A DNA stretch of 64,000 nt from an uncultured Ignavibacteriota bacterium (GTDB lineage: Bacteria > Bacteroidota > Ignavibacteria > UBA10030 > UBA8401): the NCBI GenBank assembly GCA_903884005.1, contig CAISDA010000026.1:1-64000 (forward strand), given 5' to 3'. Below the pieces are notes generated by a model. The model had not been told where the DNA came from and searched no databases. It was given only the letters and a program-made list of their open reading frames with translations. Shown in pieces: positions 1 through 64,000 of this stretch. The stretch's first letter is position 1, and the number at the start of each line of letters is the position of its first letter. A program made the position numbers and the translations under genes.

Positions 1-51
1 CACAATTCTACAAATATTGAGTGTCTCACTATTTGAGAAAACCCTTATTTC

Positions 52-696
52 TCAACTACTTACGGAGTTACCTCTGCAAATTGTGACTCCATCAACTGAT
101 AACCAGTTGTATTTATTCGACTTATAACGGGACACTACTGGTCCAAGATAGACATTGAAGATCCGATAACTGCCGGTGTTTTTTCCCAATCCCGATTCCC
201 ACATGAGGATGCTGACGATATCCTGCCGGTTCACATGGAACCTTTTTTCTGCCCGGCGAAGATAGGCGCGCTGCTTCCGCAAAAAATCGAGCCCCGCCTG
301 TTGGCTTTCATCAGAAAGAAGGCGTTTTGTAAGATTGATGTGAAAGCGGGCCTGCTCGTCGATGCTCTGCGGACTCGCATAGCGCATGATGCTTTCACCG
401 TAGACGGTCATCGCTTCAGGCCTGTCCAGCAGCGCAATGAATTCTTTCCTGCTCACGGGCGCGCCATCGGCTCCTTTTTTTCCAAGTTTCGACAGCAGCA
501 GTCCGATCTCCGGCGTGAGCGGTTCGCCTCCTGATGTGAACATCGCCGATCGCGAAAACTTCCACACGGCAGAATCGGCGATCTGCTCATGAGAACCGAC
601 GGATCCTCCACATCGTGCGTCCGTGTAAGCGCCCACGCCCAGCACCAATTCAATTACCAACAACCAGCCCAATGAGCAGCGGCTCACCAATGTCAT
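52..696 (-). CDS. Truncated MltB-like lytic murein transglycosylase
   Basis: The 214-residue product has a hydrophobic N-terminal signal segment (about residues 8-24). Near its end is the SLT_2/MltB catalytic region: LRRAEKRF, then ILMWESGLGKNTGSYRIF, in which E167 corresponds to the family's catalytic glutamate. Such enzymes cleave peptidoglycan glycan strands in the periplasm. Family members run to roughly 300 residues or more, but here similarity stops after about residue 185 (FNVYLG) and 29 unrelated residues lead to a stop. The active-site groove is therefore incomplete and the gene is probably broken by a rearrangement near position 140. The start at 696 follows AAGGA. It lies 21 bases after the hybrid kinase stop, so it is probably co-transcribed with it. 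Family call fairly sure; function doubtful. Confidence 0.6.
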   Translation of the reverse strand: MTLVSRCSLGWLLVIELVLGVGAYTDARCGGSVGSHEQIADSAVWKFSRSAMFTSGGEPLTPEIGLLLSKLGKKGADGAPVSRKEFIALLDRPEAMTVYGESIMRYASPQSIDEQARFHINLTKRLLSDESQQAGLDFLRKQRAYLRRAEKRFHVNRQDIVSILMWESGLGKNTGSYRIFNVYLGPVVSRYKSNKYNWLSVDGVTICRGNSVSS

Positions 697-717
697 ACAT
701 CGTTTCCTTTATCAGTA

Positions 718-2856
718 TTACATGTGCGTTACCCGCATCATTAGTTCCATCAGTTCGTTCTTCCGGTATGGCTTGATGATCCTATCGGTAAAGCCATGCC
801 TGGTGGGATTCGCGATCACCGGGTCTTCCGAATAGCCGCTTGATACGATGATGATTGCATTCTGATCCGTTTTTCGCATCGCTGCCGCGACTTCTTTCCC
901 GCCAATACCTCCGGGAATCGTGAGATCAAGAATAGAAGCGGCTATCGGTTGGCCCAACCGCTGTGCGTCTGCAAATAGCGTGAGAGCTGAATGACCGTCT
1001 TTCGCCGTTGCTACGGTGTAGCCCATACTTTCGAGCATGCTGCTGACAATCTCCAAAATGAATTCTTCGTCATCCATTACAAGAATCGTTCCCGAGCTTT
1101 TATGAACAGTCGATTCGAGCTCAATTTCGAAAGACTTGTTCGTATGCGACGCCGGAATGAAAACATGGAATGTTGATCCTTTGCCGGGCGCCGTCTCTAC
1201 GTCGATCCACCCGTCGTGTCGTTTAATAATGGAAAAGACTGTGGCGAGACCAAGGCCATGGCCGGTAATTTTGGTGGAGAAAAATGGATCAAATATTTTG
1301 GGGATGATATCGTAAGGAATGCCGACGCCTTCATCGTGTATCGATATTCGAACGAATGTCCCCGTATGGCCTGGGGCTTCCGTAACATTGACAGCCGTGA
1401 TGATGATCTTTCCACCCGACGGCATCGCCTGCACAGCATTGATGACAATATTGTCGATCACCTGGCCGATCTGCATTTCATCACAGTCGGATGTCCACAG
1501 ATCATCTGCAAGATCGAATCGACACGTCACATTCGATCCGCTCAGGGCGAACATTGCGCTGTGCCGGACGAGGGGCGCGATCTGCACCGTTTTGCGTACG
1601 GGATTGCCTCCTTTCGAAAACGTCAACAACTGTTGCGTGAGTCCTTTGGCGCGTTCGAAGACACTTATGGCTTTATCCAGATAGCCAGGTATTTTATCTA
1701 TTTTTTTGAGAACGACGCTTTCTTTTGCGAGATCCAGATATCCGAATATCCCGGCGAGCATGTTGTTGAAATCGTGCGCGATGCCTCCGGCCAGGATGCC
1801 GAGTGATTCAAGCTTTTGAGCGCGCTGCATCGAGTCATTCAGTTTTTGTTTCTCGGTCATATCACGGAAAACAAGAACGACTCCGGTAATGCGGCTTTTG
1901 TAGTCGCGGATCGGAGCTCCGCTGTCGGCGATGATCAGTTCTCTGCCATCTTTAGCGATGAGGCACGTGTGATTCGCCAATTCGACGATAGACCCGCTCT
2001 GCAGAACTTTTTCAACAGGGTTTTCACACAACTCCCGGGTGTGTTCATTAATGATGACAAACACTTCCGGCAAAAAACGCCCCGCTGCATCTTCCGAACT
2101 CCACCCGGTCATTTCTTCGGCTGCTTTATTGAGCATAACAATCTTGCCGTCCAGATCAGTCGTGATCACACCGTCACCGATGCTGCGAAGCGTCACAGCA
2201 AGACGTTCTTTCTCCTGAGCGAGAAGTATTTCAGATTGTTTACGCTCAGTGATATCCTCACCGATAGACGCAACATTAACAATCACATTATTATTGTCTC
2301 GCAGAAGAGTATTATTCCATGCGATCATTCGGCGTTGACCCGCTTGGGTGATGATCTCATTTTCAAAATAGGCGGGAAGGTTTCCGCTTGTTATTGTCTT
2401 TTGAAATATCTCGGTTTCAATTTTTACCTGAATCTCCGGTGGAAGGAATAGTGCGAACCAGTTTGTGCCGAGCACTTCTTCTCGTTTCCAACCGGTAAGG
2501 CTAAGCAGAAAATCATTGCACAGAACAATATTACCCTCTACATCTAAAATAAGCCCTATCAGCGAAACAGATTCTAATACGGTTTGAAATTTTTTTTCAC
2601 TTTCTTCGGCTTTTATTTGGGACATCTGAATTCGATTCATCTGCCTTCGTACCAAATAGAACAAAAGGAACGAAGTTATGAGCACGTAAAGGGAGCCCTT
2701 ATAAATCGACAATTCAATCAATAATTGCTTATCCGATATAATACTACCGAAGAACGTATCGGATAAATAGATCCATAAAATTCCCATGATGGAATAGATG
2801 GAGGCTATTTTGTATTCGAACCGTGCTTTGCGAATAGCGGTGTGTAAGTGTGTCAT
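718..2856 (-). CDS. Membrane-bound hybrid sensor histidine kinase (PAS-PAS-HisKA-HATPase-REC)
   Basis: From the N-terminus I see two membrane helices (about residues 17-35 and 48-66), two PAS domains (about 80-205 and 215-340), a HisKA helix with LAGGIAHDFNNMLAG carrying the phosphoacceptor His, a HATPase domain (NAVQAMPSGG; GHGLGLATVFSI) and a C-terminal receiver with DDEE and phospho-Asp in ILDLTIPG. It should autophosphorylate and pass phosphate to its own receiver; the signal is unknown. I chose ATG 2856 (MTHLHTAIRKA) because the family pattern begins just before the first helix; the frame stays open upstream to 2931 but that extension is not family-like. There is no DNA-binding output, so a downstream regulator must be encoded elsewhere. 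The truncated transglycosylase follows 21 bases later. Confidence 0.88.
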   Translation of the reverse strand: MTHLHTAIRKARFEYKIASIYSIMGILWIYLSDTFFGSIISDKQLLIELSIYKGSLYVLITSFLLFYLVRRQMNRIQMSQIKAEESEKKFQTVLESVSLIGLILDVEGNIVLCNDFLLSLTGWKREEVLGTNWFALFLPPEIQVKIETEIFQKTITSGNLPAYFENEIITQAGQRRMIAWNNTLLRDNNNVIVNVASIGEDITERKQSEILLAQEKERLAVTLRSIGDGVITTDLDGKIVMLNKAAEEMTGWSSEDAAGRFLPEVFVIINEHTRELCENPVEKVLQSGSIVELANHTCLIAKDGRELIIADSGAPIRDYKSRITGVVLVFRDMTEKQKLNDSMQRAQKLESLGILAGGIAHDFNNMLAGIFGYLDLAKESVVLKKIDKIPGYLDKAISVFERAKGLTQQLLTFSKGGNPVRKTVQIAPLVRHSAMFALSGSNVTCRFDLADDLWTSDCDEMQIGQVIDNIVINAVQAMPSGGKIIITAVNVTEAPGHTGTFVRISIHDEGVGIPYDIIPKIFDPFFSTKITGHGLGLATVFSIIKRHDGWIDVETAPGKGSTFHVFIPASHTNKSFEIELESTVHKSSGTILVMDDEEFILEIVSSMLESMGYTVATAKDGHSALTLFADAQRLGQPIAASILDLTIPGGIGGKEVAAAMRKTDQNAIIIVSSGYSEDPVIANPTRHGFTDRIIKPYRKNELMELMMRVTHM

Positions 2857-3282
2857 TTTAGCTGCCAGTGTAAAATTTGCACAATTCGGGTATGAATCCG
2901 TTGTCCGACAGGTAATCGAAAAAGCCGGCAAGATGTTATTCGGCTGATGTTCTCATGTCGCACCGGATATGCCCGTGTAAATATAAATTTACCGTTTGCT
3001 GTTCTTAAGTGCAAACTCAAAAATTCAACGAAGATTTTTGCTGTCGGCATCAAGCGCTCACGGCTTCCTTCTTCCGCTAAAGGCAGACACCAATTTATCA
3101 CGCGGGGACGTTTCGGAGAGTTCTAACGCGGAGATTATCCGATTGGAGCTGGTGCAGGCGCACAAGGATTGGACCGAGGGGAACAGCTCCCTACATTTGG
3201 GGCTGCATTTTTATAGTTCGGCGGTAACCCCGCCAAGCATCTGACGGGTTGTCGTGTAAGTATGCAAGTTATGATACACAGC
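2857..3282. other. Intergenic stretch, no supported gene
   Basis: Short open frames occur on both strands (for example 2996-3244 plus), but none shows a recognisable domain or a convincing ribosome site. The stretch lies between the kinase start and the T9SS tail of the ubiquitin-domain gene. The promoter of the kinase should lie near 2860-2960; I cannot pick it out. Confidence 0.5.
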
Positions 3283-3654
3283 TTACTTGAGCAGCGACAT
3301 TTTGGTCATCTGCGTTCTTCCGTTTTGTTCCAACCGTGAGAAATACATACCCGAGGCGAGACCGGATGCGTTGAACTGCACCTGGTTAACTATTCCGGCC
3401 TGTGCTTCGCCGTTAAAGAGTGTGGCGACGTCCTGCCCGAGTGTGTTAAGCACCTTCAGTGTTGCGTGTCCCGTGGAAGGAACGGTGAACAAAATCGTCG
3501 TCGAAGGGTTGAAGGGGTTCGGATAATTCTGCGACAGCGCGAACACTGTTGGTGCAGCAAGGACCGTTGCTTCTACTTCTTTCGAGTATTCAAACTTTCC
3601 ATCGCGGTCGATCTGTTTCAGACGGTAGCGGAAGATTCCGGAGCCGGGGCACTG
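3283..3654 (-). pseudogene. T9SS type A sorting domain, frameshifted tail of the ubiquitin-domain gene
   Basis: This frame is open from 3654 and encodes a standard Por/T9SS C-terminal region: [20 protein letters not shown], then FALSQNYPNPFNPSTTI and a final GMYFSRLEQNG...KMSLLK. Such tails direct export across the outer membrane and are cleaved or anchored on the cell surface. There is no good start of its own; the residue drawn as a start near 3546 is an internal GTG. The preceding 198-residue gene runs into this segment in another frame. One extra C in the four-C run at 3646-3649 (read on the minus strand) would join them as [15 protein letters not shown], matching the sister gene's DNSAAGKIVYRLKQ. 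I therefore read 3283-4214 as one gene of about 310 codons broken by a one-base deletion or a sequencing error. Confidence 0.75.
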
Positions 3655-4214
3655 TCATTGAACATTGCGCCCCCCTGGGAGGCAGAATTTAATGAAAACA
3701 CCGCATTGGTAATACCGCCGTAGATCGCGATTTCATTTTTCATGCGGAAGTGATAATACCGCGGACTATTCGTCAGACCGTGGGCGGAATTCGGATGATA
3801 CACCCCCGACGCCACCCATATCCAGTCACCCCCGACGGCCGGGCCGAGCGCCGACTCCAGTGACTTTTTCGCCGTTGCCCAACTTTTCCCGTCGCCGCTG
3901 TCATCGGCCTGAGCTGCGTCGACGTAGCAATTGACGGTCACCAGAACCAAATGCACTGTCGCTTCCTTTTGAATATTATAATCAGAAAGCGTACGGTCGT
4001 CCTGGAGAATTTTTCCGGCAAAGATTAACCTCTGCCGATCGGGGGGAATGGCTTCTTTGTCTCGAATTTTTTCTTTAAGATTCTTTATTGAATCTGTCGG
4101 CTCCACATCGAGCGTGATGTTTTTTCCCGTCAGCGTTCTCACGAAGATCTGCATCGCAAACAATGTCATCTGAACTGTACCCAGGAAAACCAGTAATGCA
4201 AATATTTTTTTCAT
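3618..4214 (-). CDS. Secreted protein with eukaryote-like ubiquitin domain fused to a beta-helix start
   Basis: Residues 1-20 ([20 protein letters not shown]) are a signal peptide. Residues 21-91 are a ubiquitin domain: by eye 55 of 71 positions equal human ubiquitin, including [11 protein letters not shown] and [11 protein letters not shown]. The Leu8/Ile44/His68/Val70 patch and lysines 11, 27, 29, 33, 48 and 63 are kept; Lys6 is Arg. The LRLRGG tail is absent: after HLVLV the chain continues into [20 protein letters not shown] and [11 protein letters not shown], the usual opening of secreted right-handed beta-helix proteins with the YVDA...GSSWANA pattern. It cannot be conjugated through a C-terminal glycine as encoded. 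The frame ends at 3618 just where a T9SS tail begins in another frame, so export to the surface was probably the original fate. No E1, E2 or deubiquitinase genes are nearby. Confidence 0.9.
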
Positions 4215-4332
4215 CGTTCATGTCATGAAGTGTGATCGTTGTCGGATGAATTCCATGGCGCCCGCGCTGCGATACAGCACGGACAAAGCATAGACCCGCG
4301 CTAGCAGCGTTGGTTCATCTGAAAATTCAAAC

Positions 4333-4351
4333 GGCGGCGAATTTCGCCGCC
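4333..4351 (-). terminator. GC-rich hairpin downstream of the T9SS pseudogene
   Basis: The arms GGCGGCG and CGCCGCC (loop of five) form a strong hairpin five bases past the stop of the minus-strand gene ending at 4356. On the minus strand it is followed by GTTTGAATTTT, a weak T-rich tail. It probably ends that transcript before the ubiquitin-domain gene. Confidence 0.5.
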
Positions 4352-4355
4352 CTCA

Positions 4356-5357
4356 TTATTTCATCAATGACAACCTCTTCACATCCGAAAACGTCCCGGC
4401 ATCGAGTCTGTAGAAATACACGCCGCTAGAAAGACGCGAGGCGTCGAACGCTGCCGTGTAATTGCCGGGATCCATTTGTCCGTTCACCAGCGTCAGGATT
4501 TCGCGACCCAGCATATCGAACACTTTCAGCGACACAAGCGATGCCGATGCGATCGAATAATTGATGACGGTCGTTGGATTGAACGGATTGGGATAATTCT
4601 GCGACAGCGCGAATACTGTGGGTGTGGTAACAATTGTTACTTCCACTTCCTTTGAGTATTCAAACTTCCTGTCGCGGTCGATCTGTTTCAGACGGTAGAC
4701 AATTTTTCCGGCTGCCGAGTTATCGGCATAGCTGTACGACTGCGGTGCGTTCGTCGTTCCATGTCCGGAAACATATCCGATCTTTTGCCAGATTTCATTT
4801 TTCTTCTCAATGTCGAAGCCGTAATTATTGACTTCCGTCGCAGTCCTCCAGTTCAGCACAACCTTGCCATGCACAGCCGAAGCGGTGAAGGCCGATAATT
4901 CAACGGGGAGCACACTGGGAGAACCCTGCCACACGCCAGTGCCGTATGTGCCGAGAAAAAGAGTTGAAGCGTTGGCTGCGATCCGGCTTGTCGGTATTCC
5001 TGAAATGCCACCGTTAAAGTCCGTCCATGTTACACCGTTGTCTACGGATTTGAATACTCCGGCCCCGTATACGGAGGCAAAGAATGTCGTTCCCCCGGAC
5101 CCGTTAGAGACAGCGGCCATATGCGCGTATGACATATCAACATTAACAACGTTCTATTTTGCGCCATGATCGGTGGAACGAAGAACACCATTGCCGGAAC
5201 ATGCCAGCAGGATCGATTCATCAGCGGAGGCAGCATACGAATAAGTACCGCTAAGTTTTGAATCAGCTGCAGTCCAGGTGTGTCCACGATCGGAGGAAAA
5301 AAAGACATCTTCGTTATCATCAGTAGTGAATACTGTTTTTATCATGGTATCATTCAT
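4356..5357 (-). pseudogene. T9SS-secreted BNR/propeller-type protein interrupted by an amber codon
   Basis: One frame spans the region but is cut by TAG at 5154-5156. Upstream part: BNR-like FFSSDRGHTWTAADS and VLRSTDHGAK. Downstream part: VFKSVDNGVTWTDFNGG, a fibronectin-like VNNYGFDIEKKNEIWQKIGY region, then [17 protein letters not shown] and the T9SS tail FALSQNYPNPFNPTTVINYS. BNR repeats usually have Trp at the interrupted position (HGAK-W-NVV), so the stop looks like TGG to TAG. The frame is open upstream only to 5399, where a TGA ends it, so the N-terminus with its signal peptide is also missing. Downstream of the TAG, 259 codons remain open. The DNA around 4609-4720 is nearly the same as 3540-3640, marking shared ancestry or recombination with the ubiquitin-domain gene. 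Confidence 0.75.
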
Positions 5358-5472
5358 CTTATCGTCATATACTTCTTTTTCATTCCAAATAGCACAGTCT
5401 CAAGTACCTGTAAATGATAAGAAAAATTTGCGTGTGTGTATGCGTTTCAATTATTCGAAATGAAACCGATAG

Positions 5473-5834
5473 TTATTTTTGTGCCAATGTGTTGTCGTTT
5501 CCTATAAGAATATCTGTCGCGATCACGTCCAAGTATCTGCTGAACGATGCGTGAACAACATCGGTGGTCCATTTATTAGCATTTAAATATTCCAAAGGCA
5601 TGCCACGGTAATACCTGAGTGGACGATTCCCGTCGAAAAATAGTTGAAGGGGCGATGCTGAATCTTCCGTTGACCTCTTCGCCCCCGAAGGCGGAAATCA
5701 TGGCATCGTTACCGTTATTTCGCATGAAAAACATCATAAAAATTGGACTCGATTTCTTGGCCGGTGTAAGCGATATTGGTCTATTCATTGATGGTGTCCG
5801 AGGGTCGCGGTTTGTTTTTTCTCGATTTCGTCAT
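5473..5834 (-). pseudogene. Possible degraded unknown gene
   Basis: On the minus strand, coding-like text appears in succession in different frames: MTKSRKNKPRPSDTINE (stop) TNIAYTGQEIESNFYDVF, then DAMISAFGGEEVNGRFSIAP, then LQLFFDGNRPLRYYRGM and DVVHASFSRYLDVIATDIL up to a TAA at 5473. No single frame covers it, so a gene with at least two frameshifts and a stop is the simplest reading. I do not recognise the family. Chance open frames are a real alternative. Confidence 0.3.
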
Positions 5835-5892
5835 CTCATAGGAATCAAATTCCCCATCATCTCGAGAAGTGGCGACATAAGGAGTACCGGTC

Positions 5893-6163
5893 ATGCCAAC
5901 CATTTCAATGTTTTACGGAATTGTGATTTATCTCTATATTCTATGATGATGAGCGTCATAAAACGCCACATATTCATGCAAAGTATCAGGGACAAGATGC
6001 AACTGTATCCATAGTTGACGGCGAGGTGTTGGCAGGAGGCATTCCACAGACCAAGCTGCGCCTGGTTCAAGCCTGGATTGAAATTCACCGTGAATCACTG
6101 ATGGCTGACTGGGAACTTGCAGTTAATGGACAGATACCATTTTCCATAGATCCATTAAAATAA
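5893..6163 (+). pseudogene. DUF4160 protein, frameshifted copy
   Basis: The start ATG at 5893 follows AAGGAGT. It reads MPTISMFYGIVIYLYI and then hits TGA. Moving one base at about 5936-5942 gives YDDERHKTPHIHAKYQGQDA, the DUF4160 core, and continues to LAVNGQIPFSIDPLK and a TAA at 6161. A single lost T (ATATTCTATG for ATATTTCTATG) explains the break. DUF4160 proteins are small, of unknown function, and usually sit before a DUF2442 gene in what looks like a toxin-antitoxin-type pair; here the DUF2442 gene follows after nine bases. Compare the intact copy at 7048-7296. Confidence 0.75.
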
Positions 6164-6172
6164 GAGCTTGAT

Positions 6173-6418
6173 ATGCAGTCTGTCACAAAAGTTATTCCTC
6201 AAGAAGCATATAAACTCTTAATTACCTTTATTACTGGAGAAACAAAACTGTTTGATGCACAACCGTATCTGGAAAAAGGCGATTTCACGAGATTGAAGGA
6301 CAAGCAGCTTTTTAATCAGGCGTATGTTGCATTCGACACGATCTGCTGGCCCGGCAATCTGGATATCGCACCGGAGACTCTCTACGACCGCTCGCAACCC
6401 GTACCGGTTTGCTCATAG
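6173..6418 (+). CDS. DUF2442 protein
   Basis: The 81-residue product has the DUF2442 pattern: YKLLITFITGETKLFDAQPY, then FTRLKDKQLFNQAYVAFDTI, then CWPGNLDIAPETLYDRS. It is the partner gene of the frameshifted DUF4160 copy just upstream. DUF2442 proteins are predicted DNA-binding or antitoxin-like partners of DUF4160 proteins; neither activity is proven from this sequence. Since the first gene is broken, this one may now be a solitary partner. Confidence 0.75.
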   Translation: MQSVTKVIPQEAYKLLITFITGETKLFDAQPYLEKGDFTRLKDKQLFNQAYVAFDTICWPGNLDIAPETLYDRSQPVPVCS

Positions 6419-6529
6419 CTGACATTCTTCAGACACATTTTTGTTTCAATTACGATACTGAGGCTGATTATCCGCCTACCCCACGCCCCCCCCATTGATA
6501 TGATGCGGTAAATCGAAATGTGTGTCATA

Positions 6530-6578
6530 TTTTACCCTCAGTAAATCATCAGTAATGATAATCGAAACGAGGGTAAAA
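6530..6578. repeat. Inverted repeat, 10-base arms
   Basis: TTTTACCCTC at 6530-6539 is complementary to GAGGGTAAAA at 6569-6578, with a 29-base AT-rich spacer. It lies between the plus-strand DUF2442 gene and the tRNA-Arg gene. A weak terminator for the plus-strand pair or a recombination scar are both possible. Confidence 0.4.
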
Positions 6579-6612
6579 GGCAATGGGAAATGTTGAAATA
6601 TGGAAGGATTCG

Positions 6613-6686
6613 TGATCCCGCCGCGAATCGAACGCGGAACCTACAGCTTAGAAGGCTGTTGCTCTATCCAGTTGAGCTACGGGATC
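6613..6686 (-). tRNA. tRNA-Arg (TCT anticodon)
   Basis: Read on the minus strand it folds as a complete cloverleaf: acceptor GATCCCG pairs with CGGGATC, D arm with AGCTCAACTGGATAGAGC, anticodon stem ACAGC/GCTGT around loop CTTCTAA (anticodon TCT), and T arm GCGTTCGATTCGC. The discriminator is A and no CCA is encoded. It lies between the two DUF4160/DUF2442 pairs, 56 bases past the stop of the minus-strand DUF2442 gene. Confidence 0.95.
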
Positions 6687-6742
6687 AATACAAGGATAAA
6701 AAACATGCAGACGGGAGGAGCTTTTCTATCCCCGTTAATTGT

Positions 6743-7036
6743 TTACATTTTTACGATGACACTCTCATTTTCGTGGGCTGGCTCTTGTGCTGCTTTACCT
6801 GTTGCCAGGAAATACAAGTATTCCGGGCCGACATCAAAACCACACTTCCATGCGAGCGTCGGCCACGTGTCGAGGAAAAAATTGGCAAATTCTTTCACAT
6901 CTTTCAATGGAGACGCAATAGGGTATTTGAATATCAAATTTTTAAGATCCGCCTCACCCGTTTCGCCGTTGTTGAATTGTATCCAAACCCGATATTCCCC
7001 GGCGTGCCGAGCGTCAGCGATTGAAATACATTCCAT
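6743..7036 (-). CDS. DUF2442 protein
   Basis: A 97-residue product with YRVWIQFNNGETGEADLKNL, PLKDVKEFANFFLDTWPTLAWKC and VGPEYLYFLATG, which is the DUF2442 layout (a small beta-rich domain ending in a P-x-x-LY motif). It starts 11 bases after the stop of the DUF4160 gene and is surely co-transcribed with it. Role unknown, probably the partner or antidote of the DUF4160 protein. The tRNA-Arg gene follows on the same strand without a visible terminator. Confidence 0.8.
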   Translation of the reverse strand: MECISIADARHAGEYRVWIQFNNGETGEADLKNLIFKYPIASPLKDVKEFANFFLDTWPTLAWKCGFDVGPEYLYFLATGKAAQEPAHENESVIVKM

Positions 7037-7047
7037 AATTCATCCTT

Positions 7048-7296
7048 TCACACAAGAGGCTGAATCCGGTGGAAATCCTTTGTTTCCCACATCGACAGCA
7101 ATTCATCTCGATGCAATTCCGCCCATTCTTCAACGAGACCGCGAACTCGTGCAGGCAGATCACCTGACGATATATTCAGACTCTTAATCTCGATTGTCGC
7201 ACGATATTCGTTGTACTGAACGTGAAAATGAGGCGGATTGTGTTCATCGAAATACATTGAAATAATGATGCCGAGGAATCTTGATATTTCTGGCAT
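7048..7296 (-). CDS. DUF4160 protein, intact copy
   Basis: The 82-residue product begins MPEISRFLGIIISMYFDEHN and has the conserved PPHFHVQYNEYRATIEI core, then GLVEEWAELHRDELLSMWE. I chose ATG 7296, four bases after GGGAGG; a second ATG directly upstream at 7299 is too close to that site. With the DUF2442 gene 11 bases downstream it makes the standard DUF4160-DUF2442 pair. The P-H-x-H motif suggests metal or nuclease chemistry, but this is not established. Confidence 0.82.
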   Translation of the reverse strand: MPEISRFLGIIISMYFDEHNPPHFHVQYNEYRATIEIKSLNISSGDLPARVRGLVEEWAELHRDELLSMWETKDFHRIQPLV

Positions 7297-7470
7297 CATA
7301 CCTCCCTTGTATTGTTGCGACAACCGTCAACTCATACCATGTTAATATTTAACAAATATTTCAATCGAAGCCCGACGATTAAAATATAATCCAATGCAAT
7401 ATTATTGTCAAACACCAGGCATTAAATCGAAAAGCAAATCAAAATAACGGGTGATAAGTGTAACTATTCA

Positions 7471-7493
7471 AGGGCGAGCTAACAGCTCGCCCT
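7471..7493. repeat. Perfect palindrome, REP-like hairpin
   Basis: AGGGCGAGCT - AAC - AGCTCGCCCT gives a ten-pair stem with a three-base loop just past the sdhB stop. There is no T-run on either side, so it may act as a transcript-stabilising or REP-type element rather than a classic terminator. Confidence 0.55.
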
Positions 7494-7512
7494 ACAAGAT
7501 ATCAAAATTGCA

Positions 7513-8256
7513 TTATGCGGTGATCTTGGCGCGGATGAACTCGCGGTTCAGGCGCGCTATGTGCGTCACAGAGATTTCCTTCGGGCATTCGGCTTCGCAC
7601 GCATACGTGTTCGTGCAGCTGCCGAACTGGTTCTCGTCCATCACCGCGAGCATACTCTCGACGCGCTCTTTGCGTTCGTGCTGTCCCTGCGGCAGCAGCG
7701 CCAACTGGGAAACCTTCGCCGCCACGAACAACATGAGCGAGGAATTCGGGCACGATGCAACGCAGGCGCCGCAGCCGATACAGGCGGCGGCATCGAACGC
7801 TTCATCGGCGATCGGCTTCGGTATGAGCAGCGTGTTGCCATCGACCATTCCGCCCGTCTTGGTGGACACATACCCGCCCGCCATCATCACGCGGTCCATC
7901 GCCGTCCGGTCGACCATCAGGTCCTTCAACACCGGGAACGCGCGTGCGCGCCACGGTTCGATCACGATTGTGTCGCCGTCCTTGAAGTGGCGCATGTGCA
8001 GCTGGCAGGTCGCAATGCCTCGACCCGGCCCGTGCGCCCTTCCATTGATCATCATGCCGCACGAACCGCAGATGCCTTCGCGGCAATCGTGATCGAATGC
8101 GATCGGCACTTCGTTCTTTTTCACAAGCTCGATATTCAGCACGTCCAGCATTTCCAAAAACGACATGTCCGGCGAAACATCATTCACTCCGTACGAAATC
8201 AATCGCCCTTTCGATTCGGGACGTTCCTGCCGCCATACTTGAAGAGTCAATTTCAT
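7513..8256 (-). CDS. sdhB: Succinate dehydrogenase/fumarate reductase iron-sulfur subunit
   Basis: The 247-residue protein carries electrons between the FAD subunit and the membrane anchor. The [2Fe-2S] ligands are in [12 protein letters not shown] and the later ATCQLH; the dicluster domain has [15 protein letters not shown] and [15 protein letters not shown]. It is the last gene of the minus-strand sdhC-sdhA-sdhB operon, 14 bases after sdhA. Length and motifs are normal for the Bacteroidota/epsilon-type enzyme. The direction of catalysis (succinate oxidation or fumarate reduction) cannot be told from sequence. Confidence 0.96.
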
Positions 8257-8270
8257 TCTGTACCGCTCCT

Positions 8271-10184
8271 TTACTTGTAGCTTCGTTGTGAAGGTTTCAC
8301 GTAATCGAATACGAGGTGTTCTTTGTGCATCGCGGGTTCAGTGCCGATACCCTTAAATTCCCAGGCGGCGACATACGCAAACTTCTCGTCGTTGCGCATC
8401 GCCTCGCCCTCATCCGTCTGATGTTCCTCGCGGAAGTGGCCGCCGCACGATTCCTCACGATGCAATGCGTCGCGCGCCATGAGCTCGCCGAGTTCAAGGA
8501 AGTCCGCCACGCGCTGCGCTTTTTCAAGCTCGGTGTTGATGTCGTTCGCTTCGCCGGTAAGCTTCACATCTTTCCAGAACGCCTCGCGTATCTTCGGCAG
8601 CAGGGTTAACGCTTTTTCAAGCCCCGCCTTGTTGCGCCCCATGCCGACGAATTCCCACATGACCTTGCCGTACTCGCGGTGGAATTCGTCCACCGTTTTC
8701 GTGCCGTTCACGTTCATCAATTTCATGATCGTCGCGTCGACATCGTTTTCGGCATCCTTGAACGCTGCGTGGTCGGTCTTCACCGTCTCGAATTTCGTGC
8801 CGGCCAGATAGTTGCCCACCGTATAGGGAAGGATGAAGTATCCGTCGGCAAGTCCCTGCATGAGCGCGCTTGCTCCCAAACGGTTCGCACCGTGATCGGA
8901 GAAATTCGCTTCGCCGCCGACAAAGAGTCCGGGGATCGTGCTCATGAGATTATAATCGACCCAGAGCCCGCCCATCGTATAGTGGACGGCCGGATAAATG
9001 CGCATCGGCTGCAGGTACGGATCTTCGGCCGTGATCTGCTTGTACATGTCGAACAAATTGCCGTAGCGTTCTTTCACAATTTCCTTCCCGACGCGCTTGA
9101 TGGCTTCGGCGAAGTCGAGATACACGGCCATCTTCGACGGCCCGACGCCGAAGCCCTTGTCGCACATTTCCTTTGCGCGGCGGCTTGCCACGTCGCGCGG
9201 CACGAGGTTGCCGAACGAGGGATACTGGCGTTCCAGATAATAATCGCGTTCATTCTCGGGAATATCCTGCGGCAACCGTTTGTCGTCCTTGATCTTCGGC
9301 ACCCAGATGCGCCCGTCGTTGCGGAGGCTCTCGCTCATCAGCGTCAGCTTCGACTGATGCTCGCCGCTCACCGGGATACATGTCGGGTGGATCTGCGTGA
9401 AGCACGGATTGGCAAACAACGCGCCTTTTTTATGCGCGCGCCAGATGGCCGTTGCATTGCTTGCTTTTGCGTTTGTGGATAGGAAGAACGCGTTGGCGTA
9501 CCCGCCTGTGGCAAGTATCACCGCATCGGCCGCGTACGATTCGACTTTCCCGTTGAGCATGTTGCGCGCTACGATCCCGCGCGCCTTGCCGTCCACAAGA
9601 ACGACATCGAGCATTTCGCGGCGGGCGAAAAATTTCACGCCGCCTGTTTCCATCTGCCGTGCGAGGGCGGAATATGCGCCGAGCAGCAATTGCTGTCCGG
9701 TCTGTCCGCGCGCATAGAACGTGCGCGAGACCTGAGCGCCGCCGAACGAGCGATTGTCGAGGTAGCCCGCGTAGTCGCGCGCGAACGGCACTCCCTGCGC
9801 CACACATTGGTCGATGATGCTGCCGCTGACTTCCGCCAGACGGTAGACGTTGCCTTCGCGCGCGCGATAGTCGCCGCCCTTGAGCGTATCATAGAACAGA
9901 CGATAGACACTATCGCCGTCGTTCGCATAATTCTTCCCGGCATTGATGCCGCCCTGCGCCGCAATGCTGTGCGCACGGCGCGGCGATTCGTGGTATGAAA
10001 AGGCGAGCACGTTGTAGCCCAGTTCCGCCAGAGACGCCGCAGCCGAAGCGCCGGCAAGCCCGGTACCCACAACGGCAACCGTGTACTTGCGGCGGTTCGA
10101 TGGATTGACCAACTTACTCGTAAATTTGTGATTCGTCCACTTCTTCTCTATCGGACCTTCTGGAATGTTAGATTCGAGTACCAT
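8271..10184 (-). CDS. sdhA: Succinate dehydrogenase/fumarate reductase flavoprotein subunit
   Basis: The 637-residue catalytic subunit interconverts succinate and fumarate. The Rossmann motif [20 protein letters not shown] binds [18 protein letters not shown] holds the His that attaches FAD covalently; the substrate region has [16 protein letters not shown] and [17 protein letters not shown]. The C-terminus shows the usual [19 protein letters not shown]. Middle gene of the operon, 68 bases after sdhC. Full-length, with no oddities. Confidence 0.97.
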
Positions 10185-10252
10185 TGATGACTCACGTGGA
10201 ATAGTGAAAAAAAAACCCTGCGCGGCAGCGGCTCCCCATTAAACGATATGAC

Positions 10253-10909
10253 TTATTTTAGGGTAGATAAAAAAAAATAAATCGGCATCGATGCAAATCC
10301 GATGGGAATGAGCAGCCAGAATACCACCGCGACTGCATCAAACAGGACGATATATTTTCCCTTTCGCAATCCGAGCGTCTGAAACGCGGATTGAAACGCA
10401 TGCTTCAGGTGATACGCAAGCATGACGAGCGCGGCCAGATACAGGAGATCATACAGCGGACTGGCGAATGCCTGGAGAACGAGCGCATACATGTTCGTTT
10501 CACCGAAGAATCGTGACGGAAGGAAAAATTGTTTCAGATGGACGATGAGGAAAAAAAGCACGATGCTCCCCGACAGCATCGTGTTGCGAGATTCAAACGG
10601 GGTATTATCGGACAGCTTATATGCCGAATATTTTTCGGGCCGGGCCGCGCGGTTCTTCAGCCAGAGAGTTCCGCCGAGAAACATATGCAGCAAAAAACCG
10701 GCAACAAGGAGTATCTCGGTGCTTCGGATGACCGGATTATGCGCCATGAATTCCGAATAATGGTTGAACGATTCGCCGTTGTCATTCTTGAACAATGCCA
10801 AATTTCCGGACAAATGGATCACAAGAAATGAGCAGAGAAACAATCCGGCCAGACTCATGAGAATTTTTTTACCGACCGAGGAGTGATAAAACGATATGAC
10901 TTTTTTCAT
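10253..10909 (-). CDS. sdhC: Succinate dehydrogenase cytochrome b558 membrane anchor
   Basis: This 218-residue integral membrane protein has about five helices and histidines placed for two haems b (FLVIHLSGN, GFLLHMFLG, LIVHLKQFF, LAYHLKHAFQSA). It is the single anchor typical of the Bacteroidota/Bacillus-type enzyme, passing electrons to or from quinone. First gene of the operon; a promoter should lie in 10910-11032 but I cannot point to it. Confidence 0.93.
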   Translation of the reverse strand: MKKVISFYHSSVGKKILMSLAGLFLCSFLVIHLSGNLALFKNDNGESFNHYSEFMAHNPVIRSTEILLVAGFLLHMFLGGTLWLKNRAARPEKYSAYKLSDNTPFESRNTMLSGSIVLFFLIVHLKQFFLPSRFFGETNMYALVLQAFASPLYDLLYLAALVMLAYHLKHAFQSAFQTLGLRKGKYIVLFDAVAVVFWLLIPIGFASMPIYFFLSTLK

Positions 10910-11032
10910 AGAGGGCTCAACATAGTGACTATCTTTGAGAGTGAGGTAACTGAGACGTCAAAAATAGGAAAGAATTGCATTAAAATCAAGAAAACGCAGG
11001 CGGCAATTTTATGACGACCGTTGCGTTGTCCG

Positions 11033-13213
11033 TTATTTCCGCGTCATGACGAACACACCGTCCCAATCGTCGGGCGGGGGTTCTTCCATAAAAAACAGCG
11101 ACCGCTGAATATAGAGGTGCGCAACCATGTCGTCCCGTCTCCGGTTCAAGACATCCTCAAAATGATGTATCCCCGTCTGCCATTCACGGCGCTTGTACGC
11201 ATCCAGCCCTTTTTGAAATGAATCCAGCAGCAGCCAGAATTCATCCGGATGCGTGTCGTTCACCATCGAAAGCAGTTCGAACATTTTAACGGCCTTCGTC
11301 TTGCCGAGCACGAGCACGTTGTCAATTTCACGCGCCAAGACCCGGGACTGGACGCGCGTATATGTGTTTTCCGTCATTAACAGATTCGTCCCATATTCCT
11401 TATTGACTCCGCTCAGGCGCGATGCAATATTCACCGAGTCGCCGATCGCGGTATAGCTGAACTTCGCCTCTGATCCCATGTTTCCCACAACGGCCGTGCC
11501 TGTGTTGAGCCCGACTCGCTGGCGGATGATCGGTCCTGAAAACCGCTTCTCGTCCCGATACTCCGTATTGATGAAGCGCTGCATCGCCAGGGCCGCCGAA
11601 CACGCATGGAAGGCATGGTCGTGATCCTCCAGCGGTGCTCCCCAGAAAGCCATCACGGCATCGCCGATGTACTTATCGACCGTCCCCTTGTCTTCCAGGA
11701 TAAAATGGGATATGTCCGTGAAATACGTATTGAGGATGCCGACGGTCTTTTGCGGATCCAACTGCTCGGCAAGCCGCGTGAACCCCTGAACATCGGCGAA
11801 CATCGTCGTGATCTCGCTCACTTCGCCGCCCAATTTTAAGAGCAGCGGATTTTCGATCAATTGTTCGACGATCGAGACGTCGACATATTTTTGGAACATC
11901 TCCTTCATCTGCGATTTGCGCTTGCGCTCTACCGAAGAACTGTAACTGATGGCTATGACATAACAGACAGCCAACGCGATGAGCGGGGCAAAGACGGGAA
12001 GCACGTACCCGGATTTTATAAATATCGCATAGGCCGTGTCCAGATAGCCGATGATGAACGTCATGGTCCACACCAGGCTCCACCTCGGCTGAAGCACCTG
12101 CGTGAAGATGCCGAGCGCAATACAGAGCGTGAGCAGAATAAAGCCGTAGATAACCGATGGAACGGGGCGGATGTAGACGCCGGACACGATCTGTTCGGCC
12201 ACATTCGCATGGATGTAACAATTTGGAGAAAGGTCTGCGATCGGCGTCGAATTATGATCACCCACGGAGCGTGCCGTCGCACCGATGATGACGATGGCAT
12301 TTTTAAAGACATCGAGCCTGAGCGAGTCGCCGCGGAGGTACGCATCGATCACTTCTGAAAAAGAGATCGTGCGAAAGATACCGTTCCTGCCGGCATAATC
12401 GATCAGCAGGTCCCCGTTGGCCGACAGAGGAATCACGATCCGGTTAAATGCGACTTCAAATCCCTCGAGTGTGCGGGTGATGACGCCGGCGTGCATGTCC
12501 AGTTTGAGATAGGTCAACGCAAGCCTGGCTCCGAGCGCGGGGTAATACTCTCCGGCATATTCAATGAAAAAAGGCATGGAACGAACCACGCCGTCCAACG
12601 AATCGGGACGCACGAGGATGTGTCCGACCCCTTCGGTCACCGCTGCCAGCGAGTCGAAGGGGCGCTCGTCGATGTTGAGCGCACGCGGGAAGGGAACTTC
12701 GACCGTGCTTTTTTTAATGGCGTGGCGGTGAAGCGATTGATACGCCGCCGGGTCAAAATCGACATATTTTGTCGAACCGACGATGCCGTCGTTCGGTATG
12801 AACGGCCCTATGGCATGAAAAACATTCGGCAGAAGCCGTGAAAAGCCGAGCAGCAGACTGTCCTCTCGCAGCGCCCCGGCGTCTGTCCGCCGGTTCGTCA
12901 GCAGCTCATCCACGCCGATCACCGCAGCGCCGTGCTGTGTGGCGATGGCAAAAACCGATCCAAGCTTGCCGCGCAAAACCGGGTATTCGTATGTGCGCAG
13001 CGTCTGTTCGTCGATCGCCACGATGACGATCGGTGCCGAGTGCGAACGGGTCCCCCGGAGCCTCATCATCGCGTCATACGCCTTCAACTCGAGGACGCGG
13101 AAGAACGAGAACTGAAAAAGCATCAGCGTCAGCGCCACCGCGCCGGCGCCGAATATCGCGCCCTCAAGGATGTGCCGTGCATATTTTTTCTTCAGCAGTC
13201 CCTGTGCCATCAT
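11033..13213 (-). CDS. CHASE2-domain class III adenylate/guanylate cyclase
   Basis: The 726-residue protein starts with one membrane helix, then a periplasmic CHASE2 sensor (about 40-330; APIVIVAIDEQTLRTYEYP), three helices (about 335-430) and a cytoplasmic class III cyclase domain (about 465-640). Metal aspartates are in MFADVQGFT and GDAVMAFWGAP; the Asn/Arg transition-state motif is AIGDSVNIASRL. It should make cAMP or cGMP in response to an envelope signal. A C-terminal tail of about 80 residues may be helical. It is the last gene of the 11-22.5 kb cluster and overlaps the transglutaminase-TPR gene by four bases (ATGA), so the two are translationally coupled. Substrate base is not decided by the visible motifs. 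Confidence 0.92.
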   Translation of the reverse strand: MMAQGLLKKKYARHILEGAIFGAGAVALTLMLFQFSFFRVLELKAYDAMMRLRGTRSHSAPIVIVAIDEQTLRTYEYPVLRGKLGSVFAIATQHGAAVIGVDELLTNRRTDAGALREDSLLLGFSRLLPNVFHAIGPFIPNDGIVGSTKYVDFDPAAYQSLHRHAIKKSTVEVPFPRALNIDERPFDSLAAVTEGVGHILVRPDSLDGVVRSMPFFIEYAGEYYPALGARLALTYLKLDMHAGVITRTLEGFEVAFNRIVIPLSANGDLLIDYAGRNGIFRTISFSEVIDAYLRGDSLRLDVFKNAIVIIGATARSVGDHNSTPIADLSPNCYIHANVAEQIVSGVYIRPVPSVIYGFILLTLCIALGIFTQVLQPRWSLVWTMTFIIGYLDTAYAIFIKSGYVLPVFAPLIALAVCYVIAISYSSSVERKRKSQMKEMFQKYVDVSIVEQLIENPLLLKLGGEVSEITTMFADVQGFTRLAEQLDPQKTVGILNTYFTDISHFILEDKGTVDKYIGDAVMAFWGAPLEDHDHAFHACSAALAMQRFINTEYRDEKRFSGPIIRQRVGLNTGTAVVGNMGSEAKFSYTAIGDSVNIASRLSGVNKEYGTNLLMTENTYTRVQSRVLAREIDNVLVLGKTKAVKMFELLSMVNDTHPDEFWLLLDSFQKGLDAYKRREWQTGIHHFEDVLNRRRDDMVAHLYIQRSLFFMEEPPPDDWDGVFVMTRK

Positions 13214-15702
13214 GCCGGATTTTTCCAGTAGAGAATGTCTTTGAGCGCTACAACGGCCGAAGGATTGATGCCCCGGCGTCCCCCGAAGATGAATTTATTT
13301 TCCCCTTGGCGCGGCCTGACGGGCACCGGGTCTTTCACCTTCGCCGTGGCGATATCCTTCAGCGCGGATTCGAGGAGGCGTTTGAGTTCCGTCTTGTCAT
13401 TTGATCTTTTCTTCTCCGCCCCCTTGCGCTCCACCGCCGCATCGTCCCCCGACACTAGCCCGAGCAGGTCGTAGGCGCGATCCATTGAATCCAACTGCTC
13501 CGCACCCTGCCGCAGCGCTGCAGACGCGGCATCCTCGTCGCCTCCGATAAATTTGAGCACACCAAGGTTCAGCACGATGCCGGCATCGATATGATCGGCT
13601 TTCAGCGCAGACTGGTACGCCCGGAAGGCGTTCAGCGAATCGCCCTTCAAAAAACAGATATTGCCGCGATTGTTCAACGACGCCGCGGAAACGTAATTTT
13701 TGAGCAGGGCCGATGCCTCGTCGTATTTGTTGGCAATCGTCAGTAGCAGGGCGGCGCGGTTTGCGCTGCGTTCCGTTTTCTGCTGCTGCAGCAAGACCAC
13801 TTCCGCATCGATCCTGTTCATCAGGTCTTGTGAGATGGCCTTCACATCGGCACTCACGAGTTCACTCACCGCAACGGGCTCGGGCATGGCAACCGGCTTC
13901 ACCATCGATGCAAGATCGATCGGAGGATACTGCTGCCATGCGCTGTGCAGGTCGACCACGTCAGGGCGTTTCGCCCCTGCATGTGCATCGCTGTATTCCT
14001 TCATGCCTTCCTTCCACGCCGCAAGAAACGGCCCGTTGGTCATCGTCGTTTCCAGCGGAATCCATACCGTGCCGTTGCGCACAACGTAGGCGCCCTCGTC
14101 CGTACTGATGCGCGCCGCATTTTTTTGGTGGACGCCGGTATCAAAGAGGATGAACACATGATTCGCTGTGACCGTTATTGCAGTTGGAATGCCCACACTC
14201 TCCAGGCATGCTGCCAGCAGCGTCGACGTATCGTCGCAGTCGCCCGACCGCATCGCCAATGTTTCCTGCGGATACCGCACTTCATCAAGCACGTCCTTCC
14301 CCGCCGATGTCCACGGATCGCCGGCATAGGCAAACGACATGGCCTGCAGGGCGTCCCAAATTTTAATGGCATTCATCATGTTCACGGAGCTTGACGGAAG
14401 CACGACTGCATCGTGCCGCACATCGGCAAGTATCTCACGGGTGAACGAACTGATCGCATCGCTCGCGGGCGTCACGAAGGACGCCACGGATGCGGGATCC
14501 GACCATGCGATCGCGTGCTTGTTCAGTATCAGCACCGGTTTTACAACGGAACGCGAATATTCCATGCCCGCCGATTCATATGTCAGATCGATGCGGATCT
14601 GCGACGGGGTCTCTTTCGAGAGCAGGGCCAGCTTTTCAACATCGAGGAGAGCAAAAACGGCGATCGTTTTTTCTTCTCCCGGTTTCAGGGACATAATGGT
14701 CTGCTCGGACGATTCGCGCATAAAATCCGCGGTGAATATTTTCGCGGCGATATTTTTTATGTCCGCCGCGCTCGTATTCTTCACCGTTGCCGTACCGATC
14801 GGATGTTTCACGTAATGAAGGGCCTGCGAAGGGAAAATATTGTGCGCCGTGAAGGCGGTGATCTCCAGGCCGTTCGAGACGCGGGCGGCGGTATGCTTCA
14901 CCGAGCGGGCGCGGTACAGAACGTCGATGCGGCTGCCCGAAAAACCGGTCACGACAAAATTTTTCGCCGAACTTAACTGCTTGCGCACTTCGTCCGCCGC
15001 ACCCCGTATCGTGCAGTCGAATACCGCCGCATCTCCTTCCATGAATCGGACGGAGACCGTGCGCAGCGCCGGAGCGGCGGCAGGAAGCTCATTTTCAATT
15101 TTTTGCAAGACGGCGTCATCCACGCCCTGCACGATGAGTTCAAGCGACTTCTCCTGCGCCGCATCGAAGGCCTCGTGGAGCGATGCGCAGATCATGGCGC
15201 CGAGCGAATCGCCGACGGCTTCGAGGGTCTTAAACGCCGCGGTGGGTTTCGCCTGCGATGCTTTTTCCGCCGCTGCGGTGAAGAGGCCCAGCACTTCACC
15301 CGTTTCCGTAGACAGGGCTTTCACGCTGGCATCAGCCACATACAGGTAACTCTTAAAACCATACGTCTCGCGTTCCCCGCCCGGCAGAGCGGTCGCCCCG
15401 CCCGTGACGAGTATTTCGGCACCGAGGCGGCGCGCAAGCGCAATTGCTTTCTTCGGATTCAGCTCGCGCATCGCGCTGTCGCGCTGCCGCACCGCTTCGA
15501 ACTGTCGCGCGTCGATCACACGATACCCGTGCGCCTTCAATGCGCCTTCGATCTTCAACGATGCCTTGTGCGACGTCGCGTCCGTATTGTCGATCTTTTC
15601 ATCCAGGATCACCATGACCCGCGGCAGATCCGGCTTATCGCCGGGCGTTTCGGCATGAAGTGAAAATGCAGCGGCGATCGCACAGGCAAGTATGCGCTTC
15701 AT
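13210..15702 (-). CDS. Secreted transglutaminase-like and TPR protein with N-terminal CsgG/FlgO-like region
   Basis: This 830-residue protein begins with a signal peptide (MKRILACAIAAAFSLHA). Residues about 25-180 resemble the small CsgG/FlgO fold (RVMVILDEKID, IALARRLGAEILVTGGATA). A transglutaminase/protease-like core follows: RSGDCDDTSTLLAAC (Cys about 488), VTANHVFILFD (His about 513). Then come tetratricopeptide repeats (about 640-760) and a charged tail. Such proteins often act in the envelope as peptidases or assembly factors. The gene overlaps its neighbours on both sides by four bases. The tail has a basic segment KRSNDKTELKRL. Substrate unknown. Confidence 0.75.
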   Translation of the reverse strand: MKRILACAIAAAFSLHAETPGDKPDLPRVMVILDEKIDNTDATSHKASLKIEGALKAHGYRVIDARQFEAVRQRDSAMRELNPKKAIALARRLGAEILVTGGATALPGGERETYGFKSYLYVADASVKALSTETGEVLGLFTAAAEKASQAKPTAAFKTLEAVGDSLGAMICASLHEAFDAAQEKSLELIVQGVDDAVLQKIENELPAAAPALRTVSVRFMEGDAAVFDCTIRGAADEVRKQLSSAKNFVVTGFSGSRIDVLYRARSVKHTAARVSNGLEITAFTAHNIFPSQALHYVKHPIGTATVKNTSAADIKNIAAKIFTADFMRESSEQTIMSLKPGEEKTIAVFALLDVEKLALLSKETPSQIRIDLTYESAGMEYSRSVVKPVLILNKHAIAWSDPASVASFVTPASDAISSFTREILADVRHDAVVLPSSSVNMMNAIKIWDALQAMSFAYAGDPWTSAGKDVLDEVRYPQETLAMRSGDCDDTSTLLAACLESVGIPTAITVTANHVFILFDTGVHQKNAARISTDEGAYVVRNGTVWIPLETTMTNGPFLAAWKEGMKEYSDAHAGAKRPDVVDLHSAWQQYPPIDLASMVKPVAMPEPVAVSELVSADVKAISQDLMNRIDAEVVLLQQQKTERSANRAALLLTIANKYDEASALLKNYVSAASLNNRGNICFLKGDSLNAFRAYQSALKADHIDAGIVLNLGVLKFIGGDEDAASAALRQGAEQLDSMDRAYDLLGLVSGDDAAVERKGAEKKRSNDKTELKRLLESALKDIATAKVKDPVPVRPRQGENKFIFGGRRGINPSAVVALKDILYWKNPA

Positions 15703-16202
15703 TGACTGATCCTTTCCAATGCTATCGTAATTTTTTGTTCGAGAGTTCGCACCATCGGAAGCACTTCATCGACGCTTCCGGTCTCTTCTTCTGCAACGAT
15801 CGTTTCTCCCGTTTCGGTTGCGACGAGGCGCACATCGATGCGAAATTCGTCGTGCGTGATGCTCGTGTACCCGCCGAATACCAGGATACGTGCTCCGAGT
15901 AATTTACCCAGCTTCAATGCCGTCGCGGGATTCACCATATCGGTTTCATTCAGATGCAGTTCCTCGATGAGCGCCTGCATGCGCTGCCGTTCCACCACCT
16001 TCACCGATTTCACCTTCGAGAGACGCGTCGTCATCATGTCCGCAATCCCCTTCTTCAACGGATCAAGCCGCTCCTTCGAATCGATGCTGTTGTTCTCGAA
16101 CGCAAAGATCGCAAGCGTTACCGGCGGTTTATCCTCCCCGCGCGCCATGGCACCGCCTATCAGGCACAACGCCGTGACAAGTATGATTCTCCGTGCCTTC
16201 AT
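15699..16202 (-). CDS. Periplasmic CsgG/FlgO-family protein
   Basis: The 167-residue product has a signal peptide (MKARRIILVTALCLIGGAMARG) and the compact fold seen in CsgG and FlgO: TLAIFAFENNSIDSKERLDP, GIADMMTTRLSKVKSVKVVE, RQRMQALIEELHLNET, LLGARILVFGGYTS. Family members help assemble outer-membrane secretion pores or flagellar/curli parts. It lacks a lipobox Cys, unlike CsgG itself. It overlaps the transglutaminase gene by four bases. A second copy of the fold lies in the 474-residue lipoprotein at 21046-22470. Confidence 0.8.
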   Translation of the reverse strand: MKARRIILVTALCLIGGAMARGEDKPPVTLAIFAFENNSIDSKERLDPLKKGIADMMTTRLSKVKSVKVVERQRMQALIEELHLNETDMVNPATALKLGKLLGARILVFGGYTSITHDEFRIDVRLVATETGETIVAEEETGSVDEVLPMVRTLEQKITIALERISQ

Positions 16203-16326
16203 TTTATATGTTCTCCCGTACGATCCTGATAAATGGTTACTACTCAGTGTGCGCCGAAATCATTGTCATTCTAATGTTACCATCTTGACCGCATCAAGAC
16301 TCTTTATACATATGACATAAGTACTC

Positions 16327-16411
16327 TGTCATTCTGAACGCAAGCGAAGAATCTTGCATCGCGTTAGCAGTCGGCGAGATTCTTCGGTCGCTACGCTCCC
16401 TCAGAATGACA
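16327..16411. repeat. REP/MITE-like long inverted repeat
   Basis: The ends TGTCATTCTGAACGCAAGCG and its near-complement ending TCAGAATGACA, with GAAGAATCT/AGATTCTTC inside, make a long imperfect hairpin of about 85 bases. The TGTCATTCTGA...AGAATCT type is a familiar dispersed palindromic repeat in many bacterial genomes. It sits in the only sizeable gap (16203-16446) of the 11-22.5 kb cluster and may separate it into two transcripts. Confidence 0.7.
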
Positions 16412-16446
16412 GGGCTGGAGGGTACGGTGAGTAGTTGCAATAAATG

Positions 16447-17622
16447 TTAGAACAAAAACTTCAGACCGGCGCCGGCATCGAAGCCGACCGCATGCCGGTC
16501 GCTGTTCATGAACGTGATGGAGCCGACACCGAACCCGAGCTCAGACGACAGCATGCACCACCGCGCGATCGCCCAGCGGCATTCGGCCGAGAGTGTTCCG
16601 ACAGTTCCGCCGCCGGTGGTGAGCACTTCGCCGTTGACGGGAAACTCGTCGGACGACATCGCTTTTGCCTCCGCGCTCGCCGTAAGCGACACCTTTTCCC
16701 TGAGCGGGAGCGTCAACGAGTACCGCACGGCATACTGCCGGGCGGCCGGCGATTCTTCTTCCACGCCGTTGATCGTGCTCACATTGCGGGCGCGCAGTTC
16801 TGCGCGGACCTGCAGCGTGTGGACTCCGAGCGGTGCAACGTGTGAGCCGACCAGGACGAATGCGGCCTTGATGCCGGATCGAAAAAAAACATCGCCGTTG
16901 ATCCTGTCCGGAAGATAATACGTCACCGTATAATCCGCAGAAAAACGGTTTGTCTTCACTCCGTCTCTGAGATCGATGCCGATATTGGCGGCAAGTTCGT
17001 TCCCCGGATCGTAGCGCATCGTATACGACTCCGCAGGCGCCGCCGGTTCGTAACTTCCCTTGAACGACGCAGCGGCGCCACATCCGAACACGACGCCCCG
17101 CGCAACGCTCGACGCGTATGCGCATCCGAGCGTCGCATCCCATCCGTGTCCCATCGACGGCATCCGGTACCCGAGCGCGGGCTGGGCCAGGGTTGCGGCA
17201 AGCTCAGTCTGCACCTGCGATAATCGCGTGACGCCTGTCGGGACGCTCACGGAACCGGTGACCCAGAGTTGGTCTCCCGGAAGCACGGCCGATACCGACA
17301 CGCGTGTTTCCGGAACGCCCGCAATCGCCGCATCGCCCTGCTGCACGGATGCCGGAACAGCGGCCAGGGAGAATAACACTCGTTCGCTCGCCGGCATCGT
17401 CACCGTCATTGGATAGGTCTGCTGACCCAGACGCACGCCGCCGATGCTCCATGAATGAACGCTGGCCCCGGCCGATGCCGACGCCGACTCCTGAAATAAG
17501 TTTTTGTCGTCATACACCGACTTTACATGCTGCGCGCACGCAGGACCGACATTCAGCAGCAACGCAAGCGCGATGCATGCATTCAACGGCTGCCGCAGCG
17601 TATGTTCGTTCCTCTTCCTCAT
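16447..17622 (-). CDS. Predicted outer-membrane beta-barrel protein
   Basis: The 391-residue protein has a signal peptide ending near ALLLNVGPACAQ, a body with repeated alternating amphipathic strands, and a C-terminal aromatic end (DAGAGLKFLF), typical for outer-membrane barrels. I do not recognise a named family. It overlaps the 1135-residue T9SS protein gene by four bases (ATGA), so the two are made together, and the barrel may anchor or accompany that surface protein. Cysteines occur (CAYASS, VFGCGAAAS, CRWAIARWCM), which is unusual for a barrel and might reflect a disulphide. Confidence 0.65.
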   Translation of the reverse strand: MRKRNEHTLRQPLNACIALALLLNVGPACAQHVKSVYDDKNLFQESASASAGASVHSWSIGGVRLGQQTYPMTVTMPASERVLFSLAAVPASVQQGDAAIAGVPETRVSVSAVLPGDQLWVTGSVSVPTGVTRLSQVQTELAATLAQPALGYRMPSMGHGWDATLGCAYASSVARGVVFGCGAAASFKGSYEPAAPAESYTMRYDPGNELAANIGIDLRDGVKTNRFSADYTVTYYLPDRINGDVFFRSGIKAAFVLVGSHVAPLGVHTLQVRAELRARNVSTINGVEEESPAARQYAVRYSLTLPLREKVSLTASAEAKAMSSDEFPVNGEVLTTGGGTVGTLSAECRWAIARWCMLSSELGFGVGSITFMNSDRHAVGFDAGAGLKFLF

Positions 17623-20600
17623 CGCACGAGCACCATCCGTTTCGATTGCACGTATGCCGGTGTGGTGAGGCGGTAAAAATATACACCGCTCGATACCTCC
17701 ATGCCGCTGTCATCCTTGCCGTCCCATTGCTCGGCATACACGCCGAGCGCCTGCTGCCGCTGCACAAGCGTTTTAATTTTTTGTCCGAGCACGGTGAATA
17801 CGTCGAGTTCCACCATGCCGCTGCGGGCAACGGTGTACCGGATCGTGGTTGATGGATTCCACGGATTCGGAAAATTTTGCTCGAGTCCGTACACAAGAGG
17901 CGTCATGGGGATGCCATCGGTGTGCTGTTCGATAAATTTTTGTTCGCCCACAAGGATGCGGAATGCACGCGACGATTCATTCGTCTCGAATGTGCATTCA
18001 TACGCCGACGCCTGCGTGCAGTCGGCGATCCGTTCCGCACCGCGGTCCAGAATATAGACGCCGTATCCGGCCGGAAGCGGAGACATGCGCTCGATGTGAA
18101 GCGAAATGTGCGCACAAGGCTGGGAGGCACGGACCGTGCAGTCCCATACTGCGCCCCCCGTCGCGATCGGACGATAATCGCCGGCCAAAGCTCGGCGATC
18201 GGCCTCGATGAAGCTCAACGAGACATACCTTCCGGGCGGAACCGGCGGTTCTGCAAAATCATTTTTGTCCAATGTTTCGGAGGATGACTGCAGCATGCCG
18301 AAATAATTTTCGTTATCAGAGACGGTCCCATCCGTTGCCGACACACGCATGCTCCATTCGCCTTCTGCCGAAGCAGACGATGCGATCGCAGCCTTGTCCA
18401 TGACATTTAAATTAATCGGCACGGGAACCATGGTCACCACCGCGTCCGAATCGGAGGCGTTATTCACGAAATATCCTTCGAACGGTCTCAGAATATTCGT
18501 CGGAGAAAACCCTTTCCCGTCGTATTCCCACGCCCACATATCGACCGATGCCGGCCGCACCGATTTCCACCAATTGATCGCAAACGGAAATGGATCGCCG
18601 ATGAGCGTGAATCCGGGTTTCAACGTCATCGTGAACGGTTCCGGCAGGACCGTATAATCGGCGGTGCCGAGTTGCAGCGGCCGCTCATCTTTCATGATCA
18701 GCCAGTACGCCTTTCCGCGGTCTACCGTCATGAGCGGCGGCGACGGATACTCGGCGTAACTCTGGGCCTTGTCGTTCCATAGGCCGAAGAGCCGCCAGTC
18801 GTACGGATTCGGCTTTCCCAAACCGCTCAGCACCGACGCCGTGGAATTATCCGCAAGCACATACGGCACGCTGATCAGTCGGTACTGTTCGTTCTGGAGC
18901 GTCCCCGATAAACTGACCGCGGCGTTTTCAACCGTGCCGGCAATGGAAAAGGCACAGGCGAAATTATCCGCCGCCCACAATCCGGTCGCCATATCGCCCG
19001 GAGCGCTGTTCGCCCAGAAGCGCGGATCGCCGAACGCAATAATTTTCCCTTTGCCCGCGCGCGTCACACTTGCGAGTATCGCGGCAGACTGTGTACCGGG
19101 TGCGGCGCTGCTGAAAGAAAGGCCGGCGGCTGCAAAGAGTGTATCTGAATTTTTTCCGGTCAGCGTCAATCCGGTGCCGGACGCGAACACGAGCGTATCG
19201 GCGTGGGCAAGATACGAAGCCGACGAGGCCGAAAAGGATTTTGCTGCGGCGATGAAGCCGCTCGCCAACGAGGCGGTGTCTGCGCGGAAGCGGACGGATA
19301 CTTCCATCTGCGCCGCGTCGTTCCATTGGGGCATGGAGAACAATGCATTCAGCACCGCTGCACTGCGATCGGCCGCACTGCCGAGCGCGGCGATCGTGGT
19401 TCCGGCTGCGGCAAGTCCGGCCAGCACAGTACATTCGCCTGAGGTAAAGGGACGGTTCGGCGCCGGCAGGATCACCATTGCTACTGCAGCAGCCGGCGAA
19501 GCCGGAAGCGTGTCAATAACGGACATACCGGCAAGAGTGAATGCGCGGGCCAGATCGGAGTACATCGGCGATGCCGCGTCCGTTCCCGCGTGCGTGCGGT
19601 CGATGACGATCGTGCGGCCGCCCGTCGTTCCGAGGCCGGTGCAGAAACCCGTAAGGACGGCTTCGCCGCGGGCGAGCTGCGGATCATTCGTTGAAAAGGA
19701 CAGCAGTGCGGTAAACTTGCCGACACCAGTGGGAACGAAGCGTACGGCGATCTCTGCCGTCTGCTGTGCCGGTATCGCGAGCGAATCATAAGGCGTGATG
19801 AACGAGAAATTTTTGGATGTGTTCAGCAAGATCGAGCCGACAGTGAGCGTCCGCTCGCCCCGATTGCTGATGCGGACGGTTGTCGTTGTTGTTCCGCCTG
19901 AGCCGACGATGCCCGCGTTGAATGCCGTTAACGCCAGCGATGCGATCGGGAAGACATCGAGCGTTTTCCGCACCCACGTTGTGCCGTCATCGTAACTGAC
20001 GCGAACGCCGTCCCCGGTGGCAAGATAGATCTTTGCCCGGTTTGGGCCGCGCTCGGGCATCGAGCAGGCGCGCACATCGACCTGCTCGTCGGCAATTTTC
20101 GTCCAGCGCGTTCCTGGTGCAATAATGCCTGCAGAGGAACTGAGCTTATAGACTCCGCTCTGAGCGGCGGGATCATCCGGCAGGCGCCCCATTGCGGCAC
20201 AATACGAATACGACCGGGATGCCGCTGTGGCATCGTACACAATGACGCCGAGAGCGCCGATCCGGCCGGACGGAAGACCGGCGTCACAACGGACCCATTG
20301 AGCCAAGCGGAACTGGTAGACATAGGCGCCGGCATCGGTTCCCGCAAGCAGACGCATGCCGTCAAGAGACAGCGTGTCGACAAGCAGCGACGTAATATGC
20401 AGACGCGCCGTGCCGCTGCGCGGAAGGGCGGGCAGTTCCGTCCATATGCCCGATTTTTTTTCGCTGGAGATCAGAATTGTCGTATCGTTGGCCCCGAAAA
20501 AGACCGAACCGGAATCTGTTTGCGTGCTCACCAAAGTGTTGATGTGGTACGGTAAAAGTTGGTCGACTGTGGCCCACGTTTTTCCATCGTCTGCCGTGCG

Positions 20601-21026
20601 CCGTACGGTGATGCCGTCTGCAGCCAGCAGGAGACGCGGACCCGATGGCGGCGCGGCAAGAGCACTGGGCCGAAACACGCTATCGACGGTCCACCACTGC
20701 AGGCCGCCGTCGACGCTTGCCAGAAGCCCTACGCTTGTGGCCGCATACCAATGAGAAGAATTTCGTGAATCGGGCAAGATTGCATATACCGCACCTTCAC
20801 GGACATTCGACTGGACCCATACCGCTCCCCCGTCCGTGCTTCGATACAGTCCGTTGCGCGAAGTGCCGGCACAGACAATGCTGTCGTTCTGAAGGCCCCG
20901 GATACACAGCACGTCGCCCCCTGAACCAATGCCGGCTCCCGAGAGTCCCGCCCCAACAGCCGGATACGACTGCGCGGCAAGCACGATTGCAAATAAGAAA
21001 ACATATGTGGCGGACGATCGCGTCAT
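17619..21026 (-). CDS. Large T9SS-secreted surface protein with propeller and ASH-like domain
   Basis: This is a 1135-residue protein with a signal peptide (residues 1-25). Residues about 35-350 have BNR/propeller-type repeats (GLYRSTDGGAVWVQS, GLLASVDGGLQWW, TVRRTADDGKTWATV, DGVRVSYDDGTTWVRK). Residues about 360-460 look like an ASPM/SPD-2/Hydin immunoglobulin-type domain (NRGERTLTVGSILLNTSKNF, FSTNDPQLARGEAVLTG). A long middle section follows, and a T9SS sorting domain (LEQNFPNPWNPSTTI ... SGVYFYRL) ends it. It should be exported to the cell surface by the Por system. No catalytic motif is visible. It sits between a lipoprotein and a barrel gene in one operon, 19 bases after the former. Confidence 0.85.
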   Translation of the reverse strand: MTRSSATYVFLFAIVLAAQSYPAVGAGLSGAGIGSGGDVLCIRGLQNDSIVCAGTSRNGLYRSTDGGAVWVQSNVREGAVYAILPDSRNSSHWYAATSVGLLASVDGGLQWWTVDSVFRPSALAAPPSGPRLLLAADGITVRRTADDGKTWATVDQLLPYHINTLVSTQTDSGSVFFGANDTTILISSEKKSGIWTELPALPRSGTARLHITSLLVDTLSLDGMRLLAGTDAGAYVYQFRLAQWVRCDAGLPSGRIGALGVIVYDATAASRSYSYCAAMGRLPDDPAAQSGVYKLSSSAGIIAPGTRWTKIADEQVDVRACSMPERGPNRAKIYLATGDGVRVSYDDGTTWVRKTLDVFPIASLALTAFNAGIVGSGGTTTTTVRISNRGERTLTVGSILLNTSKNFSFITPYDSLAIPAQQTAEIAVRFVPTGVGKFTALLSFSTNDPQLARGEAVLTGFCTGLGTTGGRTIVIDRTHAGTDAASPMYSDLARAFTLAGMSVIDTLPASPAAAVAMVILPAPNRPFTSGECTVLAGLAAAGTTIAALGSAADRSAAVLNALFSMPQWNDAAQMEVSVRFRADTASLASGFIAAAKSFSASSASYLAHADTLVFASGTGLTLTGKNSDTLFAAAGLSFSSAAPGTQSAAILASVTRAGKGKIIAFGDPRFWANSAPGDMATGLWAADNFACAFSIAGTVENAAVSLSGTLQNEQYRLISVPYVLADNSTASVLSGLGKPNPYDWRLFGLWNDKAQSYAEYPSPPLMTVDRGKAYWLIMKDERPLQLGTADYTVLPEPFTMTLKPGFTLIGDPFPFAINWWKSVRPASVDMWAWEYDGKGFSPTNILRPFEGYFVNNASDSDAVVTMVPVPINLNVMDKAAIASSASAEGEWSMRVSATDGTVSDNENYFGMLQSSSETLDKNDFAEPPVPPGRYVSLSFIEADRRALAGDYRPIATGGAVWDCTVRASQPCAHISLHIERMSPLPAGYGVYILDRGAERIADCTQASAYECTFETNESSRAFRILVGEQKFIEQHTDGIPMTPLVYGLEQNFPNPWNPSTTIRYTVARSGMVELDVFTVLGQKIKTLVQRQQALGVYAEQWDGKDDSGMEVSSGVYFYRLTTPAYVQSKRMVLVR

Positions 21027-21045
21027 GAATGTGGCGTGTCTTCGA

Positions 21046-22470
21046 TTATGGTTTCGGCGGCACCGGCGGCGCCGGAAGCGGCTGCCGTATCAATACCGGA
21101 TTCGTTTTGCCGGGATTCGGAAACGTCGGTGCGTATCCTCCCGTGTGTGTCAATGTTGTGGCAGCCCGCTCTATGATCGTCGTGATGGCATCCGAATCTA
21201 TCGGACTGCGGGGTACAATTGTTCCATCGCCCGTCCCCGGCACTTGCGGCAGGCTGCCGGCTGTGCTCGTTCCGCCGCTAGTCCCCGGCACTTGCGGCAG
21301 GTTCCCGGGCACACTTGTACCTCCCCCGCCGGTTCCAGGCAACTGGGGCGGCCGGCCGTTTGAACCGCCAGTCGGGTCAAAACTATCCGTGTAGTCGAGC
21401 TGGTCGCGGGCATCGGAAAAATTCGGATCGAGTTCCAGCGCCTGCCTGAATGATGCCGCGGCCTGCGCAAATGCTCCTCTGTCTTCGAACTCCAATCCTT
21501 CTGCGTAGCGAAGGAATGCAAAATAATTTTCAGTCGGAATAACGAGTATCGCCTCGCGCTCCTCGGCGCTGAGCGGAATGCCCAGTGTGCGCAGCAGGTG
21601 CAGCACCACGTCCTTTTCAGCGCGGAATAAATTTTCTGTCGGACCAAGATTGGAATCGAACGCCTCCACCACAGCGTCGACGGTCTTCGTCACAGCCGCA
21701 TCCAGATGCAGCATGCCGTCGCTTGTCGCAACAAACGAACCCTTCACCACACGATGTGCGCCGACAAGCTTGCCGATGCGCGGGGCTGACACGGGCGATG
21801 CAAGCGCCGTTTCACCGAGCGACAATTCTTCGAGCACCGTTTGAAGGCGCAGGCGTTCAATCACTCTTAAAGCGCGGACCTTCGAGAGATCCGTTGCGAC
21901 CATTTCGGCCAGACCGCGGCAAAGCGGATCCATGTCGCGAGCGGATCCGTTATTCTCGAACGAGAGCACGGCCACGGTATTCGTATCGATGGAGGAAACG
22001 GCGATGGAGGATTCATACACAATCGCATGGCGTGCGTCGCGCCGCATGCGGCGCAGAAGCAGTTCGCGGCTTCTCACCATCGCAGTGCTGCCGCGCATAC
22101 GGTAGGATGTGGACTCGGCATACTTCCTGTAGCATGCAATCGCCTTCAGATCGTCGTTCAGCGAATCGGCGCAGACGGCGAGATAGTACATCGCCTGGTC
22201 ATCATCCGGAATTTTTTTAGTATATACAGTGAGGAGTGAATCGGCGAGGGAATAGTGTTGTTTCTGCGCGTGGGCGATGCCCGCTATTTTTACTGTTTCG
22301 ATTGCGGATGGATCAGACAATACCGAATCCGGAATCTGCCGAATGACATCGTCATACAAACCTTCATTCAACGACAGGGACAGCGAATCGAATCGCGACG
22401 AAGCACATCCGCAGAACAGTGCCGCAATAAACAACCCGTATGTAGAGAATGGGAAAAATTTTTGTTTCAC
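21046..22470 (-). CDS. CsgG/FlgO-domain lipoprotein with TPRs and Pro/Gly-rich tail
   Basis: The 474-residue product has a lipoprotein signal (IAALFCGC, lipid Cys near 22), TPR-like helices (about 30-130; AMYYLAVCADSLNDDLKAI), a CsgG/FlgO fold (about 165-300; TVAVLSFENNGSARDMDPLC, RVIERLRLQTVLEELSLGET), another TPR (FRQALELDPNFSDARDQL) and a low-complexity tail with repeats of the LPQVPGT-GGT type and a proline-rich end. It resembles outer-membrane assembly lipoproteins. It is the first gene of the 11-22.5 kb cluster, so the promoter should be within 22471-22637. Confidence 0.75.
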   Translation of the reverse strand: MKQKFFPFSTYGLFIAALFCGCASSRFDSLSLSLNEGLYDDVIRQIPDSVLSDPSAIETVKIAGIAHAQKQHYSLADSLLTVYTKKIPDDDQAMYYLAVCADSLNDDLKAIACYRKYAESTSYRMRGSTAMVRSRELLLRRMRRDARHAIVYESSIAVSSIDTNTVAVLSFENNGSARDMDPLCRGLAEMVATDLSKVRALRVIERLRLQTVLEELSLGETALASPVSAPRIGKLVGAHRVVKGSFVATSDGMLHLDAAVTKTVDAVVEAFDSNLGPTENLFRAEKDVVLHLLRTLGIPLSAEEREAILVIPTENYFAFLRYAEGLEFEDRGAFAQAAASFRQALELDPNFSDARDQLDYTDSFDPTGGSNGRPPQLPGTGGGGTSVPGNLPQVPGTSGGTSTAGSLPQVPGTGDGTIVPRSPIDSDAITTIIERAATTLTHTGGYAPTFPNPGKTNPVLIRQPLPAPPVPPKP

Positions 22471-22637
22471 AATATAAACAATGGTATGTATAGAGATACG
22501 TCTGTCAGTTTCTTACCATCCTGAATATTGCAAAAATAGCTGATTATTGCAAGTACTTAAAGTAAATCCTGAAGTCTGGCCAGGGCCGCAACGAACGATG
22601 GACAACCATTCGCCGTAGCCCCGGAAGCCTGGCTGCG

Positions 22638-23105
22638 TCACTGCTTGAGACCCAGTTTGTTCCCTTCTTCTATCGCCCATTTCGAGAGACGATCGCGGTC
22701 CGCATCCGAAAGTGCTGCCTCGGGGTGCATTTTGACATATTTCTGCAGCGGCATGGAATTATCAGTCACCTCGCCCTCTATTTCGGAGAGTTTCTTTATC
22801 ATCCTGGCTTTCTTATAGGTACCCCACTCTGAAAAGTTCAAATGCCGTCGTCCCTGCTCCACATCGCCGGCCACGAGCCACGACACGGGGGCGACATTCG
22901 AATACCAGGGCCACGTTGTTTCGTTCGAATGGCAATCGTTGCACGCGCGGCCGATGATGGCCTTCACATCGTCGGGCACCGACAGGTGGGCGGTATACAC
23001 GGCAGCCGGATTGACCGGAGGATTTGTCTGGTCCGGGCGTTTCAGTTGAATGAGAATACATGCCGCAACCAGAATACCAAGCGCCCACATCAGAATCTTT
23101 TTCAT
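22638..23105 (-). CDS. Haem-binding domain protein (mono-haem c-type, membrane-anchored)
   Basis: The 155-residue product has one N-terminal helix (MKKILMWALGILVAACILIQ) and a periplasmic haem-binding domain with CNDCH (55-59), followed by NETTWPWYSNVAPVSWLV and MPLQKYVKMHPEA, the layout of the Haem_bd family (PF14376). It probably carries one covalently bound haem c in electron transfer. I chose ATG 23105, just after GGAGTGTGC, over the GTG six bases upstream. Monocistronic; divergent from the phosphohexomutase gene. Confidence 0.85.
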   Translation of the reverse strand: MKKILMWALGILVAACILIQLKRPDQTNPPVNPAAVYTAHLSVPDDVKAIIGRACNDCHSNETTWPWYSNVAPVSWLVAGDVEQGRRHLNFSEWGTYKKARMIKKLSEIEGEVTDNSMPLQKYVKMHPEAALSDADRDRLSKWAIEEGNKLGLKQ

Positions 23106-23238
23106 GCACACTCCTTTTGTCTTATGCTCCGGCTTCGCCGTATGAATTGCTTCTCTCCGCTCTCATTTTTATATTATGCAAGATACCGCTGTGTGCACCT
23201 ATTCAGAAACACTCATTCATCACTATCGAAAGTACTGC

Positions 23239-24606
23239 ATGTCGCTCATGGTCAGCATCTCGGGCATCCGGGGCATTGTCGGCGAATCGCTCACGCCTGA
23301 CGTCATCGTCAATTATATCGCCGGGTTCGCCGAGTATTGCGGCCGCGGCACCGTCGTCATCGGCCGAGACGGCCGCTGCACCGGAGAGAGCATCGCAAAG
23401 ATCGTTTCATCAACGCTCGTCCAGATGGGCTGTGTGGTTGTCGACATCGGCATCTGCCCCACACCCACCGTCGCGATCGCCGTCGAACAGGAACATGCGG
23501 CCGGCGGCATCATCATCACCGCGAGCCACAATCCGATGCAGTGGAACGGATTGAAATTTCTCGCTTCCACGGGACTCTTTCTGGACGCCTCCGAAAATCA
23601 GGAGTTCTGGCGCATGGCCGCGCGCGACACGCGCGTGTATGCCGCGTGGGACCGGCAGGGTACATACCGCTATGACCCATCATACATAGAAAAACACATT
23701 GATGCAATTCTTTCGCTGCCGTCGGTGCACGCACACGAGATCAAAGGGAAAAATTTTTCCGTGGTCGTCGATTGTGTGAACGCGGCCGGCGGCGTTATCG
23801 TTCCTGAACTGCTCCGGCGATTCGGGTGCAGGGTCATTGAAATGAATTGCGAGGTGAGCGGAATTTTTTCGCACACTCCCGAGCCGATCCCCGAGAACCT
23901 GACGTCGCTCGCAGCGCGCGTGGTGGCCGAAGGCGCGGACCTCGGCATCGCCGTCGATCCGGATGTGGACCGGCTCGTATTGATCAACGAAAAAGGCGAG
24001 CCGTTTGTCGAAGAGTACACCGTCACTTCCGCCGTCCGGTTCATTCTGGACGAAGAGCAGAAGCACGGGCGGACCGGGCATACGGTCGTCGTGAACCTCT
24101 CGACGACGCGCGCGGTGGACGACGTGGCGCGCCAGTACGGGGCATCGGTGCTCCGCACGGCCGTCGGCGAGATCAATGTCGCCTCGCGCATGAGGGATGC
24201 CGGAGCGATCGTCGGCGGCGAAGGCAGCGGCGGCGTCATCCTGCCTGCGGTCCATCTCGGGCGCGACGCCATCGTCGGCATCGGTATATTCCTGCAGCTC
24301 CTCACCAATTTCGGCGGCACGGCATCGGCCCTCAAGGCGAGCATGCCTCAGTATCACATCGTGAAGAACAAGATCTCACTCGGCGCTCTGGTTCCCGATG
24401 CCATCATGGCCTCGCTCACGGCACGGTACGAACGCACTGAAAAAATTACGACCGAGGACGGGCTCAAGATCGATTTTGCGGACTCCTGGGTGCATCTTCG
24501 CAAATCAAACACGGAACCGATCATACGCATCATTGCCGAAGCACGGACAATTGCGGCGGCGGCGGCCCTGGTCGAGCGGTTTCAACAGGAAGCCCTCGCC
24601 GTGTAA
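23239..24606 (+). CDS. glmM: Phosphohexomutase (phosphoglucosamine mutase/phosphomannomutase)
   Basis: The alpha-D-phosphohexomutase fold is clear: SISGIRGIVGESLTP at the start, the phosphoserine loop ITASHNPMQWNG (Ser about 96), the metal loop DPDVDRLVLINEKGEP (about 240), the sugar-binding GGEGSGGVILP and the phosphate-binding RKSNTEPIIRI. It likely makes glucosamine-1-phosphate for cell-wall precursors; phosphomannomutase activity is possible. I chose ATG 23239 (MSLMVSISG) since homologues begin there; the frame is open to 23176. The gene symbol is the likeliest, not certain. Confidence 0.88.
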   Translation: MSLMVSISGIRGIVGESLTPDVIVNYIAGFAEYCGRGTVVIGRDGRCTGESIAKIVSSTLVQMGCVVVDIGICPTPTVAIAVEQEHAAGGIIITASHNPMQWNGLKFLASTGLFLDASENQEFWRMAARDTRVYAAWDRQGTYRYDPSYIEKHIDAILSLPSVHAHEIKGKNFSVVVDCVNAAGGVIVPELLRRFGCRVIEMNCEVSGIFSHTPEPIPENLTSLAARVVAEGADLGIAVDPDVDRLVLINEKGEPFVEEYTVTSAVRFILDEEQKHGRTGHTVVVNLSTTRAVDDVARQYGASVLRTAVGEINVASRMRDAGAIVGGEGSGGVILPAVHLGRDAIVGIGIFLQLLTNFGGTASALKASMPQYHIVKNKISLGALVPDAIMASLTARYERTEKITTEDGLKIDFADSWVHLRKSNTEPIIRIIAEARTIAAAAALVERFQQEALAV

Positions 24607-24663
24607 CAGTAACCGTCGCTCAGGAACATGCTCCCTTTGCCACATGCCAGGATTAGTGTCTCT

Positions 24664-25956
24664 ATGAAAAAAATATTCATTGCCGCCGTCATCGCGTTGA
24701 CGATATCGCCCTCAGCCGCAAAAAACAAACCCATGCTGATGTGGTTCGATGCAACGGCGAATTTCAATCGGTTAAGCTATGGGGATTCGATCGCGTATTA
24801 TCTGGATAAGGTGAAATCGCTCGGCTTCACAGACGTGGTGGTGGATGTCAAGCCGATCACCGGTGAAGTGCTCTACACGAGCCGGTATGCCCCCATCATG
24901 CGCGAATGGGACGGGCACCGGCGCGGACACACATTCGATTACATCGCAGCGTTCATCACCGAGGCGCACAAACGATCGCTGCGCATACACGCGGCGGTGA
25001 ATATATTTGCGGGCGGACTGAACGTACTGGAGCGTGGCATTGTCTTCTCCATGCATCCAGAATGGGCGTCGGTCATCTACACGGACACCGGCATGGTGCC
25101 CATCACCGCATTGAAACACAGGGACGCCGCAATGCTCAATCCCGCCGATACGGCGGTGCAGCATCACGAGTTGAATGTGCTGGGCGAGCTTGTCTCGCGC
25201 TATCCGTTGGACGGGGTCATCCTCGACCGTGTGCGGTATGATGATCTCGATGCGGATTTTTCACCGCTCTCGCGTTCGCTCTTCGAACGATCCATCGGAA
25301 CAGCGATCGGCCATTTCCCGGACGATATTTTCCTGTGGGAGAAGACGTCGAACGGCTCGAAACGCATGAAGCCGGGAAAATATTTCACGCAGTGGCTGGA
25401 CTGGCGTGCGAAGGTCATACACGATTTCATCGCCCAGGCACGGGCCGTGGTGAAACATGCGCGGCCGTCGGCCTCGTTCGGCGATTACGCGGGCGCCTGG
25501 TATCCGATCTACTATCAGGTCGGCGCAAACTGGGCGAGCACCACATACGATCCGTCGAAAGAATACCGCTGGGCATCGCCTTCCTATAAGAAGACGGGAT
25601 ACGCCGAACTGCTGGACCTGTTCACGACGGGGAATTATTATTTCGAAGTCACAAAGGCGGAACTGACGGGACAAAAGAGTACCGCAGGCGCACAAACCGG
25701 CACGGGGCCTGCAAAGGCGCCCTGGTATTCGGTTGAAGGATCGTGTGAAATAGCAAAGAACGTTGTCAACAACGCAACGCCCGTGTACGGAGGCATTTTT
25801 GTGGAGCAGTACCGCGACCATCCCGCCCAATTTTCAAAAGCAGTGGCGATGAACTTGCAGCGAAGCGACGGACTGATGGTCTTCGACATTATGCACATCA
25901 TCACGATGAACTGGTGGAATGCGCTGGCGCGCGGCATCGCGGAGAGCAAGGAATGA
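24664..25956 (+). CDS. Secreted GHL10-type glycosyl hydrolase-like protein
   Basis: Start ATG 24664 gives a signal peptide (MKKIFIAAVIALTISPSAA); an in-frame upstream start at 24628 would bury it. The 430-residue product has the GHL10 (PF02638) pattern: MLMWFDATANFNRLS, LKSLGFTDVVVDVKPITGEV, HAAVNIFAGGLNVLERG, YPLDGVILDRVRYDD and VYGGIFVEQYRDHP. These TIM-barrel proteins are probable periplasmic or surface glycosidases with unproven substrates. It follows the mutase gene by 57 bases and may share its transcript. Confidence 0.8.
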   Translation: MKKIFIAAVIALTISPSAAKNKPMLMWFDATANFNRLSYGDSIAYYLDKVKSLGFTDVVVDVKPITGEVLYTSRYAPIMREWDGHRRGHTFDYIAAFITEAHKRSLRIHAAVNIFAGGLNVLERGIVFSMHPEWASVIYTDTGMVPITALKHRDAAMLNPADTAVQHHELNVLGELVSRYPLDGVILDRVRYDDLDADFSPLSRSLFERSIGTAIGHFPDDIFLWEKTSNGSKRMKPGKYFTQWLDWRAKVIHDFIAQARAVVKHARPSASFGDYAGAWYPIYYQVGANWASTTYDPSKEYRWASPSYKKTGYAELLDLFTTGNYYFEVTKAELTGQKSTAGAQTGTGPAKAPWYSVEGSCEIAKNVVNNATPVYGGIFVEQYRDHPAQFSKAVAMNLQRSDGLMVFDIMHIITMNWWNALARGIAESKE

Positions 25957-26037
25957 GCGCCCGGCGTCTCATGCTGTAGACGAATTGTTTCACTGACCTG
26001 CACTGTCTCACACCACAACCGTTCAACGGAGGCACCG

Positions 26038-27147
26038 ATGTCGGAACAATTTGAAGTGCACGACCTTCTCATGCTGGCGTCGGTTCCGGGAATCGGAGGT
26101 AACAGACTGCGTCAGCTCGTACACCATTTCGGCTCGCCTTCTGAGGCGCTCAAGGCCTCTCCCATGGACCTTGCGCGCGTCGAAGGCATCGATAAAAAAC
26201 TGGCGTCAGCAGTGGCGCACAACACCGCTGGGTGCGCATTCGTCGACGATCAGCTCTCGCGCCTCAACAAGGTCAACGGATCGATCATCACACTGTGGAA
26301 CGGGAACTACCCCGCCCTCCTCGGAGCCATCTACGACCCCCCTCCGATCCTGTTCGTGCTCGGCACGCTCGATGCGCGGGACCGCCATGCGATCGGCGTC
26401 GTGGGCACGCGGCATCCTAGTCTGTACGGCAGAACGATGGCTGAAAAATTTTCCGCCGATCTCGCCGCGAACGGGATCACGGTGGTGAGCGGACTGGCAC
26501 GGGGCATCGATACCATCGCCCATACCGCCACGCTTCGCGCAAACGGCCGCACGTGGGCCGTCATCGGGTCGGCGCTCGACAAAATCTATCCACATGAAAA
26601 TGAGGGCCTCGCCGAGCGCATTGCCGACAGCGGCGCCGTCATCTCCGAATTTTTCATGGGCACCAAGCCCGATCCCGGAAATTTCCCGAGACGCAACCGC
26701 ATCATCAGCGGATGTTCGCTCGGTTCGCTCATCGTTGAATCGGCCGAGGACGGCGGCGCAATGATCACCGCATCGATGGCGCTCGATCAAAACCGCGAGC
26801 TGTTCGCCGTCCCGGGAAACATCAACGAGAAATTTTCCGCCGGTCCGAACAGGCTCATTCGGGACGGCCAGGCAAAACTCGTCACGTGCGTCGACGACAT
26901 CCTTGTCGAGTTCGAATCCGTGCTCGGCCCCGTGCGCAACAGCGACGCCCGGCAGCAGCACCCCCAGCTCACGATGTTCGAGCAGCGGATCTACGACACG
27001 CTCGAAGGCGCTCCCGTGCATATCGATGCGATTTCGGAACTGACATCCCTCTCGCCCGCCGATACGCTGGTGACGCTGCTCGGCCTTGAATTCAAGGGCA
27101 TCATCAAACAGCTTCCGGGTAAATTATTTTTGAAAGTGCAGGGGTGA
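26038..27147 (+). CDS. dprA: DNA-processing protein DprA
   Basis: The 369-residue protein has an N-terminal helix-hairpin-helix-like region (SVPGIGGNRLRQLVHHFG), the Rossmann-type DprA core (VGTRHPSLYGRTMAEKF, SGLARGIDTIAHTATL, VIGSALDKIYPHEN, NFPRRNRIISG, ALDQNRELFAVPGN) and a C-terminal winged-helix domain (YDTLEGAPVHIDAISELT). DprA loads RecA on incoming single-stranded DNA during transformation. The start follows ACGGAGG. Its 3' end overlaps the convergent glycosyltransferase gene by 24 bases. Confidence 0.95.
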   Translation: MSEQFEVHDLLMLASVPGIGGNRLRQLVHHFGSPSEALKASPMDLARVEGIDKKLASAVAHNTAGCAFVDDQLSRLNKVNGSIITLWNGNYPALLGAIYDPPPILFVLGTLDARDRHAIGVVGTRHPSLYGRTMAEKFSADLAANGITVVSGLARGIDTIAHTATLRANGRTWAVIGSALDKIYPHENEGLAERIADSGAVISEFFMGTKPDPGNFPRRNRIISGCSLGSLIVESAEDGGAMITASMALDQNRELFAVPGNINEKFSAGPNRLIRDGQAKLVTCVDDILVEFESVLGPVRNSDARQQHPQLTMFEQRIYDTLEGAPVHIDAISELTSLSPADTLVTLLGLEFKGIIKQLPGKLFLKVQG

Positions 27148-28026
27148 AAATACCCCGTGATACGAACCGATAAGGAGTGCGGCGGCAAGGTCAAATTTCC
27201 GCTGTGCAGCAAACCGTAGAACATTCAACGGGACCGAACACGCCCATACATACAGAACGGCAAGAAGAAATCGGAAGGGCGATAAATATTTTCTGCTGAG
27301 CCACAGTCTGTTGCGGGACATTTGTTTCATCCGAAACGGATTGTCTTTCTTCAGCGTCATCGATTCTTTATGGAACACGGTCGATCCGGCCACATACACG
27401 ATCGAATACCCCGCATTGCGAATTCGTATGCTCCAGTCATATTCTTCATAATAAATAAAGAACGCTTCATCCAACATGCCGACTTGTTCGACGACTGACC
27501 GTTTGACAAAAAATGCAGCGCCATGCGCCGCAGTGGTATTCCTGTTTTCCTGATACCGGGCCGACATGGGTTCCTGTTCTCCCCGCCACTTATTCCTGCC
27601 GCGCATCAGATCGATCGATCGCGGCCCGCCCGCGTATTGTACGTATTCGGGATGAGCATGATACCGGATGAGCGGGCCGCAGGCGCCGACACGTTCATCA
27701 TGGTCCGCTGCCAAGATCAACGGCTCGAGGAAATCGGGTTCCACTTCCGTATCGTTGTTCAGCACAAGGAAATAGTCGCCTGACGCCCTCTTCATCCCCT
27801 GATTATTGCCTCCGGTGAATCCCGTGTTTGCGCTATTGGCGATCAGGATTGCTTCGGGATAATTTCGTTCAAAATATTCGACAGAACCATCCGTCGACGC
27901 CTGATCGACAATAATTACTTCTTTTTGTGCATATGTTGTTTTGCGCAGCGAATCCAGGCACGCCGCAGTCAGTGCATGTTGATTCCAATTGAGCAGTATG
28001 ATAGAGACCATGGGCGGAGTGTTCAC
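27124..28026 (-). CDS. Family 2 glycosyltransferase, rhamnosyltransferase-like
   Basis: This GT-A fold enzyme has VSIILLNWNQHALTAACLDS, VIIVDQASTDGSVEYFE, NTGFTGGNNQGMKRASGDY and the DxD-type LVLNNDTEVEPDFLEPL, then FFIYYEEYDWSIRIRNAGY. It transfers a sugar in the exopolysaccharide pathway. I chose GTG 28026 because it overlaps the upstream TGA as GTGA; ATG 28011 is the alternative. The last glycosyltransferase of its operon; one hydrophobic segment near the end (FRFLLAVLYVWACSVPL) may bind it to the membrane. Confidence 0.87.
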   Translation of the reverse strand: MNTPPMVSIILLNWNQHALTAACLDSLRKTTYAQKEVIIVDQASTDGSVEYFERNYPEAILIANSANTGFTGGNNQGMKRASGDYFLVLNNDTEVEPDFLEPLILAADHDERVGACGPLIRYHAHPEYVQYAGGPRSIDLMRGRNKWRGEQEPMSARYQENRNTTAAHGAAFFVKRSVVEQVGMLDEAFFIYYEEYDWSIRIRNAGYSIVYVAGSTVFHKESMTLKKDNPFRMKQMSRNRLWLSRKYLSPFRFLLAVLYVWACSVPLNVLRFAAQRKFDLAAALLIGSYHGVFSPLHFQK

Positions 28027-29087
28027 GACGCCTTCCTTTCGTTTTTTCTTTGCGCCTTTTCCCACACCGCAGATTGGCTCCCCGATACGAACCGGGCGAA
28101 TCCCGCGTATGCAGCGGCATTCATCAGCACAAAATACAGCGGCGCAACAAATACTGTCGATCGTTTATTTAACAGATCCATGATCAATCCGATGAGTGCC
28201 GCCGAATAAAAGCCGGCCTGGGCAATGAGAAGCCACTGATACATCACATTTTGTTCCCCTGCCAGGAACAGATTCGCCGCAAAAATAACGGGCAGCAACA
28301 GGGGGGCTATCACCCATCGCAGCACGCGATGCGAGATATATTGGAACGAAAGGACACCGTATTTTTTTATATTGAGCAGTGCGGTCAGCCGTGATACCGA
28401 TTGAAAACCTCCGGCGCAGATTCGGATCTTCCGCTTCATCTCTTCCCGCAGCGATGCGGACGGCGCTTCTTCCGCATACGCCCCCGGCTCGTATCGCACG
28501 CGATATCCGTCGGCCGCAATGCATAATGAAAGATGAAAATCTTCGATGATCGAATCGGCCGGCACTGCCCGATACAATGACCGGCGGAATGAAAAGAGTT
28601 CTCCCGCCGCGCCGACGACGGAATACAACTCCGAATCCATCCGTTTCAACGCCGATTCGTATTTCCAGTATAAACCTTCACCGGCCCCGGTGGTGTCGGT
28701 TTGCAGTTCTTTGCGGATGCGCTTTTCACCCGCCACTGCACCGACTAGCGGATCGCTGTAATGCCGCACGATGTTTTTCACGGCATCCCGATTCAACAAT
28801 GTGTTCGCATCCGAAAGTATCACGATCGGCGAGTCGGCGTACTGCATGGCCCGATCGACAGCGGCCAGCTTGCCCCGGCGTTTATCGCTGTGAAGCACGC
28901 GTATGCGCGCATCGTACGAAAACTCCCGCAATATTTTTTGAGTACCGTCCGAAGATCCGTCGGTGACGAACAGGATATCCATCTTATCGCTCGGATAGTT
29001 CAACGACAGGCTGTTCAATGCCTTGTCGCGAATGATGTCCGCTTCGTTATACGCGGCAATAAGCAGTGTTACATGCGGTTCAAACAT
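28023..29087 (-). CDS. Family 2 glycosyltransferase with C-terminal membrane helices
   Basis: The 354-residue product has a GT-A catalytic half (VTLLIAAYNEADIIRDKAL, FVTDGSSDGTQKIL, VILSDANTLLNRDAV, IIEDFHLSLCIAADGYRV, EMKRKIRICAGGFQ) and three or four C-terminal membrane helices, as in processive or membrane-bound glycosyltransferases. Proteins of this type usually have an extra N-terminal helix; here a separate 41-residue gene nine bases upstream encodes just such a helix. ATG 29087 follows AAAGGACCC. Confidence 0.88.
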   Translation of the reverse strand: MFEPHVTLLIAAYNEADIIRDKALNSLSLNYPSDKMDILFVTDGSSDGTQKILREFSYDARIRVLHSDKRRGKLAAVDRAMQYADSPIVILSDANTLLNRDAVKNIVRHYSDPLVGAVAGEKRIRKELQTDTTGAGEGLYWKYESALKRMDSELYSVVGAAGELFSFRRSLYRAVPADSIIEDFHLSLCIAADGYRVRYEPGAYAEEAPSASLREEMKRKIRICAGGFQSVSRLTALLNIKKYGVLSFQYISHRVLRWVIAPLLLPVIFAANLFLAGEQNVMYQWLLIAQAGFYSAALIGLIMDLLNKRSTVFVAPLYFVLMNAAAYAGFARFVSGSQSAVWEKAQRKNERKAS

Positions 29088-29096
29088 ATGGGTCCT

Positions 29097-29222
29097 TTAC
29101 GATGCTGCCTGGTGACGGAAGTGTTTCATTTTTATGAGAAGCCAGAGCACGATTCCATAGCCGATGTACGTATAGAACAACACCAGCAGCGCTGAAAAAA
29201 ATATTATTTTCAAAAATATCAT
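29097..29222 (-). CDS. 41-residue single-helix membrane peptide
   Basis: The small frame starts with ATG 29222 after AGGAAGAAACC and encodes a hydrophobic helix (IIFFSALLVLFYTYIGYGIV) followed by a basic, His-containing tail (KMKHFRHQAAS). The FYTYIGYG segment is what commonly precedes the catalytic domain in membrane glycosyltransferases of family 2. It sits 10 bases after the epimerase gene and nine bases before the glycosyltransferase gene, both with tight spacing, so it is very probably translated. It may be a split-off membrane anchor for the glycosyltransferase. Confidence 0.7.
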   Translation of the reverse strand: MIFLKIIFFSALLVLFYTYIGYGIVLWLLIKMKHFRHQAAS

Positions 29223-29232
29223 GGTTTCTTCC

Positions 29233-30264
29233 TTATGCAGCCCGATGCTGCGATTCGATCAAACGCAGCCATGACGGCGGCATGTTTTTGTACACTTCAA
29301 TATTCTCGAATACCTGTCCCTGCCGCGCGCCAAATTCTTTTGCCCATGCAGCCATTCGGGCTATGCCTTCAGCCAGGGGTACATTCTTGATCAAATCTCC
29401 AAAGACCACTTTTACATTCTCATGCGAAGAAAACGCATGCATGGCCTCTTTACGGGCCTCCGTGTACTGAATGACCGGTTCAACACCCATGATTGATGCC
29501 GTGACCCACGCAAGCGTATTCACCGTATACGGAACATCCGCACCGACGTTGAACACTTTATTGTATGCCTCTGTGCGGACCGCCGCCTGCGCAATGATCG
29601 GCGCAACGTCGGCAATGTAACTGAATGCCCGCGTTTGCATTCCATCGCCGAAAATGGACATGGGCTTGTTCTGCATGATCTGATTCATGAAAATTCCGAT
29701 CACGTTGCGGTACCGGTCTCCGATATTCTGATTCTCGCCATACACATTGTGCGGCCGGAAGATCGTGTAATTCAAACCGAACATGCTGTGGGCGCAGCGC
29801 AGATCCATTTCGACGGCATATTTTGCCACACCATACGGGTCTTCAGGGTGCGGGGTCATCGTTTCATACAGCGGTGGTTCATTGGAACCGTAGACGGCGA
29901 TAGACGAGGTGAAAATAAAATTCTTCACCGTCCCGGCATTGACCGACGCGTTGATAAGATTGATGCTGCCGATAAGATTGTCGTTGTAATTGTAGTTCCG
30001 TATGAAATGGCTCAACCCCTCTGCGGCGTATGCGGCCAGGTGAAAGACAAAATCGAACTGATATTTACTGAACATGGTATTGACCAGAGCCGCATCGGTG
30101 ATCGATCCTTTAATAAATGTCATTCCGATCGGATTATTTTCAACGAATCCTCCCGAAAGATCATCCAGGCCGATAACGATATGCCCCATTGCGATGAGTT
30201 CGCGGGCGACATGTGAACCGATAAAACCCGAACATCCGGTGACGAGCGAGACAGGGTGTTGCAT
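29233..30264 (-). CDS. NAD-dependent sugar epimerase/dehydratase (SDR)
   Basis: The 343-residue extended SDR has the Rossmann motif VTGCSGFIGSHVARELIAMG, the Ser of FIFTSSIAVYGSNEP and the catalytic Tyr/Lys of DPYGVAKYAVEMD; the substrate region has FRPHNVYGENQNIGDRYRNV. It is most like UDP-glucose/UDP-GlcNAc 4-epimerases. It heads the operon epimerase - small helix - two glycosyltransferases. Two LytTR-type repeats lie about 90-120 bases upstream of the start. Confidence 0.87.
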   Translation of the reverse strand: MQHPVSLVTGCSGFIGSHVARELIAMGHIVIGLDDLSGGFVENNPIGMTFIKGSITDAALVNTMFSKYQFDFVFHLAAYAAEGLSHFIRNYNYNDNLIGSINLINASVNAGTVKNFIFTSSIAVYGSNEPPLYETMTPHPEDPYGVAKYAVEMDLRCAHSMFGLNYTIFRPHNVYGENQNIGDRYRNVIGIFMNQIMQNKPMSIFGDGMQTRAFSYIADVAPIIAQAAVRTEAYNKVFNVGADVPYTVNTLAWVTASIMGVEPVIQYTEARKEAMHAFSSHENVKVVFGDLIKNVPLAEGIARMAAWAKEFGARQGQVFENIEVYKNMPPSWLRLIESQHRAA

Positions 30265-30353
30265 GAGTGTATTCCTTTCTGCAGTAGTTGTGTGGGTGTG
30301 TCAATTATCATGATGTAAAAATACATCCCAAATAGGCCAAATCCTGAATATTT

Positions 30354-30384
30354 CGATGAACGGGCCGAAAGCGACGATGAACGG
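30354..30384 (-). promoter_or_regulatory. Paired direct repeats matching the LytTR operator
   Basis: CGATGAACGG occurs twice on the plus strand (30354-30363 and 30375-30384), exactly 21 bases apart. On the minus strand, the sense of the epimerase operon, the sites read ACCGTTCAT and CCCGTTCAT. The published LytTR-type consensus, as I recall it, is [TA][AC][CA]GTTN[AG][TG] in two copies with 12-13 bases between. The first copy matches fully, the second at eight of nine. The LytTR regulator gene is encoded 570 bases away. Confidence 0.6.
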
Positions 30385-30533
30385 TGTGTAGACGGCGCCG
30401 TTGCTTGACGCGTGCTTGATTGTCATCAATAGTCACTGTATATTGTGTCTTCAACTGGGATATTTCGTGGGGAGCGTTGCCCTGGAAAGTAAGACGCTCC
30501 TGCATGGTGAAATAATCAGAAGGGATACGATAC

Positions 30534-30917
30534 ATGTCGTCGCTGAAAATATTATTGATCGTGGATGATGAGCCTGCTATACGGCTTCTCCTGAGACAAT
30601 ACTTTGCGGGTAAATTCGATGTTGTCATGCTCGATGGCGGTTCGCAGGCAATGACATGGCTTCTTACACACACGGAAATTCCCTGCATTATCCTCGACCT
30701 GAATATGCCTGATATGAGCGGAATGGATGTGATCAAAGCGGTTCGTGCATCGGTGATGTATAAAGACGCCCCCATCATCGTGCTCTCCTCAAAAGAAAGC
30801 AGTGCCGATCGAATTGCCTGTTTGCGCAGCGGTGCCGACGATTTTGTTGTGAAGCCGTTCAATCCAGAAGAACTTGAAGCCCGAATCGAAGCTCTTCTCC
30901 GACGCATACCCTCATGA
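30534..30917 (+). CDS. Single-domain response regulator
   Basis: The 127-residue protein is a receiver only: LLIVDDEPAIR, phospho-Asp 55 in CIILDLNMPDMSG, the Thr/Ser switch at IIVLSSKES and the Lys of VVKPFNPEEL. It has no output domain, so it acts as a phosphate carrier or allosteric partner. The LytTR regulator starts 10 bases after its stop, so the pair is co-transcribed, divergent from the epimerase operon. Confidence 0.92.
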   Translation: MSSLKILLIVDDEPAIRLLLRQYFAGKFDVVMLDGGSQAMTWLLTHTEIPCIILDLNMPDMSGMDVIKAVRASVMYKDAPIIVLSSKESSADRIACLRSGADDFVVKPFNPEELEARIEALLRRIPS

Positions 30918-30927
30918 AGGAGACCCT

Positions 30928-31617
30928 GTGATACGCTGTGCTATAGTCGACGACGAAGAAATGTCCCGCAAAGCCCTCGAACTGCTTGTGAAACGAGTGG
31001 ATGATCTTTCATTGGTCGCAGTGTGCAAAGATGCGGTCGAAGCTTCGAACGTCCTGCGGACGGACAAAATCGATCTCGTTTTTTTGGATGTCGAAATGCC
31101 GGACATGACGGGCATCGAGCTTATCAAATCTATGACGCACAAACCTGAGATCGTGCTCGTGACATCGAAGGATAATTATGCCGTTGAAGCGTTCGAATAC
31201 GATGTTGCAGACTACATCGTTAAACCTGCGTCGTACGAACGCTTCCTGAAGGCACATGACCGGGTCAAGACCCGGTTGGCAACCGATGCCGAACAGACCA
31301 TGGATCACGACTCCGTTTTTGTGAAGATCGATTCGCAGCTCGTGAAAGTCAAGACGAGCGACATCCTCTGGATCGAGGCCTTGGGCGATTACGCAAACAT
31401 CAATACCGAGACGAACAAATTTGTCGTTCATTCCACGATGAAGGGAATGGAGAACAAACTATCCAAGGCACAGTTCTTGCGCGTGCACCGTTCGTATATC
31501 GTTCGTCTCGAAAAAATCAAGTCGATCGAAGAAACGATCATCATTATCGGGAAAAAACTCATCCCCATCGGCGATTCGTATCGAAGCGTTCTGATGAAAC
31601 GATTGAACATGCTGTGA
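30928..31617 (+). CDS. LytTR-family response regulator
   Basis: The 229-residue protein has an N-terminal receiver (AIVDDEEMSRKALELL; phospho-Asp 54 in LVFLDVEMPDMTG; ADYIVKPASYERF) and a C-terminal LytTR DNA-binding domain (about 130-229; DILWIEALGDYANI, AQFLRVHRSYIVRLEKI, IPIGDSYRSVLMKRL). I chose GTG 30928 after GAAGGAGACCCT; the frame stays open upstream into the preceding gene. It lies between the two halves of the polysaccharide region and is the obvious candidate to bind the paired repeats before both. No LytS-type sensor is adjacent. Confidence 0.93.
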   Translation: MIRCAIVDDEEMSRKALELLVKRVDDLSLVAVCKDAVEASNVLRTDKIDLVFLDVEMPDMTGIELIKSMTHKPEIVLVTSKDNYAVEAFEYDVADYIVKPASYERFLKAHDRVKTRLATDAEQTMDHDSVFVKIDSQLVKVKTSDILWIEALGDYANINTETNKFVVHSTMKGMENKLSKAQFLRVHRSYIVRLEKIKSIEETIIIIGKKLIPIGDSYRSVLMKRLNML

Positions 31618-31624
31618 TCCGGTT

Positions 31625-31644
31625 CCTCCGGAGTAATCCGGAGG
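31625..31644. terminator. Short perfect hairpin between convergent genes
   Basis: CCTCCGGA - GTAA - TCCGGAGG forms an eight-pair stem, eight bases past the LytTR stop and before the end of the convergent ugd gene. No T-run follows on either strand, so it may be a weak bidirectional terminator. Confidence 0.4.
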
Positions 31645-31708
31645 TCATGATGCCCGGTTCCTTTGTATCTGCGGTGACGCCGCGCGGCTGTCCGTGCGAG
31701 ACATACAC

Positions 31709-33076
31709 CTATGCCACACTTTTCATTGAATGAATAGTATGCTGGTAACTTGCTTCCGGAGCATAATGCGGCCGTCCAATGCTGGAATACCCGAAGCCGA
31801 GTTCGGCCATTTTTTTCGGATCATACAGATTGCGTCCGTCGAAGATCGTCGGATTCTTCATGAGGCGTAGCATTTCCGTCACATCGGGGTTTCTGAATTC
31901 GTTCCATTCGGTGAAAATGAGAAGCGCTTCGGCATCCTTCAGTATCTCGTATTGATTTTTGCCATACACGATCGATTCGCCCAGCACCGCTTGGGTTGTT
32001 CCGATCGCCTCCGGATCGAATGCCGAAACGACCGCTCCCCGCCTTGTCAATTCAGCGATCACCCAGAGGGCCGGCGCTTCGCGAACATCATCGGTGTTGG
32101 GCTTGAATGCCAACCCCCACGCCGCAAGCTTCACGCCGTCGACATCGCCGTCAAAATTTGCGAGAATGCGATTGAGCATGAGTTGTTTTTGATTGTCATT
32201 GACGTTCATCACCGCGTTCAATATCGAAAAATCATACCCGTATTCGGCACTCGTCGACGATAAGGCTTTCACGTCCTTCGGAAAGCAGCTGCCTCCGTAC
32301 CCGATACCGGCGTATAAGAATTGAGAGCCGATGCGGCTGTCCTTACCCATGCCGGCCCGGACCTTATCAATGTCCGCGCCCGCGAGCACGCAGAGATTTG
32401 CCATTTCGTTGATGTAACTGATCTTCAATGCAAGAAATCCATTCGAGGCATATTTCACCAATTCGGATGAACGTTCGTCCATGATTAAAATGGGATTTCC
32501 GTTCCGCACGAATGGCTCGTACAATGCCTTCATCATGTTGGCGGCACGCTCGCTCGACGTTCCCACGACAACGCGGTCCGGCTTCATAAAGTCATTCACG
32601 GCCGCGCCTTCGCGTAAAAATTCAGGATTCGAGACGACGTCGAAATCGACGCCGGATTTCAAGCCATGGGCTTCCATTCCGCGCCGGATGCGATCTGCAG
32701 TGCCGACTGGAACAGTGCTTTTGGTGACGATCACTTTGTACGATGTGAGAATGCTGCTGAGCTTGTGTGTCACATTCATGACATAGGAAAGATCTGCCGA
32801 ACCGTCCTCGCGCGGAGGAGTGGGAAGCGTCAGGAAAATAATGTCGCTCGTCCGTACTGCCGCTTCGAGCGAGGTTGTGAAATGCAGCCGTTGTTCGCGA
32901 ATATTGCGCTGGAATAACGGTTCGAGCCCCGGCTCATAGATGGTGATCTTGCCGTTGCGGAGCTTGTTCACTTTGTCTACATCTACATCGACGCAGATCA
33001 CATCGTTGCCCATTTCCGCAAACGATGTTGCGCTGACTAATCCGACATACCCGGTACCGATAAACGCGAGTTTCAT
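31709..33076 (-). CDS. ugd: UDP-glucose 6-dehydrogenase
   Basis: The 455-residue enzyme oxidises UDP-glucose to UDP-glucuronate with two NAD. It has the N-terminal [23 protein letters not shown] motif, [12 protein letters not shown], the [15 protein letters not shown] loop and the catalytic Cys in [16 protein letters not shown]. It overlaps the upstream decarboxylase gene by four bases. Its product is the substrate of that neighbour, giving UDP-xylose. Length and motifs are normal. Confidence 0.95.
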
Positions 33077-34092
33077 GTGTGTTCTCCATTTCGTGGAAGT
33101 TTCATGCTGTTAGTTGCGTACTGTTCCATTGTTGATTTTCTTTGTGCGAGTCCATCGATTTCATCGCGAAAATAGTGTATTGTTTTCGCCAGCCCGACAT
33201 TTCTGCGAACCTGTGGTTCCCATCCAAGAATCGAACGGGCTTTCGAAATATTAGGCTGGCGGACTTTGGGGTCGTCCTGGGGCAGGTCTTTGAAAATGAT
33301 CCTGCTCCGGCTTCCGGTGAGATCACGTATTTCTTTTGCAAGATCTAGCATTGAGATCTCGTCGGGGTTTCCGATGTTCACCGGCATATCGTAGCCGGAC
33401 ATCATCAAGCGGATGATGCCGTCAACAAGATCCGTGACGTAACAGACACTGCGTGTCTGGCTCCCATCACCAAACACCGTCATGTCTTCGCCGCGAAGTG
33501 CCTGAGACACGAATGCCGGAATGGCGCGGCCATCCTCGATGCGCATTCGCTCTCCGTATGTATTGAAGATTCGGACAATACGCGTTTCAACTCCATGGAA
33601 GCGATGATAGGCCAGCGTCATCGCTTCTGCAAACCGTTTTGCTTCATCATACACGCCGCGCGGACCGACCGGATTGACATGCCCCCAGTATTCTTCAACC
33701 TGCGGATGAATTTCAGGGTCGCCGTAGACTTCAGAGGTCGACGCCAACAGAAAGCGGGCCCGCTTTGCTTTTGCAAATCCGAGCGCTTTGTGCGTGCCCA
33801 ATGACCCGACTTTTAATGTTTGTATGGGAAATTTCAAATAATCGATCGGGCTCGCCGGCGAGGCAAAGTGGAAGACATAATCGACCGGTTCGTTGACGTA
33901 AATGTAGTTCGTCACATCACTTTTAATGAAACGAAACGCTGGAATGCCGGCAAGGTTCTCGATATTCCTGACGCTGCCGGTCAGCAGATTATCGATGCAG
34001 ATAACATTGTGGCCTTCAGCGAGCAGGCGTTCACACAGATGCGATCCCAGAAACCCCGCCCCGCCGGTAACTACCGATCTGATGGTGTGCAT
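33073..34092 (-). CDS. UDP-glucuronate decarboxylase (UDP-xylose synthase), SDR
   Basis: The 339-residue SDR shows [35 protein letters not shown], the [20 protein letters not shown] region with catalytic Tyr/Lys, and [19 protein letters not shown], a close match to UDP-glucuronate decarboxylases (UXS type). It turns UDP-glucuronate into UDP-xylose and so pairs with the adjacent Ugd. A four-base overlap couples the two. The priming sugar transferase lies 31 bases upstream. Confidence 0.92.
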
Positions 34093-34123
34093 AGTTTGTT
34101 CCTTTCAATGAGTAATGAAGCGT

Positions 34124-34873
34124 TCAGACATTTTCACTTTGGAACAGGGCCGGCAGGGTCTTCATCATCAGCTTGATATCGAACCAGAGCGAACCATGGA
34201 GCGCATACGAATTGTCGAGCACGATCCTCTCTTTGTTGGACATCTCCCCCTTCATGCCCCGTTTTGTCACCTGCCATAAACCGGTGATACCCGCGGGGGC
34301 GGCAAAGCGCAATGCCGCCAGATCGTCCGTGAGCTTTTCGGCCTCGTACAGCGGCAGAGGCCTGTTTCCCACCAAAGACATATCGCCGAGAAATACGTTG
34401 ATGAATTGGGGTATCTCATCGAGACTTGTATTGCGCAAAAATTTTCCGATTCGCGTGATGCGCGGATCATTGGCGATCTTAAAAAACGGCCCTTCCCCCT
34501 TCGACTCTTTCTGCACCTTCAACTGGCGTTCGCAAATGCTCGCTCCGTCCGGCTGAATGAGAAGCGGTGAGCACGGTCGTCCGAGTTCTGTGCATACTTC
34601 ACAGTGGTCGGATATCGTTCCTCCGGAGGGCGGTGCAGCATAGACGTTCAAATGCGCCAGGCTGAGCAATTTCAGTTCTGCGCCGGAATACATCGTCCGG
34701 AACTTATACATTTTGAATCGTTTAAATCCCATTCCCGCACGGGGAGCCGCGAAGAAGATCGGGCCCTTCGATTCCATCTTGATCGCGAGGGTGATGAGTC
34801 CCATAACTGGCGCAAGGCACAGGAGAGCTGTTCCTGATACGGCGATATCAACTATTCTTTTGGCTGAGGTCAT
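34124..34873 (-). CDS. Priming sugar-phosphate transferase with a four-Cys insertion
   Basis: The 249-residue bacterial sugar transferase (WcaJ/PglC-type core) loads the first sugar phosphate on undecaprenyl phosphate. It has one N-terminal hydrophobic segment, KRFKMYKFRTMY, the DPRITRIGKFLRNTSLDEIP motif, NVFLGDMSLVGNRPLPL and GITGLWQV. It lacks the multi-helix N-terminal part of WcaJ. Between KFRTM and DPRIT lies an unusual insert with Cys at 91, 94, 101 and 114 (CEVC...C...C), a possible metal site. The first gene of its operon; LytTR-type repeats lie about 70-100 bases upstream. Confidence 0.9.
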   Translation of the reverse strand: MTSAKRIVDIAVSGTALLCLAPVMGLITLAIKMESKGPIFFAAPRAGMGFKRFKMYKFRTMYSGAELKLLSLAHLNVYAAPPSGGTISDHCEVCTELGRPCSPLLIQPDGASICERQLKVQKESKGEGPFFKIANDPRITRIGKFLRNTSLDEIPQFINVFLGDMSLVGNRPLPLYEAEKLTDDLAALRFAAPAGITGLWQVTKRGMKGEMSNKERIVLDNSYALHGSLWFDIKLMMKTLPALFQSENV

Positions 34874-34941
34874 CTGTGTATGTGCATCCTTAAATTTTAT
34901 GATACAAACTACTCAATAGGATCCGAAGATTTGAAAATTTT

Positions 34942-34972
34942 CGATGAACAGGAACGATCGGTCGATGAAGCT
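34942..34972 (-). promoter_or_regulatory. Second LytTR-type repeat pair
   Basis: CGATGAACAG (34942-34951) and CGATGAAGCT (34963-34972) are again 21 bases apart. On the minus strand they read CTGTTCATCG and GCTTCATCG, weaker than the pair at 30354 but with the same spacing and the same flanking TTCATCGAAA. They precede the sugar transferase-UXS-Ugd operon. Confidence 0.5.
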
Positions 34973-35136
34973 GTGCAAAACGGGGAATGAACGGCCATCA
35001 TGCTCCGATGATCTGCGGAACATTTTCGCCGCATAGTGAGGAACGAGACGCTTTCAGTCCGCGGTCTTAGGCAAGTGCCCCCCGCACAAAAAATGCCGCA
35101 CGGGTTTGTTAATAGTGGCAAATAGGGGTACATTGG

Positions 35137-35150
35137 GGCAGAAGCATTGC
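35137..35150 (+). promoter_or_regulatory. Possible sigma-54 promoter
   Basis: GGCAGAAGCATTGC has the invariant GG-N10-GC of the -24/-12 elements, with a T-G before GG. A start near 35162 would leave a leader of about 36 bases before the kinase ATG. A similar site precedes the gene at 42093. Short motif; chance occurrence is possible. Confidence 0.35.
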
Positions 35151-35197
35151 CTCACACAAATTTGCCATACGTCGTTTTTTCCCCTCTTGGGTACATC

Positions 35198-38100
35198 ATG
35201 AACGCACAGAAACACAAGACTATCCTCCTCGTCGAAGACCAAAATTCGACGGCAATGATCATCACACAGCAATTACAAACGGCCGGCTACGACGTGATCG
35301 TCGTAAAAACGGGGGAAAAAGCCGTTGCTGTCGCGACCGGCGGTACTCCTATCGACCTCATTCTCATGGACATCCTCCTCGGCCAGGGCATTGAAGGGAC
35401 CGAAGCAGCCACACAGATTCTTTTAAAGCGGAACGTTCCCATTGTATTCCTCTCTTCCCATACCGAACGGGAAACAGTCGAAAAAGTACGCGGCATCACG
35501 CGGTACGGCTACGTGATCAAAGACTCGGGCAATTTTATCCTCGAGTCATCCATTGAAATGGCGTTCGAATTATTCGAAGCGAATGAAAAAGTGCGGGAGC
35601 GCGAAGCACAGATCCTGTTTCAATCCGGTATGATCAATTCACTTTTCGATTCAATTCCCGACATCATTTTCTTCAAAGATCTCAATGGCGTGTATCTGGG
35701 CTGTAACCCGTCATTCGCCGAGTTCGCCGGGCGTTCGAAGGACGAGATCACCGGCAAGACCGACCGCGACCTATTCGGTGAAACAATCGCGGCCTCGTTC
35801 ACCGAGCAGGACCGGCACATGCTCGAGCAGTTGAAGCCGCGACACAACGAGGAATGGATCACGTATCCCGACGGCCGGAAAATACTGGTTGACACGATCA
35901 AGACGCCCTATTGGGGATCGGACGGCACACTTATCGGCACGCTTGGCATCAGCCGCGACATTACAAGCCGCAAAAAAATGGAAGAGGCATACAACGACGT
36001 CGGCAGGCATCGCAAGCAGTTGTTGGAGATCGCAAGGAATATTATACCGGCTCAGTCTCAGCAGGATCTGGCCAACATCATTGCCGCCAGAATGAAAGAA
36101 TTGATATCGTACGATACGCTGTCGATCTATCTTCTTGATGACGATGCCAAACAATTGAAGCCGATCATTATTGAAGGGCCGCGGTGGGTCTCGCCGGTGC
36201 TGGACGAATGGATCATTCCAGCCGGAACGGGGGTCATTGGGGCTATCATGCAGGGGGGCGAAGGCGAGCTGGTGAATGATGCCCATAACGATCCGCGCAC
36301 GGTGTATCCCAAAGGCGCCGCCATACAGATGGAACAATTGATCGTTCAGCCGCTCGGGTCCGTGAAAAAAACCTGGGGGGCGCTTGTCGTGAACCGGATG
36401 AGCGACCGGCATTTTACACCGGATGAATTTGAACTTGTCCAGTACTTATCGTCATTCGCATCCTTATTTCTCGAAAAGATACTCATGATCGACGAGATAA
36501 AGGCGACGACGGTGCGCTTATCGAATCTCATTCAAAATATGGGTGCGGGTATTTTGGTTGAAGACGAGACCCGACATATCATCCTCGTCAATTCGATGTT
36601 CTGTTCGATGTTCAATATTCCCGCGCTTCCTGAACACCTCGAGGGTGCAGATTGCTCTCAATCGGCAGAGCAAAGCAAGCACATTTTTTCCGATCCGGAC
36701 GTTTTTGTGCAACGGATCGACGATTTGTTGCTGCACCGCTCGTTTTGCGGCAATGAGGAACTGAACCTCGTCGACGGCCGGACATTTGAACGCGATTATA
36801 TTCCCATTTTTGTCGACGATGTGTACCGCGGCCACTTGTGGCTGTATCGGGATATCACAGAACGAAAAAACAGCGAGATCAAGATCGCACAGCTTGCCAA
36901 ATTTCCCGAAGAAAGTCCCAGCCCTATTTTACGCATCAACAATGATCACTCAATACAATATTTCAACAGTGCGGGAAAGATTTTTTTAACCGAATTAGGC
37001 GTGAGCGATCAGGATGCCGCTCCGGAAAGCTTAAGTGTAATTGTTGACCTGGCCCTGCAACGAAACATCACATTGCAATACGAAATACCGGCAGTTTCCG
37101 GCAATCCGATCTATACGTGTCATTTTGTCCCGGTTATTCAGAGCGGATATATAAATGTCTATGCGCTCGATATCACTGCACGTAAAAAAGCCGAGGAGGA
37201 ATTGCTCAAGGCAAAAGGCGCGGCCGAAGAATCTGCGCGCGCGAAACAGGATTTTCTCGCCAAAATGAGTCATGAACTTCGAACGCCGATGAACGGCATT
37301 CTAGGGTTGACGAATTTGCTCATGTTCACCCAGCTTTCGCATGAACAAAATGAATTGCTTTACGGAATAAAACAATCCGGCAACAACCTGCTGGCGATCA
37401 TCAACGACGTGTTGGATCTAGCGAAAATCGAAGCCGGCAAGATCAATATCGATCAAAAAGCGTTTTCGCTCGACAAAATCATTGGAATAATTGACCGTTC
37501 CATGAAACCCCTCGCAGACCAAAAGCACATCGGCTTTGTCAGTTCGATCGATCCCGATATTCCGAGCGTATTGACCGGGGACCCCAACCGGGTGAATCAG
37601 ATACTCCTCAATCTCGTTACGAACGCGATAAAATTCACGCACGAAGGCGGAGTGCTAATCGCATGCCTGCTGAAGACGAGTGCATCGGATCGCTGCATCG
37701 TTGAATTTTCCATCCGCGACTCCGGGATAGGAATTTCTGCGGATCAAATACACGGTATCTTCGACCGATTCACCCAGGCATCGAAGGATATTTCAGTCCG
37801 ATACGGTGGAACCGGACTGGGATTAACCATCGTGAAGGAGCTCGTGGAACTACAACATGGAACGATATCGGTAGAAAGTATGGAAGGCGGCGGCTCGACC
37901 TTCGTTGTCACGCTGCCGTTTGGCATCGGTTCCCGCCGCGCGGCCAAGGACCCTGTTTCCACTGCAGTGGAGTTCGATAAATTCGAGGGCGCCAAAATTC
38001 TGTTAGTGGAGGACAATGAAATAAATCAATTCGTTGTCCGGAACACTCTTCAGCTCTGGGGCATCACAGTCGAAATAGCGGGTAATGGCGAAGAAGCCAT

Positions 38101-38794
38101 CCGCCTGTTGCATGAATCGATGTACGATGTAGTGCTGATGGATATTCAAATGCCGGGCATCGATGGATTTGAGACAACAACGCGCATTCGCACAACATTC
38201 GAAGAACCTCAGCGCTCAATTCCGATATTGGCCATGACCGCCTCGGTTCTCTATGATGCACAAGGCCGCGCACTGGCAGGCGGCATGAACGGATACATTG
38301 CCAAGCCATTTGAACTTGCGGATTTACATCAAAAACTGTCGGTATATCTGACCGTCAAACAAAAAGGCACCGCAACAGCTCCGTTGATTCACAGTGACGG
38401 TCAAACGACACCGTTCAAACGCATCAACATCGCATTTTTAGAATCCATAGCGGAAAGCAACGTGGCGTTCATCAACGACATGCTGACGATTTTCGAACAG
38501 AACACTCCGATATATATTGAAAATATCCGTGCTGCAATCGCCAATCGCGACTTTGATGCGATCATGAGCAACGCCCATAAAATGAAACCGACAGGCGCGT
38601 ATATCGGGGTCGACAATCTTAAAGAGCTGACCGCAGAGTTGGAAGCCGGTGCTGAACACCGATGCACGGCGGATGAATTGGAGGAGTTTTTAGCGGCGAT
38701 TGAACTCATGTATTCCGATATCACCGACGATATCGCATTATGGAGAAGAACGGCAGATGGACGTATAAATCCAGTTCCAGGCGAAGAACTCTGA
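35198..38794 (+). CDS. Large soluble hybrid histidine kinase (REC-PAS-GAF-PAS-PAS-HisKA-HATPase-REC-HPt)
   Basis: I chose ATG 35198 (MNAQKHKTILLVEDQ), as the receiver starts right there; the open frame reaches back to 35147 only by a poor start. Order by approximate residue: receiver 8-125 (LILMDILLGQG), PAS 141-257 (IPDIIFFKDLNGVYLG), GAF 267-427, two PAS-like regions 434-664, HisKA with MSHELRTPMNG (His about 692), HATPase 760-910 (NLVTNAIKFTHEGG; GGTGLGLTIVKEL), receiver 930-1050 (VLMDIQMPGIDGF), HPt with NAHKMKPTGAYIG (His about 1125). No membrane helix, so it senses inside the cell. It contains a full His-Asp-His relay; its final partner is not next to it. Confidence 0.92.
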   Translation: MNAQKHKTILLVEDQNSTAMIITQQLQTAGYDVIVVKTGEKAVAVATGGTPIDLILMDILLGQGIEGTEAATQILLKRNVPIVFLSSHTERETVEKVRGITRYGYVIKDSGNFILESSIEMAFELFEANEKVREREAQILFQSGMINSLFDSIPDIIFFKDLNGVYLGCNPSFAEFAGRSKDEITGKTDRDLFGETIAASFTEQDRHMLEQLKPRHNEEWITYPDGRKILVDTIKTPYWGSDGTLIGTLGISRDITSRKKMEEAYNDVGRHRKQLLEIARNIIPAQSQQDLANIIAARMKELISYDTLSIYLLDDDAKQLKPIIIEGPRWVSPVLDEWIIPAGTGVIGAIMQGGEGELVNDAHNDPRTVYPKGAAIQMEQLIVQPLGSVKKTWGALVVNRMSDRHFTPDEFELVQYLSSFASLFLEKILMIDEIKATTVRLSNLIQNMGAGILVEDETRHIILVNSMFCSMFNIPALPEHLEGADCSQSAEQSKHIFSDPDVFVQRIDDLLLHRSFCGNEELNLVDGRTFERDYIPIFVDDVYRGHLWLYRDITERKNSEIKIAQLAKFPEESPSPILRINNDHSIQYFNSAGKIFLTELGVSDQDAAPESLSVIVDLALQRNITLQYEIPAVSGNPIYTCHFVPVIQSGYINVYALDITARKKAEEELLKAKGAAEESARAKQDFLAKMSHELRTPMNGILGLTNLLMFTQLSHEQNELLYGIKQSGNNLLAIINDVLDLAKIEAGKINIDQKAFSLDKIIGIIDRSMKPLADQKHIGFVSSIDPDIPSVLTGDPNRVNQILLNLVTNAIKFTHEGGVLIACLLKTSASDRCIVEFSIRDSGIGISADQIHGIFDRFTQASKDISVRYGGTGLGLTIVKELVELQHGTISVESMEGGGSTFVVTLPFGIGSRRAAKDPVSTAVEFDKFEGAKILLVEDNEINQFVVRNTLQLWGITVEIAGNGEEAIRLLHESMYDVVLMDIQMPGIDGFETTTRIRTTFEEPQRSIPILAMTASVLYDAQGRALAGGMNGYIAKPFELADLHQKLSVYLTVKQKGTATAPLIHSDGQTTPFKRINIAFLESIAESNVAFINDMLTIFEQNTPIYIENIRAAIANRDFDAIMSNAHKMKPTGAYIGVDNLKELTAELEAGAEHRCTADELEEFLAAIELMYSDITDDIALWRRTADGRINPVPGEEL

Positions 38795-38844
38795 CTTGTG
38801 ATGCGCGTCGTTCAATGTTCCGCGCACCACCATCGGGAAAAAAC

Positions 38845-40527
38845 ATGAACCGATTCCTCCTTCCACTCATCGTTTGTTTGTCACTTTCAGCGCTCGCGCA
38901 GTCTCCGGTACCGGTGTCCACTGCCATCGTGGCTCCGGGCGTCATCCACAGGCAGTACACGCTCCCAGGTCCCAACACACTCGATGTGCTCGAGATCGAC
39001 CTGAAGAATCCGTTTCTCGCTATCGAAACGTACAAGCCGAACGGCCTGACAAAAACGACAGTGCAGGCGGCGGCGAATGACAGAGAAAATCATCGCGTCA
39101 TTGGCGCCATCAACGGCGATTTTTTCAATACCGATCCGGGCTGGCCGGTCGGCAATCACATCATGAATGGAAAGCCTGTGCTCTGCGTGTCGTCGCAGCA
39201 TTCCGCGCTGGCCATCACGTCTCTCGGCAAGCCGCTCATGGAAAAATTTTCATTCAGCGGAAAGATCATTGCCAGGGACGGCTCGGCGTTGACGATCCAG
39301 AATGTCAATAACCCCAGGACTGCAACAAATACCGTCCTCTTCACATCCTTCAAGGGAGCAACAACGGGTACAGACGATACGGGCATCGAATGCGCCCTCC
39401 GACTCGTTTCTCCGGCATGGATGGCCAATGACACGATGAAATTTGTGGTCACATCAAAATCGTCGGCTGGCGGCACAGCCATTCCGGTGAACGGCGCGGT
39501 GATCTCCTCGGGCGCCTCTGCGGCCGCATTTCTTACGAGCTCGGTGGCAGTGACCGACACGGTGAGGATCATCATCGGGTATGCGCAATCGTCCGCGAAG
39601 CTCACCCAGATCATCGCGGGAAACGGGCGACTCGTACGGGTCGGAGTGAACGTCGGACTGTCTCAGGGCTCCGCTGAAACGGGAGTGGATTTTGCCGTCG
39701 CACAGAATCCGCGCACTGCCGTAGGGATGAATGCCGATTCAACGAAACTCTATTTCTGCACCGTGGACGGGCGCCTGGCATCGAGCGTCGGGATGTCGTT
39801 TGATGAGATCGGAGCTTTTCTCGTCTCTATCAATGTCACCAATGCCTTCAATTTCGACGGCGGAGGCTCGACGACCATGGTTGTGCGTGGGCAGGTCGTG
39901 AACACTCCGTCCGATCCGGGTGGGGAACGCGCTGTCGGCAATTCGCTCCAGGTCATCAGCATTGCCGCCACCGGTTCACTCGCATGGTTGAACATCGTCG
40001 AAGACCGGGCTGATGTCTATCCAGGCAGCACATTCCAGTTTCATGCCGAAGGCAGGGACCAATTTTTTTCTCCGCTTGCACTCCCCTCGGGCGTGGCGTG
40101 GAATGCCGACGCGAACATCGGCACTATTGACGCAGCCGGAAAATTCACATCGAACAATGTCATCGACTCCGGATGGGTGCGCGTCCGCTACAACTCGATC
40201 ACAGATTCCGCGCGCGTCGTTGTCCATACGACGACAGGCGTTGGCGGCACGATCGGGATGCCGTATGAGTACGAGCTGGGGCAGAATTATCCCAACCCGT
40301 TCAACCCTTCAACACGCCTGATGTTTTCACTTGCATCAGCGAACAGGGTAACGCTGAGACTGTACGATGTGCTGGGCAGGACTGTCGCGATGCTCATCGA
40401 TGGCGTTCGGGAGGCCGGACGGTACGAATGTGAATGGAATGCCACAGGTGCGCCAAGCGGAGTGTATTTTTATGAACTTCACGCGGGGAATTTTACCGCA
40501 GTCAAACGACTGGTGCTGCAAAAATAA
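38845..40527 (+). CDS. T9SS-secreted phosphodiester glycosidase (NAGPA-domain) protein
   Basis: ATG 38845 gives a signal peptide (MNRFLLPLIVCLSLSALAQ); the frame is open upstream into the kinase gene but that part is not family-like. The 560-residue product has a NAGPA/PF09992 domain (VIGAINGDFFNTDPGWPVGN, NPRTAVGMNADSTKLYFCTV, the hallmark NAFNFDGGGSTTMVV, RAVGNSLQVI), an Ig-like BIG2-type domain (about 415-475) and a T9SS tail (LGQNYPNPFNPSTRLMFSLA ... SGVYFYELHAGN). It probably hydrolyses phosphodiester-linked sugars at the cell surface, perhaps during polysaccharide turnover. Convergent with the next gene, 14 bases apart. Confidence 0.88.
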   Translation: MNRFLLPLIVCLSLSALAQSPVPVSTAIVAPGVIHRQYTLPGPNTLDVLEIDLKNPFLAIETYKPNGLTKTTVQAAANDRENHRVIGAINGDFFNTDPGWPVGNHIMNGKPVLCVSSQHSALAITSLGKPLMEKFSFSGKIIARDGSALTIQNVNNPRTATNTVLFTSFKGATTGTDDTGIECALRLVSPAWMANDTMKFVVTSKSSAGGTAIPVNGAVISSGASAAAFLTSSVAVTDTVRIIIGYAQSSAKLTQIIAGNGRLVRVGVNVGLSQGSAETGVDFAVAQNPRTAVGMNADSTKLYFCTVDGRLASSVGMSFDEIGAFLVSINVTNAFNFDGGGSTTMVVRGQVVNTPSDPGGERAVGNSLQVISIAATGSLAWLNIVEDRADVYPGSTFQFHAEGRDQFFSPLALPSGVAWNADANIGTIDAAGKFTSNNVIDSGWVRVRYNSITDSARVVVHTTTGVGGTIGMPYEYELGQNYPNPFNPSTRLMFSLASANRVTLRLYDVLGRTVAMLIDGVREAGRYECEWNATGAPSGVYFYELHAGNFTAVKRLVLQK

Positions 40528-40541
40528 TATGCTCGGGTGCA

Positions 40542-41192
40542 TCAATCTCTTTTCGATTGGATATAATTGAGCAGGAGATAGATCTGTTCCGTTGCTTCCT
40601 TGTCAAGGTCGTACGTCATCAGGAGAATGTTGATGTATCGCACATTCAGACGCCGGACCGCATAGTCGATCTCGGTTTTATATTTATCAATGATCTTTCC
40701 GTCATCGGTGAACAGCAAACGGTAATATGCGGTCAACGCTTTTAAATTAATATTCGATCTGATCGCTGCATTGTTGGCAATGTTGACCAAATGATAATGA
40801 TACTCGGGATCCAGCACGCACATCTCGATCATTTTTGTGCCCAGGTATTCGAGTATCACATCCCGCCCGCCGAGAGATTGAAAGGTTCTGCTGGTAATGA
40901 TCACCAGTATCCGATTGGCGCATTCGGTGGAATTCTGTCTGTTCTTCTCGACCATGCGATAACAGTTGTCTGCGATATTCCTGAGACATTCAACGGCATA
41001 TTGGAGCGCCGTTTCCTTTACATCCATCGTCTGCGTCACGTCCTTCGAGACGCGCACCAATTCAACCCATTCCTCTTTAAGCACAAGCGTTCTGAGGTCG
41101 GCGGATGTCTTCGCATAGATCCCTGTGTTCAGGTACGTGATATGGTGCGGATCCATAAGCGGCTTCAGCAATGATTCATGTGTCGTACTCAT
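40542..41192 (-). CDS. Unknown helical cytoplasmic protein
   Basis: The 216-residue product from ATG 41192 (MSTTHESLLKPLMDPHHITY) is mostly amphipathic helices with no signal peptide or membrane segment: LRNIADNCYRMVEKNRQNST, ANRILVIITSRTFQSLG, LVNIANNAAIRSNINLKALT. I do not recognise a family. The frame continues upstream to 41321 but that part reads as intergenic sequence through an inverted repeat. The signal-transduction neighbourhood is the only clue. Confidence 0.6.
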   Translation of the reverse strand: MSTTHESLLKPLMDPHHITYLNTGIYAKTSADLRTLVLKEEWVELVRVSKDVTQTMDVKETALQYAVECLRNIADNCYRMVEKNRQNSTECANRILVIITSRTFQSLGGRDVILEYLGTKMIEMCVLDPEYHYHLVNIANNAAIRSNINLKALTAYYRLLFTDDGKIIDKYKTEIDYAVRRLNVRYINILLMTYDLDKEATEQIYLLLNYIQSKRD

Positions 41193-41276
41193 GCAACCGT
41201 CCGGTCCATGCCTGAAATGCAGAGAACCTGGCCAATGCAGGAGGAAAAAAATAAATAGATAGCCTCGAGCAACTAC

Positions 41277-41310
41277 TTGCAACAATTGTACCAATAAAAA
41301 ATTGTTGCAA
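41277..41310. repeat. Perfect inverted repeat
   Basis: TTGCAACAATT (41277-41287) and AATTGTTGCAA (41300-41310) frame a 12-base loop, just 12 bases past the end of the 27-residue frame and upstream of the gene at 40542-41192. It could be an operator for that gene or a hairpin ending the small transcript. Confidence 0.5.
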
Positions 41311-41321
41311 ATACTTTCCAT

Positions 41322-41405
41322 TTACCGGGTAACGCCACTATGAATGGTGAGATGCTGCAACACGTAGGCCATGAAAATAGCCACCACGTGCAGAATAATG
41401 GACAT
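41322..41405 (-). CDS. Possible 27-residue hydrophobic peptide
   Basis: ATG 41405 follows a strong GGAGGGG site with good spacing, and the frame MSIILHVVAIFMAYVLQHLT... ends at TAA 41322. The peptide could form one short membrane helix. A nested RNA structure with a T-run lies 28 bases upstream and an inverted repeat just downstream. The strong ribosome site is the main support; no homologue is known to me. Confidence 0.4.
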   Translation of the reverse strand: MSIILHVVAIFMAYVLQHLTIHSGVTR

Positions 41406-41432
41406 ATTTTCCCCTCCTATCCGCGAAAATAT

Positions 41433-41520
41433 AAAAAAAGGCACCCGTTACGGTGACCTCTGTTGATCGTACACCGATCAGCAAATGTGTCAGGTCATGA
41501 ACGAGCGCCTTTAATTTTTG
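41433..41520 (-). ncRNA. Nested RNA structure with terminator-like end
   Basis: Four stems nest within one another: AAAGGC (41437-41442) with GCCTTT (41507-41512); GTT (41447) with AAC (41500); TGACCT (41454) with AGGTCA (41492); TGATCG (41464) with CGATCA (41475). Read on the minus strand the outer stem ends in GCC plus seven T, so it looks like an intrinsic terminator with a large structured head. It could end the 74-residue gene's transcript, be a small RNA, or be an attenuator/riboswitch for the small peptide frame. It matches no RNA family I know. Confidence 0.45.
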
Positions 41521-41589
41521 TGCCTTTACTGCGGGCCGAATGATGATCGGCTCTTCCCCCTCTCACCGGTTGCATAGCGTGCCAGAGCG

Positions 41590-41802
41590 CTATTTCATCC
41601 CCATCTCACGATCTAAGACCGATTTATCAATAGTGCCAGTGAGCACAATTTCGAATTGGCCTGTTTTTTTATCCAACGTCCGGACATTCGCCGCAATATT
41701 GTCTGAATTCAGGACGGTATTCGTCAGGTTATAATGAATATCCTGAACCGAAGAGCCAGCCCTTTTCAGATTTTCGATATCGCGAAGCATGAATTTTGAC
41801 AT
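41590..41802 (-). CDS. Unknown 70-residue protein
   Basis: ATG 41802 follows GGGAGGCACT. The product is MSKFMLRDIENLKRAGSSVQ ... TVLNSDNIAANVRTLDKKTG ... IDKSVLDREMGMK, soluble and mixed-charge. I do not recognise it. The ribosome site and codon pattern support expression. It lies alone between the RNA structure and the divergent receiver-fusion gene. Confidence 0.55.
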   Translation of the reverse strand: MSKFMLRDIENLKRAGSSVQDIHYNLTNTVLNSDNIAANVRTLDKKTGQFEIVLTGTIDKSVLDREMGMK

Positions 41803-42029
41803 AGTGCCTCCCAAATATAATTGAATAAAAAAAATGGATTAAACGCCCAGGTACAATTTCTGCCTGACGCGGGAATAAATATAACGCGATCATGAACCGA
41901 ATTCAATCCGCAAAAATACCTCTTTTACATAGGTATATATACACAGATGGGTTTTTCCTTCCCGATGAGAAACGCGGGAATTCCGCGTCCAGACCGTAGT
42001 TCGGGTGTGTCAGGAGCCCCCCCATGTAT

Positions 42030-42046
42030 TGGCATAGATTTTGCCA
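42030..42046 (+). promoter_or_regulatory. Possible sigma-54 promoter
   Basis: TTGGCATAGATTTTGCC fits the -24/-12 pattern (GG-N10-GC) well, with TTGGCA at -24 and TTTGC at -12. A start near 42057 would give a 36-base leader to the gene at 42093. It also lies in an imperfect palindrome (CCCATGTATTGGCA and TGCCATAGTATTGGG), so a repressor site is an alternative. Confidence 0.4.
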
Positions 42047-42092
42047 TAGTATTGGGTAGAACCATTCACACACTGCAGCAGAGGCGGAAGAA

Positions 42093-43124
42093 ATGAAACT
42101 AACAGCGGTTGAATACGGCATATTTCCCGACATTGAACAATACAATATGCATTTCCATGCGGGATCGAACAAATTGCGGTTTCTCATCGATACATCGCTG
42201 GATACTTCCCTGCTCGGACAATCGAAGGAGCTGGATCTCTCCCTTTTCAATCCTTTTTTTGCCACGCTCTCGTTTCATCAGTGCGGCTGCGGAAAACATC
42301 ACGCCCACAACGAGCATGGATACGCCTTTGAAGCGGCCGACTCGATCGTGAGCCTAAGCGAAAAAGTGGATATCGCGCATTACATGGAGCATATGGTGCT
42401 CGACCTCCAATTCCAACTGGGGATAAAAACAAAGATCAGCGGGGTCACAGTAAAACATGAAGGGAGTGCCGTTGAATTTGAAACGTATGTAGAGTGCGAC
42501 GACATCCATCTCGGCATTTTTTCGATGAACATTGTGCTTGCCATGATGCATCAGGCGCTCTATTGCGGGGTGATCGACCCACGGTATCATACAGTATTGG
42601 AGATCGCCCGGTGGCTCAGAACACGCGACCGGTCGTCTATCACGATAAGCGAAGTGACAAAGGCGTTCAACATTGACGGCGCGCTCATGCATTTTTGTTT
42701 CAACACATTGAACGTCTTCCACTATCCCCTGGAGTCGGTCTCCGTCCTGTGTGCTGCGACACCGCAGACAACGGGGCCTATCCTTATCATAGAAGACAAC
42801 GATCTCTACCGCGAGCTTCTGTCCGATGCGCTCTCGGACCTCGGATATCAGACGATGACGGCAGCAGACGGCCGCACCGGACTCGAGATGCTGTGCAACT
42901 ACAATGCGGGCATCGTGCTGCTCGATGTGTATCTTCCCGATACGGATGGAGTGTCGATCGCAAAATGGATCCTTGAATCTCAGCCGTCAACGGCAGTCGT
43001 GCTGATGTCGGGAAAGATCGACATGGAGGAAGGTGCGACTTTTTCAAATGATGCGGTGAGATTCATTCCGAAACCGTTCTCGATCGCGCATCTGAAAACC
43101 GTTTTGCAGGCGACATACGCGTGA
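42093..43124 (+). CDS. Unknown N-terminal domain fused to a receiver
   Basis: The 343-residue protein starts after GGCGGAAGAA. Residues 1-215 form a domain with FHQCGCGKHHAHNEHGY, a Cys/His cluster that could bind metal, and DIAHYMEHMVLDLQFQLG. The H-x2-EH-x2-LDLQ-x2-G pattern recalls the N-terminal domain of cyanophycin synthetase, a weak likeness. Residues about 225-343 are a receiver (LIIEDNDLYRELLSDALSDL, Asp about 277 in VLLDVYLPDTDG, FIPKPFSIAHL). No DNA-binding output is seen, so the N-terminal part is presumably the effector. Convergent with the NarL-type regulator. Confidence 0.7.
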   Translation: MKLTAVEYGIFPDIEQYNMHFHAGSNKLRFLIDTSLDTSLLGQSKELDLSLFNPFFATLSFHQCGCGKHHAHNEHGYAFEAADSIVSLSEKVDIAHYMEHMVLDLQFQLGIKTKISGVTVKHEGSAVEFETYVECDDIHLGIFSMNIVLAMMHQALYCGVIDPRYHTVLEIARWLRTRDRSSITISEVTKAFNIDGALMHFCFNTLNVFHYPLESVSVLCAATPQTTGPILIIEDNDLYRELLSDALSDLGYQTMTAADGRTGLEMLCNYNAGIVLLDVYLPDTDGVSIAKWILESQPSTAVVLMSGKIDMEEGATFSNDAVRFIPKPFSIAHLKTVLQATYA

Positions 43125-43155
43125 ACGGAGATGCATACATTCCCATTCGCTGAGA

Positions 43156-43836
43156 TCAGAACTCCACAAATTTTTGCTTGATAGCGCATTTGATGAGATC
43201 CGCAATCGAATGCATTCCCGTCTTTCTCATAACGGTCTGCCTGTGGTGTTCAACGGTTCGCCCGCTGATAAACAGCGCCTCCGCAATTTCCTTGTTCGCT
43301 TTGCCGTCGCACATGAGCGTCAGCACTTCCCGTTCGCGCTTCGTCAGCGTGTCGAACGCAGTACGGCCCGGCGCCGCTGCGTTCGAGGCAAGGCTCGCCA
43401 CGATCTCGTTGGAGATCATCGGCGTCAGATATTTCCTCCCTTCCCGTGCGTACTCGAGTGCATCGATGATCTCGGTGTCCACGGAGTCTTTCAGGACATA
43501 TCCAAAGGCTCCCACAGCAAGTGCCTGATGGACGTATTCTTCATCCTTGTGCACGGTGAGGAAAATAATTTTAATGTCGGGATACAGCCCGAGGATCTCG
43601 CCGGCAAGTTCAATCCCGCGCATGCCGGGCAGGCCGATGTCCAGTATGATCATTGCGGGGGCCGTACGGGCGAGCACGGCTTTGGCCTCGGCGGCGTTCG
43701 CAGCCTCGCCGATCACGGTATAGCCGTGCTCTTCAAGAATATGCCGGAGCCCGTTGCGGAGGATCGCATGGTCGTCGATGATGACGATGAAACGCGCACT
43801 CGCTGCGCTTCGTGTATTTTTCTTCAGTTCGATCAT
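43156..43836 (-). CDS. NarL/FixJ-family response regulator
   Basis: The 226-residue protein has a receiver (FIVIIDDHAILRNGL, Asp 66 in MIILDIGLPGMRG, YVLKDSVD) and a LuxR-type helix-turn-helix (TKREREVLTLMCDGKANKEI, AEALFISGRTVEHHRQTVMR). It should bind DNA when phosphorylated by the adjacent HisKA_3 kinase, encoded 139 bases upstream on the same strand. Confidence 0.95.
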   Translation of the reverse strand: MIELKKNTRSAASARFIVIIDDHAILRNGLRHILEEHGYTVIGEAANAAEAKAVLARTAPAMIILDIGLPGMRGIELAGEILGLYPDIKIIFLTVHKDEEYVHQALAVGAFGYVLKDSVDTEIIDALEYAREGRKYLTPMISNEIVASLASNAAAPGRTAFDTLTKREREVLTLMCDGKANKEIAEALFISGRTVEHHRQTVMRKTGMHSIADLIKCAIKQKFVEF

Positions 43837-43975
43837 GAGCGTAGTGGCTCAGAGACTCATCCCAAATTCTCACTGCTGCACGGACGCCAGCCCCGTCTCG
43901 GCACGCCGACCCCCAAAAAAAAATTGGCTGCTTGAACGATGGACGCTTTCGAGAATGGCGACCACGTTCACTCGG

Positions 43976-45124
43976 TCAGAGTGTTTTATCGGTGATCGGC
44001 ACGGTAAGCGACACAGACGTGCCATTCCCCGCGATCGACGAGATGGCGAACTCACCATTGACGAGCCGGGCGCGTTCCTGAAGCCCGCGCAGTCCCTGGT
44101 GATCGCCCTGCAACGAGGACGAAGCGATCGCGTGCTGCACGTCGAAGCCGATGCCGTCGTCGGCGATGACAAATTCTATCGCATGCGCGTTCTTATGGAT
44201 CGCCAGCCGCACAGTCACTGCGCGCGAATGCCGTTCGATGTTGTTGATGACTTCCTGAATGATCCGATAGAAATGGATCTCTTCCGTTACGGTGAACAAT
44301 CCGTCGAGGTCGATCAACTCCGATTCGACCTTCACCTCCGTCCTGCCCGAAAATTCCCGAAGGATCCTCTGTATCGCCGAGGTCAATCCGATATCTTCAA
44401 GGATCGCCGGCGTCAAATTCTGAGCGATGCGCCGCGTCTCATCGATGAGCGAGTTCACAGAATCGATGGCACCGTGCATGCGCAATCGGACATCCTCCTG
44501 CTCCGCCCCGATTCCCTTTTCAACGCGCCGCAAGTCGAGCCGAAGCACAGCCAGACGCTGCGCGAGCCCGTCGTGCAGTTCTCTCGCCACCCGCTTCCGT
44601 TCGTCTTCCTGGGCGGATAGAATGCTCTTTGAAAAGCTGCGCAGAAACCACTCTCTGTCCTTCTCGATCGTGATATCCCGAGACACCACAACGACCTTCG
44701 AACAGGAACCGTCCGTGTCGAACAGCGGATTGATCTTCGTTGAAAACCAGATCACGTCGCCATCCAGCAGCAATTGCTCCTCGATCTGCCTCGCCTCTTT
44801 GGCACGAATGACCTGCTGTATCACGCGAAGGCGGCGCTGCGCAAAGTGTTCAGGGAACAACGCGTTGAGCGAAGTATCGACGACCACGTTCTGAGGCGGA
44901 AGATAATGGCGGGACATAACGGCATCGTTAATGGTTTCAATGATGCCTGACTCGTCCACGATGATGACTTCGTCCGAGATCGTTTGAAGGATCACTCTGT
45001 AGCGCTCTTCCGATTCTCGTATGGCTTTTTCGGCGTTGAATTGCGTACCTGGCATGCGCTGCACCTGCATCGATGTGGAGCGATCAGCGTGTGTGCCGGG
45101 GGCGGGGGAATACCGCGGTCTCAT
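43976..45124 (-). CDS. Soluble PAS histidine kinase, NarX/DegS type
   Basis: The 382-residue kinase has a PAS domain (about 45-160; RYRVILQTISDEVIIVDESG), the HisKA_3 dimerisation helix with VARELHDGLAQRLAVLRLDL (His about 183) and a HATPase domain (IIQEVINNIERHSRAVTVRL; HQGLRGLQERARLVNGEF). No membrane helix is present, so it reads a cytoplasmic signal through PAS. It pairs with the NarL-type regulator downstream. The first 30 residues are proline/basic-rich and the true start may lie further in. Confidence 0.93.
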   Translation of the reverse strand: MRPRYSPAPGTHADRSTSMQVQRMPGTQFNAEKAIRESEERYRVILQTISDEVIIVDESGIIETINDAVMSRHYLPPQNVVVDTSLNALFPEHFAQRRLRVIQQVIRAKEARQIEEQLLLDGDVIWFSTKINPLFDTDGSCSKVVVVSRDITIEKDREWFLRSFSKSILSAQEDERKRVARELHDGLAQRLAVLRLDLRRVEKGIGAEQEDVRLRMHGAIDSVNSLIDETRRIAQNLTPAILEDIGLTSAIQRILREFSGRTEVKVESELIDLDGLFTVTEEIHFYRIIQEVINNIERHSRAVTVRLAIHKNAHAIEFVIADDGIGFDVQHAIASSSLQGDHQGLRGLQERARLVNGEFAISSIAGNGTSVSLTVPITDKTL

Positions 45125-45445
45125 GAAACGGGCTGCGGCATCGGCACTTCTGTCTGGAGACCCAATGGTGTTTGAACCAATGGTAAGTAATTACGGCGAG
45201 GAAATCAACAGCACAGAATATGGATCGCGGCGAGCTTCTACATATGGATCGCGGCGAGCATGACATTTTTCTTGAGCGTCTACATCGATACCGCGGCGAT
45301 ATTGCCGTGAAGGGACGCCGCGATAGTGACACCGATCAATTGATTACGTGGGGCCTGTGCCAGGCTCGCGCCGGCGTGCGCGCGGCCGCGCCCGGTCCCC
45401 GCAGATGCACGATGACACGCGAATGCTCAGAGGCCGTGCCCCCGG
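45125..45445. other. Intergenic region with short repeats
   Basis: No gene is visible in these 321 bases. The region has a short tandem repeat (listed separately) and a GC-rich part (45370-45450). The promoter of the minus-strand kinase should be here. Confidence 0.5.
45218..45259. repeat. Tandem repeat, 24-base period
   Basis: ATATGGATCGCGGCGAGC occurs at 45218-45235 and again at 45242-45259, with a decayed third unit near 45277-45300 (TACATCGATACCGCGGCGA). It lies about 95 bases upstream of the kinase start and could be a multi-copy regulator site or a slippage product. Confidence 0.6.
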
Positions 45446-45928
45446 TTACGCGCGTGTTTCGTTCTGCGGCAGATAATGCACCGCCACATCTTTGATCCTG
45501 GAAATGAGATCGGCGTTCGTCGTATCCGAATACACATCCCAGATATTCATCAGGCCATCGCGTACATCGCAGACCCTGGACAGGTACAGCCTCTCAAGAG
45601 ACATCTCTGCGTCGACGCCGAGCGCATGAACAATTTCCTGGACATTCCGAATAACGAACGACAGTGTTTCCATCCGCTTCTGCGCCTCAGCCGAATCGAA
45701 GGGAGGGAATTTGATGAGAAGTGCATTGTAGGCGGCGATGACCCGATATAACCTGAGCTCGAACATGAAGAGGTCAATCGCGGCGGCGAATAATTCGAAG
45801 AACCGGACGATCGCAGACGCTGATTGTCTCCGTTGTTCCTTCCGCTTCGCAAAAAATATTTTTGTAAGAGCGATAAATTTCGCCTCGATCTCAGGCGTAT
45901 ACTGATTGAATGTCGCTGGCCGGCTCAT
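45446..45928 (-). CDS. Unknown helical protein
   Basis: ATG 45928 (MSRPATFNQYTPEIEAKFIA) follows CTGAGGAGTTC, a strong site; the frame is open upstream to 45958. The 160-residue product is mainly helical: IVRFFELFAAAIDLFMFELR, LYRVIAAYNALLIKFPPF, LSFVIRNVQEIVHALGVDAE. No signal peptide is seen. I do not recognise it. Its helical make-up is reminiscent of the unknown protein at 40542-41192, but I see no clear alignment. Confidence 0.55.
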   Translation of the reverse strand: MSRPATFNQYTPEIEAKFIALTKIFFAKRKEQRRQSASAIVRFFELFAAAIDLFMFELRLYRVIAAYNALLIKFPPFDSAEAQKRMETLSFVIRNVQEIVHALGVDAEMSLERLYLSRVCDVRDGLMNIWDVYSDTTNADLISRIKDVAVHYLPQNETRA

Positions 45929-46017
45929 GAACTCCTCAGGTAATGGTATCGTCTCCAATATATGAAATTAGATCATCATGTGGGTAATTACAAGAAAAAA
46001 TCGTAGGGGGGAACTGA

Positions 46018-46119
46018 GATGCAGAACGTGTTCGCAGAGGTGCGTGATTCGAGAAACAGAGCCGGGATGCAGAACGTGTTCGCAGAGGTGCGTGATTCGA
46101 AGGAATGAGCCGGGATGCA
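46018..46119. repeat. 48-base tandem repeat, two copies and a partial third
   Basis: Units start at 46018, 46066 and 46114, each with GATGCAGAACGTGTTCGCAG at its head (the third is partial). The first two copies differ only around their 3' ends (GAGAAACAGA against GAAGGAATGA). The period is a multiple of three and a minus-strand frame (45988-46209) repeats SFESRTSANTFCIPA, but no ribosome site or start supports a gene. It lies just past the GNAT gene stop. Confidence 0.75.
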
Positions 46120-46124
46120 ATCCG

Positions 46125-46583
46125 TCACCGGACTATCGCGGCAAGCGGGGCGCTTGGCAACCTCATCCGCAGCATTGCATTCCCCGTCGGGGCATGGAGC
46201 TTTTCGCATACGACCACAAAGCCATACTTCAGATAGAAAGTACAGCCGGCTGAATTCGCCGTAAAAACTTCCACTTCGAGATCGCCGCGTCCTTTCCGGG
46301 CCATATCCAGCAATGCCCGGCCGGCTCCCACGTGCTGAAATTCCGGATGAACAAAGAGCAATCCAACTTCAACGCCGAACAAGGAGATGAAGCCGACGCA
46401 ATGATGGTCGTCTTCAACGATCCATGTTTCCGTATTCGGCAAAATAATGGCGACTATCGCATGCCGTTCCGTTTGAAGAAACTCTTCGGTTAAAAATGGG
46501 TGGGCGATCGACGACGCTTTTTCCCAGATAGACAACACGTTGTCACGATCGCTGTCTTCGTATTTTCTGATGACATTGCGCAT
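46125..46583 (-). CDS. GNAT-family N-acetyltransferase
   Basis: The 152-residue protein has the GNAT fold: VIRKYEDSDRDNVLSIWEKA, GFISLFGVEVGLLFVHPEF, the acetyl-CoA loop HVGAGRALLDMARKG and FTANSAGCTFYLKYGFVVV. It resembles YjaB-type acetyltransferases; substrate unknown. The gene stands alone between the serine hydrolase and the tandem repeat. Confidence 0.87.
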   Translation of the reverse strand: MRNVIRKYEDSDRDNVLSIWEKASSIAHPFLTEEFLQTERHAIVAIILPNTETWIVEDDHHCVGFISLFGVEVGLLFVHPEFQHVGAGRALLDMARKGRGDLEVEVFTANSAGCTFYLKYGFVVVCEKLHAPTGNAMLRMRLPSAPLAAIVR

Positions 46584-46690
46584 TGGTGTTCACATTCTGT
46601 GACCGGCTGGAATGCACAGCGAGCCCGCCTGTGCACGAAGAATGACCTCGATTCATGTACCGAATTTGAACCGCAGTGAACGCGAAAGGT

Positions 46691-47839
46691 TTAATCACCT
46701 TGCATGGCCATGACGTCGATTTCTTTTGAATCAACGATGTCCAGCAGTCGATCGATATTGCGGAAGCACCAATTCACTGTATTGCTCAAGACAATGATGC
46801 AGGTTTTGTCCTCGGGACGGCGGACGCATAACGACGTGTATCCCCTCCACCATCCGGCGTGATACTCAATTTTTTTTTCGCCTCCGTCCCTGGCAATGCG
46901 CCAGCCATATCCATAATTGTTATCGTCTTTAAATTTGCGGTGCAGCGGTGTGAACGCCTCATCAAGTGTCGACTGTTTCACAAGACGGGCCGTGTATAAT
47001 GCCTGATCCCACTTAAACAAGTCATCCACCGTCGAATACACACCCTTATCCCCGACAACGCCGCTTAAATAATCTTCGTGGGCGGGTGCGGTATTCTTAT
47101 TGTATCCGGTCGTTTGAAAGAGAAGACGGTTCCTCTTGTTCGGATTGAACACGGTCGTATTGTTCATTCCAAGGGGCGAGAATACCTGCTGCTGCATAAA
47201 ATCGTCGAACGACAGCCCCGATACGTGTTCAACAATGGAAGCCAGGAGTGCATAGCCGGTATTGCTGTATTTGTACCGCCGATCCGGTGTAAATTCAAGT
47301 CTCGGATGGCGCGCGATCAGCATTTGCACGAGGCCCGAATTGGTGAGGTATTCATTTTTATTCTTCCAATATCGGCCGGCGAAATTCATATAATCCGGTA
47401 TTCCCGAACGGTGCCCAAGCAGATGCCGGATCGTGACGTCGGAGTACGGAAGCGCGGGAAAATATTTCCGAATGGGATCGTTGAAGTCAAGCCTCCCTTG
47501 GTCATGCAGGATCATAATGGCGACAGACGTAAATTGTTTCGACACGGACGCAAGCTGAAAGGCCGATTCAATGAGCAGCGGAGCCCTCGATCGCAGGTCA
47601 GCATAGCCGAACGCATGCTTATACAATACTTTTCCGTTATGCGATAAGAGCACATTGCCGTTGAATCCCTCTTCGGCTGCGAGCGTTGCAAATAGCCCGC
47701 CGAACCGATCAGTGATGAGCGCTTGCCTGCGTTCTTCAGCGAGAGCGGCGGTAAGAGAAGCGGGAGTGGGAGGTTCGCCGGGATGCAGATGTATCGCTGC
47801 CCAAAAATACAACACGGAAATAACTATATTCGCCATCAT
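46691..47839 (-). CDS. Secreted serine hydrolase, class C beta-lactamase family
   Basis: The 382-residue protein has an N-terminal hydrophobic segment (VISVLYFWAAIHL), the SxxK motif with nucleophile Ser98 (ASVSKQFTS), the YxN motif in YKYSNTGYALL and HLLGHRSGIPDY. Members include D-alanyl-D-alanine carboxypeptidases, esterases and beta-lactamases; which one applies cannot be told. Near the end IEYHAGWWRGYTSL stands where the HxG/KTG motif is expected. Confidence 0.88.
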   Translation of the reverse strand: MMANIVISVLYFWAAIHLHPGEPPTPASLTAALAEERRQALITDRFGGLFATLAAEEGFNGNVLLSHNGKVLYKHAFGYADLRSRAPLLIESAFQLASVSKQFTSVAIMILHDQGRLDFNDPIRKYFPALPYSDVTIRHLLGHRSGIPDYMNFAGRYWKNKNEYLTNSGLVQMLIARHPRLEFTPDRRYKYSNTGYALLASIVEHVSGLSFDDFMQQQVFSPLGMNNTTVFNPNKRNRLLFQTTGYNKNTAPAHEDYLSGVVGDKGVYSTVDDLFKWDQALYTARLVKQSTLDEAFTPLHRKFKDDNNYGYGWRIARDGGEKKIEYHAGWWRGYTSLCVRRPEDKTCIIVLSNTVNWCFRNIDRLLDIVDSKEIDVMAMQGD

Positions 47840-48071
47840 ATGCCTGTATCATAAATAAGTGCCTTTCAGTATGTTTTGCACAAATCGTGCCAATGTTCAT
47901 CACGTTCTATTCACGCTTTTTAAACACGAAGCGGCGTATGGCGGTGGCTGAATAGCCGCTACCGACAGATAACTGCCGATTGGGGAATATCAGCCACAAT
48001 GGACACACATCCATCCATTCGCGTCTGCCACATCCACTGCATCGGCAGCAATGCATGCATATGGTTGTTGA

Positions 48072-49718
48072 TCAGGTGACATGTTCCAATATCTTGACGG
48101 GTTCATAATTGCGACCGCAGTACCGGAGATTCTTCAATTTTTCAAGAAGGACATCGGAGAGTTCGGAATTCCTCCGCACTAAAATAACATTGCTCGAATT
48201 GTGCAGATCGTCCGCCAGCACCATACCGGATTTCAATTCGTCGAACGCAACGGTCCGTATAACAAAACCATCCAGAAGCCGTCTCACTTCAGCTTCCAGG
48301 GCGCCGAGGAGGAGGGGGTTAAATTGCCCGACTTTCTTTTCCATTTCTTCGAGTGCCTGCTGTTGTGTGCTTCCGGCTTGAATGCGATTGTCATAATCGA
48401 AAACGATACGTATGAAATCACTGATGATGTCGGGATCGGTCTTGGAATGATAATCGCCGAATTGATTTTGTATGCTTTCGGCGACCTGTTCAAGCCTCGG
48501 GATGCTGGAGATGAAGCGGGCTGCCACTTTCGGGTGGGAATTGAAAATACAGTTTTCCTGACTCGTTAATTTATTGCCGGCTTGTTTTTTTTGGACGATG
48601 TCGGACGGGATGACGGCGCAGCCAAGCTGGGACAAGAGGACGCCGATCTCAATTTCCCATGCGTTTTCAAGGCCAAGCCTCACGGCCATTTTTTTCGCGA
48701 GATTGCGCGCGCGAATCGTTTGGGCGAACGTCTCCGGATTTGTCATTGCAAGAATATCGATGAGCATCCTGATGCTCCCCTTGAGTGTTTCATCGAGCAA
48801 TTGTCCTTTTGCATTCAACGCATCCTTCAACGATTCTTCCGAATCATGCAACGCGAGGTGTGTCTTCACGCGCGAAAGCAGTTCCTCTTTCCTAAAAGGC
48901 TTTACAATATAATCCGCACCCCCTGAATGAAAGCCGCGGATAATATCGATGGGCTCCGTTCGACTTGTTAAAAAGATGATGGGAATATGGTCCATATTTC
49001 CATTGTCCTTAAGCCGGCGACACACTTCATACCCATCCATCGACGGCATGACGACGTCCAGCAATATGAGGCTTGGACGGACGAGTTGAGTTGCTTCGAG
49101 CACATCGTGCCCGCTCGTGAACGGGAACATGGTAATATTGTTTTCGGCGAACAAGTGGGCGATGATGGTGAGATTGTCCTCATTATCGTCTACGGCAAAA
49201 ACTGCATTGTGAACGCTTTCAAACGTCCCGTGAGCAATAAGTGTATCCCATTGCATCCGGGCATTCATCAATGCAGTCTGGATCACACTCTCGTCACGCG
49301 TAAGCCCGAGGCATTGCGGCATTTGCCTTCCCACATCATCCGCTGCAATGATATGCCCGGTGCGTGCATCCGAAATATTGTTATGGTTTTTTTGCCTGAC
49401 ACACAGAGCAGTTTTTCCTTGAACCCCCCTGTCAATTGTCGAGCCGTCAATATTATTATGTACAAGAGAGAGCAGCATGTCGCCGCTGCTGCGAATAACA
49501 TCAACATAGTGCCTCAATGTCGGATCAGTGATCGCCCCCTTAAGGATCTCGCTAAATCCGATGATGGCATTCAACCTCGTGTTAAATTCATGGCTGATCA
49601 GGCGCATGAAAACATCCGTCTCGTAATGCGGGCGACGTGCATCATGGACTGCATTCGGATGCTGGATCGCTGTCACGTCGTCGTCGACGTCAACTGCTGC
49701 CTTGTAATAGTGTTCCAT
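48072..49718 (-). CDS. Kinase-like receiver protein with degenerate HD-GYP domain and no ATPase
   Basis: The 548-residue product begins with a HisKA-like helix (ISHEFNTRLNAIIGFSEIL, His 43) but no HATPase domain follows. Residues 172-290 are a receiver (VFAVDDNEDN, Asp 221 in LILLDVVMPSMDGYEVC, DYIVKPFRKEEL). Residues about 310-470 resemble an HD-GYP domain (ARNLAKKMAVRLGLENAWEI, then GVLLSQLGCAVIPSDI) in which the expected HD pair is replaced by Ser-Gln 363-364, so catalysis is doubtful. The end (about 490-548) is a small domain (SGMVLADDLHNSSNVILVRR) often found after HD-GYP-type regulators. It may act by binding partners. Confidence 0.8.
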   Translation of the reverse strand: MEHYYKAAVDVDDDVTAIQHPNAVHDARRPHYETDVFMRLISHEFNTRLNAIIGFSEILKGAITDPTLRHYVDVIRSSGDMLLSLVHNNIDGSTIDRGVQGKTALCVRQKNHNNISDARTGHIIAADDVGRQMPQCLGLTRDESVIQTALMNARMQWDTLIAHGTFESVHNAVFAVDDNEDNLTIIAHLFAENNITMFPFTSGHDVLEATQLVRPSLILLDVVMPSMDGYEVCRRLKDNGNMDHIPIIFLTSRTEPIDIIRGFHSGGADYIVKPFRKEELLSRVKTHLALHDSEESLKDALNAKGQLLDETLKGSIRMLIDILAMTNPETFAQTIRARNLAKKMAVRLGLENAWEIEIGVLLSQLGCAVIPSDIVQKKQAGNKLTSQENCIFNSHPKVAARFISSIPRLEQVAESIQNQFGDYHSKTDPDIISDFIRIVFDYDNRIQAGSTQQQALEEMEKKVGQFNPLLLGALEAEVRRLLDGFVIRTVAFDELKSGMVLADDLHNSSNVILVRRNSELSDVLLEKLKNLRYCGRNYEPVKILEHVT

Positions 49719-50036
49719 TCCGGTGTTCCCCCCCGTTTATGAATGATCGGACAGCTATGTGTGTCGTGGCAACAAAAAACCCCCATCATTCGCCGAATGC
49801 GAACAAAGGAGGCATCATATATACGCGTCGCTGATGTGCAAACATTGCTCGCCCCCGCGGGTTCTGTTTGGTATAAAGCATTCCTATACTTCCATAATCG
49901 GCAGGTTGTCCTGAAAGTTGAGCGGGCTTTGCATACGAATCGAGGGGAAAAAATCATGTGCAAAATATTTGCAAACCAGCGAAAATATTCTTGCACAAGC
50001 GTCCTTTTTCTCGTATATTAAGATTCAATCGTCAAT
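49719..50036. other. Intergenic region before tRNA-Phe
   Basis: The frames here (such as 49743-50021 plus) have no family features. The region holds the tRNA promoter at 49991-50019 and must hold the promoter of the minus-strand gene at 49718, which I cannot pin down. Confidence 0.5.
49991..50019 (+). promoter_or_regulatory. Promoter of tRNA-Phe
   Basis: TTGCAC at 49991-49996 and TATATT at 50014-50019 are separated by exactly 17 bases, close to a housekeeping-type -35/-10 pair. A start near 50026 would leave about ten leader bases before the tRNA. Confidence 0.65.
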
Positions 50037-50109
50037 GGACAGGTAGCTCAGTCGGTAGAGCAACGGCCTGAAAAGCCGTGTGTCGCCAGTTCGATTCTGG
50101 CCCTGTCCA
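50037..50109 (+). tRNA. tRNA-Phe (GAA anticodon)
   Basis: Full cloverleaf of 73 bases: acceptor GGACAGG with CCTGTCC, D arm AGCTCAGTCGGTAGAGC, anticodon stem ACGGC/GCCGT around CTGAAAA (anticodon GAA) and T arm CCAGTTCGATTCTGG. Discriminator A; no CCA encoded. An integrase remnant follows about 100 bases downstream, as expected where elements insert at tRNA genes. Confidence 0.96.
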
Positions 50110-50161
50110 CTCAAAAAGGGCAATTTTTAGGAGAAATAAACAAGCGGTAGACGAATTTATT

Positions 50162-50193
50162 AAAAAGGGACTCAGCAATGAGTCCCTTTTTTT
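50162..50193 (+). terminator. Intrinsic terminator after tRNA-Phe
   Basis: AAAAAGGGACTC and GAGTCCCTTTTT form a twelve-pair stem with loop AGCAAT, ending in a run of seven T. Well formed for the plus strand; the A-run on the other side might let it work in both directions. Confidence 0.85.
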
Positions 50194-50209
50194 ATTTCCA
50201 GACCACTAG

Positions 50210-50455
50210 TTGCTTACAACGATAGCTCATCTCTTCAAGAAAGCCGTACGAGCTCCCGGTCTCCCAGGATCCATCCATGTGCATTCCCTGCGGCACTCCT
50301 GTGCCTCCCTCCTTATGCAGTCTGGTGCGAGTATCTCAGCGGTGAAGGAAATGCTCGGGCGTTCCACGATTGCAACAACGCAGATCTATACACACAACAC
50401 GACGGAATCGCTTCGCCGGGAGATCGAGAAGATACCGACACTCAGAAGCCAGTAA
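50210..50455 (+). pseudogene. C-terminal remnant of a tyrosine recombinase/integrase
   Basis: The 81-residue frame holds only the end of the catalytic domain: the HxxR box in VHSLRHSCASLLMQSGASIS, MLGRSTIATTQ (Arg stands for the usual His) and the nucleophile Tyr in QIYTHNTTESLRREIEKI. A stop lies directly upstream (50207-50209) and the N-terminal half is missing. It is probably the leftover of a mobile element that had used the tRNA-Phe gene. Confidence 0.8.
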
Positions 50456-50551
50456 ACGGACGTTCAATAACACACACAGCGCACGCGGTTTCTCCATTGA
50501 CTTTCTCACGTAAATGATATAATTTTGATATAACTGAATTAGGAGCATCAA

Positions 50552-50866
50552 ATGCCTGTGATAAAACCGATTTCCGACCTGCGCAACAAAGCCAATAAAA
50601 TTTCAGAGCTTGTGCACGAGCTCAATGAACCGATCTTCATCACGAAGAATGGTGAAGGAGATATGGTGGTTATGTCAATAGCTCAGTACAGCGATATGCA
50701 GCGAAAACTGGAGATCTATAGCAAACTCGCGGTAGCACAAGGGCAAAAAGCTGCCGGGGATACTGGCCGGCCTTTGGAACAGGTCATGAAAGACTTGAGA
50801 AAGAGACTACGTGAGTGCGCGCAATTACATTCGATTAATATAAGGGGAGTATTATTGTTTGCCTAA
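50552..50866 (+). CDS. Phd/YefM-family antitoxin, partner missing
   Basis: ATG 50552 follows TTAGGAGCATCAA. The 104-residue product has the Phd/YefM pattern: IKPISDLRNKANKISELVHE, NEPIFITKNGEGDMVVMSIA, QYSDMQRKLEIYSKLAVAQ. This family binds its own operator and neutralises RelE/Doc-type toxins. No toxin gene follows. The last 15 residues or so (AQLHSINIRGVLLFA) look unlike the family, so the end may be changed by the deletion that removed the toxin. Confidence 0.82.
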   Translation: MPVIKPISDLRNKANKISELVHELNEPIFITKNGEGDMVVMSIAQYSDMQRKLEIYSKLAVAQGQKAAGDTGRPLEQVMKDLRKRLRECAQLHSINIRGVLLFA

Positions 50867-51061
50867 TCTCTGACTTCGCAACACTCTTTATATAACCCCC
50901 GCATATTTTCTCCTCTAAAAATGTATTCACTTCACAGGGATTATCAATTTTGAATGGAAAATTATTCCGAGCGGGAACGATGCGTCATGAACGGATGAAC
51001 GCACGGCTTGTGTACGAGAGCAAATCCTGTGTGACCACGTTGATGTTCCACGCAATCTGTT

Positions 51062-51541
51062 TCACCTCTGCCTTAAATGAAGCGGTAGATGAAGTGAGTG
51101 CGCAATGTCTTCCGCCAATTTTTTCCCGGCACCGCCGAATGGCCAATAGAACAGATAGTGTATCGAGTGCTGCTGCTGAATGGATTTGATTGATTGAATC
51201 GCCAAACGCCGGGCAATGCCTTTGCGGCGATATTCGGGCAAGACGAGTACGGAACATAAATAGACAGCATCGTATTTTCCTCCCGCGCGGGTCCGCCTGA
51301 GCAATTCGCGTTCGGTAATTTTATTTGCGATGAAGAGTTCCATCAATCGATGGGAGGTCGGAAACACGAGCGTCCATGCTACCGGGCCATCGCGCGTACA
51401 TTTTTCGCCCATGCTCGCGGGATGAATATTCCTCAAACGTTCCAGAACATGTTCGTTCACCTGAATTTGTTCGGGATCATTTTCCACATCGAAGAATTCC
51501 CCTGCAAGCTGGATCATTCGTAAGAAATTTTTAGGGGGCAT
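51062..51541 (-). CDS. GNAT-like acetyltransferase
   Basis: From ATG 51541 (after GGAGTGAGT) the product has 159 residues: MPPKNFLRMIQLAGEFFDVE, then a GNAT-like centre LCSVLVLPEYRRKGIARRLA (the R/Q-x2-G-x-A loop binds acetyl-CoA) and HYLFYWPFGGAGKKLAEDI. The frame is open to 51589 upstream. Substrate unknown. The C-terminus is short and the last helix HLPLHLRQR may be cut. Confidence 0.6.
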   Translation of the reverse strand: MPPKNFLRMIQLAGEFFDVENDPEQIQVNEHVLERLRNIHPASMGEKCTRDGPVAWTLVFPTSHRLMELFIANKITERELLRRTRAGGKYDAVYLCSVLVLPEYRRKGIARRLAIQSIKSIQQQHSIHYLFYWPFGGAGKKLAEDIAHSLHLPLHLRQR

Positions 51542-51691
51542 ACTCACACTCCGTTCACGCGGCCGCATCTGTTTATACCAAAGCACCAAATACTGCTCTC
51601 AGGAACAAGACAGCGTCATATTCACCAATCCTGGAAAACAATGCGGCATCGTGTTAACGTCTGCAGAAAAAAATTTCATAAGGAGGAAGCC

Positions 51692-51925
51692 ATAAAAGGG
51701 TTCAGCTATCTGCTGTTGTTGCCCATTGTATCATTGACATTCAGCAACTGCGCCCAAAAGGTGGATGGGGGAATGATCCCCGTCATCACATCTTCTGAAG
51801 ATGCCAGGATTGTGGATATTGTGCTCGATACATGCCCTGCCGCATGTCATATCGTCGTTCATCAGCACGCCTCTGCGTTCGCCGGCACAGAAATGGGCGT
51901 TTGTGCGGGAGTAATTTTCGGTTGA
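51692..51925 (+). pseudogene. Possible small lipoprotein gene with lost start codon
   Basis: An AAGGAGG site at 51680 is followed at the proper distance by ATA AAA GGG rather than ATG. The frame reads KGFSYLLLLPIVSLTFSNCA, a lipoprotein signal with a Cys, then about 55 residues to a TGA. Upstream ATG 51641 would give a non-typical extension. The end overlaps the convergent MFS gene by 64 bases. It might be a fragment; weak evidence. Confidence 0.3.
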
Positions 51926-53145
51926 AAGAATAGCCCGACAAGCACAATCCCGACAACTTCCAGAGCAACGCTCAGGGCGAAGAGTGGAGCGTAGCCGATG
52001 GATGACGCGAGGACACCGCTCATGATTTCATAGATCGAGGATCCGACCGCAAGCACGGATACCTGTATGGCAAAGTCCGTTGCCGCGTTCGATTTGCGTG
52101 TAAAATCCATGAAGATCGAGAAGATCAAGGTCCATTTGAAGCTGGTGGAAAGTCCCACGAGAACACAGATAACGTAGAGTGCGCTGTTCCCTGTCACGTT
52201 CAGTGCCGGCAGGATGAACAACCCGACAGCAAATGTATTTATCAGACCGAAGACGATGAGATTCGCCTTCCGTCCGAAAAAATTCAAGATGGGCGGACAG
52301 ATGGCTGCGCCGATGGCCACGGATACGGGACGCACGGTGCCGAGCATGAGGCCGATTGAGTCAAGCGAGAGCCCCTTGTCGACGAGCATTGGTCTGACCA
52401 TCGCGCTGATCATCATTTCTCCAATCACATAGAGATTGATGAGCAGAAGCCAGCGGCGCAGCGCGGAGGATTTCAATGGAGCGAAACTGCTGAGGATCGT
52501 CACACTGGCGCGTGTTTCCGGCATCGGCGGTTCCTTGAAGAACAGGAGCATGAACGTGGCAGCGATCATCAGAGGAAACGTCAAGAGCAAGGTCACCGTG
52601 TACCCGATCGTGGAGACAAGGATCAGCATGCTGCCGCCACAGATGCTGCCGATTGTCATGCCTATGGTCGCGAAACTGTTGCCACGCGGCCGTTCCGCTT
52701 CCTTGAGACAGCGGACCGCGAGGCCATTGGTAGCGATCCATTGCGTAGAAACCGAAGCCGCAAAGACGAACCCCAGTCCCATGATCCACCAAAACTGATC
52801 TTTGAAGTCGAGAAACGCCATGATGGCACCGGTCGCCGTGCACACAAGCTGCGAAGCCACGAGCCAGGACTTGTAGTGTCCGAATCTCCGGTTGCCGTAC
52901 GCATCGACATACGGAGCCCAGAGGAATTTCAGCACTACCGGCAGCGATAAGAGGCCGAAGAGTCCGACGTACTCCAGCGGAGCCCCGCTCTGGCGCAGCA
53001 TCACCGGAAAGACAAGCGGGAAGAACGACGTCGGCAGGACCGACGAAACGTACAAAAAAAACAGGACGACGAACTTGTAGCGTCGTTGCGGAAACTCCTG
53101 CTCGTCCATTTCGGATGCCGGGACAACGGGCCCTTCCGATATCAT
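51862..53145 (-). CDS. MFS permease, AmpG/siderophore-permease-like
   Basis: The 427-residue protein has about 12 membrane helices, the FPLVFPVMLRQSGAPLEYVG opening and the FLWAPYVDAYGNRRFGHYKS loop, and ATDFAIQVSVLAVGSSIYE in the second half, as in AmpG- and RhtX/FptX-type permeases that bring muropeptides or siderophores through the inner membrane. It overlaps the TonB receptor gene by four bases, so it is probably the inner-membrane step for the same ligand. A close paralogue lies at the end of the window (62790-64000). Confidence 0.85.
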   Translation of the reverse strand: MISEGPVVPASEMDEQEFPQRRYKFVVLFFLYVSSVLPTSFFPLVFPVMLRQSGAPLEYVGLFGLLSLPVVLKFLWAPYVDAYGNRRFGHYKSWLVASQLVCTATGAIMAFLDFKDQFWWIMGLGFVFAASVSTQWIATNGLAVRCLKEAERPRGNSFATIGMTIGSICGGSMLILVSTIGYTVTLLLTFPLMIAATFMLLFFKEPPMPETRASVTILSSFAPLKSSALRRWLLLINLYVIGEMMISAMVRPMLVDKGLSLDSIGLMLGTVRPVSVAIGAAICPPILNFFGRKANLIVFGLINTFAVGLFILPALNVTGNSALYVICVLVGLSTSFKWTLIFSIFMDFTRKSNAATDFAIQVSVLAVGSSIYEIMSGVLASSIGYAPLFALSVALEVVGIVLVGLFFQPKITPAQTPISVPANAEAC

Positions 53146-55604
53146 AGAGTATAACGAATGGTAAATGTCGTTCTGAACGGCGCATTCGGCATGACAGGGA
53201 TCGGATAGGTGGGGTCACCAGCACCGCCGATATTGCCGGAAGTGTACGACAGCACGTTGGACAAATTATACAGATTCAGCTGAAATCGCATTCGGGCAAT
53301 CTCATAGTATGCAGTCGCGTCATAGCTGGTGTATCCCGGCAGCTGCGCTTCGTTGGCATCGTTGACCCAGACAGCACTTTTGAAGGTGACTCCCGCACCG
53401 ATTCCCATCCCCCTGAAAAAACCGTCCCCCACTTCGTATAGCATCCAAAGGTTGCCGCTGTACTTTGGCGTGCCGAATCGTTCTTTGCCGTCCACGATCA
53501 GCTTCTTGGGATTGGTGAATTTCATCGTCTGGTTGTTGTACCCAGCCATAATCTTCAGATTCGAGACGACCTCCCCCACGACATCGATGTCGAAACCTTG
53601 GGCGTCTTCCTTTCCGATGTTGTAGTAAAACAAATATGGAGCCGACCCATTCGGATTGTTCTCCCAGGTGATGACGTCGTATTTTTTGATGAGGTACACC
53701 GCCGTGGTGACCAGCGCGCGTCCGCCGAAGAGTTCCAACTTGACGCCCACCTCCGTCTGGTAGGCGCGCTCCGGCCGCAGGGAATCAGGAATATCCCAAA
53801 GACCATAGTCTGCGCCCGGCGACTGATAGCTGCCCATGTAACTGGCATAGAGCGAAAGGTTGTCGCGCATTTCATACAGTAATCCGAATCGCGGTGCGAT
53901 GCCATTCGATTTGTTGTACGTCGAAGTCGGATCGGTATTGAATGACGCCAACTGCGTGACATCGATGGTATTCCGTTCGTAGCGCCCTCCTATGAGAAGA
54001 TGCCACCGTTGTTCGAAGGTGATGAGATCCTGCACGGCAAATCCGTAGTCTTTTGAATTTGCAAGCATTTCCTCATGCGGAGAAACAGGAAGCTCCACTC
54101 TGCTCCGCTCACCGGTCACAGGATTCAATACGCCCCAGGGCGAGTAGTCGAGGATGTAGCGCGTGTCGATCTGAAGAAGATCCATCACGGCAAGAATACG
54201 GTGGGAAACGTTCATCCCCAACAGCTGATGACTCACATGAAATACATTTTCGATGCGCGTCGAGAAATCGGTCCGCTTGAAATCGAGATAGTCGATCGGC
54301 CGAACCGTCCAATCTGCCGGGAACAACCCTTCCGGGAATCCCGGCGGTGTCGCCCCTTGGTATGTGTAATACCAGTCAAAGACATCTGTGCTCAGTTCGT
54401 GAGTCTGTTCGTATGAAGCGGAGCCGCGCAGGGTCCACGCGGGACTGAACACGTGTTCCACTTCAGCCGTAGTCCGAACCTGCCTCTGCGAATTAATGTC
54501 CACGTCTTCGCCAAAGAAATAGTTCCGGCTCGAGATAGGGGCCAGGCTCGCGGTGAGTGCACCCGAGGATGTGATGGAAGGAAGCATGAGCACTCCGCGA
54601 TCCGGCGTGTATTCGGATTTCGAAAATTCTCCAAGCAACCGGATATGCGTATTGTCCGACACGTTGAGACTGAACGATGGCTTCAGGAAAAAGGTATTCG
54701 TTTTGACGACGTCCCGATAGCTCTTGCTCTTGTCATACGTGCCATCGAAACGGTAGGCCAGGACGTCATCGATCAACGCACCTGTTGCAGATACACCGAC
54801 CTTATACTGTTGAAAACTTCCGGTCATGGCTTCCAGCGAATACTCCGACGCCATGCTGGGTTTCTTGGAAATGAAATTGATGATCCCTCCCGGTTCCCCC
54901 CTGCCGTATAGAATGGCTGAAGGCCCTTTGAGCACTTCGATCCGATCAAGGCTGGTCATGTCTATGGGAAGGCTGCCGCCCGGGGACACCATGTCGCATC
55001 CCCCCATCCTGAATCCATCCTTGAAAATCGAAGCATTGAACCCCCGGATATTTGCGTTGAGCGGTTGATTAGCTCCGCCGAATTCCACGGCCACTCCGCT
55101 GATATTCTTCAATGCATCGGTAACGTTCAGGATGTTCTGATCTTCCAACAGCTTGCCCGTTATCTGGCCTGTGCTAAGCGGAAGCTCCATCATTGGAGCA
55201 TCGATGCGCGTAGCCGAAAAGTTGTCCCCTGATGTATAGCTTTCCCGATACCCTGTTACGATGACATCCCCCATTCCGATCGGAGTCGGCTGGAGACTAA
55301 TCTCGACGTTTGCGTTGCCGTCACCGACGACAACGGTCTTCCGCGCAGTATTGAAACCCACGAGACTGGCCTGGAGAAGGTGCGTACCCGCGGCGATATT
55401 CGTGAGAGAGAACGTTCCGTCGGACTTGGTAATACATCCGATGCCTTTGTCGTTGAGAACGACGTTAACATTGGCGAGAGATGATTGATCATCGCGGTCA
55501 ACGATCCGGCCTGTTATGCTGCCCGTTTGCGCGAATACCGATGAGCATAGGAACACATACCATGTGATGATTGGAAGAGTGAGGCGAGTAAGCAAGGATT
55601 TCAT
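53142..55604 (-). CDS. TonB-dependent siderophore-type receptor
   Basis: ATG 55604 (MKSLLTRLTLPIITWYVFLC) gives a signal peptide; the frame is open to 55760. After it comes a carboxypeptidase-regulatory-like domain (GSITGRIVDRDDQSSLANVN), a plug (LNVTDALKNISGVAVEFGGA, GFMG-like region FKDGFRMGG, DRIEVLKGPSAILYGRGEPG) and a 22-strand barrel with the C-terminal aromatic-type end FRTTFTIRYTL. Total 820 residues. The plug motifs fit iron-siderophore receptors. It is followed by an MFS permease gene overlapping by four bases. Confidence 0.93.
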   Translation of the reverse strand: MKSLLTRLTLPIITWYVFLCSSVFAQTGSITGRIVDRDDQSSLANVNVVLNDKGIGCITKSDGTFSLTNIAAGTHLLQASLVGFNTARKTVVVGDGNANVEISLQPTPIGMGDVIVTGYRESYTSGDNFSATRIDAPMMELPLSTGQITGKLLEDQNILNVTDALKNISGVAVEFGGANQPLNANIRGFNASIFKDGFRMGGCDMVSPGGSLPIDMTSLDRIEVLKGPSAILYGRGEPGGIINFISKKPSMASEYSLEAMTGSFQQYKVGVSATGALIDDVLAYRFDGTYDKSKSYRDVVKTNTFFLKPSFSLNVSDNTHIRLLGEFSKSEYTPDRGVLMLPSITSSGALTASLAPISSRNYFFGEDVDINSQRQVRTTAEVEHVFSPAWTLRGSASYEQTHELSTDVFDWYYTYQGATPPGFPEGLFPADWTVRPIDYLDFKRTDFSTRIENVFHVSHQLLGMNVSHRILAVMDLLQIDTRYILDYSPWGVLNPVTGERSRVELPVSPHEEMLANSKDYGFAVQDLITFEQRWHLLIGGRYERNTIDVTQLASFNTDPTSTYNKSNGIAPRFGLLYEMRDNLSLYASYMGSYQSPGADYGLWDIPDSLRPERAYQTEVGVKLELFGGRALVTTAVYLIKKYDVITWENNPNGSAPYLFYYNIGKEDAQGFDIDVVGEVVSNLKIMAGYNNQTMKFTNPKKLIVDGKERFGTPKYSGNLWMLYEVGDGFFRGMGIGAGVTFKSAVWVNDANEAQLPGYTSYDATAYYEIARMRFQLNLYNLSNVLSYTSGNIGGAGDPTYPIPVMPNAPFRTTFTIRYTL

Positions 55605-55738
55605 AGTTGATAGGTATTGTGAACTGCGTTTTGCTGCAAGGCGACCAACGCAGGGAGCGAAAGAGGGAGCACACTTATACACCACGCTTTTTAATTTAAC
55701 AATATCGCTTATGGCTGCAGCGGAATCAAGCACAATCC

Positions 55739-55760
55739 GATCATTTTTGATCTTGATCAT
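55739..55760. promoter_or_regulatory. Palindrome upstream of the receptor gene
   Basis: GATCATTTTTGATC followed by TTGATCAT, about 135 bases before the receptor ATG, makes a dyad with repeated TGATC half-sites. A metal-type repressor site is possible, but it does not match a known Fur box well. Confidence 0.3.
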
Positions 55761-55824
55761 GGTTGCCGTTATTACGGAGAGAGATCAGATGAGACTCGAT
55801 AGAACCCTTTTACCTTGATCACTG

Positions 55825-56649
55825 TTAGATTGCCAAATTGATCCCCACCGATTGACCGGTGTCTACCTCGCTTGCTCCGACAAAGCCGGCTTCAGTAGAG
55901 AGCATATGCGAATATTCAAGCATGATCTTCAGATACGAAGATATCGCGGTGGAAAGCCGTAGAGTAATATTTGTTGAGTAACGTTTTGTCTCGACTAAAT
56001 TTCTGAGATGCACAAACGATTCATCGAAGCCGACCGCCGGTGAAATGCCAATATGATAGGACTGTGAAATGTGCATACCATTGTATGCTCCTTCTTTCAT
56101 GCCGAAGTACGATATAGGAACGGTGTACGTCGGAAACACTCTTCCGCCCGCCACAAACACATTGAATTGCTGTGCCGGCGTGATGGCCCAGCGCGTTCCA
56201 ACACCCACATACGGCAGGTATTGATTTTCCAGCATATGCAGCTCATTTTTTTCCCACATCACTCCGGCCTCACCCGTCAGATACGACTGGAAATCCCACT
56301 CAACCTTTGTCTGGAACAAGAAATAGGACATGGAATTTTCTACCGGGCCTTGTTTTGTGCGCTGCTTATTATACATGACGGAAACGGATCCGGTCGCGTG
56401 ATCTTTTCGCAGATCGATCTCCGTGCCGCACTGAATCATATTCGACTCGAAATTGCCGGTCATGTTATTGTACGCCAAAGTTCCTTCGCCGTGAAACAGG
56501 AGCCGGTTTAAACTGTCCGGACTGGTAAAGGGGCTGTTCCTCCACCAGTTTTCAGGGACAGGCGCTGAAGCAGGAGTTTGTGATTGAAGATCGGCAGAAA
56601 AAATCGAGAAAAGCGGAATGAGCACCGCCAACATCAGGCATCGGTTCAT
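55825..56649 (-). CDS. Predicted outer-membrane protein
   Basis: The 274-residue product has a signal peptide (MNRCLMLAVLIPLFSIFSA), then alternating aromatic-rich strands (GEGTLAYNNMTGNFESNM, GSVSVMYNKQRTKQGPVE, GVMWEKNELHMLENQYLPYV, VFVAGGRVFPTYTVPISYFG) and a C-terminal SVGINLAI. It resembles small beta-barrels of the DUF481/nutrient-porin type; the exact family is uncertain. A terminator just upstream separates it from the DUF697 units. Confidence 0.65.
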   Translation of the reverse strand: MNRCLMLAVLIPLFSIFSADLQSQTPASAPVPENWWRNSPFTSPDSLNRLLFHGEGTLAYNNMTGNFESNMIQCGTEIDLRKDHATGSVSVMYNKQRTKQGPVENSMSYFLFQTKVEWDFQSYLTGEAGVMWEKNELHMLENQYLPYVGVGTRWAITPAQQFNVFVAGGRVFPTYTVPISYFGMKEGAYNGMHISQSYHIGISPAVGFDESFVHLRNLVETKRYSTNITLRLSTAISSYLKIMLEYSHMLSTEAGFVGASEVDTGQSVGINLAI

Positions 56650-56667
56650 GAGTATTCTTTCAAGAGG

Positions 56668-56705
56668 GAAAAAACAGCATGCCTCATTAACACGCGAGGC
56701 ATGCT
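56668..56705 (-). terminator. Intrinsic terminator at the end of the DUF697 units
   Basis: AGCATGCCTC (56676-56685) pairs with GAGGCATGCT (56696-56705), loop of ten, and on the minus strand a GTTTTTT follows. It ends the long minus-strand transport transcript just after the broken small gene. Confidence 0.75.
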
Positions 56706-56706
56706 A

Positions 56707-56796
56707 TTAGAATATTATGCAACTCCAACAAAGTATTGCGGTCTGGTCGTTAAGTCCAACCAACACGGCCAGACCGATCCAGATATATGCGACCAT
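56707..56796 (-). pseudogene. Decayed copy of the small membrane protein
   Basis: The 29-codon frame starts MVAYIWIGLAVLVGL, like MPFYFWIGMAVVVGI of the intact 60-residue gene at 57537-57719, and then changes to unrelated sequence and stops. It begins two bases after the DUF697 stop, exactly as in the other unit. It is the remnant of a duplicated gene. Confidence 0.65.
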
Positions 56797-56798
56797 CG

Positions 56799-57308
56799 TT
56801 ATGCTTTCGCAGGTTCAGTCTTCAAGGAGGACACAGCCGCTTTTCCCTGCTTGTACATATCGGAAAAATACGTTTTCGCATTGTTCACATCGAAGGTCAG
56901 AAAGTTTCCACCCGACTCGAACTGTTTGATAAAGACTTTTCCGATGGCCCAGGTAAATGCTCCCGAGTAGAGGGGCATCGAAACACTGCCGAGGAATCCG
57001 ATGAAGGGAACCGATTTCATGAAGCTCGCCGCGTAGCGCTGCGCAAGGTACCCGGCAGAAAGACCGCCGGTCAATGCCGCAATAATTGATTTTGCCGCAT
57101 TTTGCGAGAACGGTATTTGATATACGTCCGCAAGATCGCTCAACATCTTCAGTTGAAATCCTGAAACGGCGGCCATATCCAGCATTGGCACGGGGATCAG
57201 TCCTGCTCCCATCGAATAGAGGGAATAGGTATTCACAACAGAATTGGCCCGTATAAGATTATTCTCTTCTGGTACTGCGGGTTGCGGTTCGTTCGGAATA
57301 TCTTTCAT
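56799..57308 (-). CDS. DUF697-family protein, second copy
   Basis: The 169-residue protein has the DUF697 (PF05128-like) core: YSLYSMGAGLIPVPMLDMAA, GFQLKMLSDLADVYQIPFSQ, KSIIAALTGGLSAGYLAQRY, SGAFTWAIGKVFIKQFESGG. It has hydrophobic helical segments, so it is probably membrane-associated. From residue 22 on it differs from the other copy at only about five positions, so the duplication is recent; the N-terminal 20 residues differ more. ATG 57308 follows GGAGGCATGT. Function of the family is unknown. Confidence 0.82.
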   Translation of the reverse strand: MKDIPNEPQPAVPEENNLIRANSVVNTYSLYSMGAGLIPVPMLDMAAVSGFQLKMLSDLADVYQIPFSQNAAKSIIAALTGGLSAGYLAQRYAASFMKSVPFIGFLGSVSMPLYSGAFTWAIGKVFIKQFESGGNFLTFDVNNAKTYFSDMYKQGKAAVSSLKTEPAKA

Positions 57309-57469
57309 ACATGCCTCCAGAGGTAGTATTGGTGAATTGATCGACGTAGAACGATGAATTGGAATTTATGTCCATCAGGAATTTATCGAAATTTTCTTTA
57401 AAGAGTATACGAAAAAAATATTTATTTTACTTTCGGTACAAACAGCAGAAAAGGTTTTTGCAAATGAAT

Positions 57470-57503
57470 ATAGCACACCCCCACAGCATTCAGGGTATGC
57501 TAT
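57470..57503 (-). terminator. Hairpin between the two DUF697 units
   Basis: ATAGCACACCC (57470-57480) pairs with GGGTATGCTAT (57493-57503) with one mismatch. The equivalent hairpin after the other copy has a T-run, this one does not, so it may be an older, leaky terminator that lets transcription pass to the second unit. Confidence 0.45.
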
Positions 57504-57536
57504 GCATATTTATGAAAATCAAACCAGGCATCGCTG

Positions 57537-57719
57537 TCAGGCCGCTTTGCTCATGCTCTTCTGAAATTTCCGATCGATCGAAATCAACGCAAAAATGACG
57601 ACCGGAACCAATGGGCTGAACAGCATGGAAAGGACGAAATTTCCCCAAAAGCCGAAGAAATTTTTCCGTCCCAATATCCCGACCACAACGGCCATACCGA
57701 TCCAAAAATAGAATGGCAT
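57537..57719 (-). CDS. 60-residue small membrane protein
   Basis: MPFYFWIGMAVVVGILGRKN ... FGFWGNFVLSMLFSPLVPVV ... a basic tail (DRKFQKSMSKAA). Two membrane helices are predicted by eye. It begins two bases after the DUF697 gene stop, so translational coupling is likely. The pairing DUF697 plus this protein recurs in the second unit, where the small gene is broken. Family not recognised. Confidence 0.7.
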   Translation of the reverse strand: MPFYFWIGMAVVVGILGRKNFFGFWGNFVLSMLFSPLVPVVIFALISIDRKFQKSMSKAA

Positions 57720-57721
57720 AA

Positions 57722-58231
57722 TTATGCTTTCGCGAGTTCTGTCTTGAGGGACGACACCGCTGCTTTCCCCTGCTTGTACATATCGGAAAAATACGTTTTC
57801 GCATTGTTCACATCGAAGGTCAGAAAGTTTCCACCCGACTCGAACTGTTTGATAAAGACTTTTCCGATGGCCCAGGTAAACGCTCCCGAGTAGAGGGGCA
57901 TCGAAACACTGCCGAGGATGCCGAGAAAGGGAACCGATTTCATGAAGCTCGCCGCGTAGCGCTGCGCCAGATATCCGGTAGAAAGACCGCCGGTCAATGC
58001 GGCGATAATCGATTTTGCCGCATTTTCTGAAAACGGTATTTGATAAACGTCCGCAAGATCGCTCAACATCTTCAGTTGAAATCCTGAAACGGCCGCCATG
58101 TCCAGCATTGGCACGGGGATCAGTCCTGCCCCCATCGAATACAGGGAATAGGTATTCACAACAGAATTGGCTTGTACCACTTTATTCTGTTCAGGAACCA
58201 CGGGTGTTGTTACTTTTGGAATTTCTTTCAT
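57722..58231 (-). CDS. DUF697-family protein, first copy
   Basis: The 169-residue product from ATG 58231 (after GGAGGTATCT; the frame is open to 58360) matches the other copy nearly throughout: YSLYSMGAGLIPVPMLDMAA, QIPFSENAAKSIIAAL, GYLAQRYAASFMKSVPFLG, VFIKQFESGGNFLTF. DUF697 proteins occur with GTPase-like or envelope-stress genes, but their role is unsettled. Here it follows the Cache sensor gene by 95 bases and is directly followed by the small membrane protein gene. Confidence 0.82.
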   Translation of the reverse strand: MKEIPKVTTPVVPEQNKVVQANSVVNTYSLYSMGAGLIPVPMLDMAAVSGFQLKMLSDLADVYQIPFSENAAKSIIAALTGGLSTGYLAQRYAASFMKSVPFLGILGSVSMPLYSGAFTWAIGKVFIKQFESGGNFLTFDVNNAKTYFSDMYKQGKAAVSSLKTELAKA

Positions 58232-58326
58232 AGATACCTCCAGCGTAATATAGGTGAAAGTCTCATCGTATAGCGACGGATTGTAATGTTCCTCTGATAA
58301 CAAAGACAGTTTGTAAATTTTATTTT

Positions 58327-59238
58327 TTAGTCTTCCTGTACAACAAGCAGAACACCCCATTTATTTGCAGGGATGGGCATATAATAAATCCACCAATCTT
58401 TTTTCCCTCCCAAATTGCCGGCGTTCACGAAACCGGATTTCCCTAGCCGCAAATTTCTCCCGATTTTCCGTAAAACGGGCAGATTCATCTCCTCCGCAAG
58501 GGTGTAGATAGATTCATTATACGCCCATTGCGGGTCTGGAGCACTTATGACCGTGCCGGCTTCAGACAGCAAAACGGTGTAACTCGTTTCAGACATCTTA
58601 ATGGAGGATACTAATTTCGACAACCAGTCTAAGGAAATATCGACGGTGACTATTCCCTGCATCGATTCTTTTTTTCCATCATACGAATAGAATGGAACCG
58701 CATACGTGGCCATGATAATATTTCCTCCGCTGAACCCGACATCATAGTATGGTTCGATCCAGGCAGGCTTGTTCAATTTTTTTGGTATCAAATACCAATC
58801 GCTGCTGAAATAGAACCCCGAAGAATCTGTTGGGTCAACATAGACCGTTGTTCCGTTCTTTTTATACAAATACGGTGCATAGAACATGGAATCTTTTTCG
58901 AACGAATACGGTTCAAAGGCGATACACGAACCGAATACTTCATCGTTGTTATCGACGACCGCATCGAGTAGAAACCGCAAATGATCTTTTTTCGGGCTCG
59001 AAAATTCCAGCACATACGCTAAATTCTGGGGTATTTGTTGGATCGAAAGAATGATGTTTTGTATTTTATTCACTTCTCCGGCGAGTTTGGCTTCCGCCTC
59101 ATCCCTGATATGCTTCTTCCACCGGTATTCGGTGTACACGCCTCCGAACTCAATAGCCGCGACGACAACCGCTACTGCAGCCAGGAGGATGAGTGAATAC
59201 AGGATCGGTCTGGATATTTTAAAATTTATTTTGGACAT
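58327..59238 (-). CDS. Membrane-anchored Cache sensor without an output domain
   Basis: From ATG 59238 (MSKINFKISRPILYSLILLA) the 303-residue protein has one membrane helix (residues 9-30) and a double Cache domain: VFGSCIAFEPYSFEKDSMFY, YFSSDWYLIPKKLNKPAWIE, GGNIIMATYAVPFYSYDGKK, IVTVDISLDWLSKLVSSIK, YYMPIPANKWGVLLVVQED. It stops where a second membrane helix and a kinase, phosphatase or methyl-accepting part would normally follow. It starts one base after the binding-protein stop, so it may sense the same ligand in the periplasm. Confidence 0.8.
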   Translation of the reverse strand: MSKINFKISRPILYSLILLAAVAVVVAAIEFGGVYTEYRWKKHIRDEAEAKLAGEVNKIQNIILSIQQIPQNLAYVLEFSSPKKDHLRFLLDAVVDNNDEVFGSCIAFEPYSFEKDSMFYAPYLYKKNGTTVYVDPTDSSGFYFSSDWYLIPKKLNKPAWIEPYYDVGFSGGNIIMATYAVPFYSYDGKKESMQGIVTVDISLDWLSKLVSSIKMSETSYTVLLSEAGTVISAPDPQWAYNESIYTLAEEMNLPVLRKIGRNLRLGKSGFVNAGNLGGKKDWWIYYMPIPANKWGVLLVVQED

Positions 59239-59239
59239 A

Positions 59240-60256
59240 TCACTTGAGATCTTTATAGAAATCAACGTACTGCGGCTTATTAGTGATAAAGTTATTCTCA
59301 AAGAGAAAATTCGTCAGATTCTCAAAATCTGTTTTTAAAAGATTCCCTTCCCGGACTTTTTTGCCGGACGATTGGATCATATTTTTCATGCCATTTAACA
59401 TCCAGCGAGCATGCGACCTGTTCGAAGAGACCTTCGCGAGTATTTGATATTTATGAATTACCTCCAGCGTTTCCTCCGGATGTGCCAGAGCATACGTCCA
59501 TCCTTCAATAGATGCCCCGACAAATTTCCTGCATCGCTCCGGGTCCGCCTTCAGAGTGGTTTCCATGCAGTAAATTCCATCTTCGGGAAAATTCAATCCG
59601 TAATCATTGAAATAAAACGTCGCAATTTCGTCAGGATTGATTCCGGAATTGATCAGAGTCTTGTACTCATTATAATGCATCATCACGGAAATATCGACGG
59701 CATCCTGGAGAAGGACGTTGTTTGCGGTATTAAATGGCACGATCTCTGCCTCGATGCCGTGCTTCTTTAAAAAACCTGCTGTCAATTCTTTCGCAACCGA
59801 TCTCCATACCCCGATCTTTTTACCGTTGAAATCCTTGAGCGTTTGTATTCCCGATGTTTTTTTCGCAGCGAACATGATGCCGCTGCGCTGGAAGATCTGC
59901 CCGATGTTCACAAGCTTGGTCCCTTGTGCCCGCTCCATCACTCCGGTGTAGAGAAACAACACGCCGAAATCAATTTCTCCGCGTTTCAGCGATGCCGTCA
60001 CGTCATGCTCATAGCCGCCGTTCATGATGGTGACATCGAGCCCGTATTTTTCATAGATGCCCTTCTCCTTCGCCATGTAGTACCCGGCGAATTGCGGCTG
60101 AGGCACCCACAACGGAAGAAATGTCGCCTTTTTCACTGCTGTCTTCTGCGCATGGGTTGCAGCACAGGGCAGGAGAAGAAAAAATCCCAACATCAACATG
60201 ATGTTCTTCATAGTTCCAGCTGTCGTCATCGTAAATGACCGATTATTTTTTTTCAT
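59240..60256 (-). CDS. NMT1/THI5-like periplasmic substrate-binding protein
   Basis: The 338-residue protein has a signal peptide within about residues 16-36 (MKNIMLMLGFFLLLPCAATH) and the SsuA/THI5 fold: LPLWVPQPQFAGYYMAKEKG, YGLDVTIMNGGYEHDVTASL, GEIDFGVLFLYTGVMERAQG, TLKDFNGKKIGVW, EEIAT-like FYFNDYGLNFPEDGIYCMET. ABC importers for taurine, thiamine precursors or similar small compounds use such proteins, but no matching permease lies in the window. The start might be ATG 60211. It overlaps the SPFH gene by 14 bases. Confidence 0.85.
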   Translation of the reverse strand: MKKNNRSFTMTTAGTMKNIMLMLGFFLLLPCAATHAQKTAVKKATFLPLWVPQPQFAGYYMAKEKGIYEKYGLDVTIMNGGYEHDVTASLKRGEIDFGVLFLYTGVMERAQGTKLVNIGQIFQRSGIMFAAKKTSGIQTLKDFNGKKIGVWRSVAKELTAGFLKKHGIEAEIVPFNTANNVLLQDAVDISVMMHYNEYKTLINSGINPDEIATFYFNDYGLNFPEDGIYCMETTLKADPERCRKFVGASIEGWTYALAHPEETLEVIHKYQILAKVSSNRSHARWMLNGMKNMIQSSGKKVREGNLLKTDFENLTNFLFENNFITNKPQYVDFYKDLK

Positions 60257-61109
60257 CGGCGTTTAATAATAATGGCAGATCGTTCTTGCCACTGCCCATG
60301 ATGATGATCTTGGCGTTATTCGACTTTGCAAATTCGGAAGTGACTTCCAACCCTTTCCATTTCAGAATGGGGATTTTCGACACTTCTTCAAACTGCCGGA
60401 TGCCGTCGGCCTCGATGATTTTTCGCCGCTTTTCTTTTCCTTCCGTGATGAGCTTGTAGTCGAACTCGAACGATAACTGCTCCGCAACCATTTTCCGCTC
60501 GATTGAATTGGACACAAGGTCCGGCAGCGATATTTTCCTGATCAGATAATCATCCATGACAACGTTTTTCTCGAGCAATTGCTTTCCCAGATAAAATTTG
60601 ATCGTCGATTGAATGATCAGCGTCGACATCTTATAGAGTTGCTCCGGCGTGAAGTTGCCGATGATGGCCATCGACGCCGCTTCGACTTCATTCTTGACAA
60701 ATGTCTCCGCATAGTCGACCCCCAGCTTCTGATGAATCGTCGGGATCGAATCTTTAAGAGCAGAGAAGCGGTACGAAAACTCCACCCGAACGGTCAGACC
60801 TTCAGACGTAAGAATATTCAACGTATCATTTTGGGTCTGAAATTGCGTTGAATAAATATACATCTTATCCCAGGGCCAGATGAGATGGACGCCTTCGTCA
60901 TATTTCTCGCCAAGTTCTGTACCGTTGAACCTCGACCATCGTATGCCTTGTTGTCCCGAATAAATCGATACGACCATGTCCTTCCAAAAAAAGACAAACA
61001 GCAGGATGGCGATGAGCGTGGCCATGATGATCTTCAACGAGTGACGCTGCCATACTCTTTTTATTGCACTCTTTATTCGTGCGTAGATGTGTGCGAATTT
61101 TTCTTTCAT
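60243..61109 (-). CDS. SPFH/Band 7 (prohibitin-like) membrane protein
   Basis: The 288-residue protein has one N-terminal helix (LKIIMATLIAILLFVFFW) and an SPFH domain: VVSIYSGQQGIRWSRFNGTE, VHLIWPWDKMYIYSTQFQTQ, NILTSEGLTVRVEFSYRFSA, VEAASMAIIGNFTPEQLYKM, followed by a helical region (EGKEKRRKIIEADGIRQFEE). SPFH proteins build membrane microdomains or hold protease/transport complexes. It lies between the ABC exporter and the binding-protein gene. Confidence 0.88.
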   Translation of the reverse strand: MKEKFAHIYARIKSAIKRVWQRHSLKIIMATLIAILLFVFFWKDMVVSIYSGQQGIRWSRFNGTELGEKYDEGVHLIWPWDKMYIYSTQFQTQNDTLNILTSEGLTVRVEFSYRFSALKDSIPTIHQKLGVDYAETFVKNEVEAASMAIIGNFTPEQLYKMSTLIIQSTIKFYLGKQLLEKNVVMDDYLIRKISLPDLVSNSIERKMVAEQLSFEFDYKLITEGKEKRRKIIEADGIRQFEEVSKIPILKWKGLEVTSEFAKSNNAKIIIMGSGKNDLPLLLNADEKK

Positions 61110-61152
61110 AGCGTCCCTTGGATCAACTTGACAACCATATCGATCACGATCA

Positions 61153-62793
61153 TTATTTTTTCTTTTTCTTCTCGTCGCTCACCACGGTTCCATAATCCAT
61201 CTTTATGACCCGGTCGGCATATTTAAAATATCGATCGTCGTGACTGACCGCGATGACGGTCTTTCCTTGCTTCTTTAAGTCTTTCAGAATCACTTCATAG
61301 AAAATCTTCCGATATTGCGGATCCTGATCGGCCGCCCATTCGTCGAATACATAGATCTGCCGGTTTTCAAGGAGCGCAACGATCATCGCCAGACGCTTGC
61401 GCTGCCCCGTCGAGAGATCCAGTTCGGTAAACCAGCCGTCCCGATACTCGGTTTTCTTATCGATCTCCATGAAGCGCAGCAATTCGGCGACTTTCTCTGT
61501 ATCGATATGTTCCATCCCGTATAATCTGTGGAACAGGTGGAAATCGGAGAAAATGGCGGAGAACATTTCGCGGTATCTCAGAATGTCCGTCTGATCGACC
61601 TGCTTGTCGTCGATAAAGACCTTCCCTTTTTTCGGGAAGTAGAGCATCGTCAGCAACTTTAATAACGTCGTTTTTCCACAGCCGTTGCCGCCAATCAGGA
61701 ACACGGTTTCGCCCGACCGAATATTCAAATTGAGAGGACCGAGGGAAAAGGCCTCATGTCCGTCGTCGTCGTGGTAGTGAAATTCCACGTCTTCGAACCG
61801 GATGTTCTTGAAACCGGTTTGCACGACCGGCTCCTCGCCGGACTGCAGTTCATGCAATTCCACCGATTTGTCCAGCTCCGCCTCCAGCTCGTAAATATAC
61901 CCGATGGCCATCCGGACCTTGTCCAGCAACGGCATCAGGCCCACAACGGCGCCGACCGGACCGAACATAAACAAGACCGCCACCGTGACATCCGGCACGA
62001 CATCACGGTACGTTGTGCTGAATCGCGGCAGAATGAACACGACGGCTCCCATCAGAACCATATATGCCGCCTGCGGAATAATAATATCCTCCGCATACTT
62101 GCCTCCGATCACACCCTTCAAGGATTTCAGTTCTTCGGAAATTTTCTTGATGAAGGCGGCGAGGGCGGAGCTCCTGCTTTTTCGCAGTTTTACTTCTTTT
62201 ATTCCTTCGAGAATATCGGTGAGCGCCTTAAAAAAACCGATTTCTGTCTTGTTGATTTCGACGAGCATCGGTACGAACCGCTTCGTCCTCTGCAAGTAAT
62301 AAAATATTCCGGCAGCGTTGATCGTCACAACAATAAAAAATGCAACGACCGAAAGCGTGAGTATATAGATCAGCACAACAACGAGCATGACCGACGATTG
62401 CAATGCAGTAACGATCGGCAGGGCAAATTGAGAGATCACATTCGCTTCCTGCGTCAGACGGTTGTAGATCTCCGCCTCTCCGATCTGCTCAAGCTTCAAC
62501 AGATCCGCGCGGCGCACCTTATCGGCCACACGCGTCCGGATATTATGAATGATATCCTCGATGAACGCCATGCCGTTCGTCATGTTGTACTTTTGCGCGA
62601 TCACATACAGAACGATCACGATGATGAACATGATCAATTGGCGCGTGCTCTCTTCGTCCGCCGAAATTTTCTTGGATGCGGCATTGATGATGGTCAACAC
62701 CATTGCATTCGCAAGCCCGGCGACCGTCGCCATGACCAGGATAGACCGTACCGGCTTGGTCGACTCCTTCTTAATGAAACCAACGACGTTCAT
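61153..62793 (-). CDS. Cyclic-peptide/PvdE-type ABC exporter (fused membrane and ATPase domains)
   Basis: The 546-residue half-transporter has six membrane helices (residues about 15-300) and a nucleotide-binding domain: Walker A in FLIGGNGCGKTTLLKLLTML (about 366), signature LDLSTGQRKRLAMIVALLEN (about 461), Walker B IYVFDEWAADQDPQYRKIFY and the H-loop VIAVSHDDRYFKYADRVIKM. The layout and LSTGQ signature match the cyclic peptide exporter family (SyrD, PvdE), which moves peptide siderophores and related products. It overlaps the MFS gene by four bases. Confidence 0.88.
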   Translation of the reverse strand: MNVVGFIKKESTKPVRSILVMATVAGLANAMVLTIINAASKKISADEESTRQLIMFIIVIVLYVIAQKYNMTNGMAFIEDIIHNIRTRVADKVRRADLLKLEQIGEAEIYNRLTQEANVISQFALPIVTALQSSVMLVVVLIYILTLSVVAFFIVVTINAAGIFYYLQRTKRFVPMLVEINKTEIGFFKALTDILEGIKEVKLRKSRSSALAAFIKKISEELKSLKGVIGGKYAEDIIIPQAAYMVLMGAVVFILPRFSTTYRDVVPDVTVAVLFMFGPVGAVVGLMPLLDKVRMAIGYIYELEAELDKSVELHELQSGEEPVVQTGFKNIRFEDVEFHYHDDDGHEAFSLGPLNLNIRSGETVFLIGGNGCGKTTLLKLLTMLYFPKKGKVFIDDKQVDQTDILRYREMFSAIFSDFHLFHRLYGMEHIDTEKVAELLRFMEIDKKTEYRDGWFTELDLSTGQRKRLAMIVALLENRQIYVFDEWAADQDPQYRKIFYEVILKDLKKQGKTVIAVSHDDRYFKYADRVIKMDYGTVVSDEKKKKK

Positions 62794-64000
62794 CCCATCG
62801 CCTCCGCTTCAATGGCAGCACCGCTGCTCCATGGCTCAACGGCCGGCTCCGGCACAACGTCCTGGTAGTAGAGTCCGATGAGAAGAATTCCTATCAAATC
62901 GAGAACAATGCTCAGACCAAAGAGCGGAGCATAGCCCAGCCACGAGGCGAAAAGTCCGCTGGCCATTTCGAACAGACTCGTTCCGATGGACAGCACGGAG
63001 ACTTGAATGGCAAAATCCGTCGCGGCGAATTCCTTCCGCGAATGATCCATGAAAATCGAATATGTCAGCGTCCATTTAAAACTGTTGACAAATCCGACCA
63101 AGGCAAAAATCAAATACAGAAAATTATTGCCCCCAATGTTCATGGCTGGAAGAATGAAGAGCCCCAGCATCAAGGCATTCACGAGGCCGAACGATACCAA
63201 GCTCTTTTTTCTGGAGAACAGTGTAATGATGGATGAGCAGACGATCGCTCCGATAGTCCCAAAGACCGGGCGAATTGTTCCAAGCATCAGCCCGATCGTA
63301 TCGAGGGAAAGTCCTTTGTCCACGAGCATCGGGCGGACCATTGCGATGATCATTGAATCGCCGATGATGCAGAGATTAATGAGGATGAGCCATCGCCGCA
63401 TCGAAGCGGATTTCAACGGCGCAAAGCTGCTCAGGATGCCCACCTTCCCCGCAGCCACGGCATGATGGGGTTCTTTAAAAAACAGAAGCATGATACTCGC
63501 AACGATGAGAAGAACGTACGTCAAGAGCATCGTCGAGGTATAGCCGATGCGTCCGACGAGCATGAGCATGCTGCCACCGGTGATCGTTCCAATCGCCATG
63601 CCGATCGCAGCAAGGCTATTCCCCCGCGGACGCTCCTTCTCAGAGAGACATTGTATCGCCAAACCGTTGACCGCGATCCATTGTGTGGAAACCGAAATGA
63701 CAAATACAAACCCGAGTCCCATGATCCACCAGAATTGATCGGTGAAATTGAGGAATGCCATGGTGCTCCCAATCGCTGTGCAGACTAGCTGCGTGGCAAT
63801 GAGCCATGTTTTGTAATGACCAAATTTTTTGTTCCCATACTTGTCCACATACGGAGCCCACAGGAATTTCAATACCAGTGGAATCGTGAAGAGTCCAAAC
63901 AATCCGATACGCTCCAGCGGTGCACCGCTTTGACGGAGCATCACAGGAAAAACGATCGGAAAAAACATTGTCGGCACAAAAGAAGCAACGTATAAAAAGA
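62790..64000 (-). CDS. MFS permease paralogue, incomplete at the window edge
   Basis: The visible 395-plus residues (the frame stays open to the window end) match the permease at 51862-53145: FPIVFPVMLRQSGAPLERIG, FLWAPYVDKYGNKKFGHYKT, NGLAIQCLSEKERPRGNSLA, ATDFAIQVSVLSIGTSLFE. About 12 helices. The N-terminus with the start lies beyond 64000. It leads the minus-strand transport operon and is coupled to the ABC exporter by a four-base overlap. Confidence 0.85.
   Translation of the reverse strand, partial: FLYVASFVPTMFFPIVFPVMLRQSGAPLERIGLFGLFTIPLVLKFLWAPYVDKYGNKKFGHYKTWLIATQLVCTAIGSTMAFLNFTDQFWWIMGLGFVFVISVSTQWIAVNGLAIQCLSEKERPRGNSLAAIGMAIGTITGGSMLMLVGRIGYTSTMLLTYVLLIVASIMLLFFKEPHHAVAAGKVGILSSFAPLKSASMRRWLILINLCIIGDSMIIAMVRPMLVDKGLSLDTIGLMLGTIRPVFGTIGAIVCSSIITLFSRKKSLVSFGLVNALMLGLFILPAMNIGGNNFLYLIFALVGFVNSFKWTLTYSIFMDHSRKEFAATDFAIQVSVLSIGTSLFEMASGLFASWLGYAPLFGLSIVLDLIGILLIGLYYQDVVPEPAVEPWSSGAAIEAEAMG

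Follow-up and report, generated by a model that had tools for sequence, protein, structure and literature searches.

The locus analysed here has its closest precedents in other CHASE2 loci, whose partners are periplasmic proteins or barrels. In the Sinorhizobium meliloti pathway, as presented in the excerpts of the reports that concern it, the outer-membrane beta barrel NsrA is placed upstream of the CHASE2 cyclases CyaD1, CyaD2 and CyaK, and cAMP acts via the CRP-family regulator Clr, three targets of which include a FecR-domain protein and a TPR protein (PMC13001267; PMC5498481). The mtxA pair of magnetotactic bacteria resembles our locus in that, in the part of the source covering it, a TPR-protein gene is followed by a conserved CHASE2/adenylate cyclase gene (PMC4439547). 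The Burkholderia BiofilmReg operon, as far as the excerpted text describes it, similarly combines a periplasmic FecR/LysM protein with a CHASE2 sensor kinase and a DUF4136 protein, and the same text states that the signal sensed by CHASE2 is unknown (PMC5192318).

Within the window, the entire 64,000-nucleotide stretch of DNA that was analysed, which comes from an uncultured Ignavibacteria-type bacterium, an initial annotation had proposed a surface-assembly and signalling locus of six minus-strand genes. All six open reading frames were indeed found at 11033-22470, on the minus strand, and we refer to them as g1 to g6:

21046..22470, minus strand: g1, a 474-aa predicted lipoprotein
17619..21026, minus strand: g2, a 1135-aa secreted protein with a T9SS type A tail
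16447..17622, minus strand: g3, a 391-aa outer-membrane beta barrel
16203..16446, minus strand: g3-g4 gap of 244 bp, with an 87-bp dispersed palindromic repeat at 16326-16412
15699..16202, minus strand: g4, a 167-aa exported CsgG/LpoB-type protein
13210..15702, minus strand: g5, an 830-aa exported transglutaminase-fold/TPR protein
11033..13213, minus strand: g6, a 726-aa CHASE2 - class III nucleotide cyclase, predicted adenylate cyclase
22531..22538, minus strand: TAnnTTTG box 68 bp upstream of g1, candidate -7 element

The junctions had been described as mostly four-base overlaps, which is correct for three of the five; g1 and g2 are separated by 19 bp and g3 and g4 by 244 bp. The latter gap could split the locus into two transcripts in the source genome. 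The 87-bp repeat within it has 41 matches across the genome, and a scan for TAnnTTTG, a candidate Bacteroidota-type -7 element, found 13 minus-strand copies within the 64 kb and no copy inside the gap. In relatives, the g3-g4 gap ranges from -4 to +47 bp (with one 95-bp gap to g1 where g2 is missing), and intergenic gaps are short throughout the family loci. Some loci with an intact six-gene set lack the downstream frd genes or have them in opposite placement; the boundary of the unit was therefore set there, and the frd genes were rejected as members of the unit. They also adjoin the locus in many family genomes.

The products of g1 to g4 match the initial description of two CsgG/FlgO-type proteins, a T9SS surface protein and an outer-membrane barrel. 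CsgG scores above the Pfam cut-off of 20.8 bits in both g1 (34.6 bits) and g4 (56.8 bits). The architecture of g1 is TPR, CsgG/FlgO-type domain, TPR and Pro-rich tail, with a GTG start and a lipobox-like ...LFCGCASS. g4 also matches Pfam LpoB above its cut-off (33.1 bits) and stays under the cut-off of the NCBIfam LpoB equivalog (32 versus 110.55 bits); its relatives, at ∼250-283 aa, have a C-terminal extension that is missing from g4 here. In both proteins the CsgG match covers only approximately profile positions 12-100 of 210, leaving the second half of the profile, which belongs to the full-length channel, unmatched. As only half the profile is matched, and Pfam and NCBIfam revealed no curli partner among the six proteins, a curli-type system was rejected. 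The g2 protein consists of a BNR/sortilin-like propeller, a HYDIN-type Ig domain, a DUF4350-like region and a T9SS type A sorting tail (TIGR04183, 30.3 bits against a cut-off of 23), and the source genome encodes the T9SS core protein SprA (1099 bits). Thus, the T9SS assignment holds, but ‘giant’ was generous for 1135 aa; relatives in which the gene is complete measure 1465-1623 aa. No Pfam family exceeds its cut-off in g3; AlphaFold folds the protein into a beta barrel (mean pLDDT 82.2, pTM 0.75), for which the best Foldseek matches are FadL and outer-membrane porins.

The g5 protein comprises, in order, a CsgG/PelC-like N-terminal domain, an Ig-like region, a transglutaminase fold, TPRs and a conserved C-terminal FGGRRG motif. 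Its identification as a transglutaminase-TPR protein stands, although Pfam Transglut_core reaches 19.8 bits, just under the cut-off of 23: a Cys-His-acidic triad (C489, H515, E551) is invariant in 16 sequences. The acidic residue of transglutaminase-like triads is usually Asp, and is Glu in g5. In some g5 proteins, from several genomes, NCSG replaces DCDD around the catalytic Cys, so catalysis in these may differ or be lost; a protease, a cross-linker or an inactive binding fold are the roles that we infer as candidates. The N-terminus was recognized in a structure model as the third CsgG-like domain of the locus; the model is of moderate quality (mean pLDDT 70, pTM 0.48), and only this domain match was used. 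Compared by sequence with solved structures, g5 matched TPR proteins only; a plasmid search returned no match, and the anti-phage protein ProA (NF058533) scored 63.8 bits over residues 303-611, far under its cut-off of 1500 bits. In g6, the CHASE2 (153.7 bits) and Guanylate_cyc (84.5 bits) domains both exceed their Pfam cut-offs, in agreement with the proposed CHASE2 cyclase. Residues D474, K514, D518, N595 and R599 are invariant and D592 is nearly so; these correspond to the metal, transition-state and adenine-selecting residues of such cyclases. With its catalytic residues intact, g6 probably makes cAMP. The initial annotation had further suggested that cyclic nucleotide reports an envelope assembly state; an intact cyclase is there, and the state that it would sense is conjectural. 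One CRP-type HTH protein above cut-off is encoded in the source genome.

The six genes are conserved together outside the source genome, across the whole family, so the lack of co-conservation that the initial annotation named as its refutation does not apply. At 10 of the 15 family loci examined, all six are present in the same order; four more loci are cut by contig ends, with their remaining genes all in position, and g2, the T9SS gene, is missing from the last. For three of the cut loci (L128, L125 and L126), the missing genes were located on another contig. This order is kept even where the g5 protein of a family member shares 40-46% identity with g5 here, which is more than chance would account for. 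In a complete relative, G010, orthologues of g3, g5 and g6 are all absent together, and two genomes of its genus do have g5 and g6.

Outside the family, the set splits into two older modules: module A, with both CsgG-type proteins, the T9SS protein and the barrel (g1-g4), and module B, with the transglutaminase and CHASE2 proteins (g5-g6). The annotated ‘one system’ is thus supported by co-conservation in the family, but it is composite, with modules that occur separately elsewhere. Module A lacks g5 and g6 in 11 of 13 non-family loci, and its presence without CHASE2 or transglutaminase in families f5, f7 and f14 shows that it can do without module B. In 4 of these 13 loci, module A has an ORF for a class III cyclase next to it. 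In f5, FHA-cyclase ORFs by module A initially matched a custom CHASE2-cyclase HMM but have a Pfam cyclase domain without CHASE2; they were rejected as CHASE2 proteins and left out of the CHASE2 counts. A match at L104 to a custom CHASE2-NtrC HMM was also rejected, as the protein is a sigma-54-domain response regulator, not a CHASE2 protein.

Module B recurs widely. Among 84 loci across the phylum, chosen by transglutaminase-protein matches alone, 65 have CHASE2 near the transglutaminase gene, in several arrangements. For g5-type genes the counts are 15/15 in f1, 6/6 in f20, 3/3 in f32 and 2/7 in f6 (two of the five f6 loci without CHASE2 lie on short stretches); for the NHL-TPR type the count is 8/8, and for the PorV-like type 31/45, several of the remaining 14 loci being cut by contig ends. 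The CHASE2 protein found with the g5 and NHL-TPR types is a cyclase, and that of the PorV-like type has a sigma-54 AAA+ domain; thus, the output changes and the periplasmic partner is kept. All six f20 loci have g5-g6 without module A. Elements of both modules also meet in other combinations: at all three loci of f32, which is outside the class, a CsgG-type ORF (above the Pfam cut-off in two) lies between CHASE2 and g5; a T9SS-tailed protein adjoins g5 at 7/7 f6 loci; two of these, L051 and L098, have T9SS and CsgG-type genes next to g5 and CHASE2; and L098 groups two CsgG-type genes and a T9SS protein with g5 and a divergent CHASE2 cyclase. Compared at the level of genes and their order, these loci show a conserved gene set, modules that exist separately and a transglutaminase-CHASE2 pairing with exchangeable outputs.

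We tentatively read the locus as one transcription and functional unit, in which an outer-envelope complex is coupled via g5 to a CHASE2 adenylate cyclase, and consider the chances of this reading to be nearly even. Module A would form an outer-envelope assembly, with the T9SS-delivered propeller protein g2 on the surface, the g3 barrel in the outer membrane and the CsgG/LpoB-type g1 and g4, with TPRs, beneath. Periplasmic g5 would touch this assembly via its TPRs or its CsgG-like domain, g6 would read g5 through its CHASE2 domain in the periplasm, and a shift in adenylate cyclase activity would affect a CRP-type regulator. The conserved order and short gaps of the family loci, the boundary at the frd genes, the joint absence in G010, the recurrent transglutaminase-CHASE2 pairing, the f32 and L098 loci, and the presence of SprA and a CRP-type protein speak for this reading; the f6 and PorV-like loci without CHASE2, module A on its own in f5, f7 and f14, the 244-bp gap and the NCSG variant speak against it. 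Co-transcription, physical contact, the direction of signalling and cAMP as the product are the parts of this scheme that we infer. A quite possible, though somewhat doubtful, alternative is that two functional systems share transcription but not mechanism, with A an export or surface-assembly machine and B an envelope-stress sensor. The 11 of 13 non-family loci with module A but no g5 or g6 and the f20 loci with g5-g6 only speak for this alternative; against it stand the f32 loci, where a CsgG-type gene separates CHASE2 from g5, the joining of T9SS and CsgG-type genes to g5 and CHASE2 at L051 and L098, and the class III cyclases that adjoin module A at 4 of 13 loci.

The coupling could also run in reverse, with g6/cAMP and g5 controlling or maturing module A, and with g2 or g3 as the substrate of g5, which would be a cysteine protease or a cross-linker. 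Invariance of C489, H515 and E551 across 16 g5 proteins and the T9SS-tailed neighbour of g5 at every f6 locus point this way, but g5 pairs with CHASE2 in f20 where module A is absent, and several genomes carry the NCSG variant around the Cys; we regard this direction as unlikely. Finally, the genes might be neighbours by common descent, with no functional link. All family genomes share ancestry and the frd genes adjoin in many of them too, but flanks vary while the six genes remain together, g3, g5 and g6 are jointly absent in G010, and several distinct transglutaminase-CHASE2 arrangements exist across the phylum. On this flank, joint-absence and re-association evidence, accidental proximity was rejected as highly improbable.

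In the open-licence literature, no report of CHASE2 was found together with CsgG, Ignavibacteri or type IX secretion, the text retrieved on CHASE2 and transglutaminase does not describe the pairing seen here, and no system with the full set was found, as the initial annotation had supposed. We suggest, with less than even confidence, an undescribed principle that extends across the Bacteroidota: a periplasmic transglutaminase-fold protein, on a CsgG-type or FecR-like scaffold, may be the dedicated input of CHASE2, with a cyclase or a sigma-54 activator as interchangeable outputs, here wired to a T9SS complex as a surface-to-cAMP relay. A partner conserved across the phylum, with a swappable output, is a concrete and testable candidate for the CHASE2 input and, if the suggestion is true, would provide a route from a T9SS-exported surface protein to the cytoplasm. 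With the CsgG/PelC/LpoB/FlgT-type periplasmic domains the locus shares g1 and g4, by HMM, and the g5 N-terminus, by fold, but the profile match is partial and no curli or Pel genes are among the six. Of the CHASE2 systems, the mtxA pair differs in that the portion of the source describing it names two genes and no T9SS, barrel or transglutaminase protein (PMC4439547). BiofilmReg, in the excerpted account, signals through a histidine kinase and a response regulator, and that account names neither a CsgG-type or T9SS protein nor a barrel or transglutaminase (PMC5192318). The excerpts on the NsrA pathway mention no transglutaminase-fold, CsgG-type or T9SS protein, and g3 is likened to NsrA by description; what the two systems have in common, on the text of those excerpts and the predictions made here, is a barrel, CHASE2 cyclases, cAMP and a CRP-family regulator.

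The six minus-strand ORFs, g1 to g6 in transcription order (11033-22470), lie in contig C26 of an assembly of 4.53 Mb in 89 contigs, at the positions stated in the initial annotation. Its domain assignments are borne out: a TPR/CsgG-type lipoprotein (g1), a T9SS-tailed surface protein (g2), an outer-membrane barrel (g3), a CsgG/LpoB-type protein (g4), a transglutaminase-fold/TPR protein (g5, 13210-15702) and a CHASE2 class III cyclase (g6). The barrel is backed by a structure model of g3 and its Foldseek matches, and fold comparison of the predicted g5 model reveals an extra CsgG/PelC-like domain at the N-terminus. Residues 303-611 of g5 match the NCBIfam model of the anti-phage protein ProA at 63.8 bits, far below its cut-off.

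Four-base overlaps, reported for most junctions, hold at g2-g3, g4-g5 and g5-g6 (-4 each), but not at g1-g2 (+19 bp) or g3-g4 (+244 bp). The g3-g4 gap, the sole large one in the set, holds an 87-bp palindromic dispersed repeat (window 16326-16412), and since this element has 41 matches across the genome, the gap is, at least in part, a local insertion; in relatives g3 and g4 are separated by -4 to +47 bp. Candidate promoter elements (TAnnTTTG boxes) occur 68 bp 5' of g1 and 57 bp 5' of frdC, one of the frd genes downstream of g6; none of the 13 copies on the minus strand of the window was found in the g3-g4 gap. These positions are weakly consistent with a single g1-g6 transcript and a separate frd transcript.

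The tight coupling had been taken to suggest one system, and the genes are indeed conserved together outside this genome. A g5 protein is present in 48 of the 60 relatives searched, and of the stretches around g5 fetched from 15 genomes of the window's family (f1), 10 have all six genes in unchanged order (L035, L036, L037, L038, L042, L043, L045, L046, L048 and L049), with a contig end cutting g1 in L043 and g6 in L046 and with additional ORFs between g2 and g3 in L046. Contig ends cut four other loci (L039, L041, L044 and L047), for three of which more genes of the set were recovered on other contigs (L128, L125 and L126), and L040 is without g2. The aligned family g5 proteins are 40-46% identical to that of the window. 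Neither g3 nor g5 was found in genome G010, rated 100% complete, nor was a close g6 (best match 40% over part of the protein), while two genomes of its genus have a g6 match of 50% over nearly the whole protein; the joint absence of g3, g5 and g6 may be a shared assembly gap. Because the frd genes come after g6 in most but not all family loci, the conserved unit stops at g6, leaving frd outside.

The six-gene set is made of two modules, g1-g4 and g5-g6, each occurring without the other outside f1. The g3 barrel is found in 27 of 294 class genomes, 13 in f1 and 14 elsewhere, and we inspected 13 of these 14, leaving out G177, the weakest match (E 6.6e-4). CsgG/TPR proteins of the g1/g4 kind adjoin g3 in 11 of the 13 loci and a g2-like protein does so in 12; in the two loci without CsgG-type genes (L121 and L140), contig ends lie close to g3. 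No g5 or CHASE2 protein was found in any of the 13 stretches. Four of them (L135, L136, L137 and L138) have, next to g3 but on the opposite strand, an ORF that encodes a class III cyclase domain, accompanied by an FHA domain in three. Conversely, family f20 has g5 and a CHASE2 cyclase together without the g1-g4 module in 6/6 genomes.

The transglutaminase-CHASE2 pairing extends across the phylum. At E ≤ 0.001 the g5 profile has matches, weak TPR-only ones included, in 139 of the 294 genomes of the class; at E ≤ 1e-20 it has matches in 41 of the 345 genomes of the phylum. From these matches a subset of 84 loci was chosen solely by match to the g5 protein or profile, from score-ordered lists and regardless of CHASE2, the 45 PorV-type loci being spread over families. 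In 65 of the 84, a CHASE2 domain lies in the same stretch as the transglutaminase gene, at most about 7 kb away.

CHASE2 genes near the transglutaminase gene, by family or type
f1: 15/15 loci; CHASE2 downstream, same strand
f20: 6/6; CHASE2 downstream, same strand
f32: 3/3; CHASE2 upstream, same strand
f6: 2/7; divergent
NHL-TPR-transglutaminase type: 8/8; mostly downstream, same strand
PorV type (PorV-like barrel domain fused to the transglutaminase fold): 31/45; CHASE2 upstream, same strand

Genomes with any CHASE2 gene mostly have one to four in 2-5 Mb, and we put the chance of CHASE2 within 10 kb of a gene at about 1-2%, an estimate rather than a computed control. Since loci within one family are related, 65 is not the number of independent events, and the varied arrangements are a better measure of the pairing.

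Third partners recur beside the pair. In f32, a CsgG-type gene sits between CHASE2 and g5 in all three loci (above the Pfam cut-off in two, below it in one), and in several NHL-type loci a FecR-like/TPR protein takes this position; the FecR-like label here, like the PorV-like one, was read from sequence, and the one NHL-type protein tested had no Pfam FecR match. Among f6 loci, L098 groups g5 and the divergent CHASE2 cyclase with a T9SS-tailed protein and two CsgG-type genes, four stretches (L050, L052, L053 and L096) have no CHASE2 within them, and the contig of L097 is too short. A sigma-54 activator domain is part of the CHASE2 protein in PorV-type loci (by Pfam in L061, by HMM in the others). 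The PorV-type operon (L059-L064, L101-L105, L141-L173 and L182) is separate and conserved, and comprises the CHASE2-sigma-54 protein where present, two proteins without Pfam match, the PorV-like/transglutaminase protein and a FecR-like/TPR protein. Directly upstream of CHASE2 cyclases other than g6 (L056, L099, L122 and L123) lies a protein of ~800 aa, possibly another outer-membrane partner; neither of the two copies searched matched a Pfam family. Another CHASE2 cyclase of the window's genome (L057:8557-13739) lies near a WD40-caspase protein.

By inspection of the N-termini, g1 has a lipobox-like start and g4 and g5 have signal-peptide-like starts; g2 has its T9SS tail, and SprA is encoded in the genome. 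The g6 protein combines intact cyclase residues with a CHASE2 domain that, from its family, we take to be periplasmic. K514 and D592, presumably involved in substrate choice, suggest ATP as the substrate, and the signal might be received by a CRP-type HTH protein, of which the genome has one above cut-off. In PMC5498481, Sinorhizobium CyaD1 without CHASE2 is described as a constitutive cAMP producer, which suggests by analogy that CHASE2 restrains the cyclase. The simplest model is then that g6 is held in check by its CHASE2 domain and that g5 releases or sets it; we infer both the g5-g6 contact and the direction of signalling.

CHASE2 proteins are known to act with other envelope proteins. 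The partner is a barrel in the NsrA pathway (PMC13001267, PMC5498481), a TPR protein, a type also found in this locus, in the mtxA system (PMC4439547), and a FecR/LysM protein in BiofilmReg (PMC5192318). Given these partners, and since we found no open-licence paper in which CHASE2 is linked to CsgG, to Ignavibacteria or to type IX secretion, we conclude that the g1-g6 locus is an undescribed form of CHASE2 envelope signalling, of which the transglutaminase partnership is the most novel element.

Follow-up and report, generated by a model that had tools for sequence, protein, structure and literature searches.

Several described systems share parts with the locus analysed here. In the pyoverdine system, the siderophore is exported by the ABC transporter PvdE (PMC6206403), FpvA is the receptor, FpvC and FpvF are binding proteins, of which FpvF binds apo-pyoverdine, and the pump PvdRT-OpmQ serves recycling (PMC6954188). 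FptX is a single-subunit siderophore permease (PMC10866019), and Bordetella petrii carries a transporter-only 'cheater' locus without a working NRPS (PMC12971057). An SPFH protein is encoded near the glycopeptide ABC exporter Tba (PMC11960670), and SPFH proteins have been linked to envelope stress. Receptors assisted by binding proteins have been reviewed as a class (PMC9602780). We analysed a 64,000-nucleotide stretch (the window) that forms part of contig C26 in the draft genome of an uncultured Ignavibacteriota bacterium (G000; 4.53 Mb in 89 contigs, completeness 100), in which a locus for export and re-uptake of a small molecule had been proposed. Pfam and NCBIfam scans confirmed all family assignments, with every named component at the position originally given. 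The genes all lie on the minus strand, in the order receptor 2, MFS1, ABC exporter, SPFH, NMT1, Cache, DUF697a, DUF697b, DUF481, receptor 1 and MFS2. In agreement with the original prediction, no named system of this composition was found in the open-licence literature searched, an earlier description elsewhere being possible.

The central genes start with that of an ABC exporter of the cyclic-peptide (PvdE/SyrD/YojI) type with fused TMD and NBD (61153-62793), which passes the cyclic-peptide export model TIGR01194 (349.8 bits for a cut-off of 286.2). After a spacing of 43 bp comes the gene of an SPFH/Band_7 protein with a single N-terminal hydrophobic stretch (60243-61109; PF01145), followed by that of an NMT1/THI5-type periplasmic binding protein with an apparent signal sequence (59240-60256; PF09084, 146 bits). 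The latter almost abuts the gene of a single-TM dCache protein (58327-59238; MCP-like_PDC_1, PF22673, 85.6 bits) that lacks a second TM, HAMP and any output domain, and two DUF697 membrane proteins follow, copy a (57722-58231; PF05128, 32.6 bits) and copy b (56799-57308; PF05128, 33.4 bits). The DUF697 copies are 91% identical, and a 300-base DNA repeat of 90% identity (window 56756-57055 and 57679-57978), which arose by recent duplication in tandem or by gene conversion, spans the 3' parts of both genes. Starts were re-set by homology for Cache (59238), DUF697a (58231, by alignment conservation), receptor 1 (55604) and MFS1 (64082). An apparent Cache/DUF697a overlap was rejected as the product of a false start, the conserved start at 58231 leaving a gap of 95 bp. 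The short overlaps by which most of the genes had first been said to be coupled are few (receptor 2/MFS1, 1 bp by coordinates; MFS1/ABC, 4 bp; SPFH/NMT1, 14 bp; receptor 1/MFS2, 4 bp). On the 3' side of DUF697b, a terminator-like hairpin on the same strand (56673-56708; a 14-pair stem and T tail, identified as a consensus match) may divide DUF481, receptor 1 and MFS2 from the remaining genes. Sigma-70-like promoter matches at the locus were no commoner than in shuffled sequences, a riboswitch search of the locus and its relatives retrieved no TPP or other riboswitch, and no Fur-like site stood out upstream of receptor 2, where the best scored 11/19 against a background reaching 15/19.

Genes of siderophore-type uptake lie at both ends of the locus. 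Downstream of the DUF481 outer-membrane-type protein (55825-56649; PF04338, 31.9 bits), receptor 1 (53142-55604) is a TonB-dependent siderophore-type receptor with a CarboxypepD_reg domain that passes TIGR01783 (268.9 bits for a cut-off of 223.5), and it is followed by the permease MFS2 (51862-53145), which matches MFS_1. At the other end, the AmpG/RhtX-FptX-like permease MFS1 occupies 62790-64000 in the window (MFS_1, 110 bits) with its true start at contig position 64082. The two permeases had been taken to bracket the locus; they are indeed paralogues (66% identity), but the locus is longer, since reading on to the contig end revealed receptor 2, a paralogous TonB receptor (contig 64082-66550, beyond the window), 62% identical to receptor 1. 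These identities indicate duplication of one receptor and MFS pair, and the position of receptor 2 next to the MFS1 start defines receptor plus MFS as the duplicated unit. Neither permease reached the cut-off of the siderophore MFS model TIGR02718 (RhtX/FptX; cut-off 356; MFS2 152.8 and MFS1 120.6 bits) or that of the muropeptide model TIGR00901 (AmpG; cut-off 350; 140.1 and 127 bits, respectively). The arrangement recalls the pyochelin and rhizobactin pairs FptA-FptX and RhtA-RhtX, in which a TonB receptor also stands beside a single-subunit MFS of the same broad family (PMC10866019), but here the permeases fall below the RhtX/FptX cut-off, and two copies of the pair accompany an export module. 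With the pyoverdine system the locus shares a TonB receptor of siderophore type and a peptide-type exporter of the PvdE class that has a periplasmic binding protein nearby (PMC6206403, PMC6954188). It differs in that no NRPS, FpvG-type reductase or recycling pump was seen at the locus, MFS import permeases replace periplasmic iron release, and SPFH, dCache and DUF697 proteins are extra. Among 381 genomes of the class, relatives of receptor 2 (E below 1e-90) were retrieved only from G000, G078 and G650, in all of which receptor 2, MFS1 and ABC genes overlap or abut as one unit. Receptor, MFS and DUF481 are each single copy in G078, and the same genes occur across the two contigs of G650. A plain receptor/permease siderophore cassette was considered and rejected, as the core recurs without receptors.

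We searched genomes with the SPFH protein and read the neighbourhoods of its matches. The order ABC-SPFH-NMT1-Cache-DUF697 is kept in four other Ignavibacteria genomes, that is, G078, G263, UBA1304 (counted as one with G609) and, split over two contigs, G650 (counted as one with metabat2.334), so the arrangement is more than chance, and the refuting outcome named with the original prediction, absence of the order from all other genomes, did not occur. More widely, the four gene types ABC, SPFH, binding protein and DUF697 were found side by side with related sequences, a set that we refer to as the module. Strong SPFH (E below 1e-50) and strong ABC (E below 1e-95) matches singled out the identical 15 of 296 phylum genomes, all 15 of which also have DUF697. 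Since 11 of these genomes belong to one genus, addition of contigs from Daejeonella and Neomarinimicrobiota brings the count to about five independent lineages. The SPFH proteins of the modules, that of the window included, form one starred group of the tree (support 98/94), whose sole outsider is a Thiomargarita protein (L037) encoded at a contig end. Greater length (about 212-247 aa) sets the DUF697 proteins of families f26 and f32 apart, and those of them with neighbourhoods read had no NRPS alongside, so DUF697 alone is no marker of the module. A module combining SPFH, DUF697 and NRPS was not found described in the open-licence literature searched.

In the relatives, the module is a neighbour of peptide synthesis. 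In G263 and UBA1304, the ABC gene comes directly after NRPS genes, whose open frames span about 6000 and 3200 residues. Genes for DUF481, a free acyltransferase and another DUF697 follow further on, and the opposite side has a type II thioesterase gene and, in G263, also one for a phosphopantetheinyl transferase (PPTase). The stretches read of these two clusters contain no TonB receptor and no obvious metallophore genes, and the ancestral product may thus not have been a siderophore. In genus g65 (eleven genomes; module loci L042-L044, L051, L058 and L085-L090), the NRPS gene stands between a tandem pair of exporters from that ABC family and a set made up of SPFH, Peripla_BP_6 protein and DUF697; for one of its genomes, G264, the stretches read comprise these genes on short contigs but not the NRPS. 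Another member of this genus, G048, encodes FMO, a protein of green sulfur bacteria, to which an NRPS cluster with exporters in tandem can thus be ascribed; no study of that cluster or its product was found in the open-licence literature searched. The cluster of G123 comprises NRPS, DUF697, thioesterase, ABC, an SBP_bac_6 protein and SPFH. The Daejeonella contig has DUF697, ABC and SPFH near a carrier-domain acyl-AMP ligase and a ketosynthase-like protein, and that of Neomarinimicrobiota contains SPFH, Peripla_BP_6, thioesterase, PPTase and DUF481. Collectively, the NRPS clusters of Ignavibacteria, green sulfur bacteria and other Bacteroidota have the same core genes as the locus, in partly the same order, but they carry an NRPS and lack a TonB receptor of this family.

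The synthetase itself was not detected in the host. A search for NRPS condensation (C) domains returned none in G000 and in the two module-bearing genomes nearest to it, G078 and G650; the same search gave 7 for G263 as well as 7 above the cut-off within a single stretch of G609, and was positive in G123 and G048. Likewise, the NRPS-independent siderophore synthetase IucA/IucC was absent from G000, G078 and G263 and positive in control genomes. Biosynthetic genes, which the original prediction had advised looking for past position 64000, do not appear in the 8.5 kb up to the contig end. Absence of the NRPS rests on drafts, and a gap among the 89 contigs of G000 could hide one, but three genomes agree; the comparison genomes are also mostly drafts, with open reading frames called mechanically. 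Of 209 genomes of the class, 13 contain C domains. Those over the cut-off in G263, G123, G048 and G609 all map inside the NRPS cluster of the module, and the six NRPS-bearing genomes tested from elsewhere in the class are devoid of the DUF697, which indicates that the module is no general companion of NRPSs. As the NRPS was found only without the receptor and the receptor only without C domains, module plus NRPS and module plus receptor/MFS are alternatives in this class. At the level of sequence, these comparisons establish a conserved module that is linked to an NRPS in relatives and devoid of it here, and a receptor confined to NRPS-less loci. Because the NRPS accompanies the module in other lineages, its loss on the branch to G000, G078 and G650 is the simplest account, and we infer loss rather than gain. 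Bordetella petrii similarly retains transport genes without a working NRPS (PMC12971057); the present locus differs from that one in having no NRPS remnant, a duplicated receptor and permease, and the additional SPFH/NMT1/dCache/DUF697 core.

The Cache protein had been described as a sensor without output, correctly so, and its full-length homologues disclose where it came from. At 12 further loci of the class (L095-L106), an NMT1 protein (about 35-45% identical) precedes a large full-length dCache protein; the outputs of the six that were scanned are SpoIIE phosphatase in three, histidine kinase in two and chemotaxis (MCP) in one. This recurrent pairing identifies NMT1 and dCache as a binding protein and its receptor, a family of which no description was found in the open-licence literature searched. 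TorT-TorS and XylFII-LytS are comparable in that a binding-protein gene adjoins that of a membrane receptor ectodomain (class reviewed in PMC9602780), but the receptor of the module has lost TM2, HAMP and output. Indeed, when the module Cache proteins of five genomes were aligned with the 12 full-length receptors, they ended just ahead of TM2; the protein of the window has TM1 and a complete dCache only, out of the arrangement TM1-dCache-TM2-output. Truncation by assembly or frameshift was rejected because the end is identical in the five genomes. Output-less NMT1 and output-less Cache proteins fall into one 100/100 clade each, which makes the truncation an old and fixed one. Both the origin of the pair from a receptor system and its truncation can thus be read from these alignments and trees. 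The structural model of the window Cache (pLDDT 86) has a complete dCache with one N-terminal helix and is nearest to the mmHK1S kinase ectodomains (3lib, 3li9). That of NMT1 is nearest to thiamin-binding 4nmy, FAMP-binding 3ix1 and Thi5, a resemblance that suggests the fold class rather than the ligand. A role of NMT1 as an importer component was discarded, as no ABC import permease or ATPase adjoins it in the locus and its relatives pair with receptors. In other lineages, the binding proteins of the module belong to unrelated families (Peripla_BP_6, SBP_bac_6), have an apparent uncleaved N-terminal anchor (read by eye) and have no dCache gene beside them, a pattern suggesting that NMT1 is anchored in the membrane by the dCache protein.

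We then compared the receptor type of the locus (G000, G078 and G650) with the NRPS type (G263 and UBA1304). ABC exporters are 49-51% identical between types and 75-86% within, and the exporter of the window has orthologues of 75-82% identity in NRPS-less loci and of about 50% beside an NRPS. DUF481 identities were 29-32% between and 58-68% within types, those of DUF697 51-57% and 63-90%, and those of SPFH 69-71% and 82-84%, respectively. NMT1 (63-75% between, 63-74% within) and Cache (60-73% and 61-75%), in contrast, showed no such split. The contrast between types is large, though five genomes are few. Exporter and DUF481 have therefore diverged along with the type, and NMT1 and Cache have not, which argues against capture of the exported molecule by NMT1, the function that the original prediction had given to the THI5-like protein. 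The exported product is probably not captured by NMT1, and these identities argue for a pair that binds something common to both types or is a structural part.

We favour, with a probability of about 0.5, the explanation that the locus is the export and membrane module of an NRPS cluster that lost its synthetase and became coupled to a duplicated siderophore-receptor and MFS pair, that is, a consumer locus, whose host may live on peptides made by other bacteria. The two TonB receptors, together with the MFS permeases, would let in peptide siderophores of other organisms, and the cyclic-peptide ABC exporter would send the peptide, iron-free or unwanted, back to the periplasm. SPFH and DUF697 would collect the transport proteins at a single inner-membrane site, and NMT1 on the dCache ectodomain would be a fixed periplasmic ligand-responsive subunit, neither a signalling receptor nor a peptide-capture protein. 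In this scheme, we infer the siderophore substrate, the direction of transport, the scaffold role and the docking of NMT1 on dCache. As a tentative generalization, in which we place less confidence, bacterial peptide clusters might have an undescribed inner-membrane export platform, in which the peptide ABC exporter is surrounded by DUF697, a scaffold of SPFH proteins and a binding protein held at the membrane. In Ignavibacteria this binding protein would be held by a receptor ectodomain shorn of its signalling half, a signalling pair thereby turned into a transporter subunit, and one lineage would have swapped the synthetase for receptors.

A full loop of export, capture and sensing for a molecule made by the host itself, with non-NRPS biosynthesis genes elsewhere in the genome, seems unlikely. 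Exporter and receptors together do look like a producer locus, and the module of relatives sits with biosynthesis, but neither C domains nor IucA/C were found in G000 and G078, the 8.5 kb to the contig end are free of biosynthetic genes, and NMT1 and Cache are indifferent to the presence of an NRPS. Of the originally proposed export and re-uptake, the peptide-type ABC exporter, the siderophore-type uptake genes and the conserved order are supported, and synthesis of the molecule by the host is not. We are more doubtful still about self-protection against foreign peptides, whereby the ABC transporter would expel them, SPFH and DUF697 would stabilise the inner membrane, and receptor and MFS would be an unrelated iron-uptake insertion. 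The peptide type of the exporter, the tie of SPFH proteins to envelope stress in the literature and the possible terminator that sets DUF481, receptor 1 and MFS2 apart are in line with it; the unit of overlapping or abutting receptor 2, MFS1 and ABC genes in G000, G078 and G650, and the occurrence of the receptor only together with the module, are not.

The NMT1 model could also evoke a cofactor-scavenging site, in which the NMT1-dCache pair would respond to a thiamin- or pyrimidine-type compound and the rest would handle cofactor-like molecules. Proximity of the model to thiamin- and FAMP-binding proteins and Thi5, and conservation of the pair in either NRPS state, speak for this account, which we nevertheless deem improbable, as the locus and its relatives have no riboswitch of the TPP or any other class, no import permease is present, the receptor belongs to a siderophore family, and an unrelated class of binding protein fills the place of NMT1 in other lineages. 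Hardly credible is the reading of the locus as the remains of an NRPS cluster in decay, with no present function: the synthetase is absent, as a relic would have it, but all frames are open, core genes are 61-82% conserved across two families, and receptor, MFS and DUF697 were later duplicated.

The proposed consumer locus and its producer counterparts form a clean natural comparison between two versions of one module, by which parts that would recognise the peptide (exporter, DUF481) may be told from those that would not (NMT1-dCache). The uncharacterised family DUF697 shares a concrete context with one SPFH subgroup, namely the peptide export clusters of Ignavibacteria, green sulfur bacteria and other Bacteroidota, and a matching SPFH fragment also occurs in Neomarinimicrobiota, beside the thioesterase and PPTase genes. 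Reuse of a receptor ectodomain without its output would, if true, extend Cache domains to a new role.

Further observations concern single genes. A second module-type DUF697 in G165 (L084:10207-10743), 92% identical to that of G048, has neither NRPS nor SPFH alongside and adjoins apparent SbcD/SMC-type genes. Elsewhere in the window, a Phd/YefM-type antitoxin is encoded at 50552-50866, near a tRNA gene (50037-50109), with no adjacent toxin identified, and positions 48072-49718 encode a HisKA domain without HATPase match followed by receiver and HD domains, that is, an ATPase-less kinase part fused to an HD output. About 4 kb past the end of the locus lies a PF00144 serine hydrolase gene (window 46691-47839). 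Another such gene (contig 66736-68052) and one for a PhyH dioxygenase (68584-69579) are divergently oriented beside receptor 2. PF00144-like proteins are also encoded near the module in G078, Daejeonella, Neomarinimicrobiota and G123, and this recurrence suggests that the PF00144-like protein may be an additional module member.
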